Shown: positions 1 to 64,000 of the stretch, one piece after another
Numbering within the stretch: position 1 is the stretch's first letter
Layout: each line of letters opens with the position of its first letter
From: Bradyrhizobium sp. LTSP849
GTDB lineage: Bacteria > Pseudomonadota > Alphaproteobacteria > Rhizobiales > Xanthobacteraceae
Reading direction: 5' to 3'
Length of the DNA: 64,000 bases
Assembly (NCBI RefSeq): GCF_000938255.1
Contig: NZ_JYMR01000011.1
Location: forward strand, 1 to 64,000
Position numbers and translations under genes: made by a program
Notes under the pieces: model-generated
The model's input: only the letters and a program-made list of their open reading frames with translations
Database searches by the model: none
What the model was told of the DNA's origin: nothing

Positions 1-366
1 AAGACCGCGATTATCATTCTGGTGCGGATGCCCGAGATCGGTCAGATCACGCGCGAACAAGCCGCCGCACTGTCAGGGCTTGCCCCTTATGACGATGACA
101 GCGGCAATCACGTCGGCGTCCGTCACATTGCGGGCGGGCGTGAACGGCTGCGCCGCGCGCTGTTCAATGCGGCGCTACCGGCGTCCTTTCGCTGGAATCC
201 GCAGCTGATCGCGTTCTATAAAAAGCTGACTGGGGCCGGCAAGGAGCACAAGCGCGCTCGGATCGCTTGCGCCAGAAAGCTGCTGATTTTCGCCAACACA
301 GTCGTAGCCCGCGGCACACCCTGGCAAAAAGAATCGCCTGAAGTCGCCAGCCCGCCAGCCATCTGA
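1..366 (+). CDS. IS110-family transposase, C-terminal part (5' end outside window)
   Basis: The reading frame is open from the first base and ends at TGA 364-366, giving 121 residues. They match the C-terminal Transposase_20 half of IS110/IS116/IS902 enzymes: an ALSGLAPYDDDSG stretch, then IAGGRERLRRALF, then a GKEHKRARIACARKLL helix. This family moves circular IS intermediates with a DEDD plus Ser mechanism; the catalytic DEDD part would lie upstream, outside the window. I cannot tell whether the element is complete. The 204 bases that follow to the next gene hold no gene I can support and no recognisable IS end. Confidence 0.8.
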   Translation, partial: KTAIIILVRMPEIGQITREQAAALSGLAPYDDDSGNHVGVRHIAGGRERLRRALFNAALPASFRWNPQLIAFYKKLTGAGKEHKRARIACARKLLIFANTVVARGTPWQKESPEVASPPAI

Positions 367-570
367 CCGCGTTTCTTTGTTCGGCCGAAGCACCGTTTCT
401 TCGTCCCGACCTGCCGTCACAAAGACGCCGCGCGCCGCGGCCGTCAAGGCTGGCCGTCGCTCCGGCCCAACCCCATCTCCGCTGCCGCCAGGCCACGCCT
501 TGACCGCCGCAAGCACGGCGTCATGCTCGCCGGCAATCGGGCGCGCTTTAATGGTTGCTACGATGTCCGA

Positions 571-2079
571 CTAAGTCCCCTTCGGCCGCACGATGGCCCA
601 GCCGATGCGCAGCAATTGCTGGCGGCCGGTCACAAGCCATTCGAAGGCGCGCGGCACTTCCGGCACGATGTCCGGGAAGCGCCTGAGGATTTCGAGCGGC
701 GGCGTGCCGGCAGTATCGGAGGCGCGCCAGACCACGACGCCGCCAGTCTCGGCGAACCGCGCCGTCGTCATCCACGGCGTGCGCGCGGGCTCGGCATCGA
801 TGAACAGGTGGGGCCGGCCGGAATGCAGCGTGATCAGGCTTGCAAGCTGCGTCTCGCCGGCGACCGCGCGCAGGCGGTGATTGGTGCGGCGGGCAAAGCT
901 GTCGTCGAAGAAGTCCGAGATCGCGCGCGCCGGCATCGAGGTCGCGATCTCGCCGGTGCCGCTCCAGGGCAGGAACAGCACGGCCAGCACGACACCGGCG
1001 GCCGGCGCCACGACGGCGGCCGCCCACACCGTGCGCAGCATCCGGGCACGGCGCATCGCGATGAGATCGCCGGCCACCACGACCATTGCGAGACCGGACA
1101 TCACCAGCACGACGCCGGCACCACCGACGACGGCATCGAGCCCGAACAGGCCGGAGATCAGGACCGCGCCGAGGGCCGGCGCCAGCGCAAAGAAGTAGAC
1201 GAAGTTGCGCGCGAGCGGCTCGACCGGCGGCCGATAGATGATCGGCGCCTCCTCGGTCTTGCCGGCAAACAGGCCGGTGTTGAGGAATGTCAGCACCGGG
1301 ATCGCCGCCGCGCCGAGCATGAGGCCACCAAGCAGCCAGGCCGCGTGCAGCGCGCGGGCGTTCAGCTCGGAGACCTGCGGCACGGGAGGCAGGACCAGCG
1401 TCTCGGCACGCATCAGCCAGACCGCATAGGGCATTGCCAGCACGGCAACGACGATGATCGCGAACAGCGGATCGAGCGCACGCAGCGTGCGGCGGCCGCC
1501 GGCAGTCGAGATCGCGAAGATCACGAGCAGCACGAGGAGGAAGATCGCCGCGGGCGTGGTCAACAGCAGCAGGCCGGCCTCGATCGACCAGGCGAACCAG
1601 GCATTGCCGCGGCGCTGGCCGATGATCTGCCAGGAATGCAACAGCAGCAGCGTCCAGAGCGGCCGTGCCAGCACCAGGGGGCCGAAATCGAGCGCCGGCG
1701 AGGAGAAGGCCAGCACCGTCATGGTCAGCAGCACGGCGAGCACCGCCTGTTGGGTGCCGACCACGGCGCGGGAGAGATGATAGAGCGTGACGAAGGTGGC
1801 GATCTCGCAGAGCTCGGCCAGGACGTAGACGCCGAAGATGTGGCCGCCCGCGGCGCGATAGGCGATGTCGGCAAGCCAGACCGGCAAAGGCGGGCCGAGA
1901 TCGGTGCCGACCTGGTATTCGCGGCCGAAGGCCAGCACGGTCGCGAGGCTGCCGGGCGGGCTGCGGTAGAACAGCAGGGCCACGAACAGCCACATCGCGG
2001 CCTGCAACAGCACGGCGATCCACACGATCAGCCGCGGCCGGGCGCGAATGAGCTCGATGACCAGGGAGGTAAACCGCAT
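571..2079 (-). CDS. GT39-like multispanning membrane glycosyltransferase
   Basis: This is a 502-residue membrane protein with roughly ten hydrophobic segments. The N-terminal half has the layout of the ArnT/PMT (glycosyltransferase family 39) group: a first membrane helix, then a periplasmic loop with FGREYQVGTDLGPPLPVW, where an acidic residue in the family binds the lipid-linked donor, and then stacked helices. Such enzymes move a sugar from a polyprenyl-phosphate carrier to an acceptor at the periplasmic face. The last 120 residues form a soluble domain. ATG at 2079 was chosen over an upstream in-frame TTG at 2103 because the first helix begins directly after it; no strong ribosome site is visible. 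Acceptor and donor are unknown. Confidence 0.75.
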   Translation of the reverse strand: MRFTSLVIELIRARPRLIVWIAVLLQAAMWLFVALLFYRSPPGSLATVLAFGREYQVGTDLGPPLPVWLADIAYRAAGGHIFGVYVLAELCEIATFVTLYHLSRAVVGTQQAVLAVLLTMTVLAFSSPALDFGPLVLARPLWTLLLLHSWQIIGQRRGNAWFAWSIEAGLLLLTTPAAIFLLVLLVIFAISTAGGRRTLRALDPLFAIIVVAVLAMPYAVWLMRAETLVLPPVPQVSELNARALHAAWLLGGLMLGAAAIPVLTFLNTGLFAGKTEEAPIIYRPPVEPLARNFVYFFALAPALGAVLISGLFGLDAVVGGAGVVLVMSGLAMVVVAGDLIAMRRARMLRTVWAAAVVAPAAGVVLAVLFLPWSGTGEIATSMPARAISDFFDDSFARRTNHRLRAVAGETQLASLITLHSGRPHLFIDAEPARTPWMTTARFAETGGVVVWRASDTAGTPPLEILRRFPDIVPEVPRAFEWLVTGRQQLLRIGWAIVRPKGT

Positions 2080-2178
2080 GCAACGCCCGCAAGATGCAGC
2101 CAACCCGTCCAGCCGGCCCTATTCACTCAGGAGTATTTTGATAAAGGGCGCTGCGCGTCGTGGCAACGACAGTCTGAT

Positions 2179-2979
2179 CTAGAGGCTGGCGGAAGCATCG
2201 ATTTCAACGGCCGCATCCACCTGCAACTCGACCTCGCCTGTAAACAGATCCCGCGCCGGCTCCGCCGTCCAGGGCATGTGCTTGGCACGGGCGGCGGCGA
2301 CGGGGGCGAAGAAGCTGCGGTGATGCACGGTGGGGCCGAGGCGGTTCAGCGCATCGAGGTGGTCCGGGACGCCATAGCCCTTGTGCTGCTCGAAACCGTA
2401 GCCGGGGCAGTCCTGCGCCAGCGCGCACATCAGCCGGTCGCGCGTCACCTTCGCGATGATCGAGGCCGCCGCAATCGACAGCACGATGCCATCGCCGCCG
2501 ATCACGGCCTCGCAGTCGCACGCCGTATCGAGCCGGTCGCGGCCATCGACAAAGACGTGCCTGGGCGACTCGGGCAGTGCCACCACGGCACGCTTCAGCG
2601 CCCAGAGCGAGGCGCGCAGGATGTTGTCGCGGTCGATGCGGGCGCGCGAGGCAACGGCGACCGAGACTTGCGCGGTCGCGCAGATCTTGTCGAACAGCCT
2701 TTCACGTTCCTCCGCCGTCAGCCGCTTGGAATCATCGATGCCGCGCGGAATGCGATCGGGATCGAGGATCACGGCCGCCGCCACCACGGGACCGGCGAGC
2801 GGCCCGCGTCCGGCCTCGTCGCAGCCTGCGACCGGCCAGATGCCGCGCTTGATCAGCCCCCGCTCGCGGCGGAAGCTCGGCCGGGTGACGGCGATGACGC
2901 CTTTGGCCGCCTTCGGCGCCTGCGCGGTCTTACCCTTGGCCCGCCCCTTGGCCTTCTTTGTGGATGTATCCCGAATCAT
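2179..2979 (-). CDS. rnhB: Ribonuclease HII
   Basis: RNase HII cuts the RNA strand of RNA/DNA hybrids and starts removal of single misincorporated ribonucleotides from DNA. The [17 protein letters not shown] block carries the first Asp-Glu pair of the DEDD metal site. [14 protein letters not shown] and [12 protein letters not shown] follow in family order and supply the other two Asp residues. The [15 protein letters not shown] segment is the type-2 C-terminal signature. A Lys/Ala-rich extension of about 40 residues precedes the catalytic core. ATG at 2979 gives 266 residues; a TTG start at 3015 is possible but less likely. The gene ends 99 bases before the upstream end of the GT39-like gene, and both run leftwards. 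Confidence 0.95.
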
Positions 2980-3047
2980 GGCCGGGATCGTGCGCAAGCA
3001 GACCGCGCGGCGCAACGGGGAACCCGCAGCAATTCCCGTTATTCAGC

Positions 3048-4211
3048 TCAGAACAGGCTGAGCTGATCGCCGTCCCGCTTCGGCCTCGCAAAATGATCCG
3101 TCGTCAGCTTGGAGCGCCGCTTGTTCAAACCGAGCCGGTCGCAGGCGATCTCGAAGCGGCGGCCGATGGTCCAGGCCATCGGGCCTGTGCCCTTCATGCG
3201 CTCGCCCCATTTCGCGTCGTAATCGCGGCCGCCGCGCATGTCGCGGATCAGCGTGAAGACGTGGCGATAGCGGTCCGGATAGTTCGCCATCAGCCATTCG
3301 CGGAAGAGATCGCGCACCTCCAGCGGCAGCCGCAGCAGCACGTAGGAGGCTTCCTTGACGCCGGCATGGGCCGCGGCATCGAGAATACGCTCCATCTCGG
3401 AATCGTTCAGCGCAGGGATCACCGGCGCGACCATCACGGTGGTGGGAATGCCGGCGTCCGAGAGCTGCTTCAGCGCCTCCAGCCGCTTCGGCGGCGTCGA
3501 GGCGCGCGGCTCCATGGTGCGCGCGAGTTTTGGATCGAGCGAGGTCACGGAGATCCCGACCTTGGCGAGGTTGCGCTTGGCCATGCGCGCGAGAATGTCG
3601 ATGTCGCGGGTCACCAGCGCCGATTTGGTGACGATGCCGACGGGATGGCCGGCGCGTTCCAGCACCTCCAGAATGCCGCGCATGATTTTGCGCTCGCGCT
3701 CGATCGGCTGATAGGGATCGGTATTGGTGCCGATCGCGATCATTCGCGGCTCGTAGCCTGAAGCTGCGAGCTCCTTCTCGAGCAGCGCCGGCGCGTCCGG
3801 CTTGACGAACAGTTTTGACTCGAAGTCGAGCCCAGGCGACAGGCCGAGATAGGCGTGGGTCGGCCGTGCGAAGCAATAGACGCAACCGTGCTCACAGCCA
3901 CGATAGGGATTGATCGAGCGGTCGAAGCCGATGTCGGGGGACTCGTTGCGGGTGATCACCTTGCGCGAGGTGTCGACCGCAACCGTGGTCTTGAACGGCG
4001 GCAGCTCCTCAAGGCTCTGCCAGCCATCGTCGAAGGCGACGCGCGCCTCGGCCTCGTAACGGCCGCTGGCGTTGGATTGCGCGCCCCGACCTCGCCTGCG
4101 CTGTTTGTCGATGGCGACCGCCAGCTCAGGGAAATCAGAAGGCGCACCCGCCGGCTCGGAGGGCGCCGTGACCGGCGGGTGCTTGAGAGCATGAGAGGAT
4201 GCTGGACTCAT
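3048..4211 (-). CDS. PA0069-family radical SAM protein (SplB-like)
   Basis: The 387-residue protein carries the radical SAM cluster motif CEHGCVYC (Cys106, Cys110, Cys113; CX3CX2C), which binds a 4Fe-4S cluster that splits S-adenosylmethionine. Its spacing and the surrounding DRSINPYRGCEHGCVYCFARPTHAYLG text are typical of the PA0069 group, distantly related to spore photoproduct lyase. The substrate is not known. ATG at 4211 is clear. An SOS-type direct repeat lies 24 bases upstream of the start, so DNA-damage control is likely, which would fit a role in DNA lesion repair or tolerance. The very C-terminal GDQLSLF resembles a beta-clamp binding pentapeptide (QLSLF); that is my inference and is worth testing. 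Confidence 0.9.
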   Translation of the reverse strand: MSPASSHALKHPPVTAPSEPAGAPSDFPELAVAIDKQRRRGRGAQSNASGRYEAEARVAFDDGWQSLEELPPFKTTVAVDTSRKVITRNESPDIGFDRSINPYRGCEHGCVYCFARPTHAYLGLSPGLDFESKLFVKPDAPALLEKELAASGYEPRMIAIGTNTDPYQPIERERKIMRGILEVLERAGHPVGIVTKSALVTRDIDILARMAKRNLAKVGISVTSLDPKLARTMEPRASTPPKRLEALKQLSDAGIPTTVMVAPVIPALNDSEMERILDAAAHAGVKEASYVLLRLPLEVRDLFREWLMANYPDRYRHVFTLIRDMRGGRDYDAKWGERMKGTGPMAWTIGRRFEIACDRLGLNKRRSKLTTDHFARPKRDGDQLSLF

Positions 4212-4234
4212 GAAGCCAAGATAGCATGTGATCA

Positions 4235-4249
4235 GAACAAATCAAGAAC
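4235..4249 (-). promoter_or_regulatory. Putative LexA (SOS) box, GTTC-N7-GTTC
   Basis: On the + strand GAAC occurs at 4235-4238 and 4246-4249 with exactly 7 bases between, i.e. GTTC-N7-GTTC read with the radical SAM gene. This direct-repeat form is the LexA site known for Alphaproteobacteria. It lies 24 bases upstream of the ATG at 4211, where a repressor would block the promoter. Confidence 0.65.
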
Positions 4250-4262
4250 AAGAATGAAAAAC

Positions 4263-4287
4263 TCGAAAACAACCCCATGCACAGTAG
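4263..4287. repeat. 25-bp interspersed repeat, copy 1 of 2
   Basis: A 25-base string beginning TCGAAAACAACC and ending GCACAGTAG is repeated without mismatch at 43082-43106. Here it lies between the radical SAM gene and the RMD1-like gene. The rest of this 181-base gap shows only the SOS box. The sequence resembles a short repeat common between Bradyrhizobium genes, but the match to other genomes is from memory. Confidence 0.75.
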
Positions 4288-4392
4288 AACTGCCAGTTGG
4301 CGACGATCCCGGTGAACGTCCCCAGGCGCATGACAAATCAACAACAATCGGGCGCCGCGCGCAGCGAACGCGATCCTCTCGATGCAACGCGC

Positions 4393-5232
4393 TCAGTGAA
4401 TCCCGGCAAAGATCTGGATGCACCCGATCGCGACCTCGATCACGATCAGCACCACCACCGCAATTTCGAGACGCAGCGAGCGCTGGGTGTCGATGATGTC
4501 GGTCAGGGCGTTGGCGGTCGCCGACACCGCCGTGAGCTTGCGCTCGAGCGTGTCGAGACGTTCCTTCAGCTCGTACTCGTCTTCGAGACGGCCGTAGAGC
4601 CGGTCGAGCTCGGGCTTCTCCCAGAGCACGTCGGGTTTCTCGGCAACGGCAACGCGACCGGCCACGCGCTGCTGGACCAGAAGCGCATTGCCGATCAGTT
4701 GCAAAATACCCTTGCGCCGGGGCGGCGTACGGCCGCGCTCGGCGAGCTGGCGCGCAAAGGGCTCGATGACGTCGAACACGGCCGCAACGCGCCGCTCGTC
4801 GCGCGCCAGCGACGTGCTCTTGGCGAGCGCGTCGGCAATCAGCAGCAGCCTGTCGTCAGAGAATTTGGCGAGGCAGATCGGGCCGCCCGGCGGAATCGCT
4901 TCGGCGCTCTCGTCCTTGCAGAGCTGCGCCTGCGCGATCTCCTCCTCATAGGGGCTGAGTTCGCCAATCACGCGGGACTTCAGGCTGTCGATCAGCACCT
5001 TCTCCTCCGAAGGGAGAAGGCCGATCAGCACCACGACGCCGTAGCGGAAGATCACGGCGAGGCCGGCATGGACGCGAAAGGCGGCGGGCGTCGAGGAAAC
5101 CGGCGGACCGATTTCGAGCCCCGACGGATTGATGCGCTCGCCCAGCATCACGGCGCGGATCCGCAAGGTCGGCGCGGCGTCCTGCTTCGGCGATGTTGAC
5201 GCTGTGCCAACAGGAAGTTGATCGGCGTTCAC
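4393..5232 (-). CDS. RMD1/YagE family protein (DUF155)
   Basis: A 279-residue protein of the DUF155 family, related to yeast Rmd1 and human RMND1, which act in mitochondrial translation; the bacterial role is unknown. The family core is visible as ERINPSGLEIGPP, followed by FRYGVVVLIGLLPSEE and then KFSDDRLLLIADALAKSTSLARDE. A helical segment (KPELDRLYGRLEDEYELKERLDTLERK) comes before the single C-terminal membrane anchor LEIAVVVLIVIEVAIG at about residues 256-271, so the protein is probably tail-anchored in the inner membrane. The start is GTG at 5232 behind an AGGA ribosome site. It stands alone, divergent from the glycosyltransferase at 5462. Confidence 0.85.
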   Translation of the reverse strand: MNADQLPVGTASTSPKQDAAPTLRIRAVMLGERINPSGLEIGPPVSSTPAAFRVHAGLAVIFRYGVVVLIGLLPSEEKVLIDSLKSRVIGELSPYEEEIAQAQLCKDESAEAIPPGGPICLAKFSDDRLLLIADALAKSTSLARDERRVAAVFDVIEPFARQLAERGRTPPRRKGILQLIGNALLVQQRVAGRVAVAEKPDVLWEKPELDRLYGRLEDEYELKERLDTLERKLTAVSATANALTDIIDTQRSLRLEIAVVVLIVIEVAIGCIQIFAGIH

Positions 5233-5461
5233 GCGAGTATCCTGCTTTGCGCCACCGGCTTTCTACGGACTCTGCACCGGTGCCGAAACATTTGGCAATC
5301 TTGCCACCCCGCGCGCGACACATTTGGCTGATGGGCTGGCGGCGGTTTACCATCGATCGCCGAAGTGCCGCCAGAAAGTTGCACTCGGCAACGCCGCATG
5401 TTTATGACAACATCATGGCAAGTTACGCTTCTCCCGAAATTGAGACACCGAAGCCTCGATC

Positions 5462-6037
5462 ATGCTGAGCGTCATCATTCCGACCGAAGGCGTGGAGCAG
5501 ACGGCGGTTGCAACTCTGGCCGCGCTGGTCCCCGGTGCCGCGGCCGGCGTCATCCGCGAAGTCCTTCTGGTCGACGGCACCCGCAACGGCGTCATCGAGC
5601 GCGTTGCCGACGTCGCAGGCTGCCGTTTCATCGGATACGAGGGGTCGTCGCAGGGCGCAGCCCTTGCTGCCGGCGCACTCCAGGCGCGTTCGCCCTGGCT
5701 GATGTTCCTCCCCGCCGGCGCTGTGCTGGAGACCGGCTGGATCGAGGAGACCACCCAGTTCATCCAGGCCGTCGCGTCCAGCGGGCGGGATCGCGCGGCG
5801 GTGTTCCGCTATGCCCGTTCGCCTTATGCAGATACCGGGTTCCGCGATTTCCTGCGCTCCGTGGTCCGCAAACTCGCCGGCCCCCTGGGCGATCAGGGAC
5901 TTTTGATCGCGCGTGATCATTACGACCGGATCGGCGGCTATCCGCCCCAGGCCCGCCGTTCCGAGGCCCGGCTGTTGCGGCGGCTCGGCCGCTCCTCCCG
6001 GACGCTGCTGCGCAGCCGGATCGTCATGGTCGGGTAA
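5462..6037 (+). CDS. Small GT2-family glycosyltransferase
   Basis: At 191 residues this protein matches the N-terminal GT-A nucleotide-sugar fold of family 2 glycosyltransferases: MLSVIIPTEGVEQTAVATL at the start, EVLLVDGT in place of the usual DDGS motif, and a later PWLMFLPAGAVLETGWI strand where the DxD usually sits. The DxD itself is degenerate (PAGA), so catalytic activity is uncertain. It ends with a basic RRLGRSSRTLLRSRI tail and has no membrane segment. No ribosome site is evident before ATG 5462. It is probably a single-gene unit, since the next gene starts with its own palindromic operator. Confidence 0.7.
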   Translation: MLSVIIPTEGVEQTAVATLAALVPGAAAGVIREVLLVDGTRNGVIERVADVAGCRFIGYEGSSQGAALAAGALQARSPWLMFLPAGAVLETGWIEETTQFIQAVASSGRDRAAVFRYARSPYADTGFRDFLRSVVRKLAGPLGDQGLLIARDHYDRIGGYPPQARRSEARLLRRLGRSSRTLLRSRIVMVG

Positions 6038-6046
6038 GCACACCTG

Positions 6047-6088
6047 ATACTTGCCAAGGTCAAATAATTGTTCGACAATGGCAAGTAT
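6047..6088 (+). promoter_or_regulatory. Nested palindromes before the MarR-GNAT gene (likely MarR operator)
   Basis: The inner palindrome ATTGT-TCG-ACAAT at 6067-6079 has the length and symmetry of a MarR-family site. It lies inside a second, exact 10-bp inverted repeat, ATACTTGCCA at 6047-6056 and TGGCAAGTAT at 6079-6088, with arm centres 32 bases apart, about three helical turns. The right arm ends 11 bases before the ATG at 6100, so binding by the encoded MarR domain would give autorepression. Confidence 0.7.
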
Positions 6089-6099
6089 TGAGGTGCCCC

Positions 6100-7059
6100 A
6101 TGCCATCCAGCCTTTCACCATCAGACCTTGCGACCGAACAGGTCGCTGACAACCAGGTTCAGGCGGTCCGCGCCTTCAACCGCTTCTATACCCACAAGCT
6201 CGGCGTGCTGGACCAGCAGCTTCTCAAGAGCCCGTTCTCGCTGAGCGAGGCGCGCGTGCTGTACGAGCTCGCGCATGGTGGCGAGCAATCGGCCAAGGAG
6301 ATCGGCATCGCGCTCGGGCTCGATGCCGGCTATCTCAGCCGCATCGTGCAGAGCTTTGACGAGAGCGGGCTGATTGCGCGCAAGCCGCTCCCCAGCGATC
6401 GCCGGCAATATCAGCTGAGCCTGACCGCGAAGGGCCGCCAGGCTTTCGCCAAGCTCGAGCGTTTGTCGCAGGACGACGTCGCCGCGATGCTGCGACCACT
6501 GCCGGGCGAAGATCGTAAGCGGCTGACCGGCGCGATGGAGACGATCGAGCGACTGCTCGCGATGCCGCGCGCGCCGTCGCCACGCGCGACCTTGCGCGAG
6601 CCCCGCCCCGGCGACATGGGCTGGGTGGTGCAGAGCCACGGCGCGCTCTATGCCAGCGAATACGGTTTCGACTCCGGCTTCGAAGCGCTGGTCGCCGAGA
6701 TCGTCGCCAAATACATGACCTCGTATGATGCCGCGCGCGAGCGTTGCTGGATCGCAGATATCGAGGGCCGTCCGGTCGGCTCGGTGTTTCTGGTGAAGGC
6801 GAGCGACGACGTCGCCAAGCTGCGGCTTCTGATCCTCGATCCGGCGGCACGTGGACAGGCGCTCGGCCAGCGCCTGGTCGCCGAATGCGTCTCCTTCGCG
6901 CGCGCCTGCGGCTATCGGAGGATGACGTTGTGGACACAGAGCAATCTGATCGCCGCGCGAAAGATCTACGAGGACGCCGGCTTCAAGCTGACTGCGACAG
7001 AGCCGCACCGCAGCTTTGGCCAGAACCTCACCGGCGAGACCTGGGAGCGCGATCTCTGA
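6100..7059 (+). CDS. MarR-GNAT fusion: HTH regulator plus N-acetyltransferase
   Basis: The 319-residue protein joins two domains. Residues about 15-150 form a MarR winged helix: a dimerisation helix (QAVRAFNRFYTHKLGVLDQQLL), the recognition part (SAKEIGIALGLDAGYLSRIVQSFDESGLI) and the wing (RKPLPSDRRQYQLSLTAKG). Residues about 165-319 form a GNAT fold; its acetyl-CoA loop is seen in LILDPAARGQALGQRLVAECVSFAR. Fusions of this type usually combine gene control with acetylation of a small molecule. ATG 6100 was preferred over the upstream TTG at 6088, which lies inside the palindrome. Its TGA overlaps the ATG of a 46-codon gene, suggesting coupled translation. The acetyl acceptor cannot be read from sequence. 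Confidence 0.9.
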   Translation: MPSSLSPSDLATEQVADNQVQAVRAFNRFYTHKLGVLDQQLLKSPFSLSEARVLYELAHGGEQSAKEIGIALGLDAGYLSRIVQSFDESGLIARKPLPSDRRQYQLSLTAKGRQAFAKLERLSQDDVAAMLRPLPGEDRKRLTGAMETIERLLAMPRAPSPRATLREPRPGDMGWVVQSHGALYASEYGFDSGFEALVAEIVAKYMTSYDAARERCWIADIEGRPVGSVFLVKASDDVAKLRLLILDPAARGQALGQRLVAECVSFARACGYRRMTLWTQSNLIAARKIYEDAGFKLTATEPHRSFGQNLTGETWERDL

Positions 7060-7199
7060 TGCGCCGATCGCACCAGCCCACGCACCGCATCACGGGGGAG
7101 CTCGTCGACCTCTATAAGCGCCGCGCACGACGGCTGCACGCGGAGGCGTGCCGGACGATGTGGCTGATGGTGTGGAGCTCGCTGCGAAGGAAGAGGTAG
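7059..7199 (+). CDS. 46-residue basic protein overlapping the MarR-GNAT gene (ATGA)
   Basis: The ATG shares its A with the stop of the upstream gene (TGATG), a common sign of translational coupling. The product is small and strongly basic (MRRSHQPTHRITGELVDLYK at the start, many Arg and a Trp-rich middle, RRKR end), with no signal peptide or known motif. Codon use looks like that of its neighbours. It may be a conserved small protein of unknown role. The start overlap is the main support; homologues with the same junction would be needed for certainty. Confidence 0.5.
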   Translation: MRRSHQPTHRITGELVDLYKRRARRLHAEACRTMWLMVWSSLRRKR

Positions 7200-7236
7200 A
7201 TGCTGTCACTGGCGCAGCGGGCGCAATGCGCGTTGC

Positions 7237-7386
7237 TGTGCCCTCGCCCCTTGCGGGAGAGGGCAGCGACGCTGGCAGACACAGGCTCACTTGGGTGAGG
7301 GGTTTGTCTCCGCGAGCGTCTGTGTATGCGGATAGAAACCCCTCATCCGGCGCTTCGCGCCACCTTCCCCCACAAGGGGGGGAAGG
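7237..7386. repeat. Interspersed palindromic repeat family B, copy 1
   Basis: About 150 bases starting TGTGCCCTCGCCCCTTGCGG and ending in a CACCTTCCCCCACAAGG arm, with the shared internal string CCTCATCCGGCGCTTCGCG. Copy 2 is at 20271-20430 in the same orientation. The two ends of the unit are roughly inverted (GGGAGAGGG against CCTTCCCCC), so the RNA would fold into a long hairpin. It lies between the small basic gene and moaB. Confidence 0.8.
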
Positions 7387-7393
7387 AAAGCAA

Positions 7394-7957
7394 TCACACA
7401 GTCGCGCCTTGCGCCTTCGCCCTTCGCAAATGCTCGTCCAGCCGCGGCATGATCTCGACAAAGTTGCAGGGGCGCGTGCGGTAGTCGAGTTGGGCTTCGA
7501 GAATGCCGTCCCAGCCGTCGCGGCAGGCGCCCGGAGAACCAGGGAGACAGAAGATGTAGGTCGCCCCGGCGACGCCGGCGGTGGCGCGGCTCTGGATCGT
7601 CGACGTCCCGATCTTGGCGTGGCTCAGCATGTGGAACGCGATCGAGAAACCGTCCATTCGCTTTTCGAACAGCGGCTCGATCGCCTCCGGCGTGACGTCA
7701 CGCCCGGTAAAGCCGGTGCCGCCGGTGGTGATGACGACGTCGACGCCGGCATCCGCAATCCAGCGCCGGATCACAGCGCGGATCGCCTCGACGTCGTCGG
7801 TGACGATCTCGCGCGCGGCGAGATGATGGCCGGCCGCAAGGAGACGATCGGCAAGCGTCTGCCCGGACTTGTCGTCGGCGAGCGCGCGCGTGTCGGAAAC
7901 GGTGAGCACCGCGATGTTGAGCGGGATGAACTGTTTGGATTCGTCGATGGACGCCAC
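7394..7957 (-). CDS. moaB: Molybdenum cofactor biosynthesis protein MoaB
   Basis: MoaB/MogA-fold enzymes bind molybdopterin and take part in its adenylylation before molybdenum insertion. The family pattern is present: LNIAVLTVSDTRALADDKSG at the N-terminus, VVITTGGTGFTGRDVTPEAI in the middle, and FCLPGSPGACRDGWD towards the end, which line the molybdopterin-AMP pocket. The start is GTG at 7957, set by a good AGGAG ribosome site 7 bases upstream, giving 187 residues. The frame runs further upstream into repeat sequence, but that part has no family similarity. No other moa gene is near, and the gene is bracketed by two palindromic repeats. Confidence 0.92.
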   Translation of the reverse strand: MASIDESKQFIPLNIAVLTVSDTRALADDKSGQTLADRLLAAGHHLAAREIVTDDVEAIRAVIRRWIADAGVDVVITTGGTGFTGRDVTPEAIEPLFEKRMDGFSIAFHMLSHAKIGTSTIQSRATAGVAGATYIFCLPGSPGACRDGWDGILEAQLDYRTRPCNFVEIMPRLDEHLRRAKAQGATV

Positions 7958-7987
7958 GGCTTCACTCCTGCTTCCCCAACCACCGCC

Positions 7988-8151
7988 GTCATCCTGAGGT
8001 GCGCGCCGTGCGGTGCGAGCGCACCGCAGGGCGAGCCTCGAAGGATGGGCCGGGGGCTCGCATCCTTCGAGGCTTGCCGAAGAGGCGAGCACCTTAGGAT
8101 GACGCCACTACTTCTGGATTCCGGTTCGCGTTGCGCGCGCCCCGGAATGAC
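7988..8151. repeat. Repeat families C (copy 1) and E (copy 1), back to back
   Basis: Family C runs from GTCATCCTGAGGTGC at 7988 to GCACCTTAGGATGAC ending at 8103, so its ends are inverted with one mismatch; an inner GAGCCTCGAAGGATG / CATCCTTCGAGGC pair forms a second stem. Another copy is at 59963-60088. It is followed at about 8115-8151 by a short unit with ATTCCGG and CCGGAAT arms (family E), also seen at 33449-33486. Together they fill the gap between moaB and the metallopeptidase gene. Confidence 0.8.
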
Positions 8152-8157
8152 GGATAG

Positions 8158-9093
8158 CTACAACGCCCCGGCGCCAAACGTATTGCAGGCTTGCACCGTG
8201 CCCTGCTGATAGCCGGTCATGAACCACTGCTTGCGCTGTGCGGCCGAGCCGTGGGTGAAGGAATCAGGCACGACCCTGCCCGTCGCCTGGCGCTGGAGCG
8301 TGTCGTCGCCGATCGCGCTTGCCGTGGTCAGCGCGGCGTCGATGTCGCCGGCTTCGAGGAAGCCCGGACGCTTCTTCTCCTCGCGGTTGACCCAGACGCC
8401 CGACAGGCAGTCGGCTTGGAGCTCCACCTTCACCTGAAGTGCGTTCGACTCGGCCTTGCTGCCGGCCTGCTGCTGGAGCCGCGTCACGCGCGGGATGATG
8501 CCGAGCAAATTCTGGATGTGATGCCCGGCCTCATGCGCGATGATATAGGCTGCGGTGAACTTGCAGGCATTGCCGGAGCAGCCGCGGAAGCGCGTCTCGA
8601 CCTCGCGGAAGAAACCGGTGTCGAGGAAGATGGTCTTGTCCGGCGGACAGTAGAACGGGCCCATCGCCGACTGCGCCATGCCGCAGCGGCCACCATTGGT
8701 GGCGTTGCGGAACAGCACGATCTTCGGGCCGGTGTAGGACTGACCGCTGGCCTGGAAAATCTCGCTCCAGCGATCGTCGATCTCGCCGAGCACGCCGGCG
8801 ATCATGCTGCCCATCTCGTCGGTCGGCGCGCCGCGCTTGGCGGTCTGGGACGACTGGCGATCGGTCTGGTAGCTCGGTGCCTGGCCGCCGCCGGTGAGGA
8901 TCTCGGCACCGCCGATCAGGATGCGCGGGTCGATGCCGAAGGCATAGCCGATCAGGCCGAGCACGATGACGGTGCCGATGCCGAGCCCGCCGCCGCCCAT
9001 GGGAAGGCCGAACCCGCCACCACCGCCGCCGCCGCCATCATCGCCGCGACGATCTTCGACGTCGTCGCTGCGGCGGAAATCATCATATCGCAT
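8158..9093 (-). CDS. ypfJ: YpfJ-type neutral zinc metallopeptidase
   Basis: The 311-residue protein belongs to the YpfJ/zinicin-like family. The zinc motif HEAGHH is followed by IQNLLGI, and a later E-x-QADCLSGVW supplies the third ligand region. A Gly-rich N-terminal stretch (residues about 18-37) precedes one membrane segment, LGIGTVIVLGLIGYAFGI, so the catalytic domain is likely exposed to the periplasm. Cys pairs (CGMAQ and YCPP, GCSGNAC) may form disulfides. ATG at 9093 has no competing start nearby. Substrates of this family are unknown. The stop lies only six bases from the repeat cluster on its left. Confidence 0.92.
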   Translation of the reverse strand: MRYDDFRRSDDVEDRRGDDGGGGGGGGFGLPMGGGGLGIGTVIVLGLIGYAFGIDPRILIGGAEILTGGGQAPSYQTDRQSSQTAKRGAPTDEMGSMIAGVLGEIDDRWSEIFQASGQSYTGPKIVLFRNATNGGRCGMAQSAMGPFYCPPDKTIFLDTGFFREVETRFRGCSGNACKFTAAYIIAHEAGHHIQNLLGIIPRVTRLQQQAGSKAESNALQVKVELQADCLSGVWVNREEKKRPGFLEAGDIDAALTTASAIGDDTLQRQATGRVVPDSFTHGSAAQRKQWFMTGYQQGTVQACNTFGAGAL

Positions 9094-9238
9094 GGCGGGC
9101 TTCCCTCAGGTCGTCGATTGCGTCGCGTTGGCACCCAGAACCGCTAAAAGCTCAACGTGCCACAGACCTAAAATTTCCATTGCGTTAATCAATATCCCGC
9201 TCGGCAAAAATTGCCTAGTGCGACGTCGTGCGACGCCA

Positions 9239-9274
9239 GCAATTTTTTCCGAGGGTCGTGCAATTTTTTCCGAG
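9239..9274. repeat. 15-bp direct repeat in the ccrM upstream region
   Basis: GCAATTTTTTCCGAG occurs exactly at 9239-9253 and 9260-9274, a 21-base period (two helical turns). It is in the 414-base gap between ypfJ and ccrM, 235-270 bases before the ccrM start. The rest of that gap holds the CtrA-like box and GANTC sites listed separately, and no gene I can support. Confidence 0.55.
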
Positions 9275-9410
9275 AGAAATTCGGAGTCTTTTGGAGCCTT
9301 GGCAGCTCCCGCACCGCGAAGAAATGCGAAAACCACCGTAAAACACAGCGAATGCGCACGACAAATCACGTGCACCGCGCGATGCGACGCCTGCTTACAA
9401 AAGCAGCGGG

Positions 9411-9425
9411 TTAAGTCGATTTTTA
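9411..9425 (+). promoter_or_regulatory. CtrA-like box TTAA-N7-TTTA upstream of ccrM
   Basis: TTAA at 9411-9414 and TTTA at 9422-9425 are separated by 7 bases, one mismatch from the CtrA consensus TTAA-N7-TTAA. It lies 83 bases upstream of the ccrM start. CtrA activates ccrM in Caulobacter and is linked to it in rhizobia, so the position is sensible, but the box is imperfect. Confidence 0.45.
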
Positions 9426-9488
9426 CTTTGCCGCTTCATTGTAACGGTCAGTCGGTTGTTTGGTCCCGCGTCGCCGACAGCGTCGCCT

Positions 9489-10638
<1,150 letters not shown>

Positions 10639-10660
10639 CCAGTTCCTCACTTCGTAGCTT

Positions 10661-10753
10661 CGTAGGGTGGGCAAAGGCGCTCTTGCGCCGTGCCCACCAT
10701 CTCTCCCCGGGGATGCAGATTTGGTGGGCACGCTTCGCTTTGCCCACCCTACG
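10661..10753. repeat. Interspersed palindromic repeat family A, copy 1
   Basis: The unit starts CGTAGGGTGGGCAAA and ends with its exact reverse complement TTTGCCCACCCTACG, with inner CGTGCCCACCA / TGGTGGGCACG arms. Other copies are at 18095-18184 and 41332-41421. It follows the ccrM stop by 22 bases and could act as a terminator or transcript 3'-end stabiliser. Confidence 0.85.
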
Positions 10754-10762
10754 GCGTCTTGA

Positions 10763-11149
10763 ATGACGCGACAGCCAGGACTAGATTCGCCCGATCAGCC
10801 CCGTCCTGACCGGTTGGCTCCCATGCGACGACAATCCGAGACATTGCTGCTGGTGCCGCTGCTGCCGATCTTCCTGGTCGGCATGTTTCCGATGTTCCTG
10901 ATCGGACTGTTGGGGTTCTTCGGCCTCGCCCTGTTCGGCGTGCTCATTGTCTGCGTCGGGCTTGCGAGCAGCAACGAGGCCCACGACGCCTTCAATCACG
11001 ACGTCATCGTGCACGGCTATGCGAAGGGGTCGGAGCGCGCCACGCAGGCGTCCAACATGCACACGGCGACGCGACTGGCCTTGCGGCTGGAGGCCGTGGG
11101 TGCAGCGATGGTCATTACGGCTGCGATCGGCCTTTGTTACGCCGGCTGA
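10763..11149 (+). CDS. Small membrane protein of unknown function
   Basis: The 128-residue product (108 if the ATG at 10823 is used) has two hydrophobic segments: a long one, LLLVPLLPIFLVGMFPMFLI and onward, which may span twice, and a C-terminal one, VGAAMVITAAIGLCYAG. The loop between them, with EAHDAFNHDVIVHGYAKG, is hydrophilic. I do not recognise the family. Neither start has a clear ribosome site; the first ATG lies just after repeat A1, so the second may be the true one. The gene sits alone between ccrM and a glutathione transferase gene. Confidence 0.5.
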   Translation: MTRQPGLDSPDQPRPDRLAPMRRQSETLLLVPLLPIFLVGMFPMFLIGLLGFFGLALFGVLIVCVGLASSNEAHDAFNHDVIVHGYAKGSERATQASNMHTATRLALRLEAVGAAMVITAAIGLCYAG

Positions 11150-11268
11150 TCTGCGCGGCGCGCAGGTACCTCACGGCAAACTCGCCGGTTGCGCCCGCGG
11201 ACCATATTCAGGCAAGAGAAGCCCTGACGCTGCGTTCATTCTCTAAAAACGGAATTGGGGAGACAAAC

Positions 11269-11949
11269 ATGCTCAAATTCTATTTCAACGGATCGCCGAA
11301 CCCAACCAAGGTCGGGCTGTATCTCGAAGAAACTGGGCTGGCTTTCGAGCCGGTGAAGATCGACACCCGCAAGGGCGAGCAGTTCACGCCGGAATTTCTC
11401 AAGATCAATCCGAACGCCAAGGTGCCGGCGATCGACGATGGCGGCACAATTGTTTTCGACAGCAACGCCATCCTGCTCTATCTCGCCGAGAAGACCGGCA
11501 AATTCCTGCCCGCAGCCGCCGTGCGCGGCGAGACGCTGTCATGGCTGATGTTTATCGCCACCGGCCTCGGCCCCTATTCGGGACAAGCCGTGCACTTCAA
11601 GCACTTCTCGCCCAAGGACCAGGCGTACGCGCATAACCGCTACCAATTCGAGGGCCACCGCCACTACAAGATCCTCGACGATCACCTCGCCAAGCACCGC
11701 TACATGGTCGGCGACAGCTACTCGATCGTCGACATGGACCTGTGGGGCTGGGCGCGCATGGCCGCCTTCGTGCTCGGCGAGGATGCCCCTAGCAAGTATC
11801 CGAACGTGAAGCGGCTGGTCGACGAGATCACCGCACGCCCTGCGGCGGCGCGCGCGATCGCGCTGAAGGACAAGTTCACCTTCAAGGCCGAGATGGACGA
11901 CGAGGCCCGCGGCAACATGTTCAAGCACATGACGACGAAGGTCGCCTGA
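11269..11949 (+). CDS. Glutathione S-transferase family protein
   Basis: A 226-residue GST. The N-terminal thioredoxin-like domain runs through MLKFYFNGSPNPTKVGLYLEE, with the NPNAKVPAIDDGG cis-Pro loop and the DSNAILLYLAEKTG segment that binds the gamma-glutamyl part of glutathione. The all-helical C-terminal domain contains GDSYSIVDMDLWGW, the N-capping box of the fold. Members like this are close to the YfcG/YghU type, which often act as disulfide reductases; the true substrate is not set by sequence. ATG 11269 has a GGGGAG site 6 bases upstream. A perfect palindrome that can act as terminator follows the stop. Confidence 0.88.
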   Translation: MLKFYFNGSPNPTKVGLYLEETGLAFEPVKIDTRKGEQFTPEFLKINPNAKVPAIDDGGTIVFDSNAILLYLAEKTGKFLPAAAVRGETLSWLMFIATGLGPYSGQAVHFKHFSPKDQAYAHNRYQFEGHRHYKILDDHLAKHRYMVGDSYSIVDMDLWGWARMAAFVLGEDAPSKYPNVKRLVDEITARPAAARAIALKDKFTFKAEMDDEARGNMFKHMTTKVA

Positions 11950-11970
11950 TCTCATCAGGCCGTCATTGCA

Positions 11971-11997
11971 GGTCCACGCGCATGCGCGTGGACCTTT
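11971..11997 (+). terminator. Perfect 24-bp palindrome, likely terminator
   Basis: Bases 11971-11994 (GGTCCACGCGCA plus its exact reverse complement) form a 12-bp-arm palindrome followed by TTTGCGTTT. It stands between two convergent genes (GST on +, chemoreceptor on -), so it could end transcription from the left and slow it from the right. Confidence 0.65.
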
Positions 11998-12019
11998 GCG
12001 TTTAGGACGCCGGCGCGGA

Positions 12020-14029
12020 TCAGGCCGTGCGCACCGAGTTCAGGAACTTGTTGACCTCGAGCTTCAGGCGGTTGCTGTCGGTCGACAGCGTGCGCGCCGA
12101 CGACAGCACCTGCGAGGACGCCGAACCGGTCTCCGATGCACCGAGCTGCACGTCGCCGATATTTGCCGACACCCGCTGCGTGCCCTGGGCCGCCTGCTGG
12201 ACGTTGCGGGAGATTTCCTGCGTCGCCGCGCCCTGCTCTTCCACGGCGGCTGCGACCGTCGAGGAAATCTCCGACAGCCGCTCGATGGTGCCGCTGATCT
12301 CCCGGATCGAGCCGACCGACTCCTCCGTCGCGGCCTGGATGCTGGAGACCTGCTGCGCGATCTCGCCGGTGGCCTTCGCGGTCTGCTCGGCGAGCGCCTT
12401 GACCTCGGAGGCGACGACGGCAAAGCCGCGGCCGGCCTCGCCCGCGCGCGCCGCTTCGATCGTTGCGTTCAGCGCCAGCAGATTGGTCTGGCCGGCGATG
12501 GTGCTGATCAGCTCGACCACGTCGCCGATACGGGCGGCAGCCTTGGAGAGCTCGCCGACGCGTTCGTTGGTCCTGCTCGCCTGGACCACGGCCTCGCTCG
12601 CGATGCGGGCGGATTCCTGCACCTGACGCGCGATCTCGCTGACCGACGAGGAGAGCTCCTCGGTCGCGGATGCAACTGCTTGCACGTTGGCCGAAGCCTC
12701 TTGCGAGGCCGAGGCAACCTCGGTCGACAGGTCGCGGGCGCGCGCGGCCGTCGTGGTCAGGGTGCCCGCCGAGGCTTCGAGCTCGGTCGACGCTGAGGAC
12801 ACGGTGTCCACGATCTCGCCCACGGCCTGCTCGAATTCGCCGGCCAGCTTTCTCATATCGGCCTTGCGGCTCTCGGCCTGCCGCATCTCGAGCCCCGCCT
12901 GCTCGTCGCGCAGCCGTTCGGTCTCGACCATGCTCTCCTTGAACACCTGGATCGCCTTGGCCATGTCGCCGATCTCGTCGGTATTGCCGCGACCGGGAAT
13001 CTCGACCTTGAGATCGCCACCGGCAAGCGCGCCCATCGCACGGGTCATGGTAGCCAATGGCCCGGCAATACTGCGGCCGATCAGGAAGGCGACGAGGACA
13101 CCGAACAGGACGGTAAGGCCGCCTGCGACTTCCTGAATCCAGGTCGTGCTGGCAATGACACCATCTGCGGTCGCACGCGACGTCTGGTAGTCGGCCTTCA
13201 ATCCGGTTTCCGCCACCTTGAGCTTGTCGACGCTCGCAGAGACCAGGGGCGCGATACTATTGCGGTAGATTTCATCGGCCTCGAGGATTGCGGCGGAGGT
13301 CGTCTCGAAGGCCGCCTTGTAGGTCGAAAGTGAACTCTTGATCGGCCCGAACACGGCCTTGACCTCGTCCGGCAGACCGGCTCCCTCCAGTGACTTGAGC
13401 GCTAGCTGCGCCCGATCGACATTGGTCCTGAACGTCGCCGGCCCCTTTGCGTCCCGGACGGCGAGGAAGCGCCAGTTTGCGACACGAACCAGCAGGATCT
13501 TGGATTCGAGATCGGCGACGGGGGCGGTCACGCTGGTATCGCCGGTCGCGCGTGCAGCGTCGACCAGCTTGCCGGTATTGGCGGTCAGCTCGTCTCCGCC
13601 GGCGAGCAGAGTGGCCTTGCCTTTCGTCGTCTCGTTGACGGCAGCGCCCATGCGCTCGCGCAGGGGCTTCATCTTTTCGAGGTCGCCCATCAGGCCATTG
13701 TAGATCTTGAGTCGCTCCTCGGAGACCGTCGACTTGGCCGCGGCCTTCAGCAGCTCCGTCGTCGCAACCTCCCTTTCCGCGGCCTCCTTGAAGGCCGGCT
13801 CGTTGGCGTCATAGATGTAGCGCAGATTGGCGCGGCGGATGGCCTGGAGATGGATCGAAATTTCCTGGACGCGCGCGGTATTGTCGGACAGGGCGGATAG
13901 TCGCGCCATCTGGCCCTGGACCGCCCACAAATTCCAGACGGCGACCGCGGCCATGATCAAACTGACGGCCACAAGGACCGAAAATCCGAGGTAGAGACGG
14001 CCCCGGATTCTCAAACGCAAGCTCGGCAT
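12020..14029 (-). CDS. Methyl-accepting chemotaxis protein (tandem paralogue 1)
   Basis: The 669-residue chemoreceptor starts with a basic segment and a membrane helix ([20 protein letters not shown]), followed by a periplasmic helical sensor of about 270 residues and a second helix ([20 protein letters not shown]). A HAMP domain comes next ([25 protein letters not shown]), then the signalling coiled coil, whose tip has [20 protein letters not shown]. The sensor holds [20 protein letters not shown], similar to a helical-bundle ligand domain. There is no C-terminal NWETF-type tether. ATG 14029 matches the start of the next gene; the frame is open further upstream to a GTG but without similarity. 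Its ligand is unknown. Confidence 0.93.
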
Positions 14030-14339
14030 TTTCACTGTCCACCCCATTGTGCAGCAACTGAGACGGAGCGGCCGAGCGACGCCCGAGATCGCAACGATCG
14101 CCCACGCAGCCGCGATCGCCTCTCGGCGATTCGTGCTGCGCAACGGCACAATGCTACACACTTGTTAATTGAGTGCTGCAATTCCCACGCGTCAACTACG
14201 GTGGATTTCGCGATAGATGTCGTGAGCGCGGCCGGCACCGCCAAATCTGTCATCATCTGAATAAGAATGTGGCAGTCGACACTATCCGGCATACGGCTCG
14301 CGCCGAGGCGCGCCGCCGCCTTCGTGCGCGGTGAGCCGC

Positions 14340-16349
14340 TCAGGCGGCGTGGACCGAGTTCAGAAACTTCGCGACCTCTTGCTTCAGCCGGTTGCTGTCG
14401 GCCGAGAGCGAGCGCGCTGCCGAGAGCACCTGCGATGATGCCGAGCCGGTCTCCGAGGCGCCGCGCTGCACGTCGCCGATATTGGTCGAGACGCGCTGGG
14501 TGCCGTGGGCGGCCTGCTGGACGTTGCGGGAGATTTCCTGCGTGGCGGCGCCCTGCTCTTCCACGGCGGCGGCAACCGTCGACGAAATCTCCGACAGCCG
14601 TCCGATGGTGCTGCTGATCTCCCGGATCGAGCCGACCGACTCTTCCGTTGCGGCCTGGATGCCGGAGACCTGCTGCGCGATCTCGCCTGTGGCCTTCGCG
14701 GTCTGCTCGGCGAGCGCTTTCACCTCGGAGGCAACAACGGCGAAGCCGCGGCCGGCCTCGCCCGCACGCGCGGCCTCGATGGTGGCGTTCAGCGCCAGCA
14801 GATTGGTCTGGCCCGCGATGGTGCTGATCAGCTCGACCACGTCGCCGATGCGGGCGGCGGCCTTGGAAAGGTCGCTGACGCGGTCGTTGGTCTTGCTGGC
14901 CTGGCCTACGGCCTCGATGGCGATGCGGGCAGATTCCTGCACCTGACGGGCGATCTCGCTGACCGAGGAGGAGAGCTCTTCGGTGGCCGACGCCACCGCC
15001 TGCACGTTGGCTGAAGCCTCCTGAGAGGCGCTGGCGACCTCGGTCGACAGATCCTGCGCACGCGAGGCGGTCGTGGTCAGTGTGCCGGCAGACGCTTCGA
15101 GCTCGCTGGACGCCGAGGACACGGTGTCGACGATCTCGCCGACCGCCTGCTCGAACTGATCGGCGAGCCTGACCATGTCGGCCTTGCGGCTCTCAGCCTG
15201 CCGCGCCTCGAGCTCGGTCTGCTCGTGGCGCAGGCGCTCGGTGTCGACCATGTTGTCCTTGAACACCTGGATCGCCTTGGCCATGTCGCCGATCTCGTCG
15301 GCTTTGCCACGCCCGGGGATCTCGATCTCGAGATTGCCGCCGGCCAACGCCCCCATCGCGCGTGTCATCGAGGTCAACGGACCAACGATGCTGCGGGCAA
15401 TCAGGACAGCGACGATCAATCCGAACAGGGTGGCGAGGCCGCCTGCGATCTCCTGAACCGACGTCGTGCCGTCGAGCACGGCGTCGGCGCTGGCGCGTGA
15501 TTCCTTGTAATCCTTCTTCAGGGCGATCTCGGCAACCTTGAGCTTGCCGATACTCTCGACGATGAGAGGCGCGAGGTTCTTGTGGTAGATCTCGTCGGCC
15601 TGAAGCATCGCGGCCGACGTTGTCTCGAACGCCGATTTGTAAATTCCGAGCTGGGTCTTCACCGGTGCGAGCGTGGCGCGCAATTCCGCCGCCTGTGGGC
15701 TCTTTTCGAGCGCAGTGAGCCGTTGCGCGGCCCTGTCCGCATTCGTCCTGAAATTCGCCGGCCCCTTGGTGTCGCGCAAGGCCAGGAAACGCCAGTTTGC
15801 GATCTGAACAAGAAGGAGCCTGGATTCGAGGTCTGCGACGAGGGCCGCGGTGTCTTCATCAGCGGATGCGCGCGCCGCATCGACCAGCTTGCCCATCTTG
15901 ACGGTCAGCTCGTCGCCGCTCGGCAGCAGCGTCGCCTTGCCGGTTCTCGCCTCGTTGACGGCGTCGCCGAGATTGTCGCGCAGGGTCTTCATTTTCGAGA
16001 TGTCGTCGACGAGACCATTATAGAGATTTCGCCGCTCCTCGGACAGGGTCCCCTTGGCGCCGACCTTCAACAGCTCGGTCGCAGCCGCCTCCCGTTCCGA
16101 GGCCTCCCGCATCGCAGGTTCGTTGGCGTCGTAAATGTAGCGCAGATTGGCCCGCTGGATCGCCTGGAGATGGGTCGAGATCTCGAGGACCCGCGCGGTG
16201 CTGTCCGAAAACGCCGAGGCCTTTGCGACCTGGTCCTGCACCGCCCGCAAATTCCAGACGGCGACCACCGCCATCACGAGACCAACCGCCACCAAGGCCA
16301 TGAAGCCTGCGTACAGGCGTCCCCTGATCCGCAAACGAAACTTCGGCAT
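14340..16349 (-). CDS. Methyl-accepting chemotaxis protein (tandem paralogue 2)
   Basis: It has the same length (669 residues) and domain order as the gene at 12020-14029. The HAMP and signalling parts are nearly identical in protein, including the whole [20 protein letters not shown] tip, while the periplasmic sensor (residues about 35-305) differs clearly. This is the pattern expected after duplication with change in ligand range. Helices are [20 protein letters not shown] and [23 protein letters not shown] 16349 lies in the same context as in paralogue 1. A 310-base gap separates the two coding regions; it holds no gene I can support and only weak hairpins, so each gene probably has its own promoter. 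Confidence 0.93.
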
Positions 16350-16496
16350 TCCCACTGTCCACCCAGAAGCATGTGAATTCGAGCGGCCGAATTCGTCCGG
16401 CAATCGTCACCGGCCACCCTGGCAGCCGCGCGTTGCACCTTGGCGACTCACGCTGCACCGCGACACAATGGGGGACACTTCTTAATTGAACCTTCC

Positions 16497-16534
16497 GATT
16501 TCTCGCGCGCGCCCGTGTCGGCGCGCGCGAAATC
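16497..16534. repeat. GC-rich inverted repeat
   Basis: GATTTC-TC-GCGCGCGCC is followed after a short loop by GGCGCGCGCGAAATC, a 15-bp stem with one two-base bulge. It lies between a chemoreceptor gene and a SnoaL-like pseudogene, both on the minus strand, so it may work as the pseudogene's terminator. No clear T run follows on either side. Confidence 0.45.
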
Positions 16535-16634
16535 TGCTGATTTTATAAGCCCGTTGCGCAAGGTTTTGGCGCGAGGCCCGCAGTGGCATGCAGGCCGCTG
16601 CACGCGTTGCCCGGATGAACGTTTGTTGGGCGGC

Positions 16635-17079
16635 TCAGCTCGCAGCCCTCACCGCCGTTTGCGGAAACGGCCCCAGCGCCTTCTCGGTCAGGACCGAGTC
16701 GCAATACTCCCTGATCTCCTTGATCTTCCCATCCTCCAGACGGAACACCAGGCAATAGTCATTGTCGTAGCGCACGCCCTCGGGGGTGACGTTGTCGCCC
16801 TTGGCTTCCACCGCGACGATATCGCCGTCGGCGATGAAGCGCTCGGCAACCGTGCGCGTCCGGTCGCGAAGGCGGGTGCGCACATAGCCGTGCAAGTCAT
16901 TCATGATCGCCTCCTTTCCCGCGAAAGTGCGCGACCAGGAATACTGGCCGGGTCACGACCCATTTGGCGTCATCGGCAAGGCTTGCGGCGAACAGCGCGC
17001 GATCGCGCACGGCCGGATCGGGATTGGCGGAGGCGGCAAAGATATCCTGGATCAGTTTCTTGTTGGCGCTCGTGCTCAT
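16635..17079 (-). pseudogene. SnoaL/NTF2-like protein, broken by a one-base insertion
   Basis: Two overlapping frames together encode one SnoaL-like (nuclear transport factor 2 fold) protein. The N-terminal frame starts at ATG 17079 (MSTSANKKLIQDIFAASANP) and keeps family sense to WVVT, then turns to nonsense and stops at 16897. The next frame supplies GQYSWSRTFAGKEAIMNDLH and the rest to 16635. Removing one G from the GGG run at 16950-16952 (CCC on the coding strand) restores a 147-residue protein. The fold is used by small cofactor-free isomerases, hydratases and many unknown proteins. The gene is divergent from a LysR gene, so it may have been that regulator's target. A sequencing error is the main alternative. 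Confidence 0.8.
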
Positions 17080-17146
17080 GGCGGCATCTCCGTGCGGTGA
17101 CATCGCGGAGATCATCGCTGCGGAATGAGAATTCTTCAAATTGATA

Positions 17147-17167
17147 GCGAATATGATATCTATTCGC
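17147..17167 (+). promoter_or_regulatory. Palindromic operator before lysR
   Basis: GCGAATA at 17147-17153 and TATTCGC at 17161-17167 form an exact inverted repeat with a 7-base spacer. It ends three bases before the LysR ATG at 17171 and lies in the short divergent gap with the SnoaL-like gene. LysR proteins usually bind such dyads in the shared divergent promoter. Confidence 0.6.
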
Positions 17168-17170
17168 CTC

Positions 17171-18841
17171 ATGAATTTGAATTCGCTTGACCTCAATCTT
17201 CTGACCGCGCTCGACGCCCTGCTGCGCGAGGCCAATGTCAGCCGCGCGGCTTTAAGGATCGGCCTGTCGCAGCCGGCCGCGAGCCACGCGCTCCAGCGCC
17301 TGCGCGATATTTTCGGCGATCCGCTGCTGGTGCGCACCGGCGCACGGATGGAGCTGACGCCGCGGGCGCAGGCCCTGCGCGCGCCGCTGGCCCAGGCACT
17401 CGACCAGGTGCGCGGGCTGTTCATACCCGACGACTTCGACGCCGCGCGCAGCGAGCGGCAATTCCGCCTGATGATGCCGGATCTCGCGGTCGAGCTGTTG
17501 ATGCCGCCCTTGATGGAGAAGGTCACTCAGGCCGCACCCAACGTCCGCATCGACGTCGTGCCGTGGCGGGGGTCGTCGATCTTCCACGCCGAGTTCGCCC
17601 GCACCATCGATCTGGTGATCTCGATCGGCAACGCTTTCAAAGGCTTTCACCGCCAGTTGCTCTACACCGACGTCGACGCGCTGGCGGTGCGGGGCGGCCA
17701 TCCCGTGGGCGCCAAGCTGAAGCGGCGCGAGGCCTTCCTGGCCGCACGCCATGTCGGCGTGATCATCCGCGGCGGCAGTGAGGATCTGATCGACACCTGG
17801 CTGCGGACCAAGGGCATCGAGCGGCACATTTCACTGGTCGTGTCGGGCTATCTCGAAGCGCTGCACGTCACCGCCCGCACCGACCTCGTCGCCTTTGTGC
17901 CGCGCCGGCTGATCGCGGCGCTGTCGAAGCAACTCGGCCTCGTCACGGTGATGCCGCCGCTCGACCCCGGCATCGACGAGCAGTTCATGTTCCATCCGAC
18001 GCGGGCGCAGATGGACCCGGGATCGATCTGGCTGCGGCGGCTGATGCTGGAGACGGGGCGCGAGTTGGAGAAGCGGAAGGCTGGACAGTTCTCAAGGGTG
18101 GGCAAAGCGAAGCGTGCCCACCACTTCTTTCGGAGCGCGGAAAGATGGTGGGCACGGCGCAAGGGCGCCTTTGCCCACCCTACGAGAACCTCACGCCTTC
18201 TGCGCGTCCATCACCTTGCGCACGGCGGGCCGGTCGGACATCCGCTTGAAATGATCGGCGATCTTCGGTGTCGCGTTGATGTCGACGCTGTCGCCTTCGA
18301 GCCAGAGCGAAAGCGTGTGGAGGTAGGGATCGCAGATCGTGAACTGATCGCCCATCACCCACGGTCCTTTGAACATCTTCTGTTCGATCAGGGAGAAGCA
18401 GGCGCCCATGGTCTTCGGGATCATCGCCTTCATGTCGGCGAACGAGCTCTCCTGCGTCGCCCAGCGCGCGCCGCGCATCTTGTGCGCATGGTTGATGTGC
18501 GCGGTCGAGCAGAGATAGGAGTTGAACGACTGCACCTGAGCGAAGTCGAAGGGATCGTCGAGCGGCGCGAGCTTCGCCTTGGGGAAGGTCTGCGCGAGAT
18601 AAGCCAGCATCGCCGGCGTCTCGGTCAGGACACCGCGGTCGGTCACCAGCGCCGGCACGCGGCCCTTCGGGTTGATCGCGAGATAGTCCGGACTGTTCTG
18701 CTGATTGTCCTTGAAGCTCAACCGCTCGGCCGTGTAGTCGGCGCCGGCCTCTTCCAGGGTGATGTAGGTGGCGAGCGCGCAGGTGCCGGTGGCGTAGTAG
18801 AGCTTGAGCATGTCGGACCTCATGGGAAAGTTGGAAATTAG
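17171..18841 (+). CDS. LysR-family regulator with repeat-derived C-terminal read-through
   Basis: Residues 1-60 form the LysR winged helix (NLNSLDLNLLTALDALLREA, then LSQPAASHALQRLRDIFGDP) and residues about 85-300 the substrate-binding domain, ending near RRLMLETGRELEKRK (about base 18080). A normal gene of this type would stop about there. Here the frame stays open through repeat A2 (VGKAKRAHHFF to [11 protein letters not shown]) and on to 18841, adding about 250 residues that are antisense to the neighbouring GST gene and match no domain I know. Either the repeat removed the native stop, giving a 556-residue protein, or the true product is degraded. ATG 17171 is chosen because the DNA-binding domain begins there. 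Confidence 0.7.
   Translation: MNLNSLDLNLLTALDALLREANVSRAALRIGLSQPAASHALQRLRDIFGDPLLVRTGARMELTPRAQALRAPLAQALDQVRGLFIPDDFDAARSERQFRLMMPDLAVELLMPPLMEKVTQAAPNVRIDVVPWRGSSIFHAEFARTIDLVISIGNAFKGFHRQLLYTDVDALAVRGGHPVGAKLKRREAFLAARHVGVIIRGGSEDLIDTWLRTKGIERHISLVVSGYLEALHVTARTDLVAFVPRRLIAALSKQLGLVTVMPPLDPGIDEQFMFHPTRAQMDPGSIWLRRLMLETGRELEKRKAGQFSRVGKAKRAHHFFRSAERWWARRKGAFAHPTRTSRLLRVHHLAHGGPVGHPLEMIGDLRCRVDVDAVAFEPERKRVEVGIADRELIAHHPRSFEHLLFDQGEAGAHGLRDHRLHVGERALLRRPARAAHLVRMVDVRGRAEIGVERLHLSEVEGIVERRELRLGEGLREISQHRRRLGQDTAVGHQRRHAALRVDREIVRTVLLIVLEAQPLGRVVGAGLFQGDVGGERAGAGGVVELEHVGPHGKVGN
18095..18184. repeat. Interspersed palindromic repeat family A, copy 2
   Basis: The unit runs from AGGGTGGGCAAAGCG to CTTTGCCCACCCTACG, with the same arms as the copies at 10661 and 41332. 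It forms part of the open frame at the 3' end of the lysR gene and stops 7 bases before the end of the convergent GST gene. The left terminal CGT of the other copies is missing. Confidence 0.85.
18191..18811 (-). CDS. Glutathione S-transferase family protein
   Basis: A 206-residue GST with an N-terminal MLKLYYATGTCALATYITLE, in which the GTCALA segment resembles the catalytic Cys/Ser region of beta-class bacterial enzymes. The NPKGRVPALVTDRG loop and LTETPAMLAYLAQTFP segment bind glutathione. The helical domain has VMGDQFTICDPYLHTL, the family N-capping box. ATG 18811 matches the family start, although the frame is open to 18895. The lysR read-through frame lies antisense to the whole gene. 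The divergent FAD monooxygenase starts 128 bases away. Confidence 0.88.
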   Translation of the reverse strand: MLKLYYATGTCALATYITLEEAGADYTAERLSFKDNQQNSPDYLAINPKGRVPALVTDRGVLTETPAMLAYLAQTFPKAKLAPLDDPFDFAQVQSFNSYLCSTAHINHAHKMRGARWATQESSFADMKAMIPKTMGACFSLIEQKMFKGPWVMGDQFTICDPYLHTLSLWLEGDSVDINATPKIADHFKRMSDRPAVRKVMDAQKA

Positions 18842-18939
18842 CGGCTGTCGTCCCTCAGGTCTATAGCACGACATTCTCTTCGCAGTTGCCCACATCCGCC
18901 CGCCTGTGCCAAGACGCCTGCACCTGGAGGGGTTTTATC

Positions 18940-20220
18940 ATGACCGTACTCATCGCCGGTGGCGGCATCGGCGGGTTGACGCTTGCGCTCAGCCTGCACG
19001 GAATCGGCGTTCCCGCAAAAGTGTTCGAGAGCGTCGCGGAACTGAAGCCGCTCGGCGTCGGCATCAACGTGCTGCCGCATGCGGTGCGCGAGCTGATCGA
19101 GCTCGGGCTGATGGACAAGCTCGATGCCAGCGGCGTACGCACGCGCGAGCTCGCCTATTTCTCCAAGCACGGCAAGCCGATCTGGAGCGAGCCGCGCGGG
19201 CTGGAAGCCGGATACAAATGGCCGCAATTCTCGATCCATCGCGGCACGCTCCAGCAGCTCCTGCTCAACACCGCGATCGAGCGGCTCGGCCGCGAGAATA
19301 TCCTGACCAGCCATCATCTGACCGGATGGAGCGAGACCGCTGATGGCGTCCGCGCCGATTTCATCGACAAGGCGACCGGCAAGGCCGCAGGGACCTACGA
19401 CGGCGCGATCCTGATCGCCGCCGACGGCATCCATTCCGCCGCGCGAGAAAAGCTCTATCCGCAGGAGGGACCGCCGATCTGGAACGGCCGCATCCTCTGG
19501 CGCGGCGTGACACCGTCGAAAGCGTTCCTCAGCGGGCGCACCATGATCATGGCCGGGCACGAGATCCTGAAATTCGTCTGCTATCCCATCAGCAAGGCGC
19601 CGGATGCAAACGGCAACCATCTGATCAACTGGGTCGCCGAGCGCCACATGCCGCCGACCTATCAGTGGCGCCGCGAGGACTACAACCGCACCGCGCGGCT
19701 GGATGAATTTCTGCCCTGGTTCGAGAGCTGGCAGTTCGACTGGCTCGACGTCCCCGGCCTGATCAAGAACTGCCCGCACGCCTATGAATATCCGCTGGTC
19801 GATCGCGATCCGGTGTCGCAATGGACGTTTGGCCGCGTCACGCTGATGGGCGACGCCGCGCATCCGATGTACCCGATCGGCTCGAACGGCGCCTCGCAGG
19901 CGATCCTCGATGCCCGGACTATCACGCGTGAGATTCTTGCGCATGGCCCAACCAATGCGGCGCTGCTCGCCTACGAGGCCGAGCGCAGGCCGGCGACCAC
20001 TGACCTCGTGCTGCTCAACCGCAAGAACGGTCCCGAGCAGGTGATGCAGCTCGTCGAGGAGCGCGCGCCTGACGGCTTTGAGGTCGTCACCGACGTGCTC
20101 TCGCAGAAGGAGCTGGAAGACATCGCCGCGAACTACAAGCGCGTTGCGGGTTTCCAGGTCGAGGCGCTGAACGCGAAACCGGCGATCGTGAGTGGGGATG
20201 CGAAGCGCGTGGGGGCGTGA
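18940..20220 (+). CDS. FAD-dependent aromatic-ring hydroxylase-like monooxygenase
   Basis: The 426-residue protein is a group A flavin monooxygenase of the UbiH/PHBH type. The FAD dinucleotide motif is GGGIGGLTLALSLHGIG at the start, a DG motif occurs in AILIAADGIHSAAREKL, and the second FAD motif in GRVTLMGDAAHPMYPIGSNG. These enzymes use NAD(P)H and O2 to hydroxylate aromatic substrates. There is no membrane segment. ATG 18940 has a GGAGGGG site 7 bases upstream. Nearby genes give no pathway, so the substrate is open. Confidence 0.88.
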   Translation: MTVLIAGGGIGGLTLALSLHGIGVPAKVFESVAELKPLGVGINVLPHAVRELIELGLMDKLDASGVRTRELAYFSKHGKPIWSEPRGLEAGYKWPQFSIHRGTLQQLLLNTAIERLGRENILTSHHLTGWSETADGVRADFIDKATGKAAGTYDGAILIAADGIHSAAREKLYPQEGPPIWNGRILWRGVTPSKAFLSGRTMIMAGHEILKFVCYPISKAPDANGNHLINWVAERHMPPTYQWRREDYNRTARLDEFLPWFESWQFDWLDVPGLIKNCPHAYEYPLVDRDPVSQWTFGRVTLMGDAAHPMYPIGSNGASQAILDARTITREILAHGPTNAALLAYEAERRPATTDLVLLNRKNGPEQVMQLVEERAPDGFEVVTDVLSQKELEDIAANYKRVAGFQVEALNAKPAIVSGDAKRVGA

Positions 20221-20270
20221 GTTCGGCTCAATATCCATAGTGCTTTCGCACGAAGCGAGATGCGCATTGA

Positions 20271-20430
20271 TGTGCCCTCGCCCTTGCGGGAGAGGGCAGC
20301 GACGCCCGTAAACGCAGACTCACTCGGGTGAGGGGTCTGTCTCCGCGCGTGACTCGCGCGCGTTAGTGTTCGCTGAAGCAACCCCTCATCCGGCGCTTCG
20401 CGCCACCTTCTCCCGCAAGGGGAGAAGGTG
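20271..20430. repeat. Interspersed palindromic repeat family B, copy 2
   Basis: The unit starts TGTGCCCTCGCCCTTGCGGG and ends in CACCTTCTCCCGCAAGGG and GAGAAGGTG. It shares long blocks with 7237-7386, including GGGTGAGGGG and CCTCATCCGGCGCTTCGCG, and differs mainly in the middle. It separates the convergent FAD monooxygenase and thioesterase genes. Confidence 0.8.
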
Positions 20431-20449
20431 CACCGCGTGCGCGGCTAGA

Positions 20450-20872
20450 CTATTTACCCACCACCCTCGCGGCTTCGAGCAGCCGCTCGCTGGCCGTTGC
20501 TGTCGCAAGCACTGTGCCGTCCTCCGCCATTAGCTTGGCCTCGACGAACGCGATGGTCTTGCCGAGTTGCGTCACCGTTGCTTCGGCGATGATCGGGCCG
20601 GGCCCGGCGGGGCTCAGAAAATTGACCGTCATGCTGATGGTGGTGGTGTAGAGCCGGCCCTCGCTCATCACGAGCACCGCGGGCCCCATCGTGTCATCGA
20701 GCATGGCCGAGAGCATGCCGCCCTGGATGAAGCCCGCCGGATTGCAGAACTCAGGTCTCCCCTCGAAGGCAAGCTTGATCCAGCCATCCGCGGGACGGGC
20801 ATCGAGCAGGCGCCATCCCAACAGCTCGGCGCAGGGCGGCCTTTTGAAGTTGTCGAGCGCGGTCTTGACCAT
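20450..20872 (-). CDS. PaaI-family thioesterase (hotdog fold)
   Basis: This 140-residue hotdog-fold protein has the PaaI-type core: a FCNPAGFIQGGMLSAMLDDT helix region, where the Asp near the N-terminus of the central helix acts in catalysis, and a TTTISMTVNFLSPA strand. Such enzymes hydrolyse acyl- or aryl-CoA thioesters. ATG 20872 is preceded by GGAGG at a workable distance and is preferred over the upstream start at 20962. It lies just downstream of mutY on the same strand, with a 67-base gap, so it may share its transcript. Confidence 0.85.
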   Translation of the reverse strand: MVKTALDNFKRPPCAELLGWRLLDARPADGWIKLAFEGRPEFCNPAGFIQGGMLSAMLDDTMGPAVLVMSEGRLYTTTISMTVNFLSPAGPGPIIAEATVTQLGKTIAFVEAKLMAEDGTVLATATASERLLEAARVVGK

Positions 20873-20939
20873 GCCAACCTCCGTGACCCCCGACAGATAG
20901 CGTAGGCCTGCTGACAGCCTGGTGTCAGCAGGATGTCGG

Positions 20940-22031
20940 CTAGCGGCCCAGCGCGTGCGCAATCACCTTGCGCATGACGTTGGGCAGCGCCTCGTCGGCA
21001 AGCGTCGCGATCGGCACCCAGCGCATGCCATTGGGTGCGCGCGTGCGGGCTTCGGCTTTTGCGGTGTAGACCACGAGCTCCAGCGGGAAATGCGTGAAGA
21101 CGTGGGTGACCACGCCGACCTTGCGCTGCCAGCGCGATAGTCCCTTCAGCTCCGGCGCCTGCTGCTTCGCGGTCGTATCCTCCTGACCGGCAAGCCAATC
21201 CGAGCCCGGCACTTCCGTCATGCCGCCGAGCAGGCCTTTCTCGGCACGGGTGCGGACCAACAGCTCATCGCCACGCGTGACGATGAAAGCCGCACCACGG
21301 CGCAGCGTTCCGCTTTTCTTCGGCGTCTTGCGCGGAAAACTCTCCTGCGTCCCCTGCGCGCGCGCCGTGCAATCCTCGTTCAGCGGACATAGCGAGCAGG
21401 CCGGCTTCTTCGGCGTGCAGATCGAAGAGCCCAAATCCATCAGTGCCTGTGCGCTGTCGCCGGCGCGCGAATCCGCGAGCATCGTCGCCGCCAATTGCTG
21501 GATCAGCGGCTTGGCCTGCGGGAGCTCTTCTTCAACTGCAAAGAGCCGAGACACCACACGCTCGATATTGCCGTCGACCGGCATGGTGCGGCGATCGAAG
21601 GCGATCGCGGCAATTGCGGCCGCCGTGTAGGGCCCGATCCCCGGCAGCGCGCGCAGCCCCTCCTCCGTGTCGGGAAACACGCCGCCATGCTCGCGCGTCA
21701 CCGCGACCGCACAGGCATAGAGATTGCGCGCACGCGAGTAATAGCCGAGCCCGGCCCACATCCGCAGCACGTCATCCTGCGAGGCTTGGCCCAGCGCAGT
21801 CACATCAGGCCAGCGCGCGACGAATTTCTCGAAATAGGGCCCGACGGCCTTCACCGTGGTCTGCTGGAGCATGATCTCCGACAGCCAGACACGGTAGGGA
21901 TCAGACGTCTCGCCGGGAAGGGCCCGCCAGGGCAACCGACGGCGGTGACGGTCGTACCAATCGAGCAGCAGCTTCGGACGGTCAACCGCCGCCGAATGTC
22001 GTTGCCGCTTGATGGCCGTCGTTGGGGACAT
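20940..22031 (-). CDS. mutY: A/G-specific adenine DNA glycosylase MutY
   Basis: MutY removes adenine paired with 8-oxoguanine. All hallmarks are present in its 363 residues: catalytic Glu52 in SEIMLQQTTV, the helix-hairpin-helix LPGIGPYTAAAI at 129-140, catalytic Asp153 in MPVDGNIERV, and the 4Fe-4S ligands Cys205, Cys212, Cys215 and Cys221 (CX6CX2CX5C). The C-terminal NUDIX-like domain that reads 8-oxoG starts near residue 240. ATG 22031 is the only reasonable start. It is divergent from the higBA remnant. Confidence 0.96.
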   Translation of the reverse strand: MSPTTAIKRQRHSAAVDRPKLLLDWYDRHRRRLPWRALPGETSDPYRVWLSEIMLQQTTVKAVGPYFEKFVARWPDVTALGQASQDDVLRMWAGLGYYSRARNLYACAVAVTREHGGVFPDTEEGLRALPGIGPYTAAAIAAIAFDRRTMPVDGNIERVVSRLFAVEEELPQAKPLIQQLAATMLADSRAGDSAQALMDLGSSICTPKKPACSLCPLNEDCTARAQGTQESFPRKTPKKSGTLRRGAAFIVTRGDELLVRTRAEKGLLGGMTEVPGSDWLAGQEDTTAKQQAPELKGLSRWQRKVGVVTHVFTHFPLELVVYTAKAEARTRAPNGMRWVPIATLADEALPNVMRKVIAHALGR

Positions 22032-22088
22032 TGAAGCCTTCTAAGGGAGGATTCGGCGGGTGACCAGCGTTGGGCAGGCAGTTGTACG

Positions 22089-22109
22089 CTATAACGCCTT
22101 GCGTTATAG
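22089..22109 (+). promoter_or_regulatory. Operator palindrome of the higBA locus
   Basis: CTATAACGC at 22089-22097 and GCGTTATAG at 22101-22109 are exact inverted repeats around CTT. The palindrome ends six bases before the toxin ATG, as is usual for HigA autorepression, and is fully preserved although the toxin gene is broken. Confidence 0.7.
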
Positions 22110-22115
22110 ATCAGC

Positions 22116-22395
22116 ATGATCCAGAGCTTCGCAAACTCCGAGACAGAGCTGATCTGGTCCCGGCGGCGAAGTCGGAAATTGCCAGCTGATATCCAGAACG
22201 TCGCCCTGCGAAAGCTGCGTTTGCTGAACCAGGCCCGGGTATTGAACGATCTCAGGATTCCTCCGGGCAACCGGCTCGAGGCAAGCGGACCGCCAGGGCC
22301 AGCATTCGATCCGGATCAATGATCAATGGCGCATCTGCTTCATCTGGGATGAGGGAGGACCGAGAGATGTCGAAATCGTCGACTACCACGGGTAG
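22116..22395 (+). pseudogene. higB: HigB/RelE-type toxin gene with internal frameshift
   Basis: The first frame encodes a typical HigB N-terminus (MIQSFANSETELIWSRRRSR, then LRKLRLLNQARVLNDLRIPPGNRLEA). After base 22277 or so family similarity jumps to another frame, which continues as DRQGQHSIRINDQWRICFIW and EIVDYHG to TAG 22393-22395. The gap between the two parts is 4 bases where the family has about 9, so the change is a net loss of 5 bases or an equivalent shift. The translated product would end at 22322 with 68 residues and would lack the RNA-binding core strand that ends FIW. HigB is a ribosome-dependent mRNA endonuclease; this one is almost surely inactive. Confidence 0.8.
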
Positions 22396-22690
22396 GAGCG
22401 GGCTTCTTCGCAATCCCCATCCGGGTGAAATCCTGCTGGAGGAATTTTTGAAGCCGATGGAGCTCAGCCAGAACGCGCTGGCGCGCGCCGTTCGCGTGCC
22501 GCCACGCCGGATCAACGAGATCGTCCTGGGCAAGCGTGATATCACGGCCGACACGGACCTGCGGCTCGCCCGCTATTTTGGCCTGTCGGAAGGCTTTTTC
22601 CTGGGCCTCCAGATGGACTACGATCTCATGCAGCGGCGCCGCGAGATTGATCGCGACTTGAAGGCCATCCGGCCCCGCGCGGCAGCATAG
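22367..22690 (+). CDS. higA: HigA-type antitoxin (XRE-family HTH)
   Basis: The 107-residue protein has the HigA arrangement: HPGEILLEEFLKPMELSQNA, the helix-turn-helix NALARAVRVPPRRINEIVLG with KRDITADTDLRLARYFG, and a C-terminal dimer helix. It would repress its own operon at the palindrome at 22089 and, with an intact partner, neutralise HigB. ATG 22367 follows a GGGAGGA site and overlaps the end of the broken toxin gene, the normal higBA layout. As the toxin is frameshifted, this is an orphan antitoxin that may persist as a regulator. Confidence 0.88.
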   Translation: MSKSSTTTGRSGLLRNPHPGEILLEEFLKPMELSQNALARAVRVPPRRINEIVLGKRDITADTDLRLARYFGLSEGFFLGLQMDYDLMQRRREIDRDLKAIRPRAAA

Positions 22691-22692
22691 CT

Positions 22693-23181
22693 ATGGCCCG
22701 CATATACAAACCCGGCCCCATCAGCGCAAAGCCGCTGTCGCTGCTGCTCAACGACGTCTTTGCCGAGGCCTATGCCAAGCAGGGTTTTGCCGCGCGCGAG
22801 CTGGTGACGCGGTGGGCGCAGATTGCCGGACCGGAGATCGCGGCCCATGCCGAGCCGCTGAAGATGCAATGGCCGCGACCGGTCGAGGGCCAGCCGCAGG
22901 AGCCGGCGACGCTGGTGCTGCGGGTCGAGGGGCCGATGGCGCTGGAGATCCAGCACTCGGCCGATGTCATCCTGGAGCGGGTCAACCGCTTCTTCGGCTG
23001 GAGCGCGGTCGGCAAGCTCGCCTTCCGCCAAGCCCCCCTGTCACGCGCCCGGCGCCCGGTGCGGCCCGGCCCGCCGGACCCCAAGGCCGTCGCCAAGGTC
23101 GCCGAGGACCTGGGCGACATCGAAGATGAACAATTGAAAACCGCGCTGGCGCGGCTCGGGGCCGCAATCAAGCGAAATTGA
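22693..23181 (+). CDS. DciA-family protein (DUF721)
   Basis: The 162-residue product has the DUF721 core: LLNDVFAEAYAKQGFAAREL, then VTRWAQIAGPEIAAHAEPLK, and LEIQHSADVILERVNRFFG. DciA proteins are the ancestral loaders of the replicative helicase DnaB and replace DnaC in most bacteria. The C-terminal third is Pro/Arg rich and less conserved. It starts two bases after the higA stop and is probably transcribed with it and with the downstream dsbA-like gene. Confidence 0.85.
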   Translation: MARIYKPGPISAKPLSLLLNDVFAEAYAKQGFAARELVTRWAQIAGPEIAAHAEPLKMQWPRPVEGQPQEPATLVLRVEGPMALEIQHSADVILERVNRFFGWSAVGKLAFRQAPLSRARRPVRPGPPDPKAVAKVAEDLGDIEDEQLKTALARLGAAIKRN

Positions 23182-23308
23182 GCCTTATTCTGCCGCCAAT
23201 CTGGGCCTGTCCTTGCGGCGCGCCATTGCCTCAAACGACGTTTCAAGCTAGCGACAGGCCGCTCGGGAAGGGAACCGGGCGAGACCACGCCAATCCCGGG
23301 AGCCGACC

Positions 23309-23965
23309 TTGATCATCACCCGCCGCGCCTTCACCACGATGCTGTCGCTGACCGGGCTTGCCGCGCTCGCCGGGCTCTCGCCGCTGCGGTTCATCTCCGA
23401 AGCCATGGCCCAGGCCGCCGCTGACGTCGCGAAGCCGGTGTCGCTGCCCGACATGGCGCTCGGGTCGAAGGACGCCGCCGTCACCATCACCGAATTCGCC
23501 TCGATGACCTGCCCGCATTGCGCGGCCTTCAACGAGCAGGTGTTCCCCAAGATCAAGTCGGAATACATCGACACCGGCAAGGTGCGTTACATCTTCCGCG
23601 AATTCCCGCTCGACATCAAAGCCGCCGCCGGCTCGATGCTGTCGCGCTGCATCGCCAATGGCGACGCGCCGAAATATTTTGCGGTCACCGACATGCTGTT
23701 CCGCCAGCAGAACGACTGGGTGATGAAGAACACCACTGAGACACTGGCGCGGATCGGCAAGCAGGCCGGCCTCACCCAGCAGCAGGTCGAAGCCTGCCTG
23801 AAGGATCAGGCGCTGCTCGACAAGATCGCCGCCGACCAGAAATATGCGAGCGACGTTCTGAAGGTCGATTCCACGCCGACCTTCTTCGTCAACGGCGAGA
23901 AAATCAAAGGCGAGACCTCGTTCGAGGAATTCGCCAAGAAGATCAATCCGCTGCTGAAGAGCTGA
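23309..23965 (+). CDS. DsbA-family thiol:disulfide oxidoreductase with Tat-like signal
   Basis: The 218-residue exported protein has a thioredoxin fold with the active site CPHC in FASMTCPHCAAFNEQVFPKI, an inserted helical domain, and the cis-Pro VDSTPTFFVNGEKIKG. It belongs to the DsbA/DsbG-like group near BdbD, oxidising or isomerising periplasmic cysteines. The N-terminus ITRRAFTTMLSLTGLAALAG is a Tat-type signal ending AMAQAA. The start is TTG at 23309 with GGGAG upstream; using the later ATG would remove the twin Arg. Confidence 0.9.
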   Translation: MIITRRAFTTMLSLTGLAALAGLSPLRFISEAMAQAAADVAKPVSLPDMALGSKDAAVTITEFASMTCPHCAAFNEQVFPKIKSEYIDTGKVRYIFREFPLDIKAAAGSMLSRCIANGDAPKYFAVTDMLFRQQNDWVMKNTTETLARIGKQAGLTQQQVEACLKDQALLDKIAADQKYASDVLKVDSTPTFFVNGEKIKGETSFEEFAKKINPLLKS

Positions 23966-23996
23966 TTCGCTCGTCAAGGTCCTGATTCGCATCTCA

Positions 23997-24042
23997 AAAG
24001 CCGTATCTTTCCCGGCATAAATCCCTTGGGAAAAGCGGCTTT
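23997..24042 (+). terminator. Possible terminator hairpin after the dsbA-like gene
   Basis: AAAGCCG at 23997 pairs with CGGCTTT ending at 24042, enclosing an inner TTTCCC / GGGAAA stem. It lies 32 bases after the dsbA-like stop; the T-run is short, so termination is uncertain. Confidence 0.4.
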
Positions 24043-24182
24043 CGCAGGTTGCCCTCGCGGCGCACCGCGGCCATTGTCCGACCGCATGAGGCGCCTCGCG
24101 CGACTCGCCCGGATAGCGACACTGCCTTCCATGGTATTGTCCCGGCAGGGGGATTCGCGCCTGCCAAAAGAGATGCGTGCTT

Positions 24183-27100
24183 ATGAAAATCACCCGCCTG
24201 CGCCTACACGGCTTCAAGTCCTTCGTTGAGCCCACGGACTTCGTCATCGAGCCCGGCCTGACCGGCGTGGTCGGTCCCAACGGCTGCGGCAAGTCGAATC
24301 TCGTCGAGGCGTTGCGCTGGGCGATGGGCGAGACCTCGTACAAATCGCTGCGCGCCGCCGACATGGATGCGGTGATCTTCGCAGGCTCCGGCAATCGTCC
24401 CGCGCGCAACCACGCCGAAGTGACGATGACGATCGACAACGCCGATCGCACTGCGCCTGCGGCGGTGAACGACAGCCAGCTTCTCGAAATCTCCCGCCGC
24501 ATCGAGCGCGAGGCCGGTTCGGTCTATCGCATCAACGGCCGCGACGTGCGCGCCCGCGACGTGCAGATCCTGTTTGCGGACGCCGCCACCGGCGCGCGCT
24601 CGCCCGCCCTCGTCCACCAGGGCAAGATCGGCGAAATCATCCAGGCCAAGCCCGAGCAGCGCCGCCGCGTGCTGGAAGACGCCGCCGGCGTCGCCGGTCT
24701 TCACGCCCGCCGCCACGAGGCCGAGCTGCGGCTCAAGGCGGCCGAAACCAACCTTACCCGCGTCGAGGACGTGATCGGCCAGCTCGCGGGCCAGATGGAA
24801 GGCCTCAAGAAGCAGGCCCGCCAGGCCGTGCGCTATCGCGAGGTCGCATCCAAAGTCCGCAAGGCGGAAGCCACCCTGTTCCATCTGCGCTGGATCGGCG
24901 CCCACGCCGACGTGAATGAGTCCGGCCAGACCCATGATCTCGCGGTCCGCGAGATGGCCGAGCGCACCCAGCATCAGGCCGAAGCGGCCCGCATCCAGGC
25001 GATTCGTGCCGCCGAAATGCCGGCGCTGCGCGACGCGGAAGCGCGCGCCGCAGCAGGCCTTCAGCGCCTCACCAATGCGCGCGAACTGCTCGACCGCGAG
25101 GAAGAGCGCGCCAAGGAGCGCGTCGCCGAGCTCGAGCGCCGCCTGGCGCAGTTCGAAGGCGACATCGCCCGGGCCCAGCAGCAGACCATGGATGCCGATG
25201 TCGCGCTCGAGCGGCTCGACACCGAAGACGCCGAGCTGAAGGAAGAGATCAAGTCGCGCGTCGAGAAGCGCTCCGGCGTCGACGAGCGCGTCTCTGAAGC
25301 AGAAGCGACGCTGACCGAAGCCGAGGGCCAGTTCTCCGAGCTCACCACCGCGCTCGCCGACCTCACCGCCAAGCGCAATCAGCTCGAGGCCAATGTCCGC
25401 ACCCACCGCGACAAGCTCGCCCGGCTCGACCAGGAAATCACCAATGTCGCGGCCGAAGAGCAGAAGCTTGCTGACGAGACCGGCGGTTTCGGTGACCTCG
25501 ACGAGCTGACCGCGACGGTCGAGAACGCGGAACAGACGCTGGCGGCTTCCGAAGCGGCCGCCCAGGCGAGCGAATCCGCCCATGTCGCCGCACGCCAGAC
25601 GCTGGAATCCTCGCGCTCACCGCTGAACGAGGCCGACAAGCGCGTGCAGCGGCTCGAGACCGAGGCGCGCACGATCTCCAAGATCGTCAACGGCGAGACC
25701 AAGAATCTGTGGCCGCCGATCATCGACGGCATCACCGTCGACAAGGGTTTTGAAAAAGCGATCGGCGCAGCCCTCGGCGACGACCTCGATGCACCCGTCG
25801 ATCCGTCGGCGCCGATGCGCTGGACCAATGCAGGCGTCACCGAAGGCGATCCGGCGCTGCCCGAGGGCGTCGTGCCGCTCGCCGACCACGTGCAGGCGCC
25901 CGCTGAATTGGCGCGCCGCCTGGCGCAGATCGGCGTGGTGCCGCGCGAGCGTGGCGCCGAGCTCGTCTCGCAGCTCAAGACCGGCCAGCGGCTGGTGTCG
26001 CCCGAGGGCGACGTCTGGCGCTGGGACGGCTTTGTCGCCGCCGCTCACGCCCCGACCGGCGCCGCACGGCGGCTGGCCGAGCGCGCCCGCCTCGTCGACC
26101 TCGAGAACGAGCTGGAGCAGGCCCGCATCGACGCGCAGATCCAGCGCCAGGCGCTGGAGAACGCCGAAGCCGAATTGCAGATGGCCGCGAGCACCGAAGG
26201 TGCTGCGCGCGAAGCCTGGCGCGCCGCACAGCGCGAGCTCAACACCGCGCGCGAGCGCCATGCCACCGCCGAGCGCGAGATCAACCGTCATGCCGCCCGC
26301 AAATCGGCGCTGATCGAGGCCCACAGCCGCCTCGCCGCCGACCGCGCCGAGGCCGAGGCCGCGCATGAATACGCCGCCGCCGCGATCTCCGAGCTGCCGC
26401 CCAGCGAAGACGCCGAGATCCGTCTCGCCGCAGTCCGCAGCGACATCGAAGGCCATCGCCGCATGGCCGCCCAAGTGCGCGCCGAGGCGCAGGCGCTGGC
26501 GCGCGAGGCCGAGCTTGCCGACCGCCGCGTGCAGGCGATCCTCGCTGAGCGCACCGAGTGGCAGAACCGCAAGGGCAGCGCGGCCTCCCATATCGACACC
26601 ATCCAGGCCCGCATCACCGAAGTCTCGATCGAACGCAGCGATCTCGAGAACGCGCCCGCCGTGTTCGCGGAGAAGCGCAGCGCGCTGATCACCGAGATCG
26701 AATATGCCGAGAACGACCGCCGCGTCGCTGCCGACGCGCTCGCTTCCGCCGAAACCGCCATGGCGGAGACCGATCGTGCCGCCAAGCTGACGCTCGAAGC
26801 GTTGTCGAGCTCGCGCGAGGCGACCGCACGCGCCGAAGAACGCATGGAAGGCGCGCGGCGCCGCCTCGACGACATCGAGCGCGAAATCCGCGACATGCTC
26901 GAGGTCGAGCCGCAGGCCGTCGCCGGCCTTGCCGAGATCGAGCCCGGCGCGGAATTGCCGCCACTCGGCGAGACCGAGGAAGAGCTGGAGAAGCTCCGCC
27001 GCGACCGCGAGCGCCTCGGCGCCGTCAATTTGCGCGCCGAGGAAGAGCTGCGCGAGGTCGAGACCCAGCACACCAGCCTCACCACCGAGCGCGACGACCT

Positions 27101-27647
27101 CGTCGAAGCCATCAAACGGCTGCGCCAGGGCATCCAGAGCCTCAACAAGGAGGCGCGCGAGCGGCTGCTGACCTCGTTCGAGGTGGTCAACAGCCACTTC
27201 AAGCGGCTGTTCGTCGAGCTGTTCGGCGGCGGCGAGGCGGCACTGCATCTGATCGAGAGCGATGATCCGCTGGAAGCCGGTCTCGAGATCATCGCCAAAC
27301 CGCCGGGCAAGAAGCCGCAGACGTTGTCGCTGCTCTCGGGCGGCGAGCAGGCGCTGACTGCGATGGCGCTGATCTTCGCGGTGTTCCTCACCAATCCCTC
27401 GCCGATCTGCGTGCTGGACGAAGTCGACGCGCCGCTCGACGACCACAATGTCGAGCGCTACTGCAACCTGCTGAACGAGATGACCGCCTCGACCGACACG
27501 CGCTTCGTCATCATCACGCACAACCCGATCACGATGGCGCGGATGAACCGGCTGTTCGGCGTCACCATGGCCGAGCGCGGCGTCTCGCAGCTCGTCTCGG
27601 TGAACCTGCAAGAGGCCGTGGACATTCTCGACCAGAACGTGGCGTGA
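24183..27647 (+). CDS. smc: Chromosome segregation ATPase SMC
   Basis: SMC dimers with ScpA and ScpB extrude DNA loops and compact the nucleoid. The 1154-residue protein has the Walker A GPNGCGKSN at 31-39, two long coiled coils with heptad-rich Glu/Ala/Arg sequence (about 170-500 and 640-1010), the hinge near residues 500-620, the ABC signature LSGGEQALTAMALIFA near 1051 and Walker B CVLDEVDAPLDDHN. The hinge region (IDGITVDKGFEKAIGAALGD) is the form seen in Alphaproteobacteria. ATG 24183 precedes KITRLRLHGFKSF; a GTG at 24177 adds only two residues. scpA and scpB are not nearby. Confidence 0.96.
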   Translation: MKITRLRLHGFKSFVEPTDFVIEPGLTGVVGPNGCGKSNLVEALRWAMGETSYKSLRAADMDAVIFAGSGNRPARNHAEVTMTIDNADRTAPAAVNDSQLLEISRRIEREAGSVYRINGRDVRARDVQILFADAATGARSPALVHQGKIGEIIQAKPEQRRRVLEDAAGVAGLHARRHEAELRLKAAETNLTRVEDVIGQLAGQMEGLKKQARQAVRYREVASKVRKAEATLFHLRWIGAHADVNESGQTHDLAVREMAERTQHQAEAARIQAIRAAEMPALRDAEARAAAGLQRLTNARELLDREEERAKERVAELERRLAQFEGDIARAQQQTMDADVALERLDTEDAELKEEIKSRVEKRSGVDERVSEAEATLTEAEGQFSELTTALADLTAKRNQLEANVRTHRDKLARLDQEITNVAAEEQKLADETGGFGDLDELTATVENAEQTLAASEAAAQASESAHVAARQTLESSRSPLNEADKRVQRLETEARTISKIVNGETKNLWPPIIDGITVDKGFEKAIGAALGDDLDAPVDPSAPMRWTNAGVTEGDPALPEGVVPLADHVQAPAELARRLAQIGVVPRERGAELVSQLKTGQRLVSPEGDVWRWDGFVAAAHAPTGAARRLAERARLVDLENELEQARIDAQIQRQALENAEAELQMAASTEGAAREAWRAAQRELNTARERHATAEREINRHAARKSALIEAHSRLAADRAEAEAAHEYAAAAISELPPSEDAEIRLAAVRSDIEGHRRMAAQVRAEAQALAREAELADRRVQAILAERTEWQNRKGSAASHIDTIQARITEVSIERSDLENAPAVFAEKRSALITEIEYAENDRRVAADALASAETAMAETDRAAKLTLEALSSSREATARAEERMEGARRRLDDIEREIRDMLEVEPQAVAGLAEIEPGAELPPLGETEEELEKLRRDRERLGAVNLRAEEELREVETQHTSLTTERDDLVEAIKRLRQGIQSLNKEARERLLTSFEVVNSHFKRLFVELFGGGEAALHLIESDDPLEAGLEIIAKPPGKKPQTLSLLSGGEQALTAMALIFAVFLTNPSPICVLDEVDAPLDDHNVERYCNLLNEMTASTDTRFVIITHNPITMARMNRLFGVTMAERGVSQLVSVNLQEAVDILDQNVA

Positions 27648-27674
27648 GGCCGCGCGCGTTCGGCAACCATTGAC

Positions 27675-27791
27675 GTCATCATCCGCCTTGTGCGCAAATT
27701 GCGCACTGGAGCGGATGATCCAGTACGCCGCGGCTTCTCGGCTGACGGCCCTATCTCGGAATACTGGATGCCCCGCCTTCGCGGGGCATGA
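27675..27791. repeat. Structured intergenic repeat with nested palindromes (family G)
   Basis: The region fills most of the gap after smc. It holds GTGCGCAA-A-TTGCGCAC (exact palindrome) inside ATCATCCGC / GCGGATGAT arms, then ATCCAGTA paired with TACTGGAT, and a GCCCCGCCTTCGCGGGGC hairpin near 27760-27785 that could end smc transcription. No second copy is in the window. Confidence 0.6.
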
Positions 27792-27797
27792 CCGCGG

Positions 27798-28778
27798 ATG
27801 ATGATCGCTCCCACCCTCCCTGCCGAACTAAAGGCCGCCCTCGACGGCAAGCTCCAGGGCTTTTCGCGAACCGACGCCGCACAGCGATCGCAGAAGATCT
27901 CGAACACCTATCGCTCGGGCGGCGGCTCCGGAACGATCAAGTCGGAGGCTGACGCGCTCGCCTATGCGCTCGCGCGCATGCCGGCCACCTACGCTGCCGT
28001 TGCCGCCAGCCTGAACGCACTGACCGAGATCGTGCCGGACTTCGCGCCGGAGACGCTGCTCGATGTCGGCGCAGGTCCGGGTACTGCAAGCTGGGCGGCC
28101 GCGGAGGCCTTTTCGTCGCTGCAATCCTTCACCCTGCTCGATGCCAACGGCACGCTGAGCCGGCTCGCGCTCGAGCTTGCGCAAGACAGCGCGCGACTGG
28201 GCGATTGCCGCTATCTGCCGGGCGACGCCGGCGCGAACCTCGCGGAAATCTCGCCCGCCGATATCGTCATCGCAAGCTACCTGATCGGCGAGCTCGGTGA
28301 GCACGATCAGCGCGCGCTCACGGAAATGATGTGGTCCAAAGCCCGCCACGCGCTGGTCGTGATCGAGCCCGGCACGCCGGCCGGCTATTCACGCATCCTC
28401 GCGCTGCGCCAGCAACTGATCGCGGCAGGTGCCTTCGTCGCGGCGCCCTGCCCGCACGAAAAGCCCTGCCCGCTCACGGCACCCGACTGGTGCCATTTCT
28501 CCCAGCGCCTGCCGCGCTCGCAGGCGCACCGCCAGATCAAGGGCGCCGAGGTGCCGTTCGAGGACGAACGATTCATCTTCATCGCCCTGACCCGCACGCC
28601 GCCCGCAACGCGCGCCGCGCGCGTGCTGGCGCCGCCGGATATCGGCAAGGCTGAGATCACCGCAAAGCTCTGCACCGAGGAAACCCTCACCATCACCAAG
28701 GTGCTGCGACGCGACAAGACTGCCTATGCGGATGCCCGGCGCTGGCGCTGGGGCGATGCCGTCATGGCCGAAAGTTAA
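27798..28778 (+). CDS. Rsm22-family small-ribosomal-subunit methyltransferase
   Basis: The 326-residue protein resembles mitochondrial Rsm22/METTL17, a SAM-dependent methyltransferase-like factor needed for small-subunit rRNA methylation and assembly. The SAM motif is TLLDVGAGPGTASWAAAEAF. The motif C-P-H-E-K-P-C-P with DWCHFSQRLPRS carries the Cys residues proposed to bind an iron-sulfur cluster in the family. Whether bacterial members methylate RNA is not shown. ATG 27798 has another ATG directly after it; either may serve. Confidence 0.85.
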   Translation: MMIAPTLPAELKAALDGKLQGFSRTDAAQRSQKISNTYRSGGGSGTIKSEADALAYALARMPATYAAVAASLNALTEIVPDFAPETLLDVGAGPGTASWAAAEAFSSLQSFTLLDANGTLSRLALELAQDSARLGDCRYLPGDAGANLAEISPADIVIASYLIGELGEHDQRALTEMMWSKARHALVVIEPGTPAGYSRILALRQQLIAAGAFVAAPCPHEKPCPLTAPDWCHFSQRLPRSQAHRQIKGAEVPFEDERFIFIALTRTPPATRAARVLAPPDIGKAEITAKLCTEETLTITKVLRRDKTAYADARRWRWGDAVMAES

Positions 28779-28846
28779 CCTCGTTACCCGCTTTTGCCTT
28801 GAACTCGGATGGCTCCCCATTCGACCAAGTCTTACCTTTCCTCCGC

Positions 28847-28868
28847 GCCGGGCTCTCGCCCGGCCCCG
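28847..28868 (+). terminator. Possible terminator after the Rsm22-like gene
   Basis: GCCGGGC-TCTC-GCCCGGC at 28847-28864 is a 7-bp GC stem with a 4-base loop, followed by CCCGTTTTGGG. It stands 69 bases after the stop and 48 before lemA. Confidence 0.45.
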
Positions 28869-28911
28869 TTTTGGGTTACGCTGCCCGCCTTAATCCCTTC
28901 AGGAGTTCTCC

Positions 28912-29472
28912 ATGTCGACCGGCTGGATCGTTCTCGGCGTTATCGTCGTCCTCGTGTTCTTGGCCTTCAGCGCCTACAATCGGCTGGTGGCGCTGGGCCA
29001 GCGTGTCAGCCAGGCCTTTGCCGATATCGACGTGCAGCTCAAGCAGCGTCACGATCTGGTCCCGAACCTGGTCGAGACGGTGAAAGGCTACGCGTCGCAT
29101 GAGCGCGGCACGCTCGACGACGTCATCAAGGCGCGCAATTCGGCGATGTCGGCGCAAGGACCGACGCAGGTGTCCGCGGCCGAGAACCAGCTCTCCGGCG
29201 CGCTCGGTCGGCTGATCGCGCTGTCGGAGGCCTATCCCGACCTCAAGGCCAACGCCAATTTCCAGCAGCTCGCGAGCGAGCTTTCCGACCTCGAGAACAA
29301 GATCGCGGCGAGCCGCCGCTTCTTCAACAACGCGGTCCAGGAATACAACACCGGCATCCAGCAGATGCCCGCCGCGCTGTTCGCCGGCATGTTCGGCTTC
29401 ACCAAGAAGGACTTCTTCGATCTCGGCGCGAGCCGCACCGAGGTCGAGGCAGCGCCACAGGTGAAGTTCTGA
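28912..29472 (+). CDS. lemA: LemA family protein
   Basis: LemA proteins are small membrane-anchored helical bundles. This one (186 residues) has the N-terminal anchor WIVLGVIVVLVFLAFSAYNR, the family signature VSQAFADIDVQLKQRHDLVP and the C-terminal AASRRFFNNAVQEYNTGIQQ block. Their role is uncertain, but they are often paired with an HtpX-like protease or a TPM-domain protein. Here an M48 protease gene follows 32 bases later and is likely in the same operon. ATG 28912 is preceded by AGGAG. Confidence 0.92.
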   Translation: MSTGWIVLGVIVVLVFLAFSAYNRLVALGQRVSQAFADIDVQLKQRHDLVPNLVETVKGYASHERGTLDDVIKARNSAMSAQGPTQVSAAENQLSGALGRLIALSEAYPDLKANANFQQLASELSDLENKIAASRRFFNNAVQEYNTGIQQMPAALFAGMFGFTKKDFFDLGASRTEVEAAPQVKF

Positions 29473-29504
29473 TTTGAGCCGATAGGCCGGCAGGACAGCG
29501 CGCC

Positions 29505-30749
29505 ATGGCCGCGTATGGTCTCTACACGCACATCGCCTCGAACAAGTTTCGTTCGATGCTGCTGCTCGCCGGCCTGTTTGCGCTGGTCTATGTGCTGGTC
29601 TATGCCGGCGCGCTGGTCGCCGAAGTCGTCATCAACGGCAATGAGACGGTCGCCTATTATCTGAGCCGCGCGTTTTCTGACCTGCTCAAAGCCGCGCCCT
29701 TTGCGACGGTCGCGGCGGTCGCCTGGATCATCATCGCCTATTTCTTCCACCAGTCGATGATCGACGCGGTGACCGGCGGCCATGACGTCACGCGTCAGGA
29801 AGAGCCGCGGCTCTACAATCTGCTCGAAAATCTCTGCATCTCGCGCGGCATCACCATGCCGAAGCTGAAGATCATGGAAAGCCCGGCGCTGAACGCGTTC
29901 GCGACCGGCCTCAACCCGCGGCAATATGCGGTCACCGTCACGACGGGCCTCCTGAAAGCACTGAACGATCAGGAGATCGAGGCCGTGCTGGGCCACGAGC
30001 TGACCCACATCAAGAACGGCGACGTGCAGCTGATGGTCGTCGCCGTCATCATCGCCGGCGTGGTCGGCTTCTTCGGCGAGTTGTTCTTCCGCCTGTTCAC
30101 GAATTTGAGCTGGAGTTCCGGCGGCTCGTGGTCGTCGGGCTCCTCCTCGTCGTCACGATCGTCCTCGTCATCGAGTGACAGCAAGAGCTCCGGCGGCGGC
30201 GCCATCGTGGTCATCATCATCGCGGTCGTGCTGATCGTGGTGGCCTGGCTGGTGTCGCAGGTGGTCAAGCTCGCGCTGTCGCGTTCGCGCGAATATCTGG
30301 CGGATGCAGGCTCAGTCGAGCTCACCAAGAATCCCGATGCCATGATCTCGGCGCTACGCAAGATCGAGAATCGCGGCGAACTGCCGGGCGCGACCTCGGC
30401 GGTAATGGAGCTGTGCCTGGACAATCCGCGCGAGGGCTTTGCCGATCTGTTCGCGACCCACCCGTCGGTGCAGTCCCGGGTCGATGCGCTGGTCAAGTTT
30501 GCCGGCGGCCATGATCCCGGCCCGCTGCCGCCGCCCGCTGAAGAGGCGGAGGCGCCCGAAGAACAACAGGCCGACCAGCAGGACGCCCCTCCGCCGCTGC
30601 CACAAGGACCGTGGAACGACGCAGGCAGCCGGCCCAGTCCGCCGCCCGTACCCGCGCCAAGCCCCTCCGGAACCTCTGCCGGCAATCCGCTGGGCAATCC
30701 CATCGGCAATCCCAAAGGCAATCCCATGGGTCCTTGGGGCCGCCACTGA
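29505..30749 (+). CDS. M48-family membrane metalloprotease (HtpX-like)
   Basis: The 414-residue protein has two N-terminal membrane helices, the zinc site HELTH at 164-168 with EAVLGHELTHIKNGD, two more helices, and SREYLADAGS supplying the third ligand Glu. This resembles HtpX, which degrades damaged membrane proteins. It is longer than HtpX (about 290). The extra parts are a Ser-rich insert between helices 3 and 4 (about residues 205-228, almost only Ser, Gly and Trp) and a C-terminal tail rich in Pro with four Gly-Asn-Pro repeats (GNPLGNPIGNPKGNPMG). ATG 29505 follows lemA closely. Confidence 0.88.
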   Translation: MAAYGLYTHIASNKFRSMLLLAGLFALVYVLVYAGALVAEVVINGNETVAYYLSRAFSDLLKAAPFATVAAVAWIIIAYFFHQSMIDAVTGGHDVTRQEEPRLYNLLENLCISRGITMPKLKIMESPALNAFATGLNPRQYAVTVTTGLLKALNDQEIEAVLGHELTHIKNGDVQLMVVAVIIAGVVGFFGELFFRLFTNLSWSSGGSWSSGSSSSSRSSSSSSDSKSSGGGAIVVIIIAVVLIVVAWLVSQVVKLALSRSREYLADAGSVELTKNPDAMISALRKIENRGELPGATSAVMELCLDNPREGFADLFATHPSVQSRVDALVKFAGGHDPGPLPPPAEEAEAPEEQQADQQDAPPPLPQGPWNDAGSRPSPPPVPAPSPSGTSAGNPLGNPIGNPKGNPMGPWGRH

Positions 30750-30912
30750 GCGTGCAATCTGCTGCGCCTTGCGGCCGGTTTCGCGGCGATCGGGAAAAAC
30801 TCCGGAAATTGCCGCGACCGAACCCCAAGGAATTGAATTCTCCCTTGTTTCTGCCATGTTCGCGCCCAACAGCAGACTCGGGACATCCTTGGGACATCGA
30901 TTTGGGGCCCGG

Positions 30913-30935
30913 CCGATTGCGAACCTCGCAATCGG
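30913..30935 (+). promoter_or_regulatory. 23-bp palindrome before the paired P-loop genes
   Basis: CCGATTGCGA and its exact reverse complement TCGCAATCGG are separated by ACC. The palindrome ends 22 bases before the ATG at 30958. It may be an operator or a 5'-UTR hairpin. A GGGACATC direct repeat lies just upstream. The whole 208-base gap has no gene. Confidence 0.5.
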
Positions 30936-30957
30936 GGGCGCGCGTTAGGGGACAGCA

Positions 30958-31713
30958 ATGGCAAAGCCGGCAGTGGTTGTGGTGGGCGCGGACAAGGGCG
31001 GGGTCGGCAAGACCACGGTGTCGCGCACGCTGCTCGATTATTTTTCCGCCAACAACGTACCGACCCGTGCCTTCGACACGGAGTCGCCACGCGGAACGCT
31101 GAAGCGCTTCCATCCCGAGATCACCGAGATCGTCGACATGACGACGACCTCCGATCAGATGAAGATCTTCGATACGCTCAACGCGACAAGCCCGTCGGTC
31201 ACCGTGATCGACGTCCGCGCCGGCCTGCTCTCGCCTGCGCTCGCCTCGCTGCGCGATATCGGTTTCCTCGACGCCGCCAAGGCCGGCCAGATCACCTTCG
31301 CGGTGTTCCATATCCTCGGACCCTCGATCGCCTCGCTCGACGAGATCGCCGAGACCGCGGGCTTCATGGGCGGCGCGAAATATTTCCTGGTGAAGAACTT
31401 CATCAACGATACCCAGTTCTTCCAGTGGGACCAGGCGACCTACCAATCGTATTTCAACCGCATCAAGGATGCGACCGAGCTGACCATCCCCAAGCTCAAC
31501 GAAATGGCCTATGAGCAGGTCGAAGTGTCCTCCGTCCCGTTCCTGAAATTCGTCGCCAACAAGGGCATTCACGACGAAGCCGCGAACTATTCGTTTGTGC
31601 TGCGCGGTTATGTCCGGCACTGGCTCGCGAACGTCTGGAGCGAGTTCGACCGGATCCGGCTGACCGACATCGTCGGCTCGACGAAATCCGGGGCCCGCAG
31701 CAGCGAAAAATAG
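30958..31713 (+). CDS. MinD/ParA-like P-loop ATPase, member 1 of a pair
   Basis: The 251-residue protein opens with VVVVGADKGGVGKTTVSRTL; K13 and K18 form the deviant Walker A of the ParA/MinD group, with the signature lysine present. FDTESPRGTLKRF corresponds to switch I. VTVIDVRAG is the Walker B strand, with D before R. No DNA-binding domain or amphipathic C-terminal helix is evident, and the C-terminal half is not like ParA or MinD. The next gene encodes a shorter homologue, so they may form a heterodimer. Cargo and process are unknown. Confidence 0.75.
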   Translation: MAKPAVVVVGADKGGVGKTTVSRTLLDYFSANNVPTRAFDTESPRGTLKRFHPEITEIVDMTTTSDQMKIFDTLNATSPSVTVIDVRAGLLSPALASLRDIGFLDAAKAGQITFAVFHILGPSIASLDEIAETAGFMGGAKYFLVKNFINDTQFFQWDQATYQSYFNRIKDATELTIPKLNEMAYEQVEVSSVPFLKFVANKGIHDEAANYSFVLRGYVRHWLANVWSEFDRIRLTDIVGSTKSGARSSEK

Positions 31714-31776
31714 TTGCGAGCGGCGTGCGGATACGGCTGGATTGGGCGGTGAGTTTCGCTCAGATAGTAGCGCAAG

Positions 31777-32445
31777 ATGCCCGCAACGCCCCTCTACATC
31801 ATCTGCTCGCCCCGCCCGCAGGTCGGCAAGACGCTGCTGGCGCGGCTATTGAGCGAATTCCTGTTGCTCAAGAACGGCAACGTCACGGCCTTCGACGTCA
31901 ATCTGAAGGAACCGTCGCTGCTCGACTATCTGCCGAAGGTCACCGAAACGGCTGATGTGATCGACACGTTCGGCAAGATGCAACTGATGGACCGCGTCAT
32001 CGTCGACGATGGGCTTGCCAAGGTGATCGACCTCGGCTTCCACGCCTTCGACGAGTTCTTCAAGATGGCCGACGAGATCGGCCTGCTGAAAGAGGCGGCG
32101 CGCCGGCATGTCGCGCCGATGATCCTGTTCGTCGCCGACACCGACCGCGTCTCGGCCCGTGCCCATGAAATGCTGCGGCAGCAGATCCCGCGGGTGAACC
32201 TGATCACAGTGGACAATGAATTCATCATCCGCGGCGAGTTGCCGCCCGCGATGGCCGAGGGCCGGCTGCTCCGCCTGCCGGCGCTGCCCGGGTTCCTGAA
32301 GACGTATATCGACCGGCTGAACTTTTCTTTCACCGGCTATCTGCGACAGGAGAAAGACTCCTCCACCGAGCTGCACCAATGGGTCCGGCGGAATTACCTC
32401 GCGTTCCGGGAGCTCGAGCTCAGCCTGATCCTGCAACGGTCCTAG
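31777..32445 (+). CDS. MinD/ParA-like P-loop protein, member 2 of a pair
   Basis: This 222-residue protein begins MPATPLYIICSPRPQVGKTL. It keeps the Walker A lysine (K18) and has RPQ where ParA-like proteins have the signature lysine. AFDVNLKEPSLLDYLPKVTE aligns with AFDTESPRGTLKRFHPEITE of the gene upstream, so the two are likely paralogues. The C-terminal part has an amphipathic stretch (FLKTYIDRLNFSFTGYL). It lies 63 bases after member 1 on the same strand. The altered P-loop suggests a different nucleotide cycle. Function unknown. Confidence 0.7.
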   Translation: MPATPLYIICSPRPQVGKTLLARLLSEFLLLKNGNVTAFDVNLKEPSLLDYLPKVTETADVIDTFGKMQLMDRVIVDDGLAKVIDLGFHAFDEFFKMADEIGLLKEAARRHVAPMILFVADTDRVSARAHEMLRQQIPRVNLITVDNEFIIRGELPPAMAEGRLLRLPALPGFLKTYIDRLNFSFTGYLRQEKDSSTELHQWVRRNYLAFRELELSLILQRS

Positions 32446-32535
32446 GCAATAATTTTACCCGGATAATATTGACTGCAAGCGGGATCGAGCTTATTGAGGG
32501 CAGCCATTAGCATCCCCTCAACAAGGGCGCATCCC

Positions 32536-32868
32536 GTGAGCATCGACCGCAAAGCAGCCATCGCCGCCTACAAGGAGCGCAAGACCGTTGCGGGCATCTA
32601 CGTCGTTCGTTGCGCGGCCTCGGGCGAGACCTGGGTCGGCCAGGCTCCGAACCTGGAGACAATCCAGCACCGCGTCTGGTTTTCGCTGCGCCAGGGCAGC
32701 CACACCTGCCGCACTCTCCAGGCCGCCTGGAACGCGCATGGCGAGGCGGGCCTAACGTTCGGCGAATGCGAGCGGCTGGAAGATGAGGAGACCGCCTATG
32801 TCCGCAACGCGCTCCTCAAAGAGCGCATGCTGCATTGGCTGGCAGAGCTGAAGGCCGAGACGATCTGA
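32536..32868 (+). CDS. GIY-YIG nuclease-like domain protein
   Basis: The 110-residue protein has a GIY-YIG-like core: VAGIYVVRCAASGETWVGQA, matching the GIY and YIG strands with IY and WVG, and the following helix LETIQHRVWFSLRQG with an Arg in the catalytic area. A Glu/Asp-rich C-terminal helix ends the protein. Such single-domain proteins include repair and mobile nucleases, but others are unstudied. GTG 32536 is chosen because the domain starts soon after; the frame is open to 32494. Confidence 0.6.
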   Translation: MSIDRKAAIAAYKERKTVAGIYVVRCAASGETWVGQAPNLETIQHRVWFSLRQGSHTCRTLQAAWNAHGEAGLTFGECERLEDEETAYVRNALLKERMLHWLAELKAETI

Positions 32869-32890
32869 ACGTCGCTAGCGACGACGATCC

Positions 32891-33430
32891 TCAGTGCCCT
32901 TCGAACGTCATCAACGTGCGCACCGGCACGTCCATGGCGCGGAGCTTGGCAGCGCCGCCGAGTTCAGGCAGGTCGATGATGAAACAGGCGGCGACTACAT
33001 TGGCCCCGATCTGCCGCAACAGTTTGACTGCGCCTTCCGCGGTGCCGCCGGTTGCGATGAGGTCATCGACCAGGATGACGCGCTCGCCGGGCTGGATGGC
33101 ATCGACATGCATCTCCATCTCGTCGATGCCGTATTCCAGCGAATAGGCGATGCGCACGGTGGTGTGCGGCAGCTTGCCCTTCTTGCGGATCGGTACGAAG
33201 CCGGCCGAGACCTGATGCGCCACCGCACCGCCGATGATGAAGCCGCGCGCTTCCATGCCGGCGACCTTGTCAATCTTGTTGCCGGCCCAGGGATTGACGA
33301 GTTCGTCGACCGCGCGGCGGAAGGCGCGCGCGTCGGCGAGCAACGTGGTGATGTCGCGGAACATGATCCCCGGCTTGGGATAATCGGGGATGGTGCGGAC
33401 GCTCGCCTTCAGATCGTGGTCAAAATTCAT
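32891..33430 (-). CDS. apt: Adenine phosphoribosyltransferase
   Basis: Apt converts adenine and PRPP to AMP in purine salvage. The 179-residue protein has the PRPP loop [18 protein letters not shown], the N-terminal hood ([20 protein letters not shown]) and an [16 protein letters not shown] flexible-loop region, all in family order and at normal length. ATG 33430 is clear. The short repeat E2 and trpE(G) lie upstream on the same strand. Confidence 0.96.
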
Positions 33431-33448
33431 GGCTGTCTCGTTTCAGTT

Positions 33449-33486
33449 GTCATTCCGGGCTCGCGCTTCCCGCGCCCCGGAATGAC
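33449..33486. repeat. Short palindromic repeat family E, copy 2
   Basis: GTCATTCCGGG at 33449 and its inverse CCCGGAATGAC ending at 33486 form a hairpin with a GC-rich loop. A related unit is at about 8115-8151. It fills most of the gap between trpE(G) and apt. Confidence 0.75.
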
Positions 33487-33506
33487 GCGTGTGAAATATC
33501 CTGCCC

Positions 33507-35672
33507 TCAATTCGTCCCCGCTTCCAGCCGGAACGCATTCTCGACAATCCTCAAGCCCACCTCGTTGCCGAGCGACATCAACGATTCCGGGTGGAATTGC
33601 ACGCCGGCGACCGGCAGCGTCTTGTGCTCGAGTGCCATGGCAACGCCATCTTCAGTGCTGGCGGTGACCGACAAAACCTCCGGCATGCTGTCGCGCTCGA
33701 CAAAGAGCGAATGATAGCGGCCGATCACGATCTCATTCGGCAAATTGCGCATCAACCGCCCGCCGCGCACCTGAATCCGTGAGGGCCGGCCGTGGGCGGG
33801 ATGGGTGAGCTGCCCGAGCTCGCCGCCAAAATATTCGCCGATCGCCTGCACGCCGAGGCAGACGCCGAACACCGGCAGCTTGTTCTCCAGCGCCGCATCG
33901 ATGGTTGTCTTGATCCCGAAATCCTCAGGCCGGCCCGGGCCGGGCGACAGCACCAGCAAATCCCACCTCTTCTGCTTGAGCATGTCGAGCGCATGCACAT
34001 AGCGGACCACGGTGACGGTGGCGCCGACCTGGCGGAAATAATCGGCGAGCATGTGGACGAAACTGTCGTCATGATCGATCAGCAGCACCCGCTTGCCCGA
34101 ACCGGTGGCATCGGGCGCAAACGCCGACAGCGGCTTTGGCGGATCGCCGCGCAGCGCCTGGAACAGCGCCGCCGCTTTCACCTGGCATTCGCGATCTTCC
34201 GCGGCAGGATCGGAGTCAAACAGACAGGTGGCGCCGACGCGGACCTCGGCAAGACCGTCCTTCATACGAATGGTACGGATGGTGAGGCCGGTGTTGATGC
34301 TGCCGTCGAAATTCACCGCGCCGATCGCGCCGGCATACCAGCGCCGCGGCGAGCGCTCATGATCCTCGACGAACTGCATCGCCCACAGCTTTGGTGCACC
34401 GGTAACGGTGACGGCCCAGGCATGGGTGAGGAAGGCGTCGAGCGCGTCGAAGCCGGGACGCAGCATGCCCTCAACATGATCGACGGTGTGGAACAGCTTG
34501 GAGTAGGTCTCGATCTGGCGTCGCGCCAAAACCTTGATCGTGCCGGGGACGCAGACGCGCGCCTTGTCGTTGCGATCGACATCGGTGCACATGTTGAGCT
34601 CGAACTCGTCCTTCTCCGAGTTCAGGAGCTGGCGGATCTGCTCGGCGTCGCCGATCGCATCGGTGCCGCGCGCGATCGTGCCGGAGATCGGGCAGGTCTC
34701 GACGCGGCGTCCGTCGGAGCGCACGAACATCTCGGGCGAAGCCGAGACGAGAAATTCGCCGTCACCGAGATTCATCAGCGCGCCGTAAGGCGACGGGTTG
34801 ATGACGCAGAGGCGCTGGAAGACTTCGGCCGGCGAACGGTCGCAAGGCTCGGCGAAAAGCTGGCCCGGCACGGCCTCAAAGAGATCGCCACGCGCAAAGG
34901 CGGCGCGCGCGGTCTCCACCGTGGCCTGATATTCGCCGGGGGCGTGATCGGCAAAACCCTGGCGCGGCGTTTTCTGATACGGGCTGTCGGCCGTCTCGCG
35001 CGGCAGGCCTTCCGTCGACTTGCCCTTCCACGCGAAGTCGTAGGTCAGCATCACGCCGCGGCCGGTGGCGCGGTCATAGGCGAGCAGGCGATCGGGGATG
35101 TAGAGCACGATGTCGCGCTGGTCTTTTTCGCGCGGCCGCTTCTGCACGATATCCTCGATCTGGAACACGAGGTCGTAGGCGAAGGCGCCGAACAGGCCGA
35201 GCAGCCCGTCGTCGTTGGCGGAGAAGGCGGCAACGAGATCGCGCACCAGCGACATCACGCTGGCGCGGCGCGTGCGCTGATCCTCCTCGATCGGCGCAGC
35301 GCCACGAATGATGTGGCCGGCAAGGTGCGATTGCGTCTTCTCGGAGATCACGACGCAAGGTTCGCGCAGCACGTCAGCGAGGAAGGCGATCAGCACGCGC
35401 CCACGTTCGTTGAGCGCTTCGAGTTTGAAATTGATGCCGACGGTCTCGAGCTTGAGCGGCGGGTCGGAGAAGCCGAGGTCAAAACTCTCGTAACGGCCGG
35501 GCACGGTCGTGCCCGACGACAGCACCACGCCATGGCGGCGGTCGAGCAGGCTGATGAGATCATCGAGCCGGTTGGCACCACCGGTAAACTGCTCCGCCAC
35601 GCGCGTGACCGCGAGACCTGCGCGGGTCACATAGTCGCTTCTGGGCGGAAGGGTAAATACGGTCCTGTTCAT
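33507..35672 (-). CDS. trpE(G): Anthranilate synthase, fused TrpE-TrpG
   Basis: The 721-residue protein joins both subunits that make anthranilate from chorismate and glutamine, the first step of tryptophan synthesis. The chorismate-binding TrpE part covers about residues 1-510 (with CPISGTIARGTDAIGDAEQI and LFHTVDHVEGML). The glutamine amidotransferase part covers about 525-721, with catalytic Cys in FGVCLGVQAIGEYF and His in VAGVQFHPESLM. Fusion in one chain is typical of rhizobia and Azospirillum. ATG 35672 has AGAGGA upstream. A Trp-rich leader peptide and hairpins lie directly upstream, pointing to attenuation. Confidence 0.95.
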   Translation of the reverse strand: MNRTVFTLPPRSDYVTRAGLAVTRVAEQFTGGANRLDDLISLLDRRHGVVLSSGTTVPGRYESFDLGFSDPPLKLETVGINFKLEALNERGRVLIAFLADVLREPCVVISEKTQSHLAGHIIRGAAPIEEDQRTRRASVMSLVRDLVAAFSANDDGLLGLFGAFAYDLVFQIEDIVQKRPREKDQRDIVLYIPDRLLAYDRATGRGVMLTYDFAWKGKSTEGLPRETADSPYQKTPRQGFADHAPGEYQATVETARAAFARGDLFEAVPGQLFAEPCDRSPAEVFQRLCVINPSPYGALMNLGDGEFLVSASPEMFVRSDGRRVETCPISGTIARGTDAIGDAEQIRQLLNSEKDEFELNMCTDVDRNDKARVCVPGTIKVLARRQIETYSKLFHTVDHVEGMLRPGFDALDAFLTHAWAVTVTGAPKLWAMQFVEDHERSPRRWYAGAIGAVNFDGSINTGLTIRTIRMKDGLAEVRVGATCLFDSDPAAEDRECQVKAAALFQALRGDPPKPLSAFAPDATGSGKRVLLIDHDDSFVHMLADYFRQVGATVTVVRYVHALDMLKQKRWDLLVLSPGPGRPEDFGIKTTIDAALENKLPVFGVCLGVQAIGEYFGGELGQLTHPAHGRPSRIQVRGGRLMRNLPNEIVIGRYHSLFVERDSMPEVLSVTASTEDGVAMALEHKTLPVAGVQFHPESLMSLGNEVGLRIVENAFRLEAGTN

Positions 35673-35714
35673 GGGGTCCTCTTACGAAACTTGCCGAGGG
35701 AACGCCACACAGGA

Positions 35715-35749
35715 CAAACGATCAGGCCGCCGCACTGCGTGGGCGACCT
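35715..35749 (-). terminator. trp attenuator terminator hairpin
   Basis: Read with trpE(G), AGGTCGCC (35749-35742) pairs with GGCGGCCT (35731-35724), an 8-bp stem with one G-T pair and a 10-base loop. It is followed by GATCGTTTG. It lies between the leader peptide stop and the trpE(G) start, the normal place for an attenuator. The T run is short, so efficiency is uncertain. Confidence 0.6.
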
Positions 35750-35787
35750 TCGACGATTTATGGAAAAGAAATCGCACCGGCCACCTC

Positions 35788-35835
35788 TTAGGAGGTGCGC
35801 CACCAAAGACGAGTTGGGCGGACGGCGGTGCTCAT
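35788..35835 (-). CDS. trpL: trp operon leader peptide with tandem Trp codons
   Basis: A 15-codon frame starts at ATG 35835 and ends with TAA at 35788. It encodes MSTAVRPTRLWWRTS, with two consecutive Trp codons three codons from the end. The stop codon lies in the loop of a CACCTC / GAGGTG hairpin at 35782-35797, which fits the pause or anti-terminator part of the leader. Slow reading of the Trp codons when tryptophan is low would favour the anti-terminator and allow trpE(G) transcription. Other rhizobia have a leader at the same place. It is too short for most gene finders. Confidence 0.8.
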   Translation of the reverse strand: MSTAVRPTRLWWRTS

Positions 35836-35915
35836 GGGGCGGGATACTCACCATGGCCGGGGGACGGCGTCAAGGGTGGCTGCTCGTCGCATAGCCGTCG
35901 ACGTCGATCTCCGCC

Positions 35916-36036
35916 GTCGTCCCGGCGAAGGCCGGGACCCATAGCCACAAAATTGAATTTTGCGAAGATTCGGAGTGACAGCTCGCCCTAGCGACAAAAT
36001 CCTGTGGTTATGGATCCCGGCCTTCGCCGGGACGAC
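35916..36036. repeat. Long-armed inverted repeat (family F)
   Basis: The terminal arms are exact 22-base inverted repeats: GTCGTCCCGGCGAAGG at 35916 onward and its complement CCTTCGCCGGGACGAC ending at 36036. The inner part (CCATAGCCACAA against TTGTGGTTATGG, with a change) continues the stem. It lies between the trp leader region and the dienelactone hydrolase gene. One copy in the window. Confidence 0.75.
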
Positions 36037-36065
36037 ACGGAATTTGTGGCGCCGCCAGCAAGCCC

Positions 36066-36740
36066 CTACCCCAAATGCTTCCGGAAAAACTCCGTCGCCC
36101 TGCCCCAGGCGAGTTCGGCGGCTTCGCGGTCGTGCACGGCCTGGCGCTGCTCGTTGACGAAGGCGTGCTCGGCATCATAGCGGAACAGCTCCAGCGACTT
36201 GCCGGCGGCCTTCATGGCCTTCTCGAAGCCGTTGACCAGCTCCGGCGTGCACCAATCGTCCTTGTTGGCGAAGTGGGCCTGGAGCGGGATCTTGACGTCG
36301 GCGGGCTTGGCCGCCTGCTCCGGCGGAATGCCGTAGAATACGACACCGGCCGCAAGCTCCGGCACATGCACCGAGCCGATGATGGTCACCGCGCCGCCGA
36401 GGCAGAAGCCGGTCAGGCCGACCTTGGCGCCGTTGCGCGACAGATATTGCGTGGCGCCGCGCACGGTCTGCGTGGTGGCGTCCATGAAGTCGAGCGAGTT
36501 CATCTCTTTGCCGGCGGCATCCGTGTCGTGATACGGCACCACCTTGCCCTTGTAGAGATCGGGCGCCAGCGCATCGAAGCCGGCCAGCGCAAAGCGGTCG
36601 CACAGGCCCTTGATCTGGTCCGACAGCCCCCACCATTCCTGGATCACGACCACGCCTGGCGCATTTCCGCGCGCAGCGTTGGCGAGATAGCCCGAGGCCT
36701 CCTTGCCGTCCGGGCGCTTGAAGGTGATTGCGGTTCCCAT
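36066..36740 (-). CDS. Dienelactone hydrolase family protein
   Basis: The 224-residue alpha/beta hydrolase has the Cys nucleophile elbow GFCLGGAV, typical of dienelactone hydrolase, plus an acid in FANKDDWCTP and His in YDAEHAFVNE completing the Cys-Asp-His triad. The VVIQEWWGLSDQIKGLCDRFA strand matches the family N-terminus. Dienelactone hydrolase acts in chloroaromatic breakdown, but many members have other ester substrates. ATG 36740 has GGAGG upstream. No pathway neighbours are present. Confidence 0.88.
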   Translation of the reverse strand: MGTAITFKRPDGKEASGYLANAARGNAPGVVVIQEWWGLSDQIKGLCDRFALAGFDALAPDLYKGKVVPYHDTDAAGKEMNSLDFMDATTQTVRGATQYLSRNGAKVGLTGFCLGGAVTIIGSVHVPELAAGVVFYGIPPEQAAKPADVKIPLQAHFANKDDWCTPELVNGFEKAMKAAGKSLELFRYDAEHAFVNEQRQAVHDREAAELAWGRATEFFRKHLG

Positions 36741-36838
36741 GGTGTCCTCCGACGATGTTGTGGGGAGCGGTTGGAGCTATTTTGGCGGTTGCGCGCGCGA
36801 TAGGCAATCGCGTCAAACAACACACGCTCGTGTCCCAA

Positions 36839-36864
36839 ACAAAAAAGCCCCCTCGCGGGGGCTT
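36839..36864 (-). terminator. Rho-independent terminator of the fbcFH operon
   Basis: AAGCCCCC-TCGC-GGGGGCTT at 36845-36864 is an 8-bp stem with a 4-base loop. On the minus strand it is followed by a run of six T residues, which fits strong termination 27 bases after the fbcH stop. Confidence 0.85.
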
Positions 36865-36890
36865 CTTCATTCTCGTCTCGCGTGCGCCGC

Positions 36891-38954
36891 TCAGTGCGAG
36901 TCGGCCCAGACTTTCTTCTTGGTGAAGTACATCAGGCCCGCGAAGATGATCAGGAAGATGAAGACCTGGAAGCCGAGGCGCTTGCGCGCTTCCATGTGCG
37001 GTTCGGCGGTCCACATCAGGAACGTGGTGACGTCCTTGGCATACTGCGCGACCGTCGCCGGCGAGCCGTCGTCATAGGTCACCTGGCCGTCGCTGAGCGG
37101 CTTCGGCATCTTGATGGCGTGGCCCGGGAAGAACTTGTTGTAGTACGAGCCCTCCGGGATGGTCACGCCTTCCGGCACCTTGTCCTCAAAGCCCTGCAGC
37201 ACGGCCGCGACATAGTCCGGGCCCTGTTCCTGGTATTGGCTGAAGAAGTCGACCAGGAATAGCGGGAAGCCGCGGCCATAGGAACGCGCCTTGGTGATCA
37301 GCGACAAATCGGGCGGCGCCGCGCCGCCGTTCGCCGCGCGAGCCGCCTGCTCGTTCGGGAATGGCGAGGGGAAGTAGTCAGCCGCCCGGCCGGGGCGCTC
37401 GAACATGTCGCCCTGATCGTTCGGACCGTCCTTGATCTTGTAGTCGGAGGCGAAGGCCGCGACCTGCGCCACCGAATAGCCGGGGCCGCCGTCGTCTCCG
37501 AGATTGCGGAAGGCGATGAAGGACAGGCTGTGGCAGTTGGAGCAGACTTCCTTGTAGACCTTCAGACCGCGCTGGAGCGCACCGCGGTCATACTTGCCGA
37601 AAGGGCCGGCAAAGGACCAGCTGTTGCCCGGCGGCTTGGGGCCGCCTTCCTCGGCGCGGGCATCTTGCAACGTGCCGACGAACAGTGCGCCGGCGGCGAC
37701 GAGCGCGACCGCGATCGAGGCGACAGCCTTGCTGCTCTTGGCGAGGATCGCCTCCGAGATCGAGTTCGGCACCGGCCGCGGCGTCTCGATACGCGAGAGC
37801 AGCGGCAGCACGATCAGGAAGTAGGCGAAGTAGCAGACCGTCAGGACCCGGCCGGCGATCACGTAGATGCCTTCCGGCGGCTGCGCGCCGAGATAGCCGA
37901 GCAGGATGCAGACCGCGACGAAGATCCAGAAGAACTGCTTGGCCAGCGGACGGTACTTCGACGATTTGGTCTTGGCGGCATCGAGCCAGGGCAGGAAGCA
38001 CAGGATGATGATCGCCGAGAACATCCCGATCACGCCCGCAAGCTTGTTCGGGATCGAGCGCAGGATCGCGTAGAACGGCAGGTAATACCATTCCGGCACG
38101 ATGTGCGGCGGCGTCACGCCCGGATTCGCCGGAATGAAGTTGTCGGCGTCGCCGAGATAGTTCGGCATGTAGAAGATGAACCAGGCGTAGAGCAACAGGA
38201 AGCAGGCGACGCCGAAGCCGTCCTTGATGGTCGCGTGCGGCGTGAACGGCACCGTGTCCTTTTCCGTCTTCGGCTCGACGCCGTCCGGATTGTTCTGGCC
38301 GGCGACATGCAGCGCCCAGACGTGGAGCACGACGACGCCCGCAATCAGGAACGGCAGCAGGTAATGCAGCGAGAAGAAGCGGTTCAGCGTCGGGTTGCCG
38401 ACCGAATAGCCGCCCCACAGCAGCGTCACGATGCTCTCGCCGACATAAGGAATGGCGGAGAACAGATTGGTGATGACGGTGGCGCCCCAGAAGCTCATCT
38501 GGCCCCACGGCAGCACGTAGCCCATGAAGCCGGTCGCCATCATCAGGAGATAGATAATGACGCCAAGGATCCACAGCACCTCGCGCGGCTCCTTGTAGGA
38601 GCCGTAGTAGAGACCGCGCAGCATGTGGACATAGACCGCGAAGAAGAACATCGACGCGCCGCAGGCATGCATGTTGCGCAGCAGCCAGCCGTAATTGACG
38701 TCACGGACCAGAAGCTCGACCGACTTGAAGGCGAGATCGGCATGCGGCGTGTAGTGCATCGCCAGGATCACGCCGGTCAGGATCTGCATCCCCAGCATGA
38801 AGGAGAGGATGGCGCCGAAGGTCCACCAGTAGTTCAAATTGCGCGGGGTGGGATAGACGACGAAGGAGGAATGCACGAGACCCAGGATCGGCAGACGTCG
38901 CTCGATCCATTGCAGGGCCGGATTGCTCGGCTGGTAGTCGGATGGTCCGCTCAT
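36891..38954 (-). CDS. fbcH: Cytochrome b/c1 polyprotein of the bc1 complex
   Basis: The 687-residue precursor holds cytochrome b (about residues 1-410, with eight membrane helices and the [13 protein letters not shown] Qo motif) followed by cytochrome c1. The junction has a hydrophobic signal ([22 protein letters not shown]) and c1 begins near residue 434. The c1 haem site is CSNCH near residue 472, and a C-terminal membrane anchor ([15 protein letters not shown]) ends the protein. In Bradyrhizobium japonicum fbcH encodes such a chain, cleaved after insertion into two subunits. The complex moves electrons from ubiquinol to cytochrome c and pumps protons. ATG 38954; the Rieske gene precedes it by 62 bases. 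Confidence 0.96.
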
Positions 38955-39016
38955 GATGCGATCCTGAGGAAATAATACGACATGACGGTTCGAGGCTTCG
39001 GAGGAGGATCCGAAGC

Positions 39017-39547
39017 TCAGCCGATCTGGATTTTGGTGTCGGAAACGAACTGGTACGGCGGCACCGGCAGGTTCGCGGGCGCGGGCCCCTGGCGGATGCG
39101 GCCGGACGAATCGTACTGCGAACCATGGCAGGGGCAGAAGAACCCGTCGTAATTGCCTTCATGAGCGATCGGGATGCAGCCGAGATGGGTGCAGATGCCG
39201 ATCACGACCAGCCACTGGTCATGGCCGGCTTTGACCCGGGCCTCGTCGGATTGCGGATCGGGCAGGCTCGCCACAGGAACGGCGCGCGCCTCGTCGATCT
39301 GCTTCTTGGTGCGATGGCTGATGTAGATCGGCTTGCCGCGCCAGAACACCTTGATGTCCTGCCCCTCGGCGACCGGGGTCAGATCGACCTCGATCGGCGC
39401 ACCGGCGGCGATGGTCGAGGCGTCCGGATTCATTTGGGAGATGAAGGGCCAAAGTGCGGCCGCGCCCCCTACTGCTGCGGCAGCCCCCGTTGCAACGAAT
39501 AAGAAATCACGGCGTGTCGGATGGTCCGCCGAAGACGCTGTCGTCAC
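39017..39547 (-). CDS. fbcF: Rieske iron-sulfur subunit of the bc1 complex
   Basis: The 176-residue protein has a Tat-type N-terminus ([20 protein letters not shown]) that also serves as the membrane anchor, and the 2Fe-2S ligands in CTHLGC (Cys119, His121) and CPCHG (Cys138, His141), with the disulfide pair Cys124 and Cys140. It carries electrons from ubiquinol to cytochrome c1. GTG 39547 lies behind AAAGGG. It is the first gene of the fbcFH operon and divergent from trmL. Confidence 0.96.
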
Positions 39548-39825
39548 GATTCCAACCCTTTCTTCTTATGCTGCCGGTGGAACCGCTCTAGGAGCCCCCA
39601 AGGTCCCCAGAACAGGCTGCCGGCGCCCGCGGCCCCCCGCGGCGGCAGAACTTGGCTAGTCCCCGCCAAAACAAGGCGAAAACAGCAGTCCAGAATCGTT
39701 CTATTGGCACCCTTGCCGGGCGAGCGCAAGCCCGCTAACGGCGCGGAAGGGTGCAATGCACGAATTCCGCGGCTAGCGATGTTTTAATGAGACATTTCCG
39801 ACCCGCACCAACCCGGTCACGACAC

Positions 39826-40284
39826 ATGCAGATCGCGCTTTTCCAGCCGGACATCGCCCAGAACACCGGCACGATTCTCAGGCTCTGCGCCTGTCTGGGC
39901 ATGGCTGCCCATATCATTGAACCGGCCGGCTTCCCCGTTTCCGACCGACATTTCCGCCGGGCGGGAATGGACTATCTCGACCATGTGAGTGTGACCCGCC
40001 ACGACTCCTGGTCGAAATTCGAGGAATGCCGCGCGGCGCAAGGCACCCGGCTGCTGCTGTTCACCACCAAGGCCGCCACGGATTACCGCGATTTTCATTA
40101 CCAGACGTCGGACATCCTGCTATTCGGGCGCGAGAGCGCCGGTGTCACCGACGCGGTGGTCGAGGCCGCGGATGCGCGGCTGGTGATCCCGATCACGCCC
40201 GGGCTGCGGTCGCTCAATGTCGCCATGACCGCGGCGATGGCCGCAGGCGAAGCGCTGCGGCAGGTCCGGAACCCGCAAGTTTGA
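39826..40284 (+). CDS. trmL: tRNA (cytidine(34)-2'-O)-methyltransferase TrmL
   Basis: A 152-residue SPOUT-class methyltransferase with MQIALFQPDIAQNTGTILRL at the start, the FGRESAGV motif in the middle and the trefoil-knot segment IPITPGLRSLNVAMTAAMAAGEALR at the end. TrmL methylates the 2'-O of the wobble base in tRNA-Leu isoacceptors. ATG 39826 matches the family start; the frame is open upstream to an ATG at 39787, which would add 13 residues. queE follows 18 bases after the stop. Confidence 0.92.
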   Translation: MQIALFQPDIAQNTGTILRLCACLGMAAHIIEPAGFPVSDRHFRRAGMDYLDHVSVTRHDSWSKFEECRAAQGTRLLLFTTKAATDYRDFHYQTSDILLFGRESAGVTDAVVEAADARLVIPITPGLRSLNVAMTAAMAAGEALRQVRNPQV

Positions 40285-40302
40285 TATGTTGAGGAGAGAC
40301 GA

Positions 40303-40935
40303 GTGAGTTACGCGGTCAAGGAAATCTTCCTGACCCTGCAAGGCGAAGGCGCCCATGCCGGGCGCGCGTCCGTGTTCTGCCGTTTTGCCGGCTGCAACCT
40401 CTGGAGCGGGCGCGAGGCTGACCGCCTCGAGGCGACCTGCAAATTCTGCGACACGGATTTCGTCGGCACCGACGGCACGCTCGGCGGCCGCTACGCCTCG
40501 GCCGTGGAGCTTGCCGACACCATTGCCGCGCAATGGCGTGCGACGGCCGACAACCGCTACGTGGTGCTGACCGGCGGCGAACCGCTGCTCCAGGTGGACG
40601 CCGACCTGGTCGAGGCGCTCCATGCCCGCGGCTTCGAGATCGGGGTCGAGACCAACGGCACGATTGCTCCGCCCGCGGGGCTCGACTGGATCTGCGTCAG
40701 CCCCAAGGGCGGCAGCGAGCTGGTGCTGAAGCGCGGCCATGAGCTGAAGCTGGTCTATCCGCAGGCGCTGGCAGCGCCGGAGACTTTCGAGGGCCTCGCC
40801 TTCGAACGCTTCTCGCTACAACCGATGGACGGGCCCGAGGTCGCCCAGAACACCGCACGCGCCATCGATTACTGCCTGCACCATCCGCAATGGCGGCTCA
40901 GCGTGCAGACGCATAAATCGCTCGGCATCAGATAG
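40303..40935 (+). CDS. queE: 7-carboxy-7-deazaguanine synthase QueE
   Basis: QueE is a radical SAM enzyme that contracts 6-carboxytetrahydropterin to 7-carboxy-7-deazaguanine in queuosine synthesis. The cluster region is unusual, as known for QueE: CRFAGCNLW, then ATCKFCDTDF, giving CX3-like spacing with an insertion before CKFC. The YVVLTGGEPLLQVD motif (GGEP) binds SAM. The start is GTG 40303 with GAGGAG upstream. queD follows 17 bases later, and both are likely co-transcribed. Confidence 0.94.
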   Translation: MSYAVKEIFLTLQGEGAHAGRASVFCRFAGCNLWSGREADRLEATCKFCDTDFVGTDGTLGGRYASAVELADTIAAQWRATADNRYVVLTGGEPLLQVDADLVEALHARGFEIGVETNGTIAPPAGLDWICVSPKGGSELVLKRGHELKLVYPQALAAPETFEGLAFERFSLQPMDGPEVAQNTARAIDYCLHHPQWRLSVQTHKSLGIR

Positions 40936-40952
40936 GATTGGTTGACGGACAG

Positions 40953-41318
40953 ATGTGGGAATTGACGAAATCGTTCCGCTTCGAGGCGGCGCATTCGCTG
41001 TCGGGAACGACCTTTGGTGCGGACAGCGAAGAGATCCACGGCCACTCCTTCCGCGCCGAGGTGACAGTGCGCGGTACGCCCGATCCTGCAACCGGCATGG
41101 TGGTCGATCTCGGCCTGCTCCAGCGCGCGATCGAGGACGTGCGGCTGACGCTGGACCACAAGTTCCTCAACAAGATCGAGGCGCTGGGAATGCCGACGCT
41201 GGAAAACCTCTCGCGCTTCGTCTGGGAGCGGCTACAGCATATCGGCCAGCTCACCCGCGTCAGCATCCACCGCGACAGTTGCAACGAGAGCTGCACCTAT
41301 TACGGTCCGCAAGATTAG
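40953..41318 (+). CDS. queD: 6-carboxytetrahydropterin synthase QueD
   Basis: QueD converts dihydroneopterin triphosphate to 6-carboxytetrahydropterin, the substrate of QueE. The 121-residue T-fold protein has zinc-ligand His residues in FRFEAAHSL and [11 protein letters not shown], plus LDHKFLN and the late [17 protein letters not shown] 40953 fits the family; a TTG further upstream is unlikely. The remaining pathway genes queC and queF are not in the window. Confidence 0.93.
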
Positions 41319-41331
41319 ACTTCGAGGATTT

Positions 41332-41421
41332 CGTAGGGTGGGCAAAGCGTAGCGTGCCCACCATTCAAGACGACGGTGAAGGATGGTGGGCACGGCGCAA
41401 GGGCGCCTTTGCCCACCCTAC
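41332..41421. repeat. Interspersed palindromic repeat family A, copy 3
   Basis: The unit runs from CGTAGGGTGGGCAAAGCG to CTTTGCCCACCCTAC and shares most bases with copy 2 at 18095-18184, including CGGCGCAAGGGCGCCTTTG. Its right end abuts the ribosome site of hemF, so the hemF transcript may carry it in its 5' leader. Confidence 0.85.
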
Positions 41422-41431
41422 AGGAATGCAG

Positions 41432-42319
41432 ATGGACGCATCGACAATCGAAGACCGCAAGACGCGCGCCCGCGCCTGGTTTGAATCCTTGCGCGACGAC
41501 ATCTGCGCGAGCTTCGAGCGGCTCGAGGACGACGCGCCGCAAAGCCTCTATCCCGGCGAGGCCGGCCGCTTCGCGCGCACGCCCTGGCAGCGCACCGACC
41601 ACAGCGGCGCGCCCGGCGGTGGCGGCGTGATGTCGATGATGTCAGGCCGCCTGTTCGAAAAAGTCGGCGTGCACTGCTCGACCGTGCACGGCGAGTTCGC
41701 GCCCGAGTTTCGCGCGCAGATTCCGGGCGCGGCGGACGATCCGCGGTTCTGGGCCTCCGGCATCTCGCTGATCGCGCATCTGCGCAATCCGCACGTGCCG
41801 GCCGTGCACATGAACACGCGCTTCGTCGTCACCACCAAGGCCTGGTTCGGCGGCGGCGCCGACCTCACGCCGGTGCTGGACCGCCGGCGCACGCAGGACG
41901 ATGCCGACACGATCGCCTTTCACGCCGCGATGAAAGAGGCGTGCACGCAGCCGAACGGCATCGCCGACTACGACAAGTATAAGAAATGGTGCGACGAGTA
42001 TTTCTACCTGCCGCACCGGAAAGAGGCGCGCGGGATCGGCGGCATCTTCTACGACTGGCACGACAGCGGCGATTGGGACGCGGACCTCGCCTTCACGCAG
42101 GATGTCGGCCGTACTTTCCTGAACACCTATCCTGACATCGTGCGACGCAATTTCGCGACCGCATGGACCGCGGAAGACCGCCAGGAGCAACTGATCCGTC
42201 GTGGACGCTATGTCGAATTCAACTTGCTCTATGACCGCGGCACCATCTTCGGGCTCAAGACCGGCGGCAATGTGGATTCGATCCTGTCGTCGCTGCCGCC
42301 GGAGGTGAAATGGCCATGA
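41432..42319 (+). CDS. hemF: Coproporphyrinogen III oxidase, oxygen-dependent
   Basis: HemF oxidatively decarboxylates coproporphyrinogen III to protoporphyrinogen IX, using O2. The 295-residue protein has the signature [10 protein letters not shown] and continues [20 protein letters not shown], with [20 protein letters not shown] near the end, all standard. ATG 41432 is chosen for its AGGA spacing; ATG 41426 would add two residues. Repeat A3 ends 10 bases upstream. The frame is also open far upstream but that part is antisense-like noise. The HAD gene overlaps its 3' end. Confidence 0.94.
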
Positions 42320-43071
42320 TGACGATGACGCCGCCCAAGACGAAGCCGCTCCCCCGCGCCATGCTGATCGACATGGACGACACTATCCTGTCGGCCTATG
42401 GCCGACCCGAGATCGCCTGGAATACGATCGCGAACGAGTTTGCCGACGAGCTCGCACCGCTGCCGCCGCAACAGGTCGCCGCGGCCGTGCTGGCCTATGC
42501 GCGGCAATTCTGGTCGACCGCGGAAGCCGCGTGGCGGATGAAGCTTGGCGAGGCGCGGCGGCTCACGGTGCGCGGCGGCTTCGCCGAGCTCGCCGCAAAC
42601 GGCCATCGTGCCCTCTCCGACGATCTTGCCGATCGCCTGGCCGACCGCTTCACCACCTATCGCGAAGAAGCGATCTTCGTCTTCCCGGGCGCGCATGATG
42701 CGATCGATGCTTTCAAGGCGCACGGCGTCAAGCTCGCGCTGGTCACCAACGGCGCCGCCGACATGCAGCGCGCCAAGGTGGAGCGCTTCGAGCTCGCGCA
42801 TCGCTTCGACCACATCCAGATCGAGGGCGAGCACGGTTTCGGCAAGCCCGAGGAGCGCGCCTATCTGCACGCGATGGACGCACTCGGCGTCACCGCAAAA
42901 GACACCTGGATGATCGGCGACAACCTCGAATGGGAAGTCGTGACGCCGCAACGGCTCGGCATCTATGCGATCTGGATCGACGTGCATGGCGAGGGCCTGC
43001 CAGAGGGCTCGACCGTCAAGCCCGACCGCATCATCCGTTCGCTGACCGAACTCGTGCCGGACCGGGCGTAA
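42310..43071 (+). CDS. HAD-superfamily hydrolase
   Basis: The 253-residue protein has the HAD motifs: nucleophile in [11 protein letters not shown], where the second Asp is the acid/base, Thr or Ser in LALVTNGA, Lys in [12 protein letters not shown], and the Asp pair in [12 protein letters not shown]. The layout is close to the YjjG/haloacid dehalogenase phosphatase group; the phosphate substrate is unknown. ATG 42310 lies inside the end of hemF, which stops at 42319, with GGAGG at 42301, so the two are translationally linked. Confidence 0.85.
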
Positions 43072-43081
43072 CAACAAAATA

Positions 43082-43106
43082 TCGAAAACAACCCCATGCA
43101 CAGTAG
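43082..43106. repeat. 25-bp interspersed repeat, copy 2 of 2
   Basis: It is identical to 4263-4287. It opens a 319-base gap (43072-43390) that has no gene I can support. After it comes an A/T-rich stretch with TTTTACGAAATCC and TTGACTTGTCGGGCAAAACAGG, which looks like part of the same larger repeat, then unremarkable sequence up to the YodC-like gene. Confidence 0.75.
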
Positions 43107-43390
43107 CCGGATGCTGCAATTTCAACAGCTTGCCGCCAAACGCAATGCATTGCTGATTTTACGAAATCCTTTGACTTGTCGGGCAAAACAGGCGCATGAT
43201 GCCATCATCGCCGCGCCTAGGACGGAATAGCCCTAGGGCCATCGAGCGATCCCCCACTCGAACCTCTGCCATCGACGTTTCGCGCAGCCTACGCAAGCCG
43301 GAGCACATTCACGGGTCCCGCAGCCCGTGATGGGCATGTCATGACGGCTTGCTAGCCTTCGCCTCGTCGATCAACCTGAAAGGACCATCC

Positions 43391-43600
43391 ATGGAACTGA
43401 AAACCGGCGACGTCGTGATGCTGAAATCCGGCGGCCAGCCGCTGACTGTCGCGGAGGTGAAGGGCGACGATATCCTCTGCCTCTGGATGGGCTCGGAGGG
43501 CGATCTGTTCCGCGAGACGCTGCCACTGGCCACGCTCGAACGCCTGGAAGTCGAAGACGACGATGATGAGGACGACGAGGATGACGAAGACGAAGAATAA
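43391..43600 (+). CDS. YodC-family (DUF2158) small acidic protein
   Basis: The 69-residue protein has the YodC core MELKTGDVVMLKSGGQPLTV and AEVKGDDILCLWM, a small beta-barrel. It ends in a run of Asp and Glu (over fifteen acidic residues), which is unusual for the family and gives a very low pI. ATG 43391 follows AAAGGA. YodC function is not known. The gene stands alone. Confidence 0.85.
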   Translation: MELKTGDVVMLKSGGQPLTVAEVKGDDILCLWMGSEGDLFRETLPLATLERLEVEDDDDEDDEDDEDEE

Positions 43601-43782
43601 GCACGCCTAAGAAATGAGGGCGGCATGGTCTCCAAGACGCAGACCGTGCTGCCTTGATTTTCATTGGCTGCGTTTCCGGCCACCTTCTCAGGGTGGCGAA
43701 AACCAAGATTCCAAAGCCACACTTCGTCTTCATCGGTACCGACCGCCGCTTGTCGAGCACCCGGTCGATCGGATCGATCTGG

Positions 43783-44733
43783 TCAGACAAAACGATAGAG
43801 CTGCGCCGGTGTCTCGGCCAGAATCGTCCGTTCCAGCGCCTTGTCGCCGCACCACTCCGCGAGGCCGCCGAGAACAGCATGATCGTCGATGATGCGAAAC
43901 GGGTGGATATCGAGTGGCGGGCGATCAGGCACGCGATCGGTATGCGGCCAATCGCTGGCCCAGAGCATGCGATCAGGCCCCGCCGCGATCAAGGCGCGCG
44001 CGATCGGAGCTGCATCGGCATATCCCGGCGCCTGTCGTGATATCCGATAGGGAGCGGACAATTTGACGTACGCCTTGCGCGCCTTGACCAGATCCAGCAG
44101 CGCGGCAAAGCCGTCCTGTCGAATGCCGTCGCGAGCTTGCGCCATGCCGAAATGATCGATGACGACCTCCACCGGCAGCGCGGCGATCCGGTCGGCGGCG
44201 GCGGCAATCACCGGTAAAGCCGCATAGATCTGAATATGCCAGCCCAGATGGCCGATACGTCCCGCGATCGCATCGAGAGCCGCAACGGCGGCGCGCAGAT
44301 CACGGTTCTCGCCGCTCTCGAGGTTGATCCTGAGGCCGCGAATTCCCCGTCTGTCGAGTTCGGCAAGTTCGATATCGCCGATGTCGGGGGCGACCACCGC
44401 GACGCCGCGCGCGCTGTCGCCGAGCTGCGCGAGCGCGTCCAGCATGCAGCGATTGTCGGTGCCGTAGAACGATGGCTGAATCAGCACATTGCGGGTGATG
44501 CCAAGGCGCCGGCGCAGCTCATGAAGATCGGAGACCGAAGCCTCTGGCGGGGTGTAGCCGCGTTGCGGCACCATCGGATACTGCCCGGCCGGGCCGATGA
44601 TGTGGACGTGGCAGTCGCATGCGCCCGCTGGCATCTCGGAGACGTCTTTTGCTGAAGCATGGGCCATCGGCAGCGTCGCTCCCAGGGCAGAAACCGCGAT
44701 CCTTCCAACGTCGCGTCGTGTCATCATCAACAT
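43783..44733 (-). CDS. Amidohydrolase family protein with Tat-like signal (PDC-hydrolase type)
   Basis: The 316-residue TIM-barrel hydrolase resembles 2-pyrone-4,6-dicarboxylate lactonase and related COG3618 enzymes: the metal or substrate motif CDCHVHIIGPAG near residue 39, VVIDHFGMAQ, and the late MLWASDWPHTDRVP with the catalytic Asp. An N-terminal TRRDVGRIAVSALGATLPMA is Tat-like and ends HASA, so export is probable, uncommon for this family. ATG 44733 has AAGGAG upstream. It follows the MFS gene with only 4 bases between, so both are in one operon. Confidence 0.85.
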   Translation of the reverse strand: MLMMTRRDVGRIAVSALGATLPMAHASAKDVSEMPAGACDCHVHIIGPAGQYPMVPQRGYTPPEASVSDLHELRRRLGITRNVLIQPSFYGTDNRCMLDALAQLGDSARGVAVVAPDIGDIELAELDRRGIRGLRINLESGENRDLRAAVAALDAIAGRIGHLGWHIQIYAALPVIAAAADRIAALPVEVVIDHFGMAQARDGIRQDGFAALLDLVKARKAYVKLSAPYRISRQAPGYADAAPIARALIAAGPDRMLWASDWPHTDRVPDRPPLDIHPFRIIDDHAVLGGLAEWCGDKALERTILAETPAQLYRFV

Positions 44734-44737
44734 GGCT

Positions 44738-46057
44738 TTACTCCTTCGATACGACGAGTTTCAGTGACACCGAGGCAAGTGTCGCCGCGACCATGATCGC
44801 GGCGACCGCGCCAAGACCGATGACGTACGATCCGGAAAGCTCCTTCAACCAGCCCATCATCCACGGACCGACAAATCCGCCGACCGTGCCGATACTGTTG
44901 ATGAACGCGAGCCCGCCCGCGGCGGCGACGCCGGTCAGGAACCGGGTCGGGATGGTCCAGAAGATCGCCCTTGCCGCGGTCACGCCGATCAAAGCCAGGC
45001 TGAACCCGATCAAGGCGACGGTGAGCGACCCCGACAGGATCGGCGCGGCGAGACCGATCCCGCCGAGCAGACAGGCGATCGCCAGGTTGACGACACGTCG
45101 TCCTTTCCGATCCACATGGCGCGCCCACACGATCATGCCGACGGACGCAGAGAGATAGGGAATGGCCGAGATCCAGCCGATCGTCAGCGTCGACAAGTGA
45201 TATTCCCTCAGGATCAGGGGCAGCCAGATGCCGATCCCGTAAGATCCCAATGTGAAGCCGAACTGGATGGCCGCGAGAATCTGGACACGGGTGTCTTTCA
45301 GGGCCGCCAGCAACGAGGAATGCGGCCGCTCCCGCACTTCCGACGCAAGGACGTCACGCAGGGCACGGCGTTCGTCCGACGTCAGCCATGCTGCGGTCTC
45401 CGGACGATCGGAGAGAACGCGCAGCATCAGGAAACCCAAGGGGATGCAGGGCAAGCTGACCAGCAGGAACAGCCATTGCCATCCGGTCAGTCCCCAGATT
45501 CCATCCATTTGCAGCAGCATGCCACAAACCGGACCACCGATCAGCGACGACGCGGGAATGCCGATCAGGAACCAGGCCAGCATGCGCGTGCGGTATTGTG
45601 CCGGAAACCAGGCGGCGAGAAAAAACGTGACGCCCGGGAAGAAACCCGCTTCCGCAATCCCCAGCAACAGCCGCACCGCATAAAAACTGTTCGGGCCGAC
45701 CACAAGTGCGGTCGCCGCCGAGACCAGGCCCCAGCTGATCATGATACGGGCAAGCCAGCGCCGGGCGCCGATGCGATAGAGCAACAGATTGCTCGGCACT
45801 TCGAACAGGCTGTACCCCACGAAGAATATGCCGGCGCCGAGGCCGAACTGGCTGGCCGACAATCCGATCTGCTGATTCATGGTGAGCGCAGCAAAGCCGA
45901 GGCTGGTGCGATCGAGATAATTGAAGATGTAGGCGATCGTCAGCAGCGGCACGAAACGCAGGGCGACTTTGCGGGTCGCGCTTTGCAGCATGGCCTCTGC
46001 ACCAGACGGCTCGGCAACGTCGCGATGGCGTAGGACGCTCTGCTGCAAGAGTGTCAT
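44738..46057 (-). CDS. MFS transporter, anion:cation symporter type
   Basis: A 439-residue 12-helix transporter of the ACS family, which takes up organic acids such as tartrate, phthalate or hydroxyphenylacetate with protons. It shows YIFNYLDRTSLGFAALTMNQ in helix 1, GIAEAGFFPGVTFFLAAWFP after helix 4, and DRKGRRVVNLAI in the central-to-late loop. The likely substrate is the compound degraded by the two enzymes encoded on either side. ATG 46057 lies 64 bases after the dehydrogenase stop. Confidence 0.88.
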   Translation of the reverse strand: MTLLQQSVLRHRDVAEPSGAEAMLQSATRKVALRFVPLLTIAYIFNYLDRTSLGFAALTMNQQIGLSASQFGLGAGIFFVGYSLFEVPSNLLLYRIGARRWLARIMISWGLVSAATALVVGPNSFYAVRLLLGIAEAGFFPGVTFFLAAWFPAQYRTRMLAWFLIGIPASSLIGGPVCGMLLQMDGIWGLTGWQWLFLLVSLPCIPLGFLMLRVLSDRPETAAWLTSDERRALRDVLASEVRERPHSSLLAALKDTRVQILAAIQFGFTLGSYGIGIWLPLILREYHLSTLTIGWISAIPYLSASVGMIVWARHVDRKGRRVVNLAIACLLGGIGLAAPILSGSLTVALIGFSLALIGVTAARAIFWTIPTRFLTGVAAAGGLAFINSIGTVGGFVGPWMMGWLKELSGSYVIGLGAVAAIMVAATLASVSLKLVVSKE

Positions 46058-46121
46058 GTCCGGTTTCCCCTCCCATCATTATTGTTTTAAAATTGCCGGC
46101 GGCGATTCCGCCGCCGGTTTG

Positions 46122-47216
46122 TCAGACGCGCTGGCGCTGCCGATCCGGTCCTTCATGCTCCTTGAGTGCTTCGGCCAGTGCCTGCCCCGCTTCGGCGGTA
46201 CCGAGATTGCCGCCGATATCGCGGGTGACGTCGCGCGCTGCGACGGCCGCTTCCGCCGCCGCTTCGATCGCTTCGGCCGCCGCTTCGAAGGCAGGCTTGC
46301 CGGTTCGTCGCCCATACCAGGCAAGAAGCAGCGCAGCCGACAGGATCAGCGAATAGGGATTGGCGACATTCTTGCCGGCGATGTCCGGCGCGGAGCCGTG
46401 CGCAGCCTGCGCCATGGCATAGTCCGCACCCGCATTGAGCGAGCCGCCAAGACCGAGGCTGCCCGACAGTTCAGCGGTGAGATCGGACAGAATATCGCCG
46501 AACATATTGGTGGTGACGATGACGTCGAAGCGCTGCGGCGCGCGCACGACATGCGCCATCATCGCGTCGACCAGCACATCGTCGACAACGACTTCGGGAA
46601 ACTCGGCGGCCACCTTCCTGCACTCGTCGAGGAACAGCATGCCGTCCGCAATCTTGAGAACGTTGGCCTTGTGAACGAGCGTCACGTGCCGGCGCCGCCG
46701 CATCGCCAATTCGAAGCCGGCGCGGGCGATTCTCTCGCAGCATTGACGAGTGATGCGCCGGAGCGAAACCGCGACGTCGGGCGTCACCAGGATCTCGCCG
46801 TTTCCCAGCTCCATGTTGCGATCGGCATAAAAGCCCTCGGTATTTTCGCGCACCACGACAAGATCGAATTTGCCGACCGGCCCGGGAAAGCCTTCGTAGG
46901 TTTTGGAAGGGCGAATGTTGGCGAACAGGTCGAGGCTCTTGCGGAAGAATTTGGACGGGTTGATCTCGCCTTTGGCCTCGTCCTTGAAATCAAAGGTGGC
47001 GGTGGGTCCGAGGATGATCCCCTGCACCGTGCGCGCCTGATCCAGAATCTCGGGGCGAACCGTCGTCCCGTAGCGGCGCAGGCTGTCATGGCCAACGACA
47101 TCCTCGATCAGTTCGAGGCCGAGATTGAAACGGCCCGAGGCAGCCGTCAGAACCTGTATGGTAGCGGCTGTGATTTCGGGGCCGATGCCATCGCCTGGCA
47201 AAACGAGAATGCGCAT
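46122..47216 (-). CDS. Isocitrate/isopropylmalate dehydrogenase family protein
   Basis: The 364-residue beta-decarboxylating dehydrogenase has the N-terminal LVLPGDGIGPEITAATIQVL, a substrate loop VVRENTEGFYADR, the metal site Asp pair in VTTNMFGDILSDLTAELSGS, and the NAD-binding AQAAHGSAPDIAGKN. Close relatives use tartrate, malate, isocitrate or homoisocitrate. Substrate is open, though the ACS transporter next to it points to a hydroxy acid. It is the first gene of a three-gene unit and divergent from gntR. Confidence 0.85.
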   Translation of the reverse strand: MRILVLPGDGIGPEITAATIQVLTAASGRFNLGLELIEDVVGHDSLRRYGTTVRPEILDQARTVQGIILGPTATFDFKDEAKGEINPSKFFRKSLDLFANIRPSKTYEGFPGPVGKFDLVVVRENTEGFYADRNMELGNGEILVTPDVAVSLRRITRQCCERIARAGFELAMRRRRHVTLVHKANVLKIADGMLFLDECRKVAAEFPEVVVDDVLVDAMMAHVVRAPQRFDVIVTTNMFGDILSDLTAELSGSLGLGGSLNAGADYAMAQAAHGSAPDIAGKNVANPYSLILSAALLLAWYGRRTGKPAFEAAAEAIEAAAEAAVAARDVTRDIGGNLGTAEAGQALAEALKEHEGPDRQRQRV

Positions 47217-47239
47217 GGTATCTCCTGTCAGAACTTTGG

Positions 47240-47251
47240 ATACAAGGGTAT
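47240..47251 (+). promoter_or_regulatory. Candidate GntR operator
   Basis: ATAC-AAGG-GTAT, an inverted repeat 47240-47251, extends partly as GGATAC / GTATAC. It sits in the 41-base gap between the divergent dehydrogenase and gntR starts, where one bound regulator could control both. Confidence 0.5.
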
Positions 47252-47257
47252 ACAGTG

Positions 47258-47941
47258 ATGTCCAAGAAGTCCATCCCTGCTCTGGACTTGGGCCAGGACG
47301 CCTATGTCAGACTCAAGGAGGCGATCCGCGATGGCACCTTCGCGGCCGGGGGACGGCTGACGGAACTCGACGTGGCGGCTCGGTTGCGAGTCTCGCGAAC
47401 ACCCGTGCGCGAGGCCATGCACCGCCTGGAAGCGGAAGGCCTGCTCAGTTACGAGCCCCGGCGAGGGGTGACGGTCACGCGCCCCGATCATTCCATGGTC
47501 ATCGAACTCTATGTGATGCGGGAGGCGCTGGAGGGCACGGCGGCGGGATTGGCGGCACAGCACGCCTCCAGTATCGAAATCGCGGCGCTCGCCGAACTGA
47601 TCGAGGGCGAGAGCGCGCATCTCGATGACGGCGCCGAACTCTCGCGCATCAATCAGCGGATCCACCGGCTATTGTATTTTGCTGCGCATAATCGCTATCT
47701 GCTGCGCAGTCTCTCGAGCCTCGCGGACACCATGACTCTTTTGCCGACGATGCTCGGCGACATCGACCGGGCAAAGGAATCTCACGACGAACATTTGCGC
47801 CTTCTCGCCGCGCTTCGCGCGCGAGATCCGGCTGCGGCGGAAGAAGCTGCCAGAATCCATCTGCGCTCAGCCCATCGTCATCGCCTGTCGTGGCTTCTTC
47901 GCAACGAAACGCCGCCGGATGCCGGAGGGCTGCCGCCCTAA
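47258..47941 (+). CDS. GntR-family regulator, FadR/FCD subfamily
   Basis: The 227-residue protein has an N-terminal winged helix (YVRLKEAIRDGTFAAGGRLT, then ELDVAARLRVSRTPVREAMH) and a helical FCD ligand domain (residues about 80-215) that includes the metal-binding His/Asp pattern in DEHLRLLAALRAR and RIHLRSAHRHR. FCD proteins sense organic acids. It likely represses the divergent amidohydrolase-MFS-dehydrogenase unit. ATG 47258 is preferred to GTG 47255 next to it. Confidence 0.9.
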   Translation: MSKKSIPALDLGQDAYVRLKEAIRDGTFAAGGRLTELDVAARLRVSRTPVREAMHRLEAEGLLSYEPRRGVTVTRPDHSMVIELYVMREALEGTAAGLAAQHASSIEIAALAELIEGESAHLDDGAELSRINQRIHRLLYFAAHNRYLLRSLSSLADTMTLLPTMLGDIDRAKESHDEHLRLLAALRARDPAAAEEAARIHLRSAHRHRLSWLLRNETPPDAGGLPP

Positions 47942-48004
47942 AGAGTTTAAGCGCGTCTAAGACCGCATCCTGGTCAGATCGGAGTGTTCCGCTCCGGCAC
48001 CTCC

Positions 48005-48047
48005 GATGTCCGCTTCTCTGCCAAAATACGGCGCAATAGCGGACATC
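48005..48047. repeat. Short palindromic repeat family H, copy 1
   Basis: GATGTCCGC at 48005 and its inverse GCGGACATC ending at 48047 enclose CTTCTCTGCCAAAA and more. A similar unit is at 48916-48956. It is the only feature I see in the 348-base gap between gntR and the exported-protein gene. Confidence 0.65.
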
Positions 48048-48289
48048 GCTGGATCGCAATGCATGAATCGCGATCTACGATCACAACTAATCGCACGACA
48101 GGCATATCGCCTCAGGCGGGGTATTCGCAGCCTCGGTTCTGCCTCGCGGTGTGGCCACCACGTGCATGGCGATGATCGGCAGAAATCTTTTCTACCCTCG
48201 GTAGCCAGGTTTGGAAAGTTCGGTTAGCATCTGGTGGTCGGTCACGTGTGCGCATTGGGACGGAAAGTCCCTCCTTGAAAGGACATGTC

Positions 48290-48844
48290 ATGAGACTGTC
48301 GTCAAAGTTTGTCGCGCCTTCAGCCTTCGCTTTCTTGTCGACTGTCTTGCTGTGCGGTCCTGCAACGTCGCAAACCGGAGCCAGCTCCACCGCCACACTA
48401 CCCTCCGTCACGGTCGATGCGCCGAAGCCGGCGGCAACGCCGAGGCCGGTGGTCAGCACAGAGACATCTCACCGGACATCGTCAACCCATCACACGCGAT
48501 CGGCAACCGCTCAGCCGTCAACCGCTCGAACGCCATCGCCAGATTCACCCTTGGGGCGGATTGCCAGGCTGGAGAAAGTCGCCAGCAGTTGCAACGGTGG
48601 CTGTGCATCAAGCTTCCCCAGCGGCAAGGATCCCTGGGTTGGATGTAGCGAGTCGGGCGGCGGCCTGAATTATGGACCTCTCTCGCCAACGTGCCGGGAC
48701 ACCATCACCCATTCATCCTACGAGAATTGCGTCGAGACGAAGGTGTTCCTGGGCGAGTTTCGAAACAGAGCCCACTGGTTTTGCAGCAGCCTGCAGGCCG
48801 GCAACCGGTTCAAGGTCGCCGAACTCAAGCGATCAAGGCGCTAG
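48290..48844 (+). CDS. Exported protein of unknown function
   Basis: The 184-residue product has a signal peptide (FVAPSAFAFLSTVLLCGPAT, cleavage near SQT) and then a linker rich in Ser, Thr, His and Pro. The motif LPSVTVDAPKPAATPRP recalls the N-terminal stretch of the TonB-dependent receptor at the right end (LPGIEVDAPK). The C-terminal 70 residues contain seven Cys (CNGGC, GCSESG, CRDT, NCVE, FCSS), likely in disulfides, and no known domain. ATG 48290 has AAAGGA upstream. It stands alone between two copies of repeat H. Confidence 0.6.
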   Translation: MRLSSKFVAPSAFAFLSTVLLCGPATSQTGASSTATLPSVTVDAPKPAATPRPVVSTETSHRTSSTHHTRSATAQPSTARTPSPDSPLGRIARLEKVASSCNGGCASSFPSGKDPWVGCSESGGGLNYGPLSPTCRDTITHSSYENCVETKVFLGEFRNRAHWFCSSLQAGNRFKVAELKRSRR

Positions 48845-48915
48845 CGCTGGAGCCTTTTCGAGCGAAGCTCGCCTGGACCTGCATCCCGATCGGGGTGCAC
48901 GGCTCCAGCGCGCCT

Positions 48916-48956
48916 GATGTCCACTTCTCCGCCACAACGGAGCACTCGCGGACATC
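48916..48956. repeat. Short palindromic repeat family H, copy 2
   Basis: GATGTCCAC to GCGGACATC, 41 bases, similar to 48005-48047 in the arms and in the CTTCTC-GCCA part. It ends 17 bases before the stop of the convergent dioxygenase gene. Confidence 0.65.
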
Positions 48957-48973
48957 ATTCGATTTCGCAGACG

Positions 48974-50047
48974 TCAATCCAACGGCACGTTCAGACTGGT
49001 ACCTTTGGTAATAATGCCACCACGGTTGCCAATTTCAATCGAACCATAGCGCTGCTTGAAGCAATCGGGCAGCGGCCGGTCACCTTCCATGCTGAGCCAA
49101 AGGCGCAGCAAATGACGTTTCTGGCCTGCAATGGGCCAATCGCGAAATCCGGTCCGATCATGCAACAAAGCATGATTGTAGACGAACTGCATGTCACCTG
49201 GCTGAAGCCGCATCCCAAAATGCAGAGTGGCATCGTTTGCGAGCGCATCGAAGAGATCGAGCGCCTCGACGTGAGCTGGCGTCAACCTTGGCGCATCGGG
49301 AAAGCGCTGCGCACTATCGATATACTGGCGCTGATAGAACCCGGTTAGGAAACCCGCATGCCAATTCAGCACCGGGATTTCGAGATAGGGCTTTTCGTTC
49401 TCCGGCACCTCGCCTCGCCGGTCTGTCGCGATGGGATCAAACAAGAGAGCGGCAAGGTCGGGACGTCTGGCAAACATCTCGTTGTAGATTGTCGTCGTAC
49501 TGACAAGGAGAGACTCGCCTCCCTCCATCGCCTCGCGAATGCATAACAGTCCAACCACGTCGGACGAATCCGTGTGGAATGTCTGCCTTTCCGAAGTTTG
49601 ATAAATTCGGGTGTTCGGATCCCTCGCATCGGCGCCGACGTCACGGACGTGGCCAAGAATGTGCCCCGCTGCATTTTGGGACCGCGCCGATCCGAGATGC
49701 GCGCCCACCCCGCAAAATATCGTCGCCGCAAACTCCTGGCTATAATTTGCCACCGGCAGGCCGCGTATGACTTCGAAACCCAAGCCAAGCAGAAGCTTTG
49801 TCTTGAGCTTTTCCAGATGCGCGCCGAAGTGAGGAAGCGGAAAGCCTTCCTTGGTGATGGCGGCGATTTTCTTGCTTCTGCCAAGATATGATTCAGCCGC
49901 GTTCTCAAGCTCGGTGATCTCGCGGGCCCCAAGCGATATCAACCATCGATCAGGATTGACCTTCATCTCAGCACCCAGCCAAGCAGATGGGATGTCGATC
50001 TTCCCCGGAGGGCGATCGATCCCGCCGGGCGCTGAGATCACATTCAT
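48974..50047 (-). CDS. TauD/TfdA-like Fe(II)/2-oxoglutarate dioxygenase
   Basis: The 357-residue protein has the iron-binding His158-Thr-Asp160 in RQTFHTDSSDVVGLL and a distal His in NHALLHDRTGF, plus an Arg in RLWLSM that would bind 2-oxoglutarate. It is of the gamma-butyrobetaine hydroxylase/clavaminate-type group rather than true TauD. It hydroxylates a small molecule at the cost of O2 and 2-oxoglutarate; the substrate is unknown. ATG 50047 is clear. A methyltransferase gene lies upstream on the same strand with a 177-base gap. Confidence 0.85.
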   Translation of the reverse strand: MNVISAPGGIDRPPGKIDIPSAWLGAEMKVNPDRWLISLGAREITELENAAESYLGRSKKIAAITKEGFPLPHFGAHLEKLKTKLLLGLGFEVIRGLPVANYSQEFAATIFCGVGAHLGSARSQNAAGHILGHVRDVGADARDPNTRIYQTSERQTFHTDSSDVVGLLCIREAMEGGESLLVSTTTIYNEMFARRPDLAALLFDPIATDRRGEVPENEKPYLEIPVLNWHAGFLTGFYQRQYIDSAQRFPDAPRLTPAHVEALDLFDALANDATLHFGMRLQPGDMQFVYNHALLHDRTGFRDWPIAGQKRHLLRLWLSMEGDRPLPDCFKQRYGSIEIGNRGGIITKGTSLNVPLD

Positions 50048-50224
50048 ATTGTTGGCTCCCGAGAAGATGGGTCGTCAGAAAGAGCGTCGGACCATCAACG
50101 ATATTGTGCCGACCGCTTGTTTGCAACGCTGCCGGGCCAGATGCACGGACAGCAGGGCCATGAGGTTGTCAGCGCAGGGGTCGTGAATAGTTGGTCGGGC
50201 AGATTGATGGCCCCTTCGCCTTGT

Positions 50225-51022
50225 TCAAGATGGCTTGCGTGCCGAGACCAGCAAGTAAGATTTGCAGACCATACCGATACAGGCTGCCAGCAGCCCGCAA
50301 ATCGGAGCCGCAGCAAGGCTCTGCAGCAAATCCATGCGGCCTGCCCGGCGCTCCGCGCTCGGCCACCGACTTAAGTTCTTGCGGAATCCGCCGAGGCAGA
50401 AGCTGGTCGCGTCGGTCACGTCGATGGCAACCAGGCCGGCGGCGGCCAGACGGTCACGGTAGTCGACAATTCTCGGCACCAGATTCGCTGCCGACACGTG
50501 ACCGATCTCGATCAGCGCGTTGAAAGGCGTCCGGAACAGGATATCGGACATGACCAATGATCCACCCGGCTTGAGCACGCGAAGAGCCTCCTCGAGAAAT
50601 TTGTCGCGGGTGTCGAAATGATACGCCGACTCGACGCAAATCACCGCGTCAAAATGATTGTCAGGAAAATCCAGTTCGGTCGCGTTCATCACCTGGAAGG
50701 TGCAGTCGGGCGCTCTGATGCGCGCATCGGCGATCTGCGTGTCGGAAATATTGATGCCGGTAATCATGTCGGGCGCGAAGGTCAGCGCCAGCCGTTGCGT
50801 GGAGGCCCCCAGTCCACACGCGACATCAAGCATCGGCCCTCCTTTGTCGAGAATGCGCGCGACGAGCTGATCGACGAGCTCTTCGCTCGCCTCGCGTTGC
50901 GATTTTGCCCCTCCGCCCCAGTACCCGATATTGTAGAAGCCGCTATTCTCGTAGAAGCGCTGCGGATTCAAACCTCGCATCGTGCGATCATAGAATCGGA
51001 TCATTCGCTCGCGCGTCGGCAT
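50225..51022 (-). CDS. Class I SAM-dependent methyltransferase
   Basis: The 265-residue protein has SAM motif I MLDVACGLGASTQRLAL, the acidic residue in GINISDTQIADAR, motif FPDNHFDAVICVESAYHF and LRVLKPGGSLVMSD. The N-terminus MIRFYDRTMRGLNPQRFYEN resembles small-molecule O- or N-methyltransferases, e.g. of the phosphatidylethanolamine or tocopherol type. The last 40 residues are hydrophobic (AAAPICGLLAACIGMVCKSY), so membrane contact is likely. ATG 51022. Confidence 0.85.
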   Translation of the reverse strand: MPTRERMIRFYDRTMRGLNPQRFYENSGFYNIGYWGGGAKSQREASEELVDQLVARILDKGGPMLDVACGLGASTQRLALTFAPDMITGINISDTQIADARIRAPDCTFQVMNATELDFPDNHFDAVICVESAYHFDTRDKFLEEALRVLKPGGSLVMSDILFRTPFNALIEIGHVSAANLVPRIVDYRDRLAAAGLVAIDVTDATSFCLGGFRKNLSRWPSAERRAGRMDLLQSLAAAPICGLLAACIGMVCKSYLLVSARKPS

Positions 51023-51039
51023 TGCATCGTTTCTCCCTA

Positions 51040-51136
51040 GAGCTTCCGTTCCGACAGAATCGGAACGGAAGCTCCAGATCTTTGTTTTGACGCGTTTTCG
51101 TCACGCGAACCGGCATCCACGTCGCTGAAAGACGCT
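51040..51136. repeat. Hairpin repeat (family I)
   Basis: GAGCTTCCGTTCCGA at 51040-51054 and its exact inverse ending at 51074 form a 15-bp stem with a 5-base loop. It is followed by TTTGTTTTGACGCG and a TCACGCGAACCGG stretch that I recall as a common Bradyrhizobium intergenic repeat. Its right end abuts the desaturase remnant. Confidence 0.65.
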
Positions 51137-51137
51137 C

Positions 51138-51296
51138 TCACCGTTCGCAACGGGCGTGGTCCTGGCGGTGTTGGGTGTCTTCGCTTTTGGGACCATCGGC
51201 ATCAATATGGGATACCATCGGCTTTTGACACATCACCTTGACGTGTCCACCTTGGCTCAAGCGCATACTCGTTCTGCTCGCGGTCCAGGCGGGAGT
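51138..51296 (+). pseudogene. Fatty-acid desaturase remnant with frameshift
   Basis: One frame encodes FATGVVLAVLGVFAFGTIGI then NMGYHRLLTHH, with the first His box (HRLLTH) of acyl-lipid/acyl-CoA desaturases. The next frame continues as TCPPWLKRILVLLAVQAG, the segment that normally follows. The join at about 51238 has lost bases. Neither the start nor the two later His boxes remain. The stretch is about 50 residues of a protein near 300. It ends next to the tauE-like stop. Confidence 0.7.
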
Positions 51297-51315
51297 CCAC
51301 GTCGCCCGCGCTCAT

Positions 51316-52086
51316 CTACGCGATCAGCTGCCTCGCCGCAGCCGAAATCATCACCAGCCCGCCGGTGATCACGGCAACATCGAGGATCGCGGTGTGGATG
51401 TGCACCGGCATCCGCTCGACGAAGGCCTTTGCCAGGAACGCGCCGGGGATCGCAATCCCGCCGATCAGAAGCGCGAAGGCGAGCACCTGCGCGGTCACGG
51501 CGCCGGCGAGGCCGAATACCGAAATCTTGATGAGGCCGGTGCCGAGCGAGATCATTGCATCGGTTGCGATCACGGCGGCGCCTTCGAGGCCTGCCGCCAT
51601 CAGCAGCGAGAGCAGGATCACGCCGGAGCCGGAGGTGCCGCCGACCAGCACGCCGTAACCGACCGAGCCGGCCGCAAGACCGGTGTCACCGATCTTGACC
51701 TGGCGGCGGCGAAGCACGCGGCGCAAGGGCACGCTCAGGATCAGCATGGTGCCGATCACGAGCGCCGCGCCGGCGTTGGTGAGGCGCGTGTAGCCGTAGG
51801 CGCCGAGCGCCGTCGTCAATGCAGCGCAGGCGAGCACGATCAGTGCGCGGCGGCGGTCGGCATAACGGAGATAGGCAATCGCGCGGCTCGAATTGGTGAA
51901 GATCGCGGAGATCGCGATGATCGGCACCACGGGCTCGGCGCCGACCAGTGGCACCAGCACCAGCGGCATCAGGGCGCCGGTGCCGTAGCCGGCGAGACCA
52001 CCGATGATCGAAGCAAACAACGCCATCAACGCGACCAGCAGCAGCTGAAAAATCGAGATGTCGGCGAAGCCTGAGACGATGGTCAC
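51316..52086 (-). CDS. TauE/SafE-family sulfite exporter-like protein
   Basis: A 256-residue membrane protein with eight or so helices and the two repeats of the TauE/SafE family: IIGGLAGYGTGALMPLVLVP near the start and AAGSVGYGVLVGGTSGSGVI in the middle. Members export sulfite, sulfoacetate or related anions. GTG 52086 overlaps the cca stop (GTGA), which suggests coupled translation. Confidence 0.88.
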   Translation of the reverse strand: MTIVSGFADISIFQLLLVALMALFASIIGGLAGYGTGALMPLVLVPLVGAEPVVPIIAISAIFTNSSRAIAYLRYADRRRALIVLACAALTTALGAYGYTRLTNAGAALVIGTMLILSVPLRRVLRRRQVKIGDTGLAAGSVGYGVLVGGTSGSGVILLSLLMAAGLEGAAVIATDAMISLGTGLIKISVFGLAGAVTAQVLAFALLIGGIAIPGAFLAKAFVERMPVHIHTAILDVAVITGGLVMISAAARQLIA

Positions 52087-53339
52087 GTTCTCTCATCGCG
52101 GCTGATGCGTGCCGCAGCTTGATCGGCGATGGAAGCGAGTGCGGCTTCCTCTAGTGGAAAATCCGCCGCAAGCCAAGCGTCCTCGGCCAATGTCAACACA
52201 TGTCCGAGCGCAGGCCCTTCAGCCAATCCGCGCGCGATGAAATCGGCGGCCTTCAGCGGAAATTTCGGCGCGGTCCAGCGCTGCGGCAGCTCGGCGAGCT
52301 CGCGCCAGCGCGACGAATTCACGTCGCCGCCGGCCCGCGCCCAGGCCAGCAACACACGATCGTGATAGCGCTCGGCCCCCAGCCGGTACAGCAACCGCCG
52401 CGCATTGGCTTCGTCCTTGGTCGGGAAGCGCCACCAGCGATGACCCATCGAATCCAGCGCCTTGGCTTCCGCATTGGAGAGCCTTAACCGCGCGGCGACA
52501 CGCTTGGCATCTTCGGTGACGGCCACCGTCAGCGCGGCCAGGCGTCGCGTGACGCTCGCCGGCAGGCCGATCTCGCCTTCGATCGCAATCATCGCCGACA
52601 AGGGTCCGGTATAGACGACACCGCCGATCAGCGCTTGCAGCAATCCGCCCTCGGCCATTGCGATCGCCGCGGCAGCCGCGCCGCCCGCGACCAGCAGCTT
52701 CAGCATTTCCATGCGGACCCGCTCGGCCGACAGGGTCGCAAGACCCGCGCGGCCGCGGATGCAGGCGAGATAGCCGTCGCGGTCGGGCTCACCGACGCCG
52801 AAGGCGGCATGGATGCGGAAGAAGCGCAGGATGCGCAAATAATCCTCGGCGATGCGCTGGTCGGGGTCGCCGATGAAGCGCACGCGCCGCGCTCTCGCAT
52901 CGGCAATCCCGCCGACATGGTCGTAGACGACACCTTTCGCATCAACCGACAGCCCGTTCATGGTGAAGTCTCGCCGTTCGGCGTCCTTCACCCAGTCGCG
53001 ACCGAACGCGACCTTGGCCTTGCGGCCGAAGGTTTCGGTGTCCTCGCGCAGCGTCGTGACTTCATAGGGCTGGCTGTCGATGACGAGCGTGACGGTGCCG
53101 TGGTCGATGCCGGTCGGCACGCTCTTGATGCCGGCGCTCCTGGCCCGCCGCATCACCTCGTCGGGCAGCGACGTGGTCGCGATGTCGATGTCGCCCGGCG
53201 GCAGACCAAGAAGCGCATTGCGCACGGCGCCGCCGACCACACGCGCCTCCTCGCCGTCTGCATTCAACAGTTGCAGAACGCGCGCGGTCCCGCCCGAGAT
53301 CAGCCAGGGCGCATCGGCGAGTATGGGCTCTGCGCTCAT
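52083..53339 (-). CDS. cca: CCA tRNA nucleotidyltransferase / poly(A) polymerase family
   Basis: This enzyme adds or repairs the CCA end of tRNAs. Its 418 residues have the class II signature VVGGAVRNALLGLPPGDIDI, with the metal Asp residues Asp50 and Asp52, the RRDFTMNGLSVDAKG motif, and RRVRFIGDPDQRIAEDYLRILRFFR (split here for clarity) in the core. The C-terminal part is the long alphaproteobacterial form. ATG 53339. A DUF6111 gene ends 10 bases upstream, and the order DUF1285-NUDIX-DUF6111-cca suggests one operon. Confidence 0.94.
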   Translation of the reverse strand: MSAEPILADAPWLISGGTARVLQLLNADGEEARVVGGAVRNALLGLPPGDIDIATTSLPDEVMRRARSAGIKSVPTGIDHGTVTLVIDSQPYEVTTLREDTETFGRKAKVAFGRDWVKDAERRDFTMNGLSVDAKGVVYDHVGGIADARARRVRFIGDPDQRIAEDYLRILRFFRIHAAFGVGEPDRDGYLACIRGRAGLATLSAERVRMEMLKLLVAGGAAAAAIAMAEGGLLQALIGGVVYTGPLSAMIAIEGEIGLPASVTRRLAALTVAVTEDAKRVAARLRLSNAEAKALDSMGHRWWRFPTKDEANARRLLYRLGAERYHDRVLLAWARAGGDVNSSRWRELAELPQRWTAPKFPLKAADFIARGLAEGPALGHVLTLAEDAWLAADFPLEEAALASIADQAAARISRDERT

Positions 53340-53349
53340 CCTTCGGCCC

Positions 53350-53613
53350 TTATTTTTCCGTGCCCGGCACGAGCTTGCCGTTCACGACATGGGCGGGAAA
53401 ATAGGTCGAATTCGGCACGGCGCCGGAGAAATGCGCGAAACCGATCAGCCCCGCGATCACCAGCACCAGCGCCGCCAGAGCCAGGCGCGCGACGACGGTG
53501 ATCGGCCAGGACGTTTGCACGAACAGGCCGGAACGGGTGGCGGCCAGGAACAGCGCATAGACGGCAAAGGGGATGAGGAAAATTCCGATCTCGGTCAGCA
53601 CCGGCCGGATCAT
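53350..53613 (-). CDS. DUF6111-like small membrane protein
   Basis: The 87-residue protein has two helices (IGIFLIPFAVYALFLAATRS and LALAALVLVIAGLIGFAHFS) and a conserved-looking tail (NSTYFPAHVVNGKLVPGTEK). This arrangement recalls DUF6111, a family of unknown function found next to the same neighbours. ATG 53613 overlaps the NUDIX gene stop (ATGA). Confidence 0.75.
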   Translation of the reverse strand: MIRPVLTEIGIFLIPFAVYALFLAATRSGLFVQTSWPITVVARLALAALVLVIAGLIGFAHFSGAVPNSTYFPAHVVNGKLVPGTEK

Positions 53614-54281
53614 GATGCGTAGATCCGCTCATAAAGCACACGCAGCATGCCGGCTGTCGCGCCCCAGATGTAGCGCTCCGCGAACGGCATCGCGTAGTAA
53701 AACCGCTCCAAGCCGCGGAATTCCTTGCTGTGCATCTGGTGGTTTGCCGGATTCATCAGGAAGGATAGCGGCACTTCGAACGCGTCATCAACCTCGGAAT
53801 GGTTGATGGTGAGCTGAAAACCCGGCCGCACCCTGGCGACGGTGGGCAGGATGCGGAAACCGAAGCCGGTGCCGTAGAGATCGAGATAGCCGATCGGCCC
53901 GACGAAATCGCGCGACAGCCCGACCTCCTCCTCGGCCTCGCGCAGCGCCGCATCGAGCGGCGACGAATCGGTCGCGTCGATCTTGCCGCCGGGAAAGGAG
54001 ATCTGGCCGGCGTGGTCGTTGAGATGCGCCGAGCGTTGCGTCAGCAAGATGGTCGGCTCGGGATGGTCGACCACCGCGATCAGGACTGCAGCCGGGCGCA
54101 CCGGCTGCTCGCGCGCGACGATCTCGAGCATCTTGTCGGTGCCGGGATCGCCCGAGGCCGGAATGATGTTCGGATCGTAGAGCCCGGGCGGAACGTCGAA
54201 GCCGAGCCGCGCCCTGGAGCGGGCGAAAAAATCCGCCGCACTGATCGCGACGGGCTCGTTCCTCAGGATAGGCTTGTTCAA
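53610..54281 (-). CDS. CoA pyrophosphatase (NUDIX hydrolase)
   Basis: The 223-residue protein has the NUDIX box GGKIDATDSSPLDAALREAE followed by EEVGL, preceded by the UPF0035 signature LTQRSAHLNDHAGQISFPGG that marks CoA pyrophosphatases. They split CoA or oxidised CoA to 4'-phosphopantetheine and ADP. The start is TTG 54281, sharing bases with the stop of the upstream gene (TTGA), so translation is likely coupled. Confidence 0.92.
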   Translation of the reverse strand: MNKPILRNEPVAISAADFFARSRARLGFDVPPGLYDPNIIPASGDPGTDKMLEIVAREQPVRPAAVLIAVVDHPEPTILLTQRSAHLNDHAGQISFPGGKIDATDSSPLDAALREAEEEVGLSRDFVGPIGYLDLYGTGFGFRILPTVARVRPGFQLTINHSEVDDAFEVPLSFLMNPANHQMHSKEFRGLERFYYAMPFAERYIWGATAGMLRVLYERIYAS

Positions 54282-54889
54282 AGCGCGGCCCTCACCTGCT
54301 CCGCGTCGGCCATGGCGAAGAATTCGCCGGCCGACTCGACACCGAACATCGGCTGGCCATCGACCATCCGCTCCTCGCCCATGTCAACCAGATCGTAATA
54401 GAGCGCGCGGGTGACCTTGGCCCAGAGATCGGCGCGAACGTGCAGATAGGGCGTCAACCCGCCGTCCTTCGCCTGCTCGAAACGGAGCCGGTGCGCGCCA
54501 TCGCAGGTCACCCAGTCGTCGACATTGGTGCGGAAGCGCAGCACGCGATGGTTGTCCTCGTCATCCTTCTGCATCTCGACCGCCATGAACGGCGCGTCGT
54601 CGACGCGAATGCCGACCTTCTCCACCGGCGTGACGAGGAAATGCTTGTCGCCTTCGCGCTTCAGGATCGTCGAGAACAGGCGCACCAGCGGAAGCCGCCC
54701 GATTGGCGTGCCCATGTAGAACCATGTACCATCGATGCCGATTCGAATGTCGAGATCGCCGCAAAACGGCGGATTCCACAGATGTACCGGAGGTAGTCCT
54801 TTTTTGACGCCTTCGGCATTGGCAGCGACTTTGGCGGCGGCAGTCAGCCCCTCAAGACCACGATCGGCGCTCTGCCCTTGGTTCGCCAT
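54278..54889 (-). CDS. DUF1285 family protein
   Basis: The 203-residue protein belongs to DUF1285: HLWNPPFCGDLDIRIGIDGT, then FYMGTPIGRLPLVRLFSTIL and RFRTNVDDWVTCDGAHRLRF. Its structure class is known but its function is not. No signal or membrane segment. ATG 54889 is used; an ATG at 54910 is possible. It is the first gene of the group leading to cca, divergent from the MoxR operon. Confidence 0.85.
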   Translation of the reverse strand: MANQGQSADRGLEGLTAAAKVAANAEGVKKGLPPVHLWNPPFCGDLDIRIGIDGTWFYMGTPIGRLPLVRLFSTILKREGDKHFLVTPVEKVGIRVDDAPFMAVEMQKDDEDNHRVLRFRTNVDDWVTCDGAHRLRFEQAKDGGLTPYLHVRADLWAKVTRALYYDLVDMGEERMVDGQPMFGVESAGEFFAMADAEQVRAAL

Positions 54890-55201
54890 GGTTTGCCCTG
54901 ACTTTGTCATTTGTCGCGGATGTCGTTTGGCACGATTGGTGCAGGTCTGATTTCTAAGTCTACGTTGTGTGTCGGTGCGCGGTTCCACCCCGGATTAGTC
55001 CGGTGTGGAGTTCGCCACTTCGTGATGCCCTACATAACCCTAAGCCGATAAGGTGGGGATAGGTTAATTCAACGAATACATGGCCTTCCTGCAAGTCTAG
55101 CATGGGGCCCGAGAGATCAAGTCAATAGATCACGAGATCGCGTGACGACAGGCGATTTGACGACGCAGAATAGCCGCGTGGCAGGCTTAAGGAGCTAACG
55201 G
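54890..55201. other. Divergent promoter region, no gene
   Basis: This 312-base region separates DUF1285 (-) from the MoxR gene (+). It is relatively A/T rich around 55025-55090, with GGTTAATTCAAC and a TCACG-N6-CGTGA dyad near 55134-55149. AAGGAG lies at 55189-55194 before the MoxR ATG. No small gene or repeat is supported. Confidence 0.5.
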
Positions 55202-56200
55202 ATGGCGGAAAGTGTCGAGAAACTCGAGGACGGAATCGTCCGTTCGGCCGAGCAGGTGTCGAGTCAGGTTCGCGCAGCGAAGGACGCGATCGCGTCCGTC
55301 ATCTTCGGCCAGGATCGCGTGATCGAGAACACGCTGGTCACCATCCTCTCCGGCGGCCACGCGCTGCTGATCGGTGTGCCCGGCCTTGCCAAGACCAAGC
55401 TGGTCGAGACGCTCGGTGTCACGCTCGGTCTCGACGCCAAGCGCGTCCAGTTCACACCCGATTTGATGCCGTCGGACATTCTCGGCGCCGAAGTGCTCGA
55501 CGAGAGCAACGCCGGCAAACGCTCGTTCCGTTTCATCGCCGGCCCCATCTTCGCGCAGCTATTGATGGCCGACGAGATCAACCGCGCCAGCCCGCGCACG
55601 CAGTCGGCGCTGTTGCAGGCGATGCAAGAGCAGCACATCACCGTTGCCGGCGCGCGCCACGATCTGCCGAAGCCGTTCCATGTGCTCGCGACGCAAAACC
55701 CGCTGGAGCAGGAAGGCACCTATCCGCTGCCGGAAGCGCAGCTCGATCGCTTCCTGATGGAGATCGACGTCGATTATCCCGATCGCGACGCCGAGCGCCG
55801 CATCCTGTTCGAGACCACCGGCGCCGAGGAGACGCTGGCGAAGGGCTCGATGACCGCCGATGCGCTCATCACCGCGCAGCGACTGGTTCGCCGCCTGCCG
55901 GTTGGCGATTCCGTCGTTGAAGCCATCCTGTCGCTGGTGCGCGCGGCCCGTCCGGGTCCGGACAGCGGCGAGACCGGCAAGTTCATTGCCTGGGGACCTG
56001 GCCCGCGCGCCAGCCAATCGCTGATGCTCGCGGTGCGCGCACGCGCGCTGATCGACGGGCGTCTCGCGCCGTCGATCGACGACGTGCTCGACCTCGCCGA
56101 ACCTGTTCTGAAGCACCGCATGGCGCTGACCTTCCAGGCCCGCGCCGAAGGACGTACGATTCCGGACGTGATCCGGCAATTGAAGACACGGATCGGTTGA
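55202..56200 (+). CDS. MoxR-family AAA+ ATPase
   Basis: The 332-residue protein has Walker A GVPGLAKTK at 58-66, Walker B LLMADEINRA at about 120-129, and the sensor FHVLATQNPLEQEGTYPLPE that marks MoxR. These ATPases act as chaperones for assembly of metal centres or membrane complexes, often with DUF58 and vWA proteins, as here. The stop overlaps the next ATG. It heads a set of four genes. Confidence 0.92.
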   Translation: MAESVEKLEDGIVRSAEQVSSQVRAAKDAIASVIFGQDRVIENTLVTILSGGHALLIGVPGLAKTKLVETLGVTLGLDAKRVQFTPDLMPSDILGAEVLDESNAGKRSFRFIAGPIFAQLLMADEINRASPRTQSALLQAMQEQHITVAGARHDLPKPFHVLATQNPLEQEGTYPLPEAQLDRFLMEIDVDYPDRDAERRILFETTGAEETLAKGSMTADALITAQRLVRRLPVGDSVVEAILSLVRAARPGPDSGETGKFIAWGPGPRASQSLMLAVRARALIDGRLAPSIDDVLDLAEPVLKHRMALTFQARAEGRTIPDVIRQLKTRIG

Positions 56201-57144
56201 TGGCCGCAGATACCGGGCACACAGCGAAGGAGATTGTAGCGATCCGACGTGCCGATGGCGAAAGCCGTACGCTCGCCGCTTCGCTCCCGCGCCTGGTGCT
56301 CGAGGCCCGCCGTATCGCCGCCAACGTCATCCACGGCCTGCACGGTCGCCGCCGCGCCGGCTCCGGCGAAAACTTCTGGCAATACCGCCGCTTCGTTTCC
56401 GGCGAGCCGTCGCAGAACGTCGACTGGCGCCGCTCGGCGCGTGACGACCATCTCTATGTCCGCGAGCTTGAATGGGAAGCCTCGCACACGGTCTGGATCT
56501 GGCCCGACCGTTCGCCTTCGATGGCCTTCGCTTCGAAGACTGCGCGTGAATCCAAGCTCGAGCGCACGCTGATTGTCGCCTTCGCGCTGGCCGAGTTGCT
56601 GGTCTCCGGCGGCGAGCGCGTCGGCATTCCCGGCCTGATGGCGCCGACCGCAAGCCGCAGCGTCATCGACAAGATGGCGCAGGCGATGCTGCATGACGAT
56701 GCCGATCGGCTGAGCCTGCCGCCATCCTTCGTCCCCTCGGCGCTGGCCGAGATTATCGTCTTGTCGGATTTCTGGTCGCCGATCCCGGAGATCAAAACCA
56801 CGCTCGCAGGTCTGTCCGGATCGGGCGCGCACGGCACGATGGTCCAGGTCGTCGATCCCGCCGAAGAGAGCTTCCCTTATTCCGGCCGCGTCGAGTTCGT
56901 CGAGCCCGAAGGCTTTGGCGTGATCACCGCCGGCCGCGCCGAAAGCTGGGCCCAGGACTACACCGCGCGGCTCGCGCTGCATCGCGACCAGATCCGCGCC
57001 GAAACCAACAAGCTCGACTGGCTGTTCACGACACATGCGACCGACCGCTCGGCCGCCGAGCTGCTGCTGTTCCTCCATGCCGGCATGCAGGTGAGCAAGT
57101 CGGGCGCCCGCACCACGACGATCAAGGCGGGGCCGGCCGCATGA
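56200..57144 (+). CDS. DUF58 domain-containing protein
   Basis: The 314-residue protein has the DUF58 core GENFWQYRRFVSGEPSQNVD and WRRSARDDHLYVRELEWEAS, a vWA-like fold. There is no membrane helix, unlike longer DUF58 proteins. Such proteins are partners of MoxR. It shares TGATG with MoxR and ATGA with the next gene, so all three are translationally linked. Confidence 0.9.
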   Translation: MAADTGHTAKEIVAIRRADGESRTLAASLPRLVLEARRIAANVIHGLHGRRRAGSGENFWQYRRFVSGEPSQNVDWRRSARDDHLYVRELEWEASHTVWIWPDRSPSMAFASKTARESKLERTLIVAFALAELLVSGGERVGIPGLMAPTASRSVIDKMAQAMLHDDADRLSLPPSFVPSALAEIIVLSDFWSPIPEIKTTLAGLSGSGAHGTMVQVVDPAEESFPYSGRVEFVEPEGFGVITAGRAESWAQDYTARLALHRDQIRAETNKLDWLFTTHATDRSAAELLLFLHAGMQVSKSGARTTTIKAGPAA

Positions 57145-59954
57145 TGGGATTGCCGCTCGCCTTCACCGAACCGCTGCTCCTGATCGGCCTCGTCAGCCTG
57201 CCGGTGCTGTGGTGGCTGTTGCGGGTGATGCCGCCGCGGCCGCGCCGCATCGAGTTTCCGCCGACGCGACTGCTGTTCGACATCGCGCCTCGGGAAGAGA
57301 CACCCTCGCGGACGCCGTGGTGGCTGACCGCGCTGCGCCTCTTGGCTGCGGCGCTCGTGATCTTCGCCGCCGCCGGCCCGATCTGGAATCCGCCAACGGG
57401 CCTCGCCGCCAGCAAGGCGCCGCTGATGATCATGTTCGACGACGGCTGGAGCGCCGCATCGAACTGGGACATCCGGATCAGGGCCGCCGACGAGCTGATC
57501 GCCAATGCCGACAACGACCGCCGCGCCATCGCGCTGGTGCCGTTGTCCGAGCCGAACCGCGACATCACCTTGATGCCGGCTGGCGCCGCGCGCGTCGCGC
57601 TGCGCCAGCTGACGCCAAAGCCCTATTCGATCGACCGCGTTGAAACCCTCACCGCGATCGACCGCTTCCTGAAAGCCACCGGCGACTGCGAGATCGCCTG
57701 GCTGTCTGACGGCGTCGACACCGGCCGCGGCGAAGAATTCGTGCAAGCCCTCGGCAAGACCATAGGGGATCGCAGCTTGACGGTGTTCGAAGGCGGCACC
57801 TCCTCCCCGATGGCGCTGGTCGCTGCAGAAAACGCAGCGGCGAAAATGACGGTGAAGGTGCTGCGCACCGACAGCGGTATTGCTGCCGGCACGGTTCGCG
57901 CGCTCGACCAGAAGGCGTCGCCGATCGGCGAAGCCCGCTACACCTTCGGGCCGCAGGACAAGGAGACCGAGGCGGCGTTCGACCTGCCGGTCGAGCTGCG
58001 CAACGACATCGCCCGGCTCGAGATCTCCGGCGAGCGTTCGGCCGGCGCGGTGCAGCTGCTCGACAAGCGCTGGCGTCGCCGCGCCATCGGCATCGTCTCG
58101 GGCGCGAGCAGCGAGACCGCACAGCCGCTGCTGGCGCCGACCTTCTATCTCACCCGCGCGCTGGCGCCGTTCGCCGATGTGCGGCTGGCCGACAAGGGCT
58201 CGCCGCAGCAGGGCATCACGCAATTCCTCGACCAGAAGCTGCCGATGATCATCCTCGCCGACGTCGGCACCATTGCGCCCGAGCTGCGCGAACGTCTCAA
58301 TGCCTGGGTCGACCAGGGCGGCGTGCTGGTGCGGTTCGCGGGGCCCCGGCTGGCGCAGGCCGAAGACGATCTCGTTCCGGTCAAGCTGCGCAAGGGCGGC
58401 CGCACGCTCGGCGGCAGCCTGACCTGGGAGAAGCCGCAGCATCTCGCCACCTTCGCGGCCGACGGTCCTTTTGCCGGCGTCGTGGTTCCCAAGGACGTCA
58501 CCGTGAGCCGCCAGGTTCTGGCCGAGCCCGATGCAGTGCTCGCCACCAAGAGCTGGGCCTCGCTCGAAGACGGCACGCCGCTCGTCACCGGCGAGCATCG
58601 CGGCAAGGGACTGGTCAGCCTGTTCCATGTCAGCGCCGACATGCGCTGGTCGGATCTGCCGATGTCGGGCACCTTTGTCGAAATGCTGAGGCGGGTCGTC
58701 GACATGTCCGGCTACACGTCCAAACCCGGTGCCGGTGTCGCCGGCGAAGCCAATGCCGAGACGCTGGCGCCGCTGCGCATGATGGACGGCTTCGGCGCCT
58801 TCGGGCCGCCGCCGGCCACCGCAAAGCCGCTAACGGCTGATTATCGCGACCGCGCCACGCCGGATCATCCGCCCGGCTTTTACGGTCCGGCAGAAGGACC
58901 GCTCGCCGTGAACACACTCGCTAGCGCCGACCGCATCGCAGCCCTCAACACCGCGAGCCTGCGTGCGCGGCACGCCACCTACACCAATGCCGAGCCGCGC
59001 GACTTGCGCGGCTGGCTGCTGTCGACATCGCTGGCGCTGTTCCTGGTCGACGCCATCATCGTTGCGCTGCTCGGCGGCGGTCTTGCCGCGCTGCTGCGCC
59101 GGCGCGCCGCGCCCGCCATGATCGTGCTCGGGCTGGTGCTAGCGGGCCTGCTGTCGTTCGCGCCGACGCCATCGCGCGCCGACAGCGCATCGGACGAGTT
59201 CGCGATGAAGGCGGTGTCGCAGACCCGGCTCGCCTATGTCGTCACCGGCAATGCCGACGTCGATTCCATCGTCAAGGCCGGCATGTCCGGCCTGACGCTG
59301 TTCCTGGCGCAGCGCACCGCGCTCGAGGCCGGCGATCCCGTCGGCATCGATCCCGCGCGCGACGAGCTCGCCTTCTTCCCGCTGATCTACTGGCCGATCG
59401 TGCCGGGCGCGCCGAAACCGCCGCAGGACGCCATCAACAAGATCGACGCCTATATGAAGCAGGGCGGCACCGTGATCTTCGACACCCGCGACGCGGTCGA
59501 AGCGCCGCCCGGCGAGAACGGCGCCTCGCAGACGCCGGGCATGCAGACCTTGCGCGAGATCCTGTCCTCGCTTGACGTGCCCGAGCTCGAGCCGGTGCCG
59601 CGCGAGCACGTGCTGACCAAGACCTTCTATCTGCTGCGCGACTTCCCCGGCCGCTTCAACTCGGGCCAGACCTGGGTCGAAGCGCTGCCACGCGAGGATG
59701 ACGACGAGAGCGCGCAAAAGCCCGCACGCGGCGGTGACGGCGTCTCGCCGATCATCATCACCTCGAACGACCTTGCGGGCGCCTGGGCACTCCGTCCCGA
59801 CGGCCAGCCGATGCTGCCGCTCACGCCAGGCGAGCCGCGCCAGCGCGAATTCGCTTACCGCGCCGGCGTCAACATCGTGATGTACACGCTGACCGGCAAC
59901 TACAAAGCCGACCAGGTGCACGCACCGGCCCTGATCGAACGGCTGGGGCAATGA
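57141..59954 (+). CDS. BatA-type membrane protein with DUF4159 domain
   Basis: The 937-residue protein starts with a BatA/aerotolerance N-terminal region: two helices (EPLLLIGLVSLPVLWWLLRV and ALRLLAAALVIFAAAGPIWN) and a vWA-like segment (APLMIMFDDGWSAASNW). A glutamine-amidotransferase-like part lies around residues 320-460 (ITQFLDQKLPMIILADVGTI). A helix pair near 625-675 precedes the C-terminal DUF4159 domain (from about 690, TRLAYVVTGNADVDSIVKAG). It is inner-membrane with domains in the periplasm and cytoplasm. Function unknown. Confidence 0.85.
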   Translation: MMGLPLAFTEPLLLIGLVSLPVLWWLLRVMPPRPRRIEFPPTRLLFDIAPREETPSRTPWWLTALRLLAAALVIFAAAGPIWNPPTGLAASKAPLMIMFDDGWSAASNWDIRIRAADELIANADNDRRAIALVPLSEPNRDITLMPAGAARVALRQLTPKPYSIDRVETLTAIDRFLKATGDCEIAWLSDGVDTGRGEEFVQALGKTIGDRSLTVFEGGTSSPMALVAAENAAAKMTVKVLRTDSGIAAGTVRALDQKASPIGEARYTFGPQDKETEAAFDLPVELRNDIARLEISGERSAGAVQLLDKRWRRRAIGIVSGASSETAQPLLAPTFYLTRALAPFADVRLADKGSPQQGITQFLDQKLPMIILADVGTIAPELRERLNAWVDQGGVLVRFAGPRLAQAEDDLVPVKLRKGGRTLGGSLTWEKPQHLATFAADGPFAGVVVPKDVTVSRQVLAEPDAVLATKSWASLEDGTPLVTGEHRGKGLVSLFHVSADMRWSDLPMSGTFVEMLRRVVDMSGYTSKPGAGVAGEANAETLAPLRMMDGFGAFGPPPATAKPLTADYRDRATPDHPPGFYGPAEGPLAVNTLASADRIAALNTASLRARHATYTNAEPRDLRGWLLSTSLALFLVDAIIVALLGGGLAALLRRRAAPAMIVLGLVLAGLLSFAPTPSRADSASDEFAMKAVSQTRLAYVVTGNADVDSIVKAGMSGLTLFLAQRTALEAGDPVGIDPARDELAFFPLIYWPIVPGAPKPPQDAINKIDAYMKQGGTVIFDTRDAVEAPPGENGASQTPGMQTLREILSSLDVPELEPVPREHVLTKTFYLLRDFPGRFNSGQTWVEALPREDDDESAQKPARGGDGVSPIIITSNDLAGAWALRPDGQPMLPLTPGEPRQREFAYRAGVNIVMYTLTGNYKADQVHAPALIERLGQ

Positions 59955-59962
59955 GCACCGTC

Positions 59963-60088
59963 GTCATCCTGAGGTGCGAGACCGGCGGTGCGCTCGCACC
60001 GCTGGGCGAGCCTCGAAGGATGGGCCACACCCACCGCCCGAGCATCCTTCGAGGCGCGTCGCAAGTGCGACGCGCTCCTCAGGATGAC
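59963..60088. repeat. Interspersed palindromic repeat family C, copy 2
   Basis: GTCATCCTGAGGTGCGAG at 59963 to CTCCTCAGGATGAC ending at 60088, with inner GCCTCGAAGGATG / CATCCTTCGAGGC arms as in copy 1 at 7988. It lies between two genes that are probably one operon and could fold in their shared mRNA. Confidence 0.85.
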
Positions 60089-60108
60089 GCCAACGTGCTG
60101 GATCTAAC

Positions 60109-62172
60109 ATGAATTACGGCATCGCTTTCACGCCGCTGGTTCCCGCGATCGTCCTGTGGATCGCGCTCGCCGCGATCGTGGTCATCGCCGGCGTGCTGCT
60201 GCTTGCACGGGCGCGCGGCACGGCCGTGCGCGTGGCAGCGCTGGCGCTGTTCCTGCTGGCGCTCGCCAATCCCTCGTTCACGCGCGAAGACCGCGATCCC
60301 CTCACCTCGATCGCCGCCGTCGTCGTCGACAAGAGCCCGAGCCAGAACTTTGGCAACCGCAATCGTGAAGCCGCGCAGGCGCAGGAGGCGCTGGTCGACA
60401 GCCTGAAGAAGATCAAGGGCCTCGAGGTTCGCGTCGTCGAGGCCGGACAGGCCGATGGCGAGACCGACGGCACAAGATTGTTTGGCGCTCTCGCCTCCGC
60501 GCTGGCGGATGTGCCGGTCGATCGCGTCGCCGGCGCGTTCCTGATCACCGACGGCCGCGTCCACGACATCCCGCCCAACGCCGCCGCGCTCGGCTTCCAG
60601 GCGCCGGTGCATGCGCTGATCACCGGGCAGAAGGACGAGCGCGATCGCCGCATCGCGGTCACGGCGGCGCCGCGCTTCGGCATCGTCGGCCAGAACCAGA
60701 CCATCACCTACCGGCTCGACGACCAGGGCGTCAGCAACGAGCGCGCCAAGGTCACGGTCCGCCGCGACGGCGAGGTCATCAACGAGCGCACGCTCTCAAG
60801 CGGCCAGACCGCCAGCGTCGACGTCGAGATCAAGCATGCCGGGCCCAACATCGTCGAGATCGAGGCCTCGCCGCTCGAGCGCGAGCTGACGCCGGTGAAC
60901 AACCGCGCCGTCGTCGCCATCGACGGCGTGCGTGACAAGCTGCGGGTGCTGCTGGTCTCCGGCGAGCCGCATTCCGGCGAACGCACCTGGCGCAATTTGT
61001 TGAAGTCCGACGCCAGCGTCGACCTCGTGCACTTCACCATTCTGCGTCCGCCGGAGAAGCAGGACGGCACGCCGATCAACGAATTGTCGCTGATCGCGTT
61101 TCCGACCCGCGAGCTGTTCCAGCAGAAGATCAACGAATTCCAGCTGATCATCTTCGATCGCTATGCCCGCCAAGGCGTGCTGCCGATCGCCTATTTCGAC
61201 AACATCGCGCGCTATGTGCGCTCGGGCGGCGCCGTGCTGGTCTCGGCCGGACCCGACTATGCCTCCAACACCAGCATCTGGCGCACGCCGCTGGATTCAG
61301 TGCTGCCGGCTGAACCCGTCGGCGTGACCGAGAAGCCGTTCTATGCGCATCTGTCGGATGTCGGCAAACGCCATCCGGTCACGCGCGGGCTGGAAGGCTC
61401 GGCATCCGAGCCGCCGCACTGGAGCCGCTTCTTCCGCACCGTCGACACCCGCAATTCCGTCAACCCGCCGGTGATGACGGGCGCTGACGGCAAGCCGCTG
61501 TTGTTCCTGACGCGCTTCGGTGAGGGCCGCGTCGCGCTCTTGCTCTCCGACCACATCTGGCTGTGGGCGCGCGGCTATGAGGGCGGCGGCCCGCATCTCG
61601 ATCTGCTGCGGCGGATGTCGCACTGGCTGATGAAGCAGCCGGACCTTGATGAAGAGGCGCTGCGCCTCCAGGTGCAGGGCAAGGACCTCGTGGTGGTGCG
61701 CCAGACCATGTCGGACAGCGTCCAGCCGGTGAGCGTGACCTCGCCCTCCGGCGTGTCGCGCGACCTGACGCTCAGCCCCGGCGACCCCGGCGAATGGCGC
61801 GCCAGCCTGCCGGCGAGCGAGCTCGGCCTGTGGCAGGCGACCGACGGCACGCTGAAGGCGCTGATCAATGTCGGCCCGACCAATCCGAAGGAATTTTCGG
61901 AAGTCACCTCCACGACCGATACCTTGAAGCCGCTGACACAGGCGACCGGCGGCGACGCGGTGCGCGTGGTCGACGGCTCCAGCGTCGAGCTGCCGCGCAT
62001 CGCGCCGGTACGCTCCGCCAGCATCTTCCATGGCGACGGCTGGATGGGCGTGCGGATGCGCGACGCCAGCGTGGTGAAAGGCGTCGGCGTGCTGCCGATC
62101 TTCGCCGGCCTGATCGGCCTATTGCTGCTGCTCGGCGCATTCGCCGCGACCTGGGTCCGCGAGGGACGCTAG
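60109..62172 (+). CDS. Large membrane protein with glutamine-amidotransferase-like fold
   Basis: The 687-residue protein has two N-terminal helices (VPAIVLWIALAAIVVIAGVL and VAALALFLLALANP), a vWA-like segment (AAVVVDKSPSQNFGNRNREA), an Ig-like middle (TVRRDGEVINERTLSSGQTA), a region like class I glutamine amidotransferases (residues about 280-480; VRSGGAVLVSAGPDY) without the catalytic Cys, and a C-terminal helix (VGVLPIFAGLIGLLLLLGAF). It is commonly the last gene of MoxR-DUF58-DUF4159 sets. ATG 60109 lies 20 bases after repeat C2. Confidence 0.8.
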   Translation: MNYGIAFTPLVPAIVLWIALAAIVVIAGVLLLARARGTAVRVAALALFLLALANPSFTREDRDPLTSIAAVVVDKSPSQNFGNRNREAAQAQEALVDSLKKIKGLEVRVVEAGQADGETDGTRLFGALASALADVPVDRVAGAFLITDGRVHDIPPNAAALGFQAPVHALITGQKDERDRRIAVTAAPRFGIVGQNQTITYRLDDQGVSNERAKVTVRRDGEVINERTLSSGQTASVDVEIKHAGPNIVEIEASPLERELTPVNNRAVVAIDGVRDKLRVLLVSGEPHSGERTWRNLLKSDASVDLVHFTILRPPEKQDGTPINELSLIAFPTRELFQQKINEFQLIIFDRYARQGVLPIAYFDNIARYVRSGGAVLVSAGPDYASNTSIWRTPLDSVLPAEPVGVTEKPFYAHLSDVGKRHPVTRGLEGSASEPPHWSRFFRTVDTRNSVNPPVMTGADGKPLLFLTRFGEGRVALLLSDHIWLWARGYEGGGPHLDLLRRMSHWLMKQPDLDEEALRLQVQGKDLVVVRQTMSDSVQPVSVTSPSGVSRDLTLSPGDPGEWRASLPASELGLWQATDGTLKALINVGPTNPKEFSEVTSTTDTLKPLTQATGGDAVRVVDGSSVELPRIAPVRSASIFHGDGWMGVRMRDASVVKGVGVLPIFAGLIGLLLLLGAFAATWVREGR

Positions 62173-62246
62173 TTGCCGGAACGACACATCGCGCGGCCAC
62201 TCGCGCGAGATCGCCTGACCGCCGTTGACATCCGCTGACTGATCGG

Positions 62247-62269
62247 GCGATGTTATAATATAACATCGC
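62247..62269 (+). promoter_or_regulatory. Zur box (23-bp palindrome)
   Basis: GCGATGTTATA, a central A, and the exact reverse complement TATAACATCGC make a perfect 23-bp palindrome. The core ATGTTATA-A-TATAACAT is that of the alphaproteobacterial Zur (zinc uptake regulator) site. It lies 45 bases upstream of a small exported-protein gene and the TonB-dependent receptor. Confidence 0.8.
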
Positions 62270-62314
62270 GACGCCAGGGGTTTGGCGCCTCGCGATGCGG
62301 GGTGGCGTTTCCAG

Positions 62315-62713
62315 ATGAAGTGGTTCCGGTCGAATATCAGGCACGGCGCCCGGCTCGCGATGTTCGCGATGCTGGTGCAATTCGCGCTGACGTTCGGCCA
62401 CAGCCACTGGTTCGCCCAGGCCGCGCCGCTAGCGCAGTCTCATCTGACCGACAGCGCCAAGACGACCGCCTCGATCGACCGCGCCGTCGTCCAGAAGCAA
62501 TCACCCGCCGGCCCCGATCGCGAGCAGCCGGGCGACGACAATTGCGCGATCTGCGCCGTCATCGCGTTGGCGGGCAGCGTCATGTCCGCGACGCCGCCTT
62601 TGCTGCTGCTGCCGCAGGCGGTCGAACTGCTCTACCGCACCACCGATGCCGAATTCGTCCATCTGAACTCGGCCCGCACGGCGTTCCAGCCGCGCGCCCC
62701 TCCCGTCTCCTGA
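62315..62713 (+). CDS. DUF2946-like small exported/membrane protein with CxxC
   Basis: The 132-residue product starts with a signal or anchor (ARLAMFAMLVQFALTFGHSH, ending WFAQAAP). A hydrophilic stretch follows, then DDNCAICAVIALAGSVMSAT, in which a CxxC lies at the start of a second hydrophobic segment. This is the layout of DUF2946 and related proteins often found beside metal receptors. With the Zur box upstream, a role in zinc handling is plausible. ATG 62315. Confidence 0.7.
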   Translation: MKWFRSNIRHGARLAMFAMLVQFALTFGHSHWFAQAAPLAQSHLTDSAKTTASIDRAVVQKQSPAGPDREQPGDDNCAICAVIALAGSVMSATPPLLLLPQAVELLYRTTDAEFVHLNSARTAFQPRAPPVS

Positions 62714-62855
62714 TCCCCATCGATTGAGCTGCCATCGGCATCGGCTGTTGCGCCGATCTCGCAAGGCTATCGAAATTGACCCGTCGCGTAACGACGGTGC
62801 GTGACGCCCGCAAAGCCTCGGAATGAGCGCGGCGGTGCGCAATCGGAATCAGGAC

Positions 62856-64000
62856 AATGGTGTCTCCAAAACCAATATTGGCGGGCTCGAGCCTCGCCGC
62901 ACTCACGCTTTTCTATCTCGGCGGCAGCGCCATGGCACAGACCGCACCGACCGGCGGCGTCACGACACTGCCCGGCATCGAAGTCGACGCCCCCAAACAA
63001 ACAACACCACCGCGCAAGCCCAAGGTCCGCGTCGTCACCGACAAGCGACGCGAAACGCCGGTTGTGCAGCCGCAGACGGAGGCGCAGGTCACCGCCGGCC
63101 GGAGCGAGAAGTTCGACACCGCGCGTCAGGCGATCCTCGCGCCCGCGGGCGCCACGACGCACACGCTCAATCGCCAGGCCATCGAGGCGCTGCCTCAGGG
63201 CACCAATGCCTCGCTGGACAAGGTGCTGTTGCAGTTCCCCGGCGTCACCCAGGATTCGGCCGCGAGCGGCGACCTGCATGTCCGCAACGAGCACGCCAAT
63301 CTGCAATACCGCATCAACGGCGTCATGCTTCCTGACGGCGTCGGCGCGTTCGGGCAGATTCTCGACACCGGCATCGTCGGCAGCCTCAGCCTGCTCACCG
63401 GCGCGCTGCCCGCGCAATATGGCCAGCGAACCGCGGGCGTGCTGGACATCCAGACCAAGGCCGACGCCTTCAACAATACCGGCGTCGTCGGCGTCTACGG
63501 CGGCAGCAACGGCACGATCTCGACGAATGTGGAATATGGCGGAACGGTCGGGCAGACCCAGTATTTCCTGTCGGGACGCTTTCTCCAGAACAATCTCGGC
63601 ATCGAGAACCCAACCCCGTCGGTCAATGCGATTCACGACCGCACCAACCAGGAGAAGGGATTTCTCTATCTCTCGACGATGATCGATCCGACCAGCCGCC
63701 TCACCTTCATGAGCGGCGTCTCGAACTCGACGTTCCAGATTCCCAACAATCCCGGCCAGACGCCGAATTTCACGGCCTTCGGTGTCTCGAACTTCGACTC
63801 GTCGCAGCTCAACGAGCACCAGAACGAGTTCAACCAATTCAACGTCGTCGCCTATCAGACATCGAACGGCGAGTTCGATACCCAGACGTCCTACTTCAAC
63901 CGCTATAGCCAGCTGCACTTCTATCCCGACACGGTCGGCGATCTCGTGTTCAACGGCGTGTCCTCGGACGTCTATCGCCAGAGCGTGGTCAACGGCATCC
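62856..64000 (+). CDS. TonB-dependent receptor, N-terminal 381 residues (runs off window)
   Basis: ATG 62856 with AGGA upstream opens a frame that stays open to the window end. It has a signal peptide (SLAALTLFYLGGSAMAQ), an N-terminal linker (TLPGIEVDAPKQTTPPRKPK), and the plug domain (IEALPQGTNASLDKVLLQFP, then YRINGVMLPDGVGAFGQILD and ALPAQYGQRTAGVLDIQTK). The start of the barrel follows. The Zur box upstream suggests zinc import, possibly with a zincophore; a ZnuD type is possible, but no His-rich loop is visible so far. Confidence 0.9.

Follow-up and report, generated by a model that had tools for sequence, protein, structure and literature searches.

Zinc uptake in Bradyrhizobium and its relatives is probably controlled twice, at the promoter and again by translation of a leader

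What controls a TonB-dependent receptor that has both a Zur-type palindrome and a DUF2946 gene before it? The question is raised by the last 2 kb of the window, the 64,000-nucleotide stretch of Bradyrhizobium sp. LTSP849 analyzed here (contig NZ_JYMR01000011.1), for which a preliminary description had predicted a zinc-repressed outer-membrane uptake locus. On balance we favor a zinc-uptake operon with two stacked controls, with Zur acting at initiation and a nascent leader attenuating the receptor after the start of transcription. This reading builds on what can be seen in the sequence, namely the box, the Zur gene, the architecture of the leader, its conservation, and the exchange of receptors behind it.

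The box is a perfect 23-bp palindrome (positions 62,247 to 62,269, without strand; 11+1+11, GCGATGTTATA-A-TATAACATCGC) with a core, GATGTTATANTATAACATC (62,249 to 62,267), that is kept across the loci of the genus. Allowing up to three mismatches, it is the single such place in the 64-kb window and appeared in none of 100 shuffles; the palindrome with a Zur core that had been described was thus confirmed and goes beyond chance. Across the whole genome (8.57 Mb in 57 contigs), the 17-bp core ATGTTATANTATAACAT occurs with at most three mismatches at two places, the window site and C10:174502-174518, and TGTTATNNNATAACA, with at most one mismatch, was also counted at two places. Since a control with the pattern reversed was equally frequent (one or two matches depending on the pattern), the number of sites alone proves nothing, and it is their places and conservation that count. 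The second site lies about 225 nt 5′ of the first listed start of an AztA-like gene, which is followed by AztB-like, AztC-like, and ZigA/CobW-like genes (all four scoring below the model cut-offs). The genome contains three Fur-family matches, and one of these proteins is Zur by similarity (E. coli Zur 4mtd, E 1e-27; 7dh7, E 9.5e-31; NCBIfam Zur, E 1e-34, below the cut-off of that model).

Upstream of the box, a TTGACA hexamer (62,225 to 62,230, + strand; 20 nt before the Zur 15-mer) is a possible -35 element; a strict sigma-70 scan of 62,100 to 63,000 found no promoter. TTGACA, TTGACC, or CTGACA is present within 60 nt 5′ of the box in 109 of 116 Zur-linked loci, 17 to 20 nt away in 108 of them, and it is on this hexamer, kept in relatives, that the presumed overlap of palindrome and promoter rests. 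The box, searched as a 15-mer with at most three mismatches, stands 15 to 80 nt 5′ of the leader in 116 of 139 Bradyrhizobium loci; elsewhere in the same loci, 530,816 positions contain 37 such sites, a background rate of 0.02 per 300 nt. Zur control, as claimed at the outset, is therefore supported by the motif, the placing of the sole other site before zinc-uptake genes, the Zur gene, and the recurrence of the box at homologous loci; on this evidence the locus is very likely under Zur control.

The gene that follows the palindrome (62,315 to 62,713, + strand) encodes 132 amino acids beginning with a hydrophobic helix, presumed to be a signal peptide. Its assignment as DUF2946-like was borne out by PF11162, the family of CruR-type leaders (residues 12 to 130, E 1.5e-10, 42.3 bits against a curated cut-off of 23.7). 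A separate small protein with the motif DNCAICAV had been placed between this gene and the receptor; however, DNCAICAV forms residues 75 to 82 of the DUF2946 protein, and the two are therefore one gene. Three motifs are encoded on the + strand: GHSH (GHxH, residues 28–31, codons at 62,396 to 62,407), CAIC (CxxC, residues 77–80, 62,543 to 62,554), a presumed metal site, and RAPP (CGC GCC CCT CCC, residues 127–130, 62,693 to 62,704), a presumed ribosome-arrest motif. CxxC and RAPP are 46 residues apart, and two residues separate RAPP from the stop. At a mean pLDDT of 62, the AlphaFold model of the leader is too poor to judge the metal site either way.

This architecture recalls CruR, an upstream ORF of the DUF2946 family in Bordetella, which is reported to sense copper via its CxxC and to stall the ribosome on a C-terminal RAPP, with release of the stall allowing Rho to end transcription before the receptor gene (PMC9426467); arrest at RAPP has been demonstrated in vitro (PMC12992588). 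In the CruR (bp2923)-bfrG/crtA operon of Bordetella pertussis, as here, the DUF2946 member comes first and precedes a TonB receptor, RAPP is C-terminal (at a spacing of 45 residues from CxxC there and 46 here), the intergenic region is long (162 nt there and 143 nt here), and a C>G bubble lies at the end of the leader; CruR has also been described as poorly structured, like the AlphaFold model of the present leader. The window differs in having a Zur box overlapping the presumed promoter and a GHxH motif, and no PepSY_TM-like gene was recognized by eye among the ORFs listed over the 9 kb past its receptor.

Three other systems share part of this arrangement. The CutF-CutO/CutG system of Rhodobacter capsulatus needs a DUF2946-type leader directly upstream of the controlled gene, but its proline motif is another one and copper is said to enhance, not relieve, stalling of CutF (PMC9973294). 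In Caulobacter, the DUF2946 gene CC2720 is the first of an operon with a predicted Zur site, but that operon, CC2720-czrCBA, is reported as an efflux operon that Zur activates from a site upstream of the -35 element (PMC4176598). The Zur-ZnuD uptake systems (ZnuD of Neisseria, ZnuK/ZnuL of Caulobacter) also have a Zur box before a TonB receptor, and most of the sister genomes searched have a ZnuD-like receptor; the window differs from them in the DUF2946 leader between box and receptor and in a receptor of another TonB type. The two motifs and their spacing, the position of RAPP, the length of the gap, and the C>G bubble are all as expected of an arrest-type attenuator, and we conclude from the sequence that the leader is quite likely one.

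The leader is widespread in the genus, with a match at E ≤ 1e-6 in 114 of 117 Bradyrhizobium genomes searched. The listed matches (split ones joined), together with a second DUF2946 gene of the LTSP849 genome, gave 141 loci, of which 139 were analyzed by script and two (L182 and L183), which gave no tblastn match, were read by eye. At least one Zur-linked leader is present in 109 of the 117 genomes. Among the 116 Zur-linked leaders, G28, H29, H31, C77, and C80 are identical in all, M1 is kept in 115, and in 114 the protein ends two residues after RxPP. The distance from CxxC to R(A/G)PP is 45 to 47 residues in 115 of the 116, and exactly 46 in 112; the lone exception, L145, reads as frameshifted before the motif. 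The codons vary synonymously, as at the Ala of RAPP (GCC 49, GCG 30, GCA 19, GCT 12) and at the first His of GHxH (CAC 58, CAT 58), and the median dN/dS is 0.24 (300 pairs among 25 close leaders), which together indicate selection at the level of the peptide. The first proline codon of RAPP (62,699 to 62,701 in the window) is CCT in 88 of 115 leaders; CCT makes up 8% of the proline codons of the receptor ORFs. GHxH is also present in 23 leaders of the genus without a Zur box and so cannot by itself serve as a signature of zinc.

A C>G bubble at the end of the leader (approximately 62,590 to 62,750, + strand; C 0.33–0.45 against G 0.22–0.32 in 78-nt windows) is a candidate rut site for Rho. The mean C-G profile of the homologs peaks around the leader stop, and the largest C-G averages 0.242 at the leader end but 0.178 within the receptor gene (n = 113 each), a composition that would suit a putative Rho-dependent termination. 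The intergenic region that follows (62,714 to 62,856, + strand; 143 nt) is without a terminator-like site, and a search of 62,100 to 63,000 found no intrinsic terminator; median gaps in the homologs are 149 nt (21 loci with a receptor of the window's type) and 141.5 nt (88 loci with a ZnuD-type receptor). A riboswitch in 62,150 to 64,000 was considered and rejected, the Rfam search giving only matches far below the gathering scores. The intergenic region contains a small hairpin, CCGTCG-CGTAA-CGACGG (62,781 to 62,797, + strand), a possible pause or structure element that recurs, itself or as a close variant, about 70 nt past the leader stop in 109 Zur loci of the ZnuD and window types. Its stem pairs are kept in 632 of 654 cases in these 109 loci, a count biased toward pairing because the stem was picked by similarity to the reference, and with one mismatch the pattern is near chance in the window (3 found against a shuffle mean of 1.07). 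As the stem is mostly conserved in sequence, with a few G-T pairs, we take the hairpin as weak evidence.

The gene behind the leader starts at 62,857 (+ strand), runs past the end of the window to contig position 65,127, and encodes 756 amino acids. The full protein matches TonB_dep_Rec_b-barrel (E 7.2e-32), which upholds its description as a TonB receptor; the plug match is weak and below the cut-off. The comparison with ZnuD that the preliminary description had proposed, made on the receptor extended beyond 64,000, did not identify it as ZnuD-like by sequence: ZnuD was absent from its matches in NCBIfam (at 1e-3), in the PDB sequence search (E up to 1), and in the PDB profile search (E up to 1e-5), and BLASTP against the ZnuD-like receptor of the genus gave no significant similarity (E 0.84). 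Membership of ZnuD was rejected on these results. In the PDB, its only matches are to the colicin I receptor, the nearest though a weak one (E 4e-9 in the profile search), and to a siderophore receptor (4.2e-6); these two kinds were also all that the PDB returned for the comparison with CrtA/BfrG, the structure of CrtA being possibly absent from the PDB copy used. The AlphaFold model of the receptor is poor (mean pLDDT 51).

The company kept by the leader in other genomes bears on the cargo. Behind the 116 Zur-linked leaders, the next gene is a ZnuD-like receptor in 88, a window-type receptor in 21, and ExbB in six, with one contig end too short to tell; on rechecking, these genes lie on the same strand and less than 1 kb from the leader, except at L145, where the receptor is split. 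Counted by genome, a Zur-linked leader precedes a ZnuD-like receptor in 87 of 117. The ZnuD-like receptor of the genus matches NCBIfam ZnuD at E 7.7e-61 (below the cut-off) and PDB ZnuD at E 6.2e-32, and such receptors (E ≤ 1e-100, with eight candidates scored per genome) are present in 92 of 117 genomes. They occur in 0 of the 21 genomes with a Zur-linked window-type receptor and in 92 of the 96 others, four genomes (G009, G055, G075, and G083) having neither arrangement; this mutual exclusion gives a Fisher p of 1.6e-19, ignoring shared ancestry. Mapped onto a tree of the 139 leaders, the window-type label has to change 11 times, and well-supported branches force at least eight of these changes; the tree rests on few columns, which makes these counts rough, and neither they nor the exclusion are free of shared ancestry. 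The upstream neighbor gene of the window accompanies all 21 window-type Zur loci and 66 of the 88 with a ZnuD-type receptor. Among leaders without a box, 17 precede window-type and three ZnuD-type receptors. Receptor genes have thus been swapped repeatedly at one and the same position while box and leader stayed as they were, an indication that the receptors have a role in common, and from this context we infer that the TonB receptor of the window is a receptor for zinc, or for a zinc chelate, that takes the place of ZnuD in its lineage. The predicted zinc-repressed uptake at the outer membrane accordingly stands in an indirect form, through the box and leader before ZnuD-like receptors and the presence of the window type behind the box only where ZnuD is absent, whereas a resemblance of the receptor itself to ZnuD does not. 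In six genomes, a second Zur-linked leader (L151, L152, L154, L161, L176, and L184) heads exbB, and all six also have a Zur-linked window-type receptor.

The arrangement extends beyond Bradyrhizobium. In a sample of the family, own genus included, a profile of the leader matched 88 of 198 genomes and 20 of 47 genera. Examination of 59 loci from other genera, part of these matches, placed the box 15 to 120 nt 5′ of the leader in 54 (14 of 15 genera), R(A/G)PP within the last nine residues in all 59, and GHxH in 56; a ZnuD-like gene follows 44 of these leaders and a window-type gene 12. At the level of the class, at least four of 385 genomes match the profile (up to 10 candidates scored per genome), two of them from the window's genus. 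One of the outside matches, L362, combines GHxH, CxxC, and RAPP with a box-like site (one mismatch), and by eye the ORF behind it resembles an outer-membrane protein; in the other, L363, all sites have four or more mismatches.

A phylum-wide search with PF11162 matched 48 of 299 genomes, and its best-scoring 30 loci were used as a contrast set; lower-scoring matches, among them members of the window's own clade (G000:C3, G021:C1:7020672, G063:C94, and G092:C20:42194), fall outside these 30. GHxH is present in none of the 30, and none has a box-like site with at most two mismatches within 250 nt upstream, the best having three mismatches at -40 (L262) and -199 (L264). One branch separates these phylum-wide leaders (25 of the 30 used) from the clade of the window with an SH-aLRT of 93. 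The 30 include the second DUF2946 gene of the LTSP849 genome itself (L183, G000:C49:245739-250068), which is followed by genes for a TonB receptor and PCuAC and has neither GHxH nor a near Zur box. The same genome therefore holds a copper-type leader in a pcu-like operon, separate from the Zur-linked one; a copper-starvation operon headed by a cruR homolog has been reported in B. japonicum (PMC9426467). Where GHxH leaders have no clear box, the genes behind them encode window-type receptors, HflK/HflC-like proteins, RND-type efflux, or NicO.

We propose the following course of events, in which Zur binding, ribosome arrest, the part played by Rho, the zinc ligand, and the zinc cargo of the receptor are all deduced from the features above. 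When zinc is sufficient, Zn-Zur on the palindrome over the promoter would block initiation. When zinc is low, the mRNA would start with the DUF2946/CruR-type leader, whose nascent chain would halt the ribosome at RAPP, with two codons left before the stop. The stalled ribosome would cover the C-rich region, Rho could not then stop RNA polymerase in the 143-nt gap, and the receptor would be made. Metal at CxxC, perhaps together with the GHxH of the clade, would release the stall, give Rho access, and cut off the receptor at once. That the ligand of the leader is zinc we rate as an even chance, a reading suggested by its company (Zur, ZnuD, and ExbB) and by the GHxH motif. The broader proposal, that the DUF2946 clade with GHxH and CxxC consists of zinc-sensing arrest peptides and forms with Zur a two-tier switch persisting in Bradyrhizobium and 14 further sampled genera while the receptor is exchanged, falls a little short of even and is put forward tentatively; the same caution applies to the suggestion that one tier might be slow, at initiation, and the other fast, within mRNA already started.

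Several other readings of the locus were weighed. Zur may sense zinc while the leader keeps a sense for copper, such that low zinc would lead to synthesis of the receptor only if copper is not high, which could guard against import of copper chelates through a zinc receptor. CxxC is called a recognized copper site, the leader belongs to the Pfam family of CruR, and CruR, with the same CxxC as the leader here, is described as copper specific, responding to copper and little to zinc (PMC9426467). However, no PCuAC, PepSY_TM, or plainly copper-linked next gene occurs in the clade loci examined, where the next genes seen are ZnuD-like or window-type receptors, ExbB, HflK/HflC-like, RND-type efflux, DUF1007, and NicO (the RND genes could still be copper pumps of the CusA/CzcA family), and the phylum-wide DUF2946 leaders form a separate branch, one of them with its own operon in the genome of the window; we therefore regard a copper veto as rather unlikely, though the most serious of the alternatives. 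We think it very improbable that the palindrome serves another Fur-family protein, with the locus answering iron or manganese. The genome does have three Fur-family matches, the two besides Zur being named Fur/Mur and Irr on a reading of their sequences, but the GTTA...TAAC core of the palindrome is shared by the Caulobacter Zur sites in Table 1 of PMC4176598, and at its other place in the genome the palindrome lies before zinc ABC-like genes.

The remaining alternatives concern the leader peptide. The preliminary description had suggested that the small protein is a zinc-handling partner; as an exported, zinc-binding partner of the receptor, the DUF2946 product would act in the periplasm, and purifying selection (the median dN/dS given above), the signal-peptide-like N terminus, and the conserved Cys and His residues would suit such a role. 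The strict C-terminal RxPP two residues before the stop, the fixed distance of 46 residues, the long gap, and the C>G bubble instead characterize a leader that acts in cis, neither of the relatives CruR and CutF is reported to have been detected as a protein (PMC9426467, PMC9973294), and the same type of leader precedes dissimilar receptors and ExbB; an arrest leader of the CruR type reads better, and we consider the exported partner improbable. We hold equally little expectation of a SecM-like monitor of export, in which the pull of secretion releases the arrest and metal plays no part. Arrest peptides of the RAPP type are known in Sec/YidC monitoring (PMC10987492) and the leader has a hydrophobic N-terminal helix, but the CxxC and GHxH invariant in 116 of 116 leaders would be left unexplained, and release of the CruR stall is reported to be independent of its signal peptide (PMC9426467).

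Leaders of the CruR type have so far been read as copper devices, and the arrest-type leader favored here is wired to Zur and to zinc-type receptors, across many genera of a single bacterial family, to which soybean symbionts belong. Relatives within DUF2946 are, according to Ozturk et al., not all necessarily copper specific, nickel and cobalt being suggested (PMC9973294). Our literature search, which covered few subscription papers, found none tying DUF2946 or an arrest-peptide leader to Zur-repressed uptake. The Pseudomonas pair PA0433-PA0434 rises with chelator and is not marked as part of the Zur regulon (PMC9431628), Hachmi et al. place BfrG/CrtA in a receptor family of its own without using the word Zur (PMC12914433), and the word TonB is absent from a paper on Sinorhizobium Zur (PMC7029138). 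Should the ligand be zinc, a nascent protein would here serve as a post-transcriptional sensor of zinc, a metal remarked to have no described riboswitch (PMC9426467). The analysis also points to the likely zinc receptor of Bradyrhizobium without ZnuD, and to a regulatory leader that outlives the gene under its control.

Some further loci are recorded here as single observations. In one genome, both the end of the leader (L145) and the ZnuD-like receptor (G077:C9:153878-155787) are frameshifted, by decay or sequencing error. In another Bradyrhizobium genome, four Zur-like places lie within 18 kb (G060:C1:85384-103596), which suggests an accessory zinc-uptake island. A record titled Frankia sp. 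RB7 (L297, JAUEPE010000005.1) has a leader 80% identical to that of the window and is probably a mislabeled Bradyrhizobium record. L169 and L172 are leaders of the GHxH clade with RAPP that head a gene pair, which in L169 is of the Band 7 type (HflK/HflC-like), one protein having a His-rich start; genes of the HflC/HflK type are listed in the Pseudomonas Zur regulon (PMC9431628). GHxH leaders with CPIC and RAPP precede DUF1007 (L182, G015) and NicO (L230, G210), the former with a box-like site of three mismatches at -77. In another genus, the leader L239 (G190), with a box-like site of two mismatches, precedes a gene of the RND-adaptor type (HlyD_D23), an arrangement reminiscent of CC2720-czrCBA of Caulobacter.
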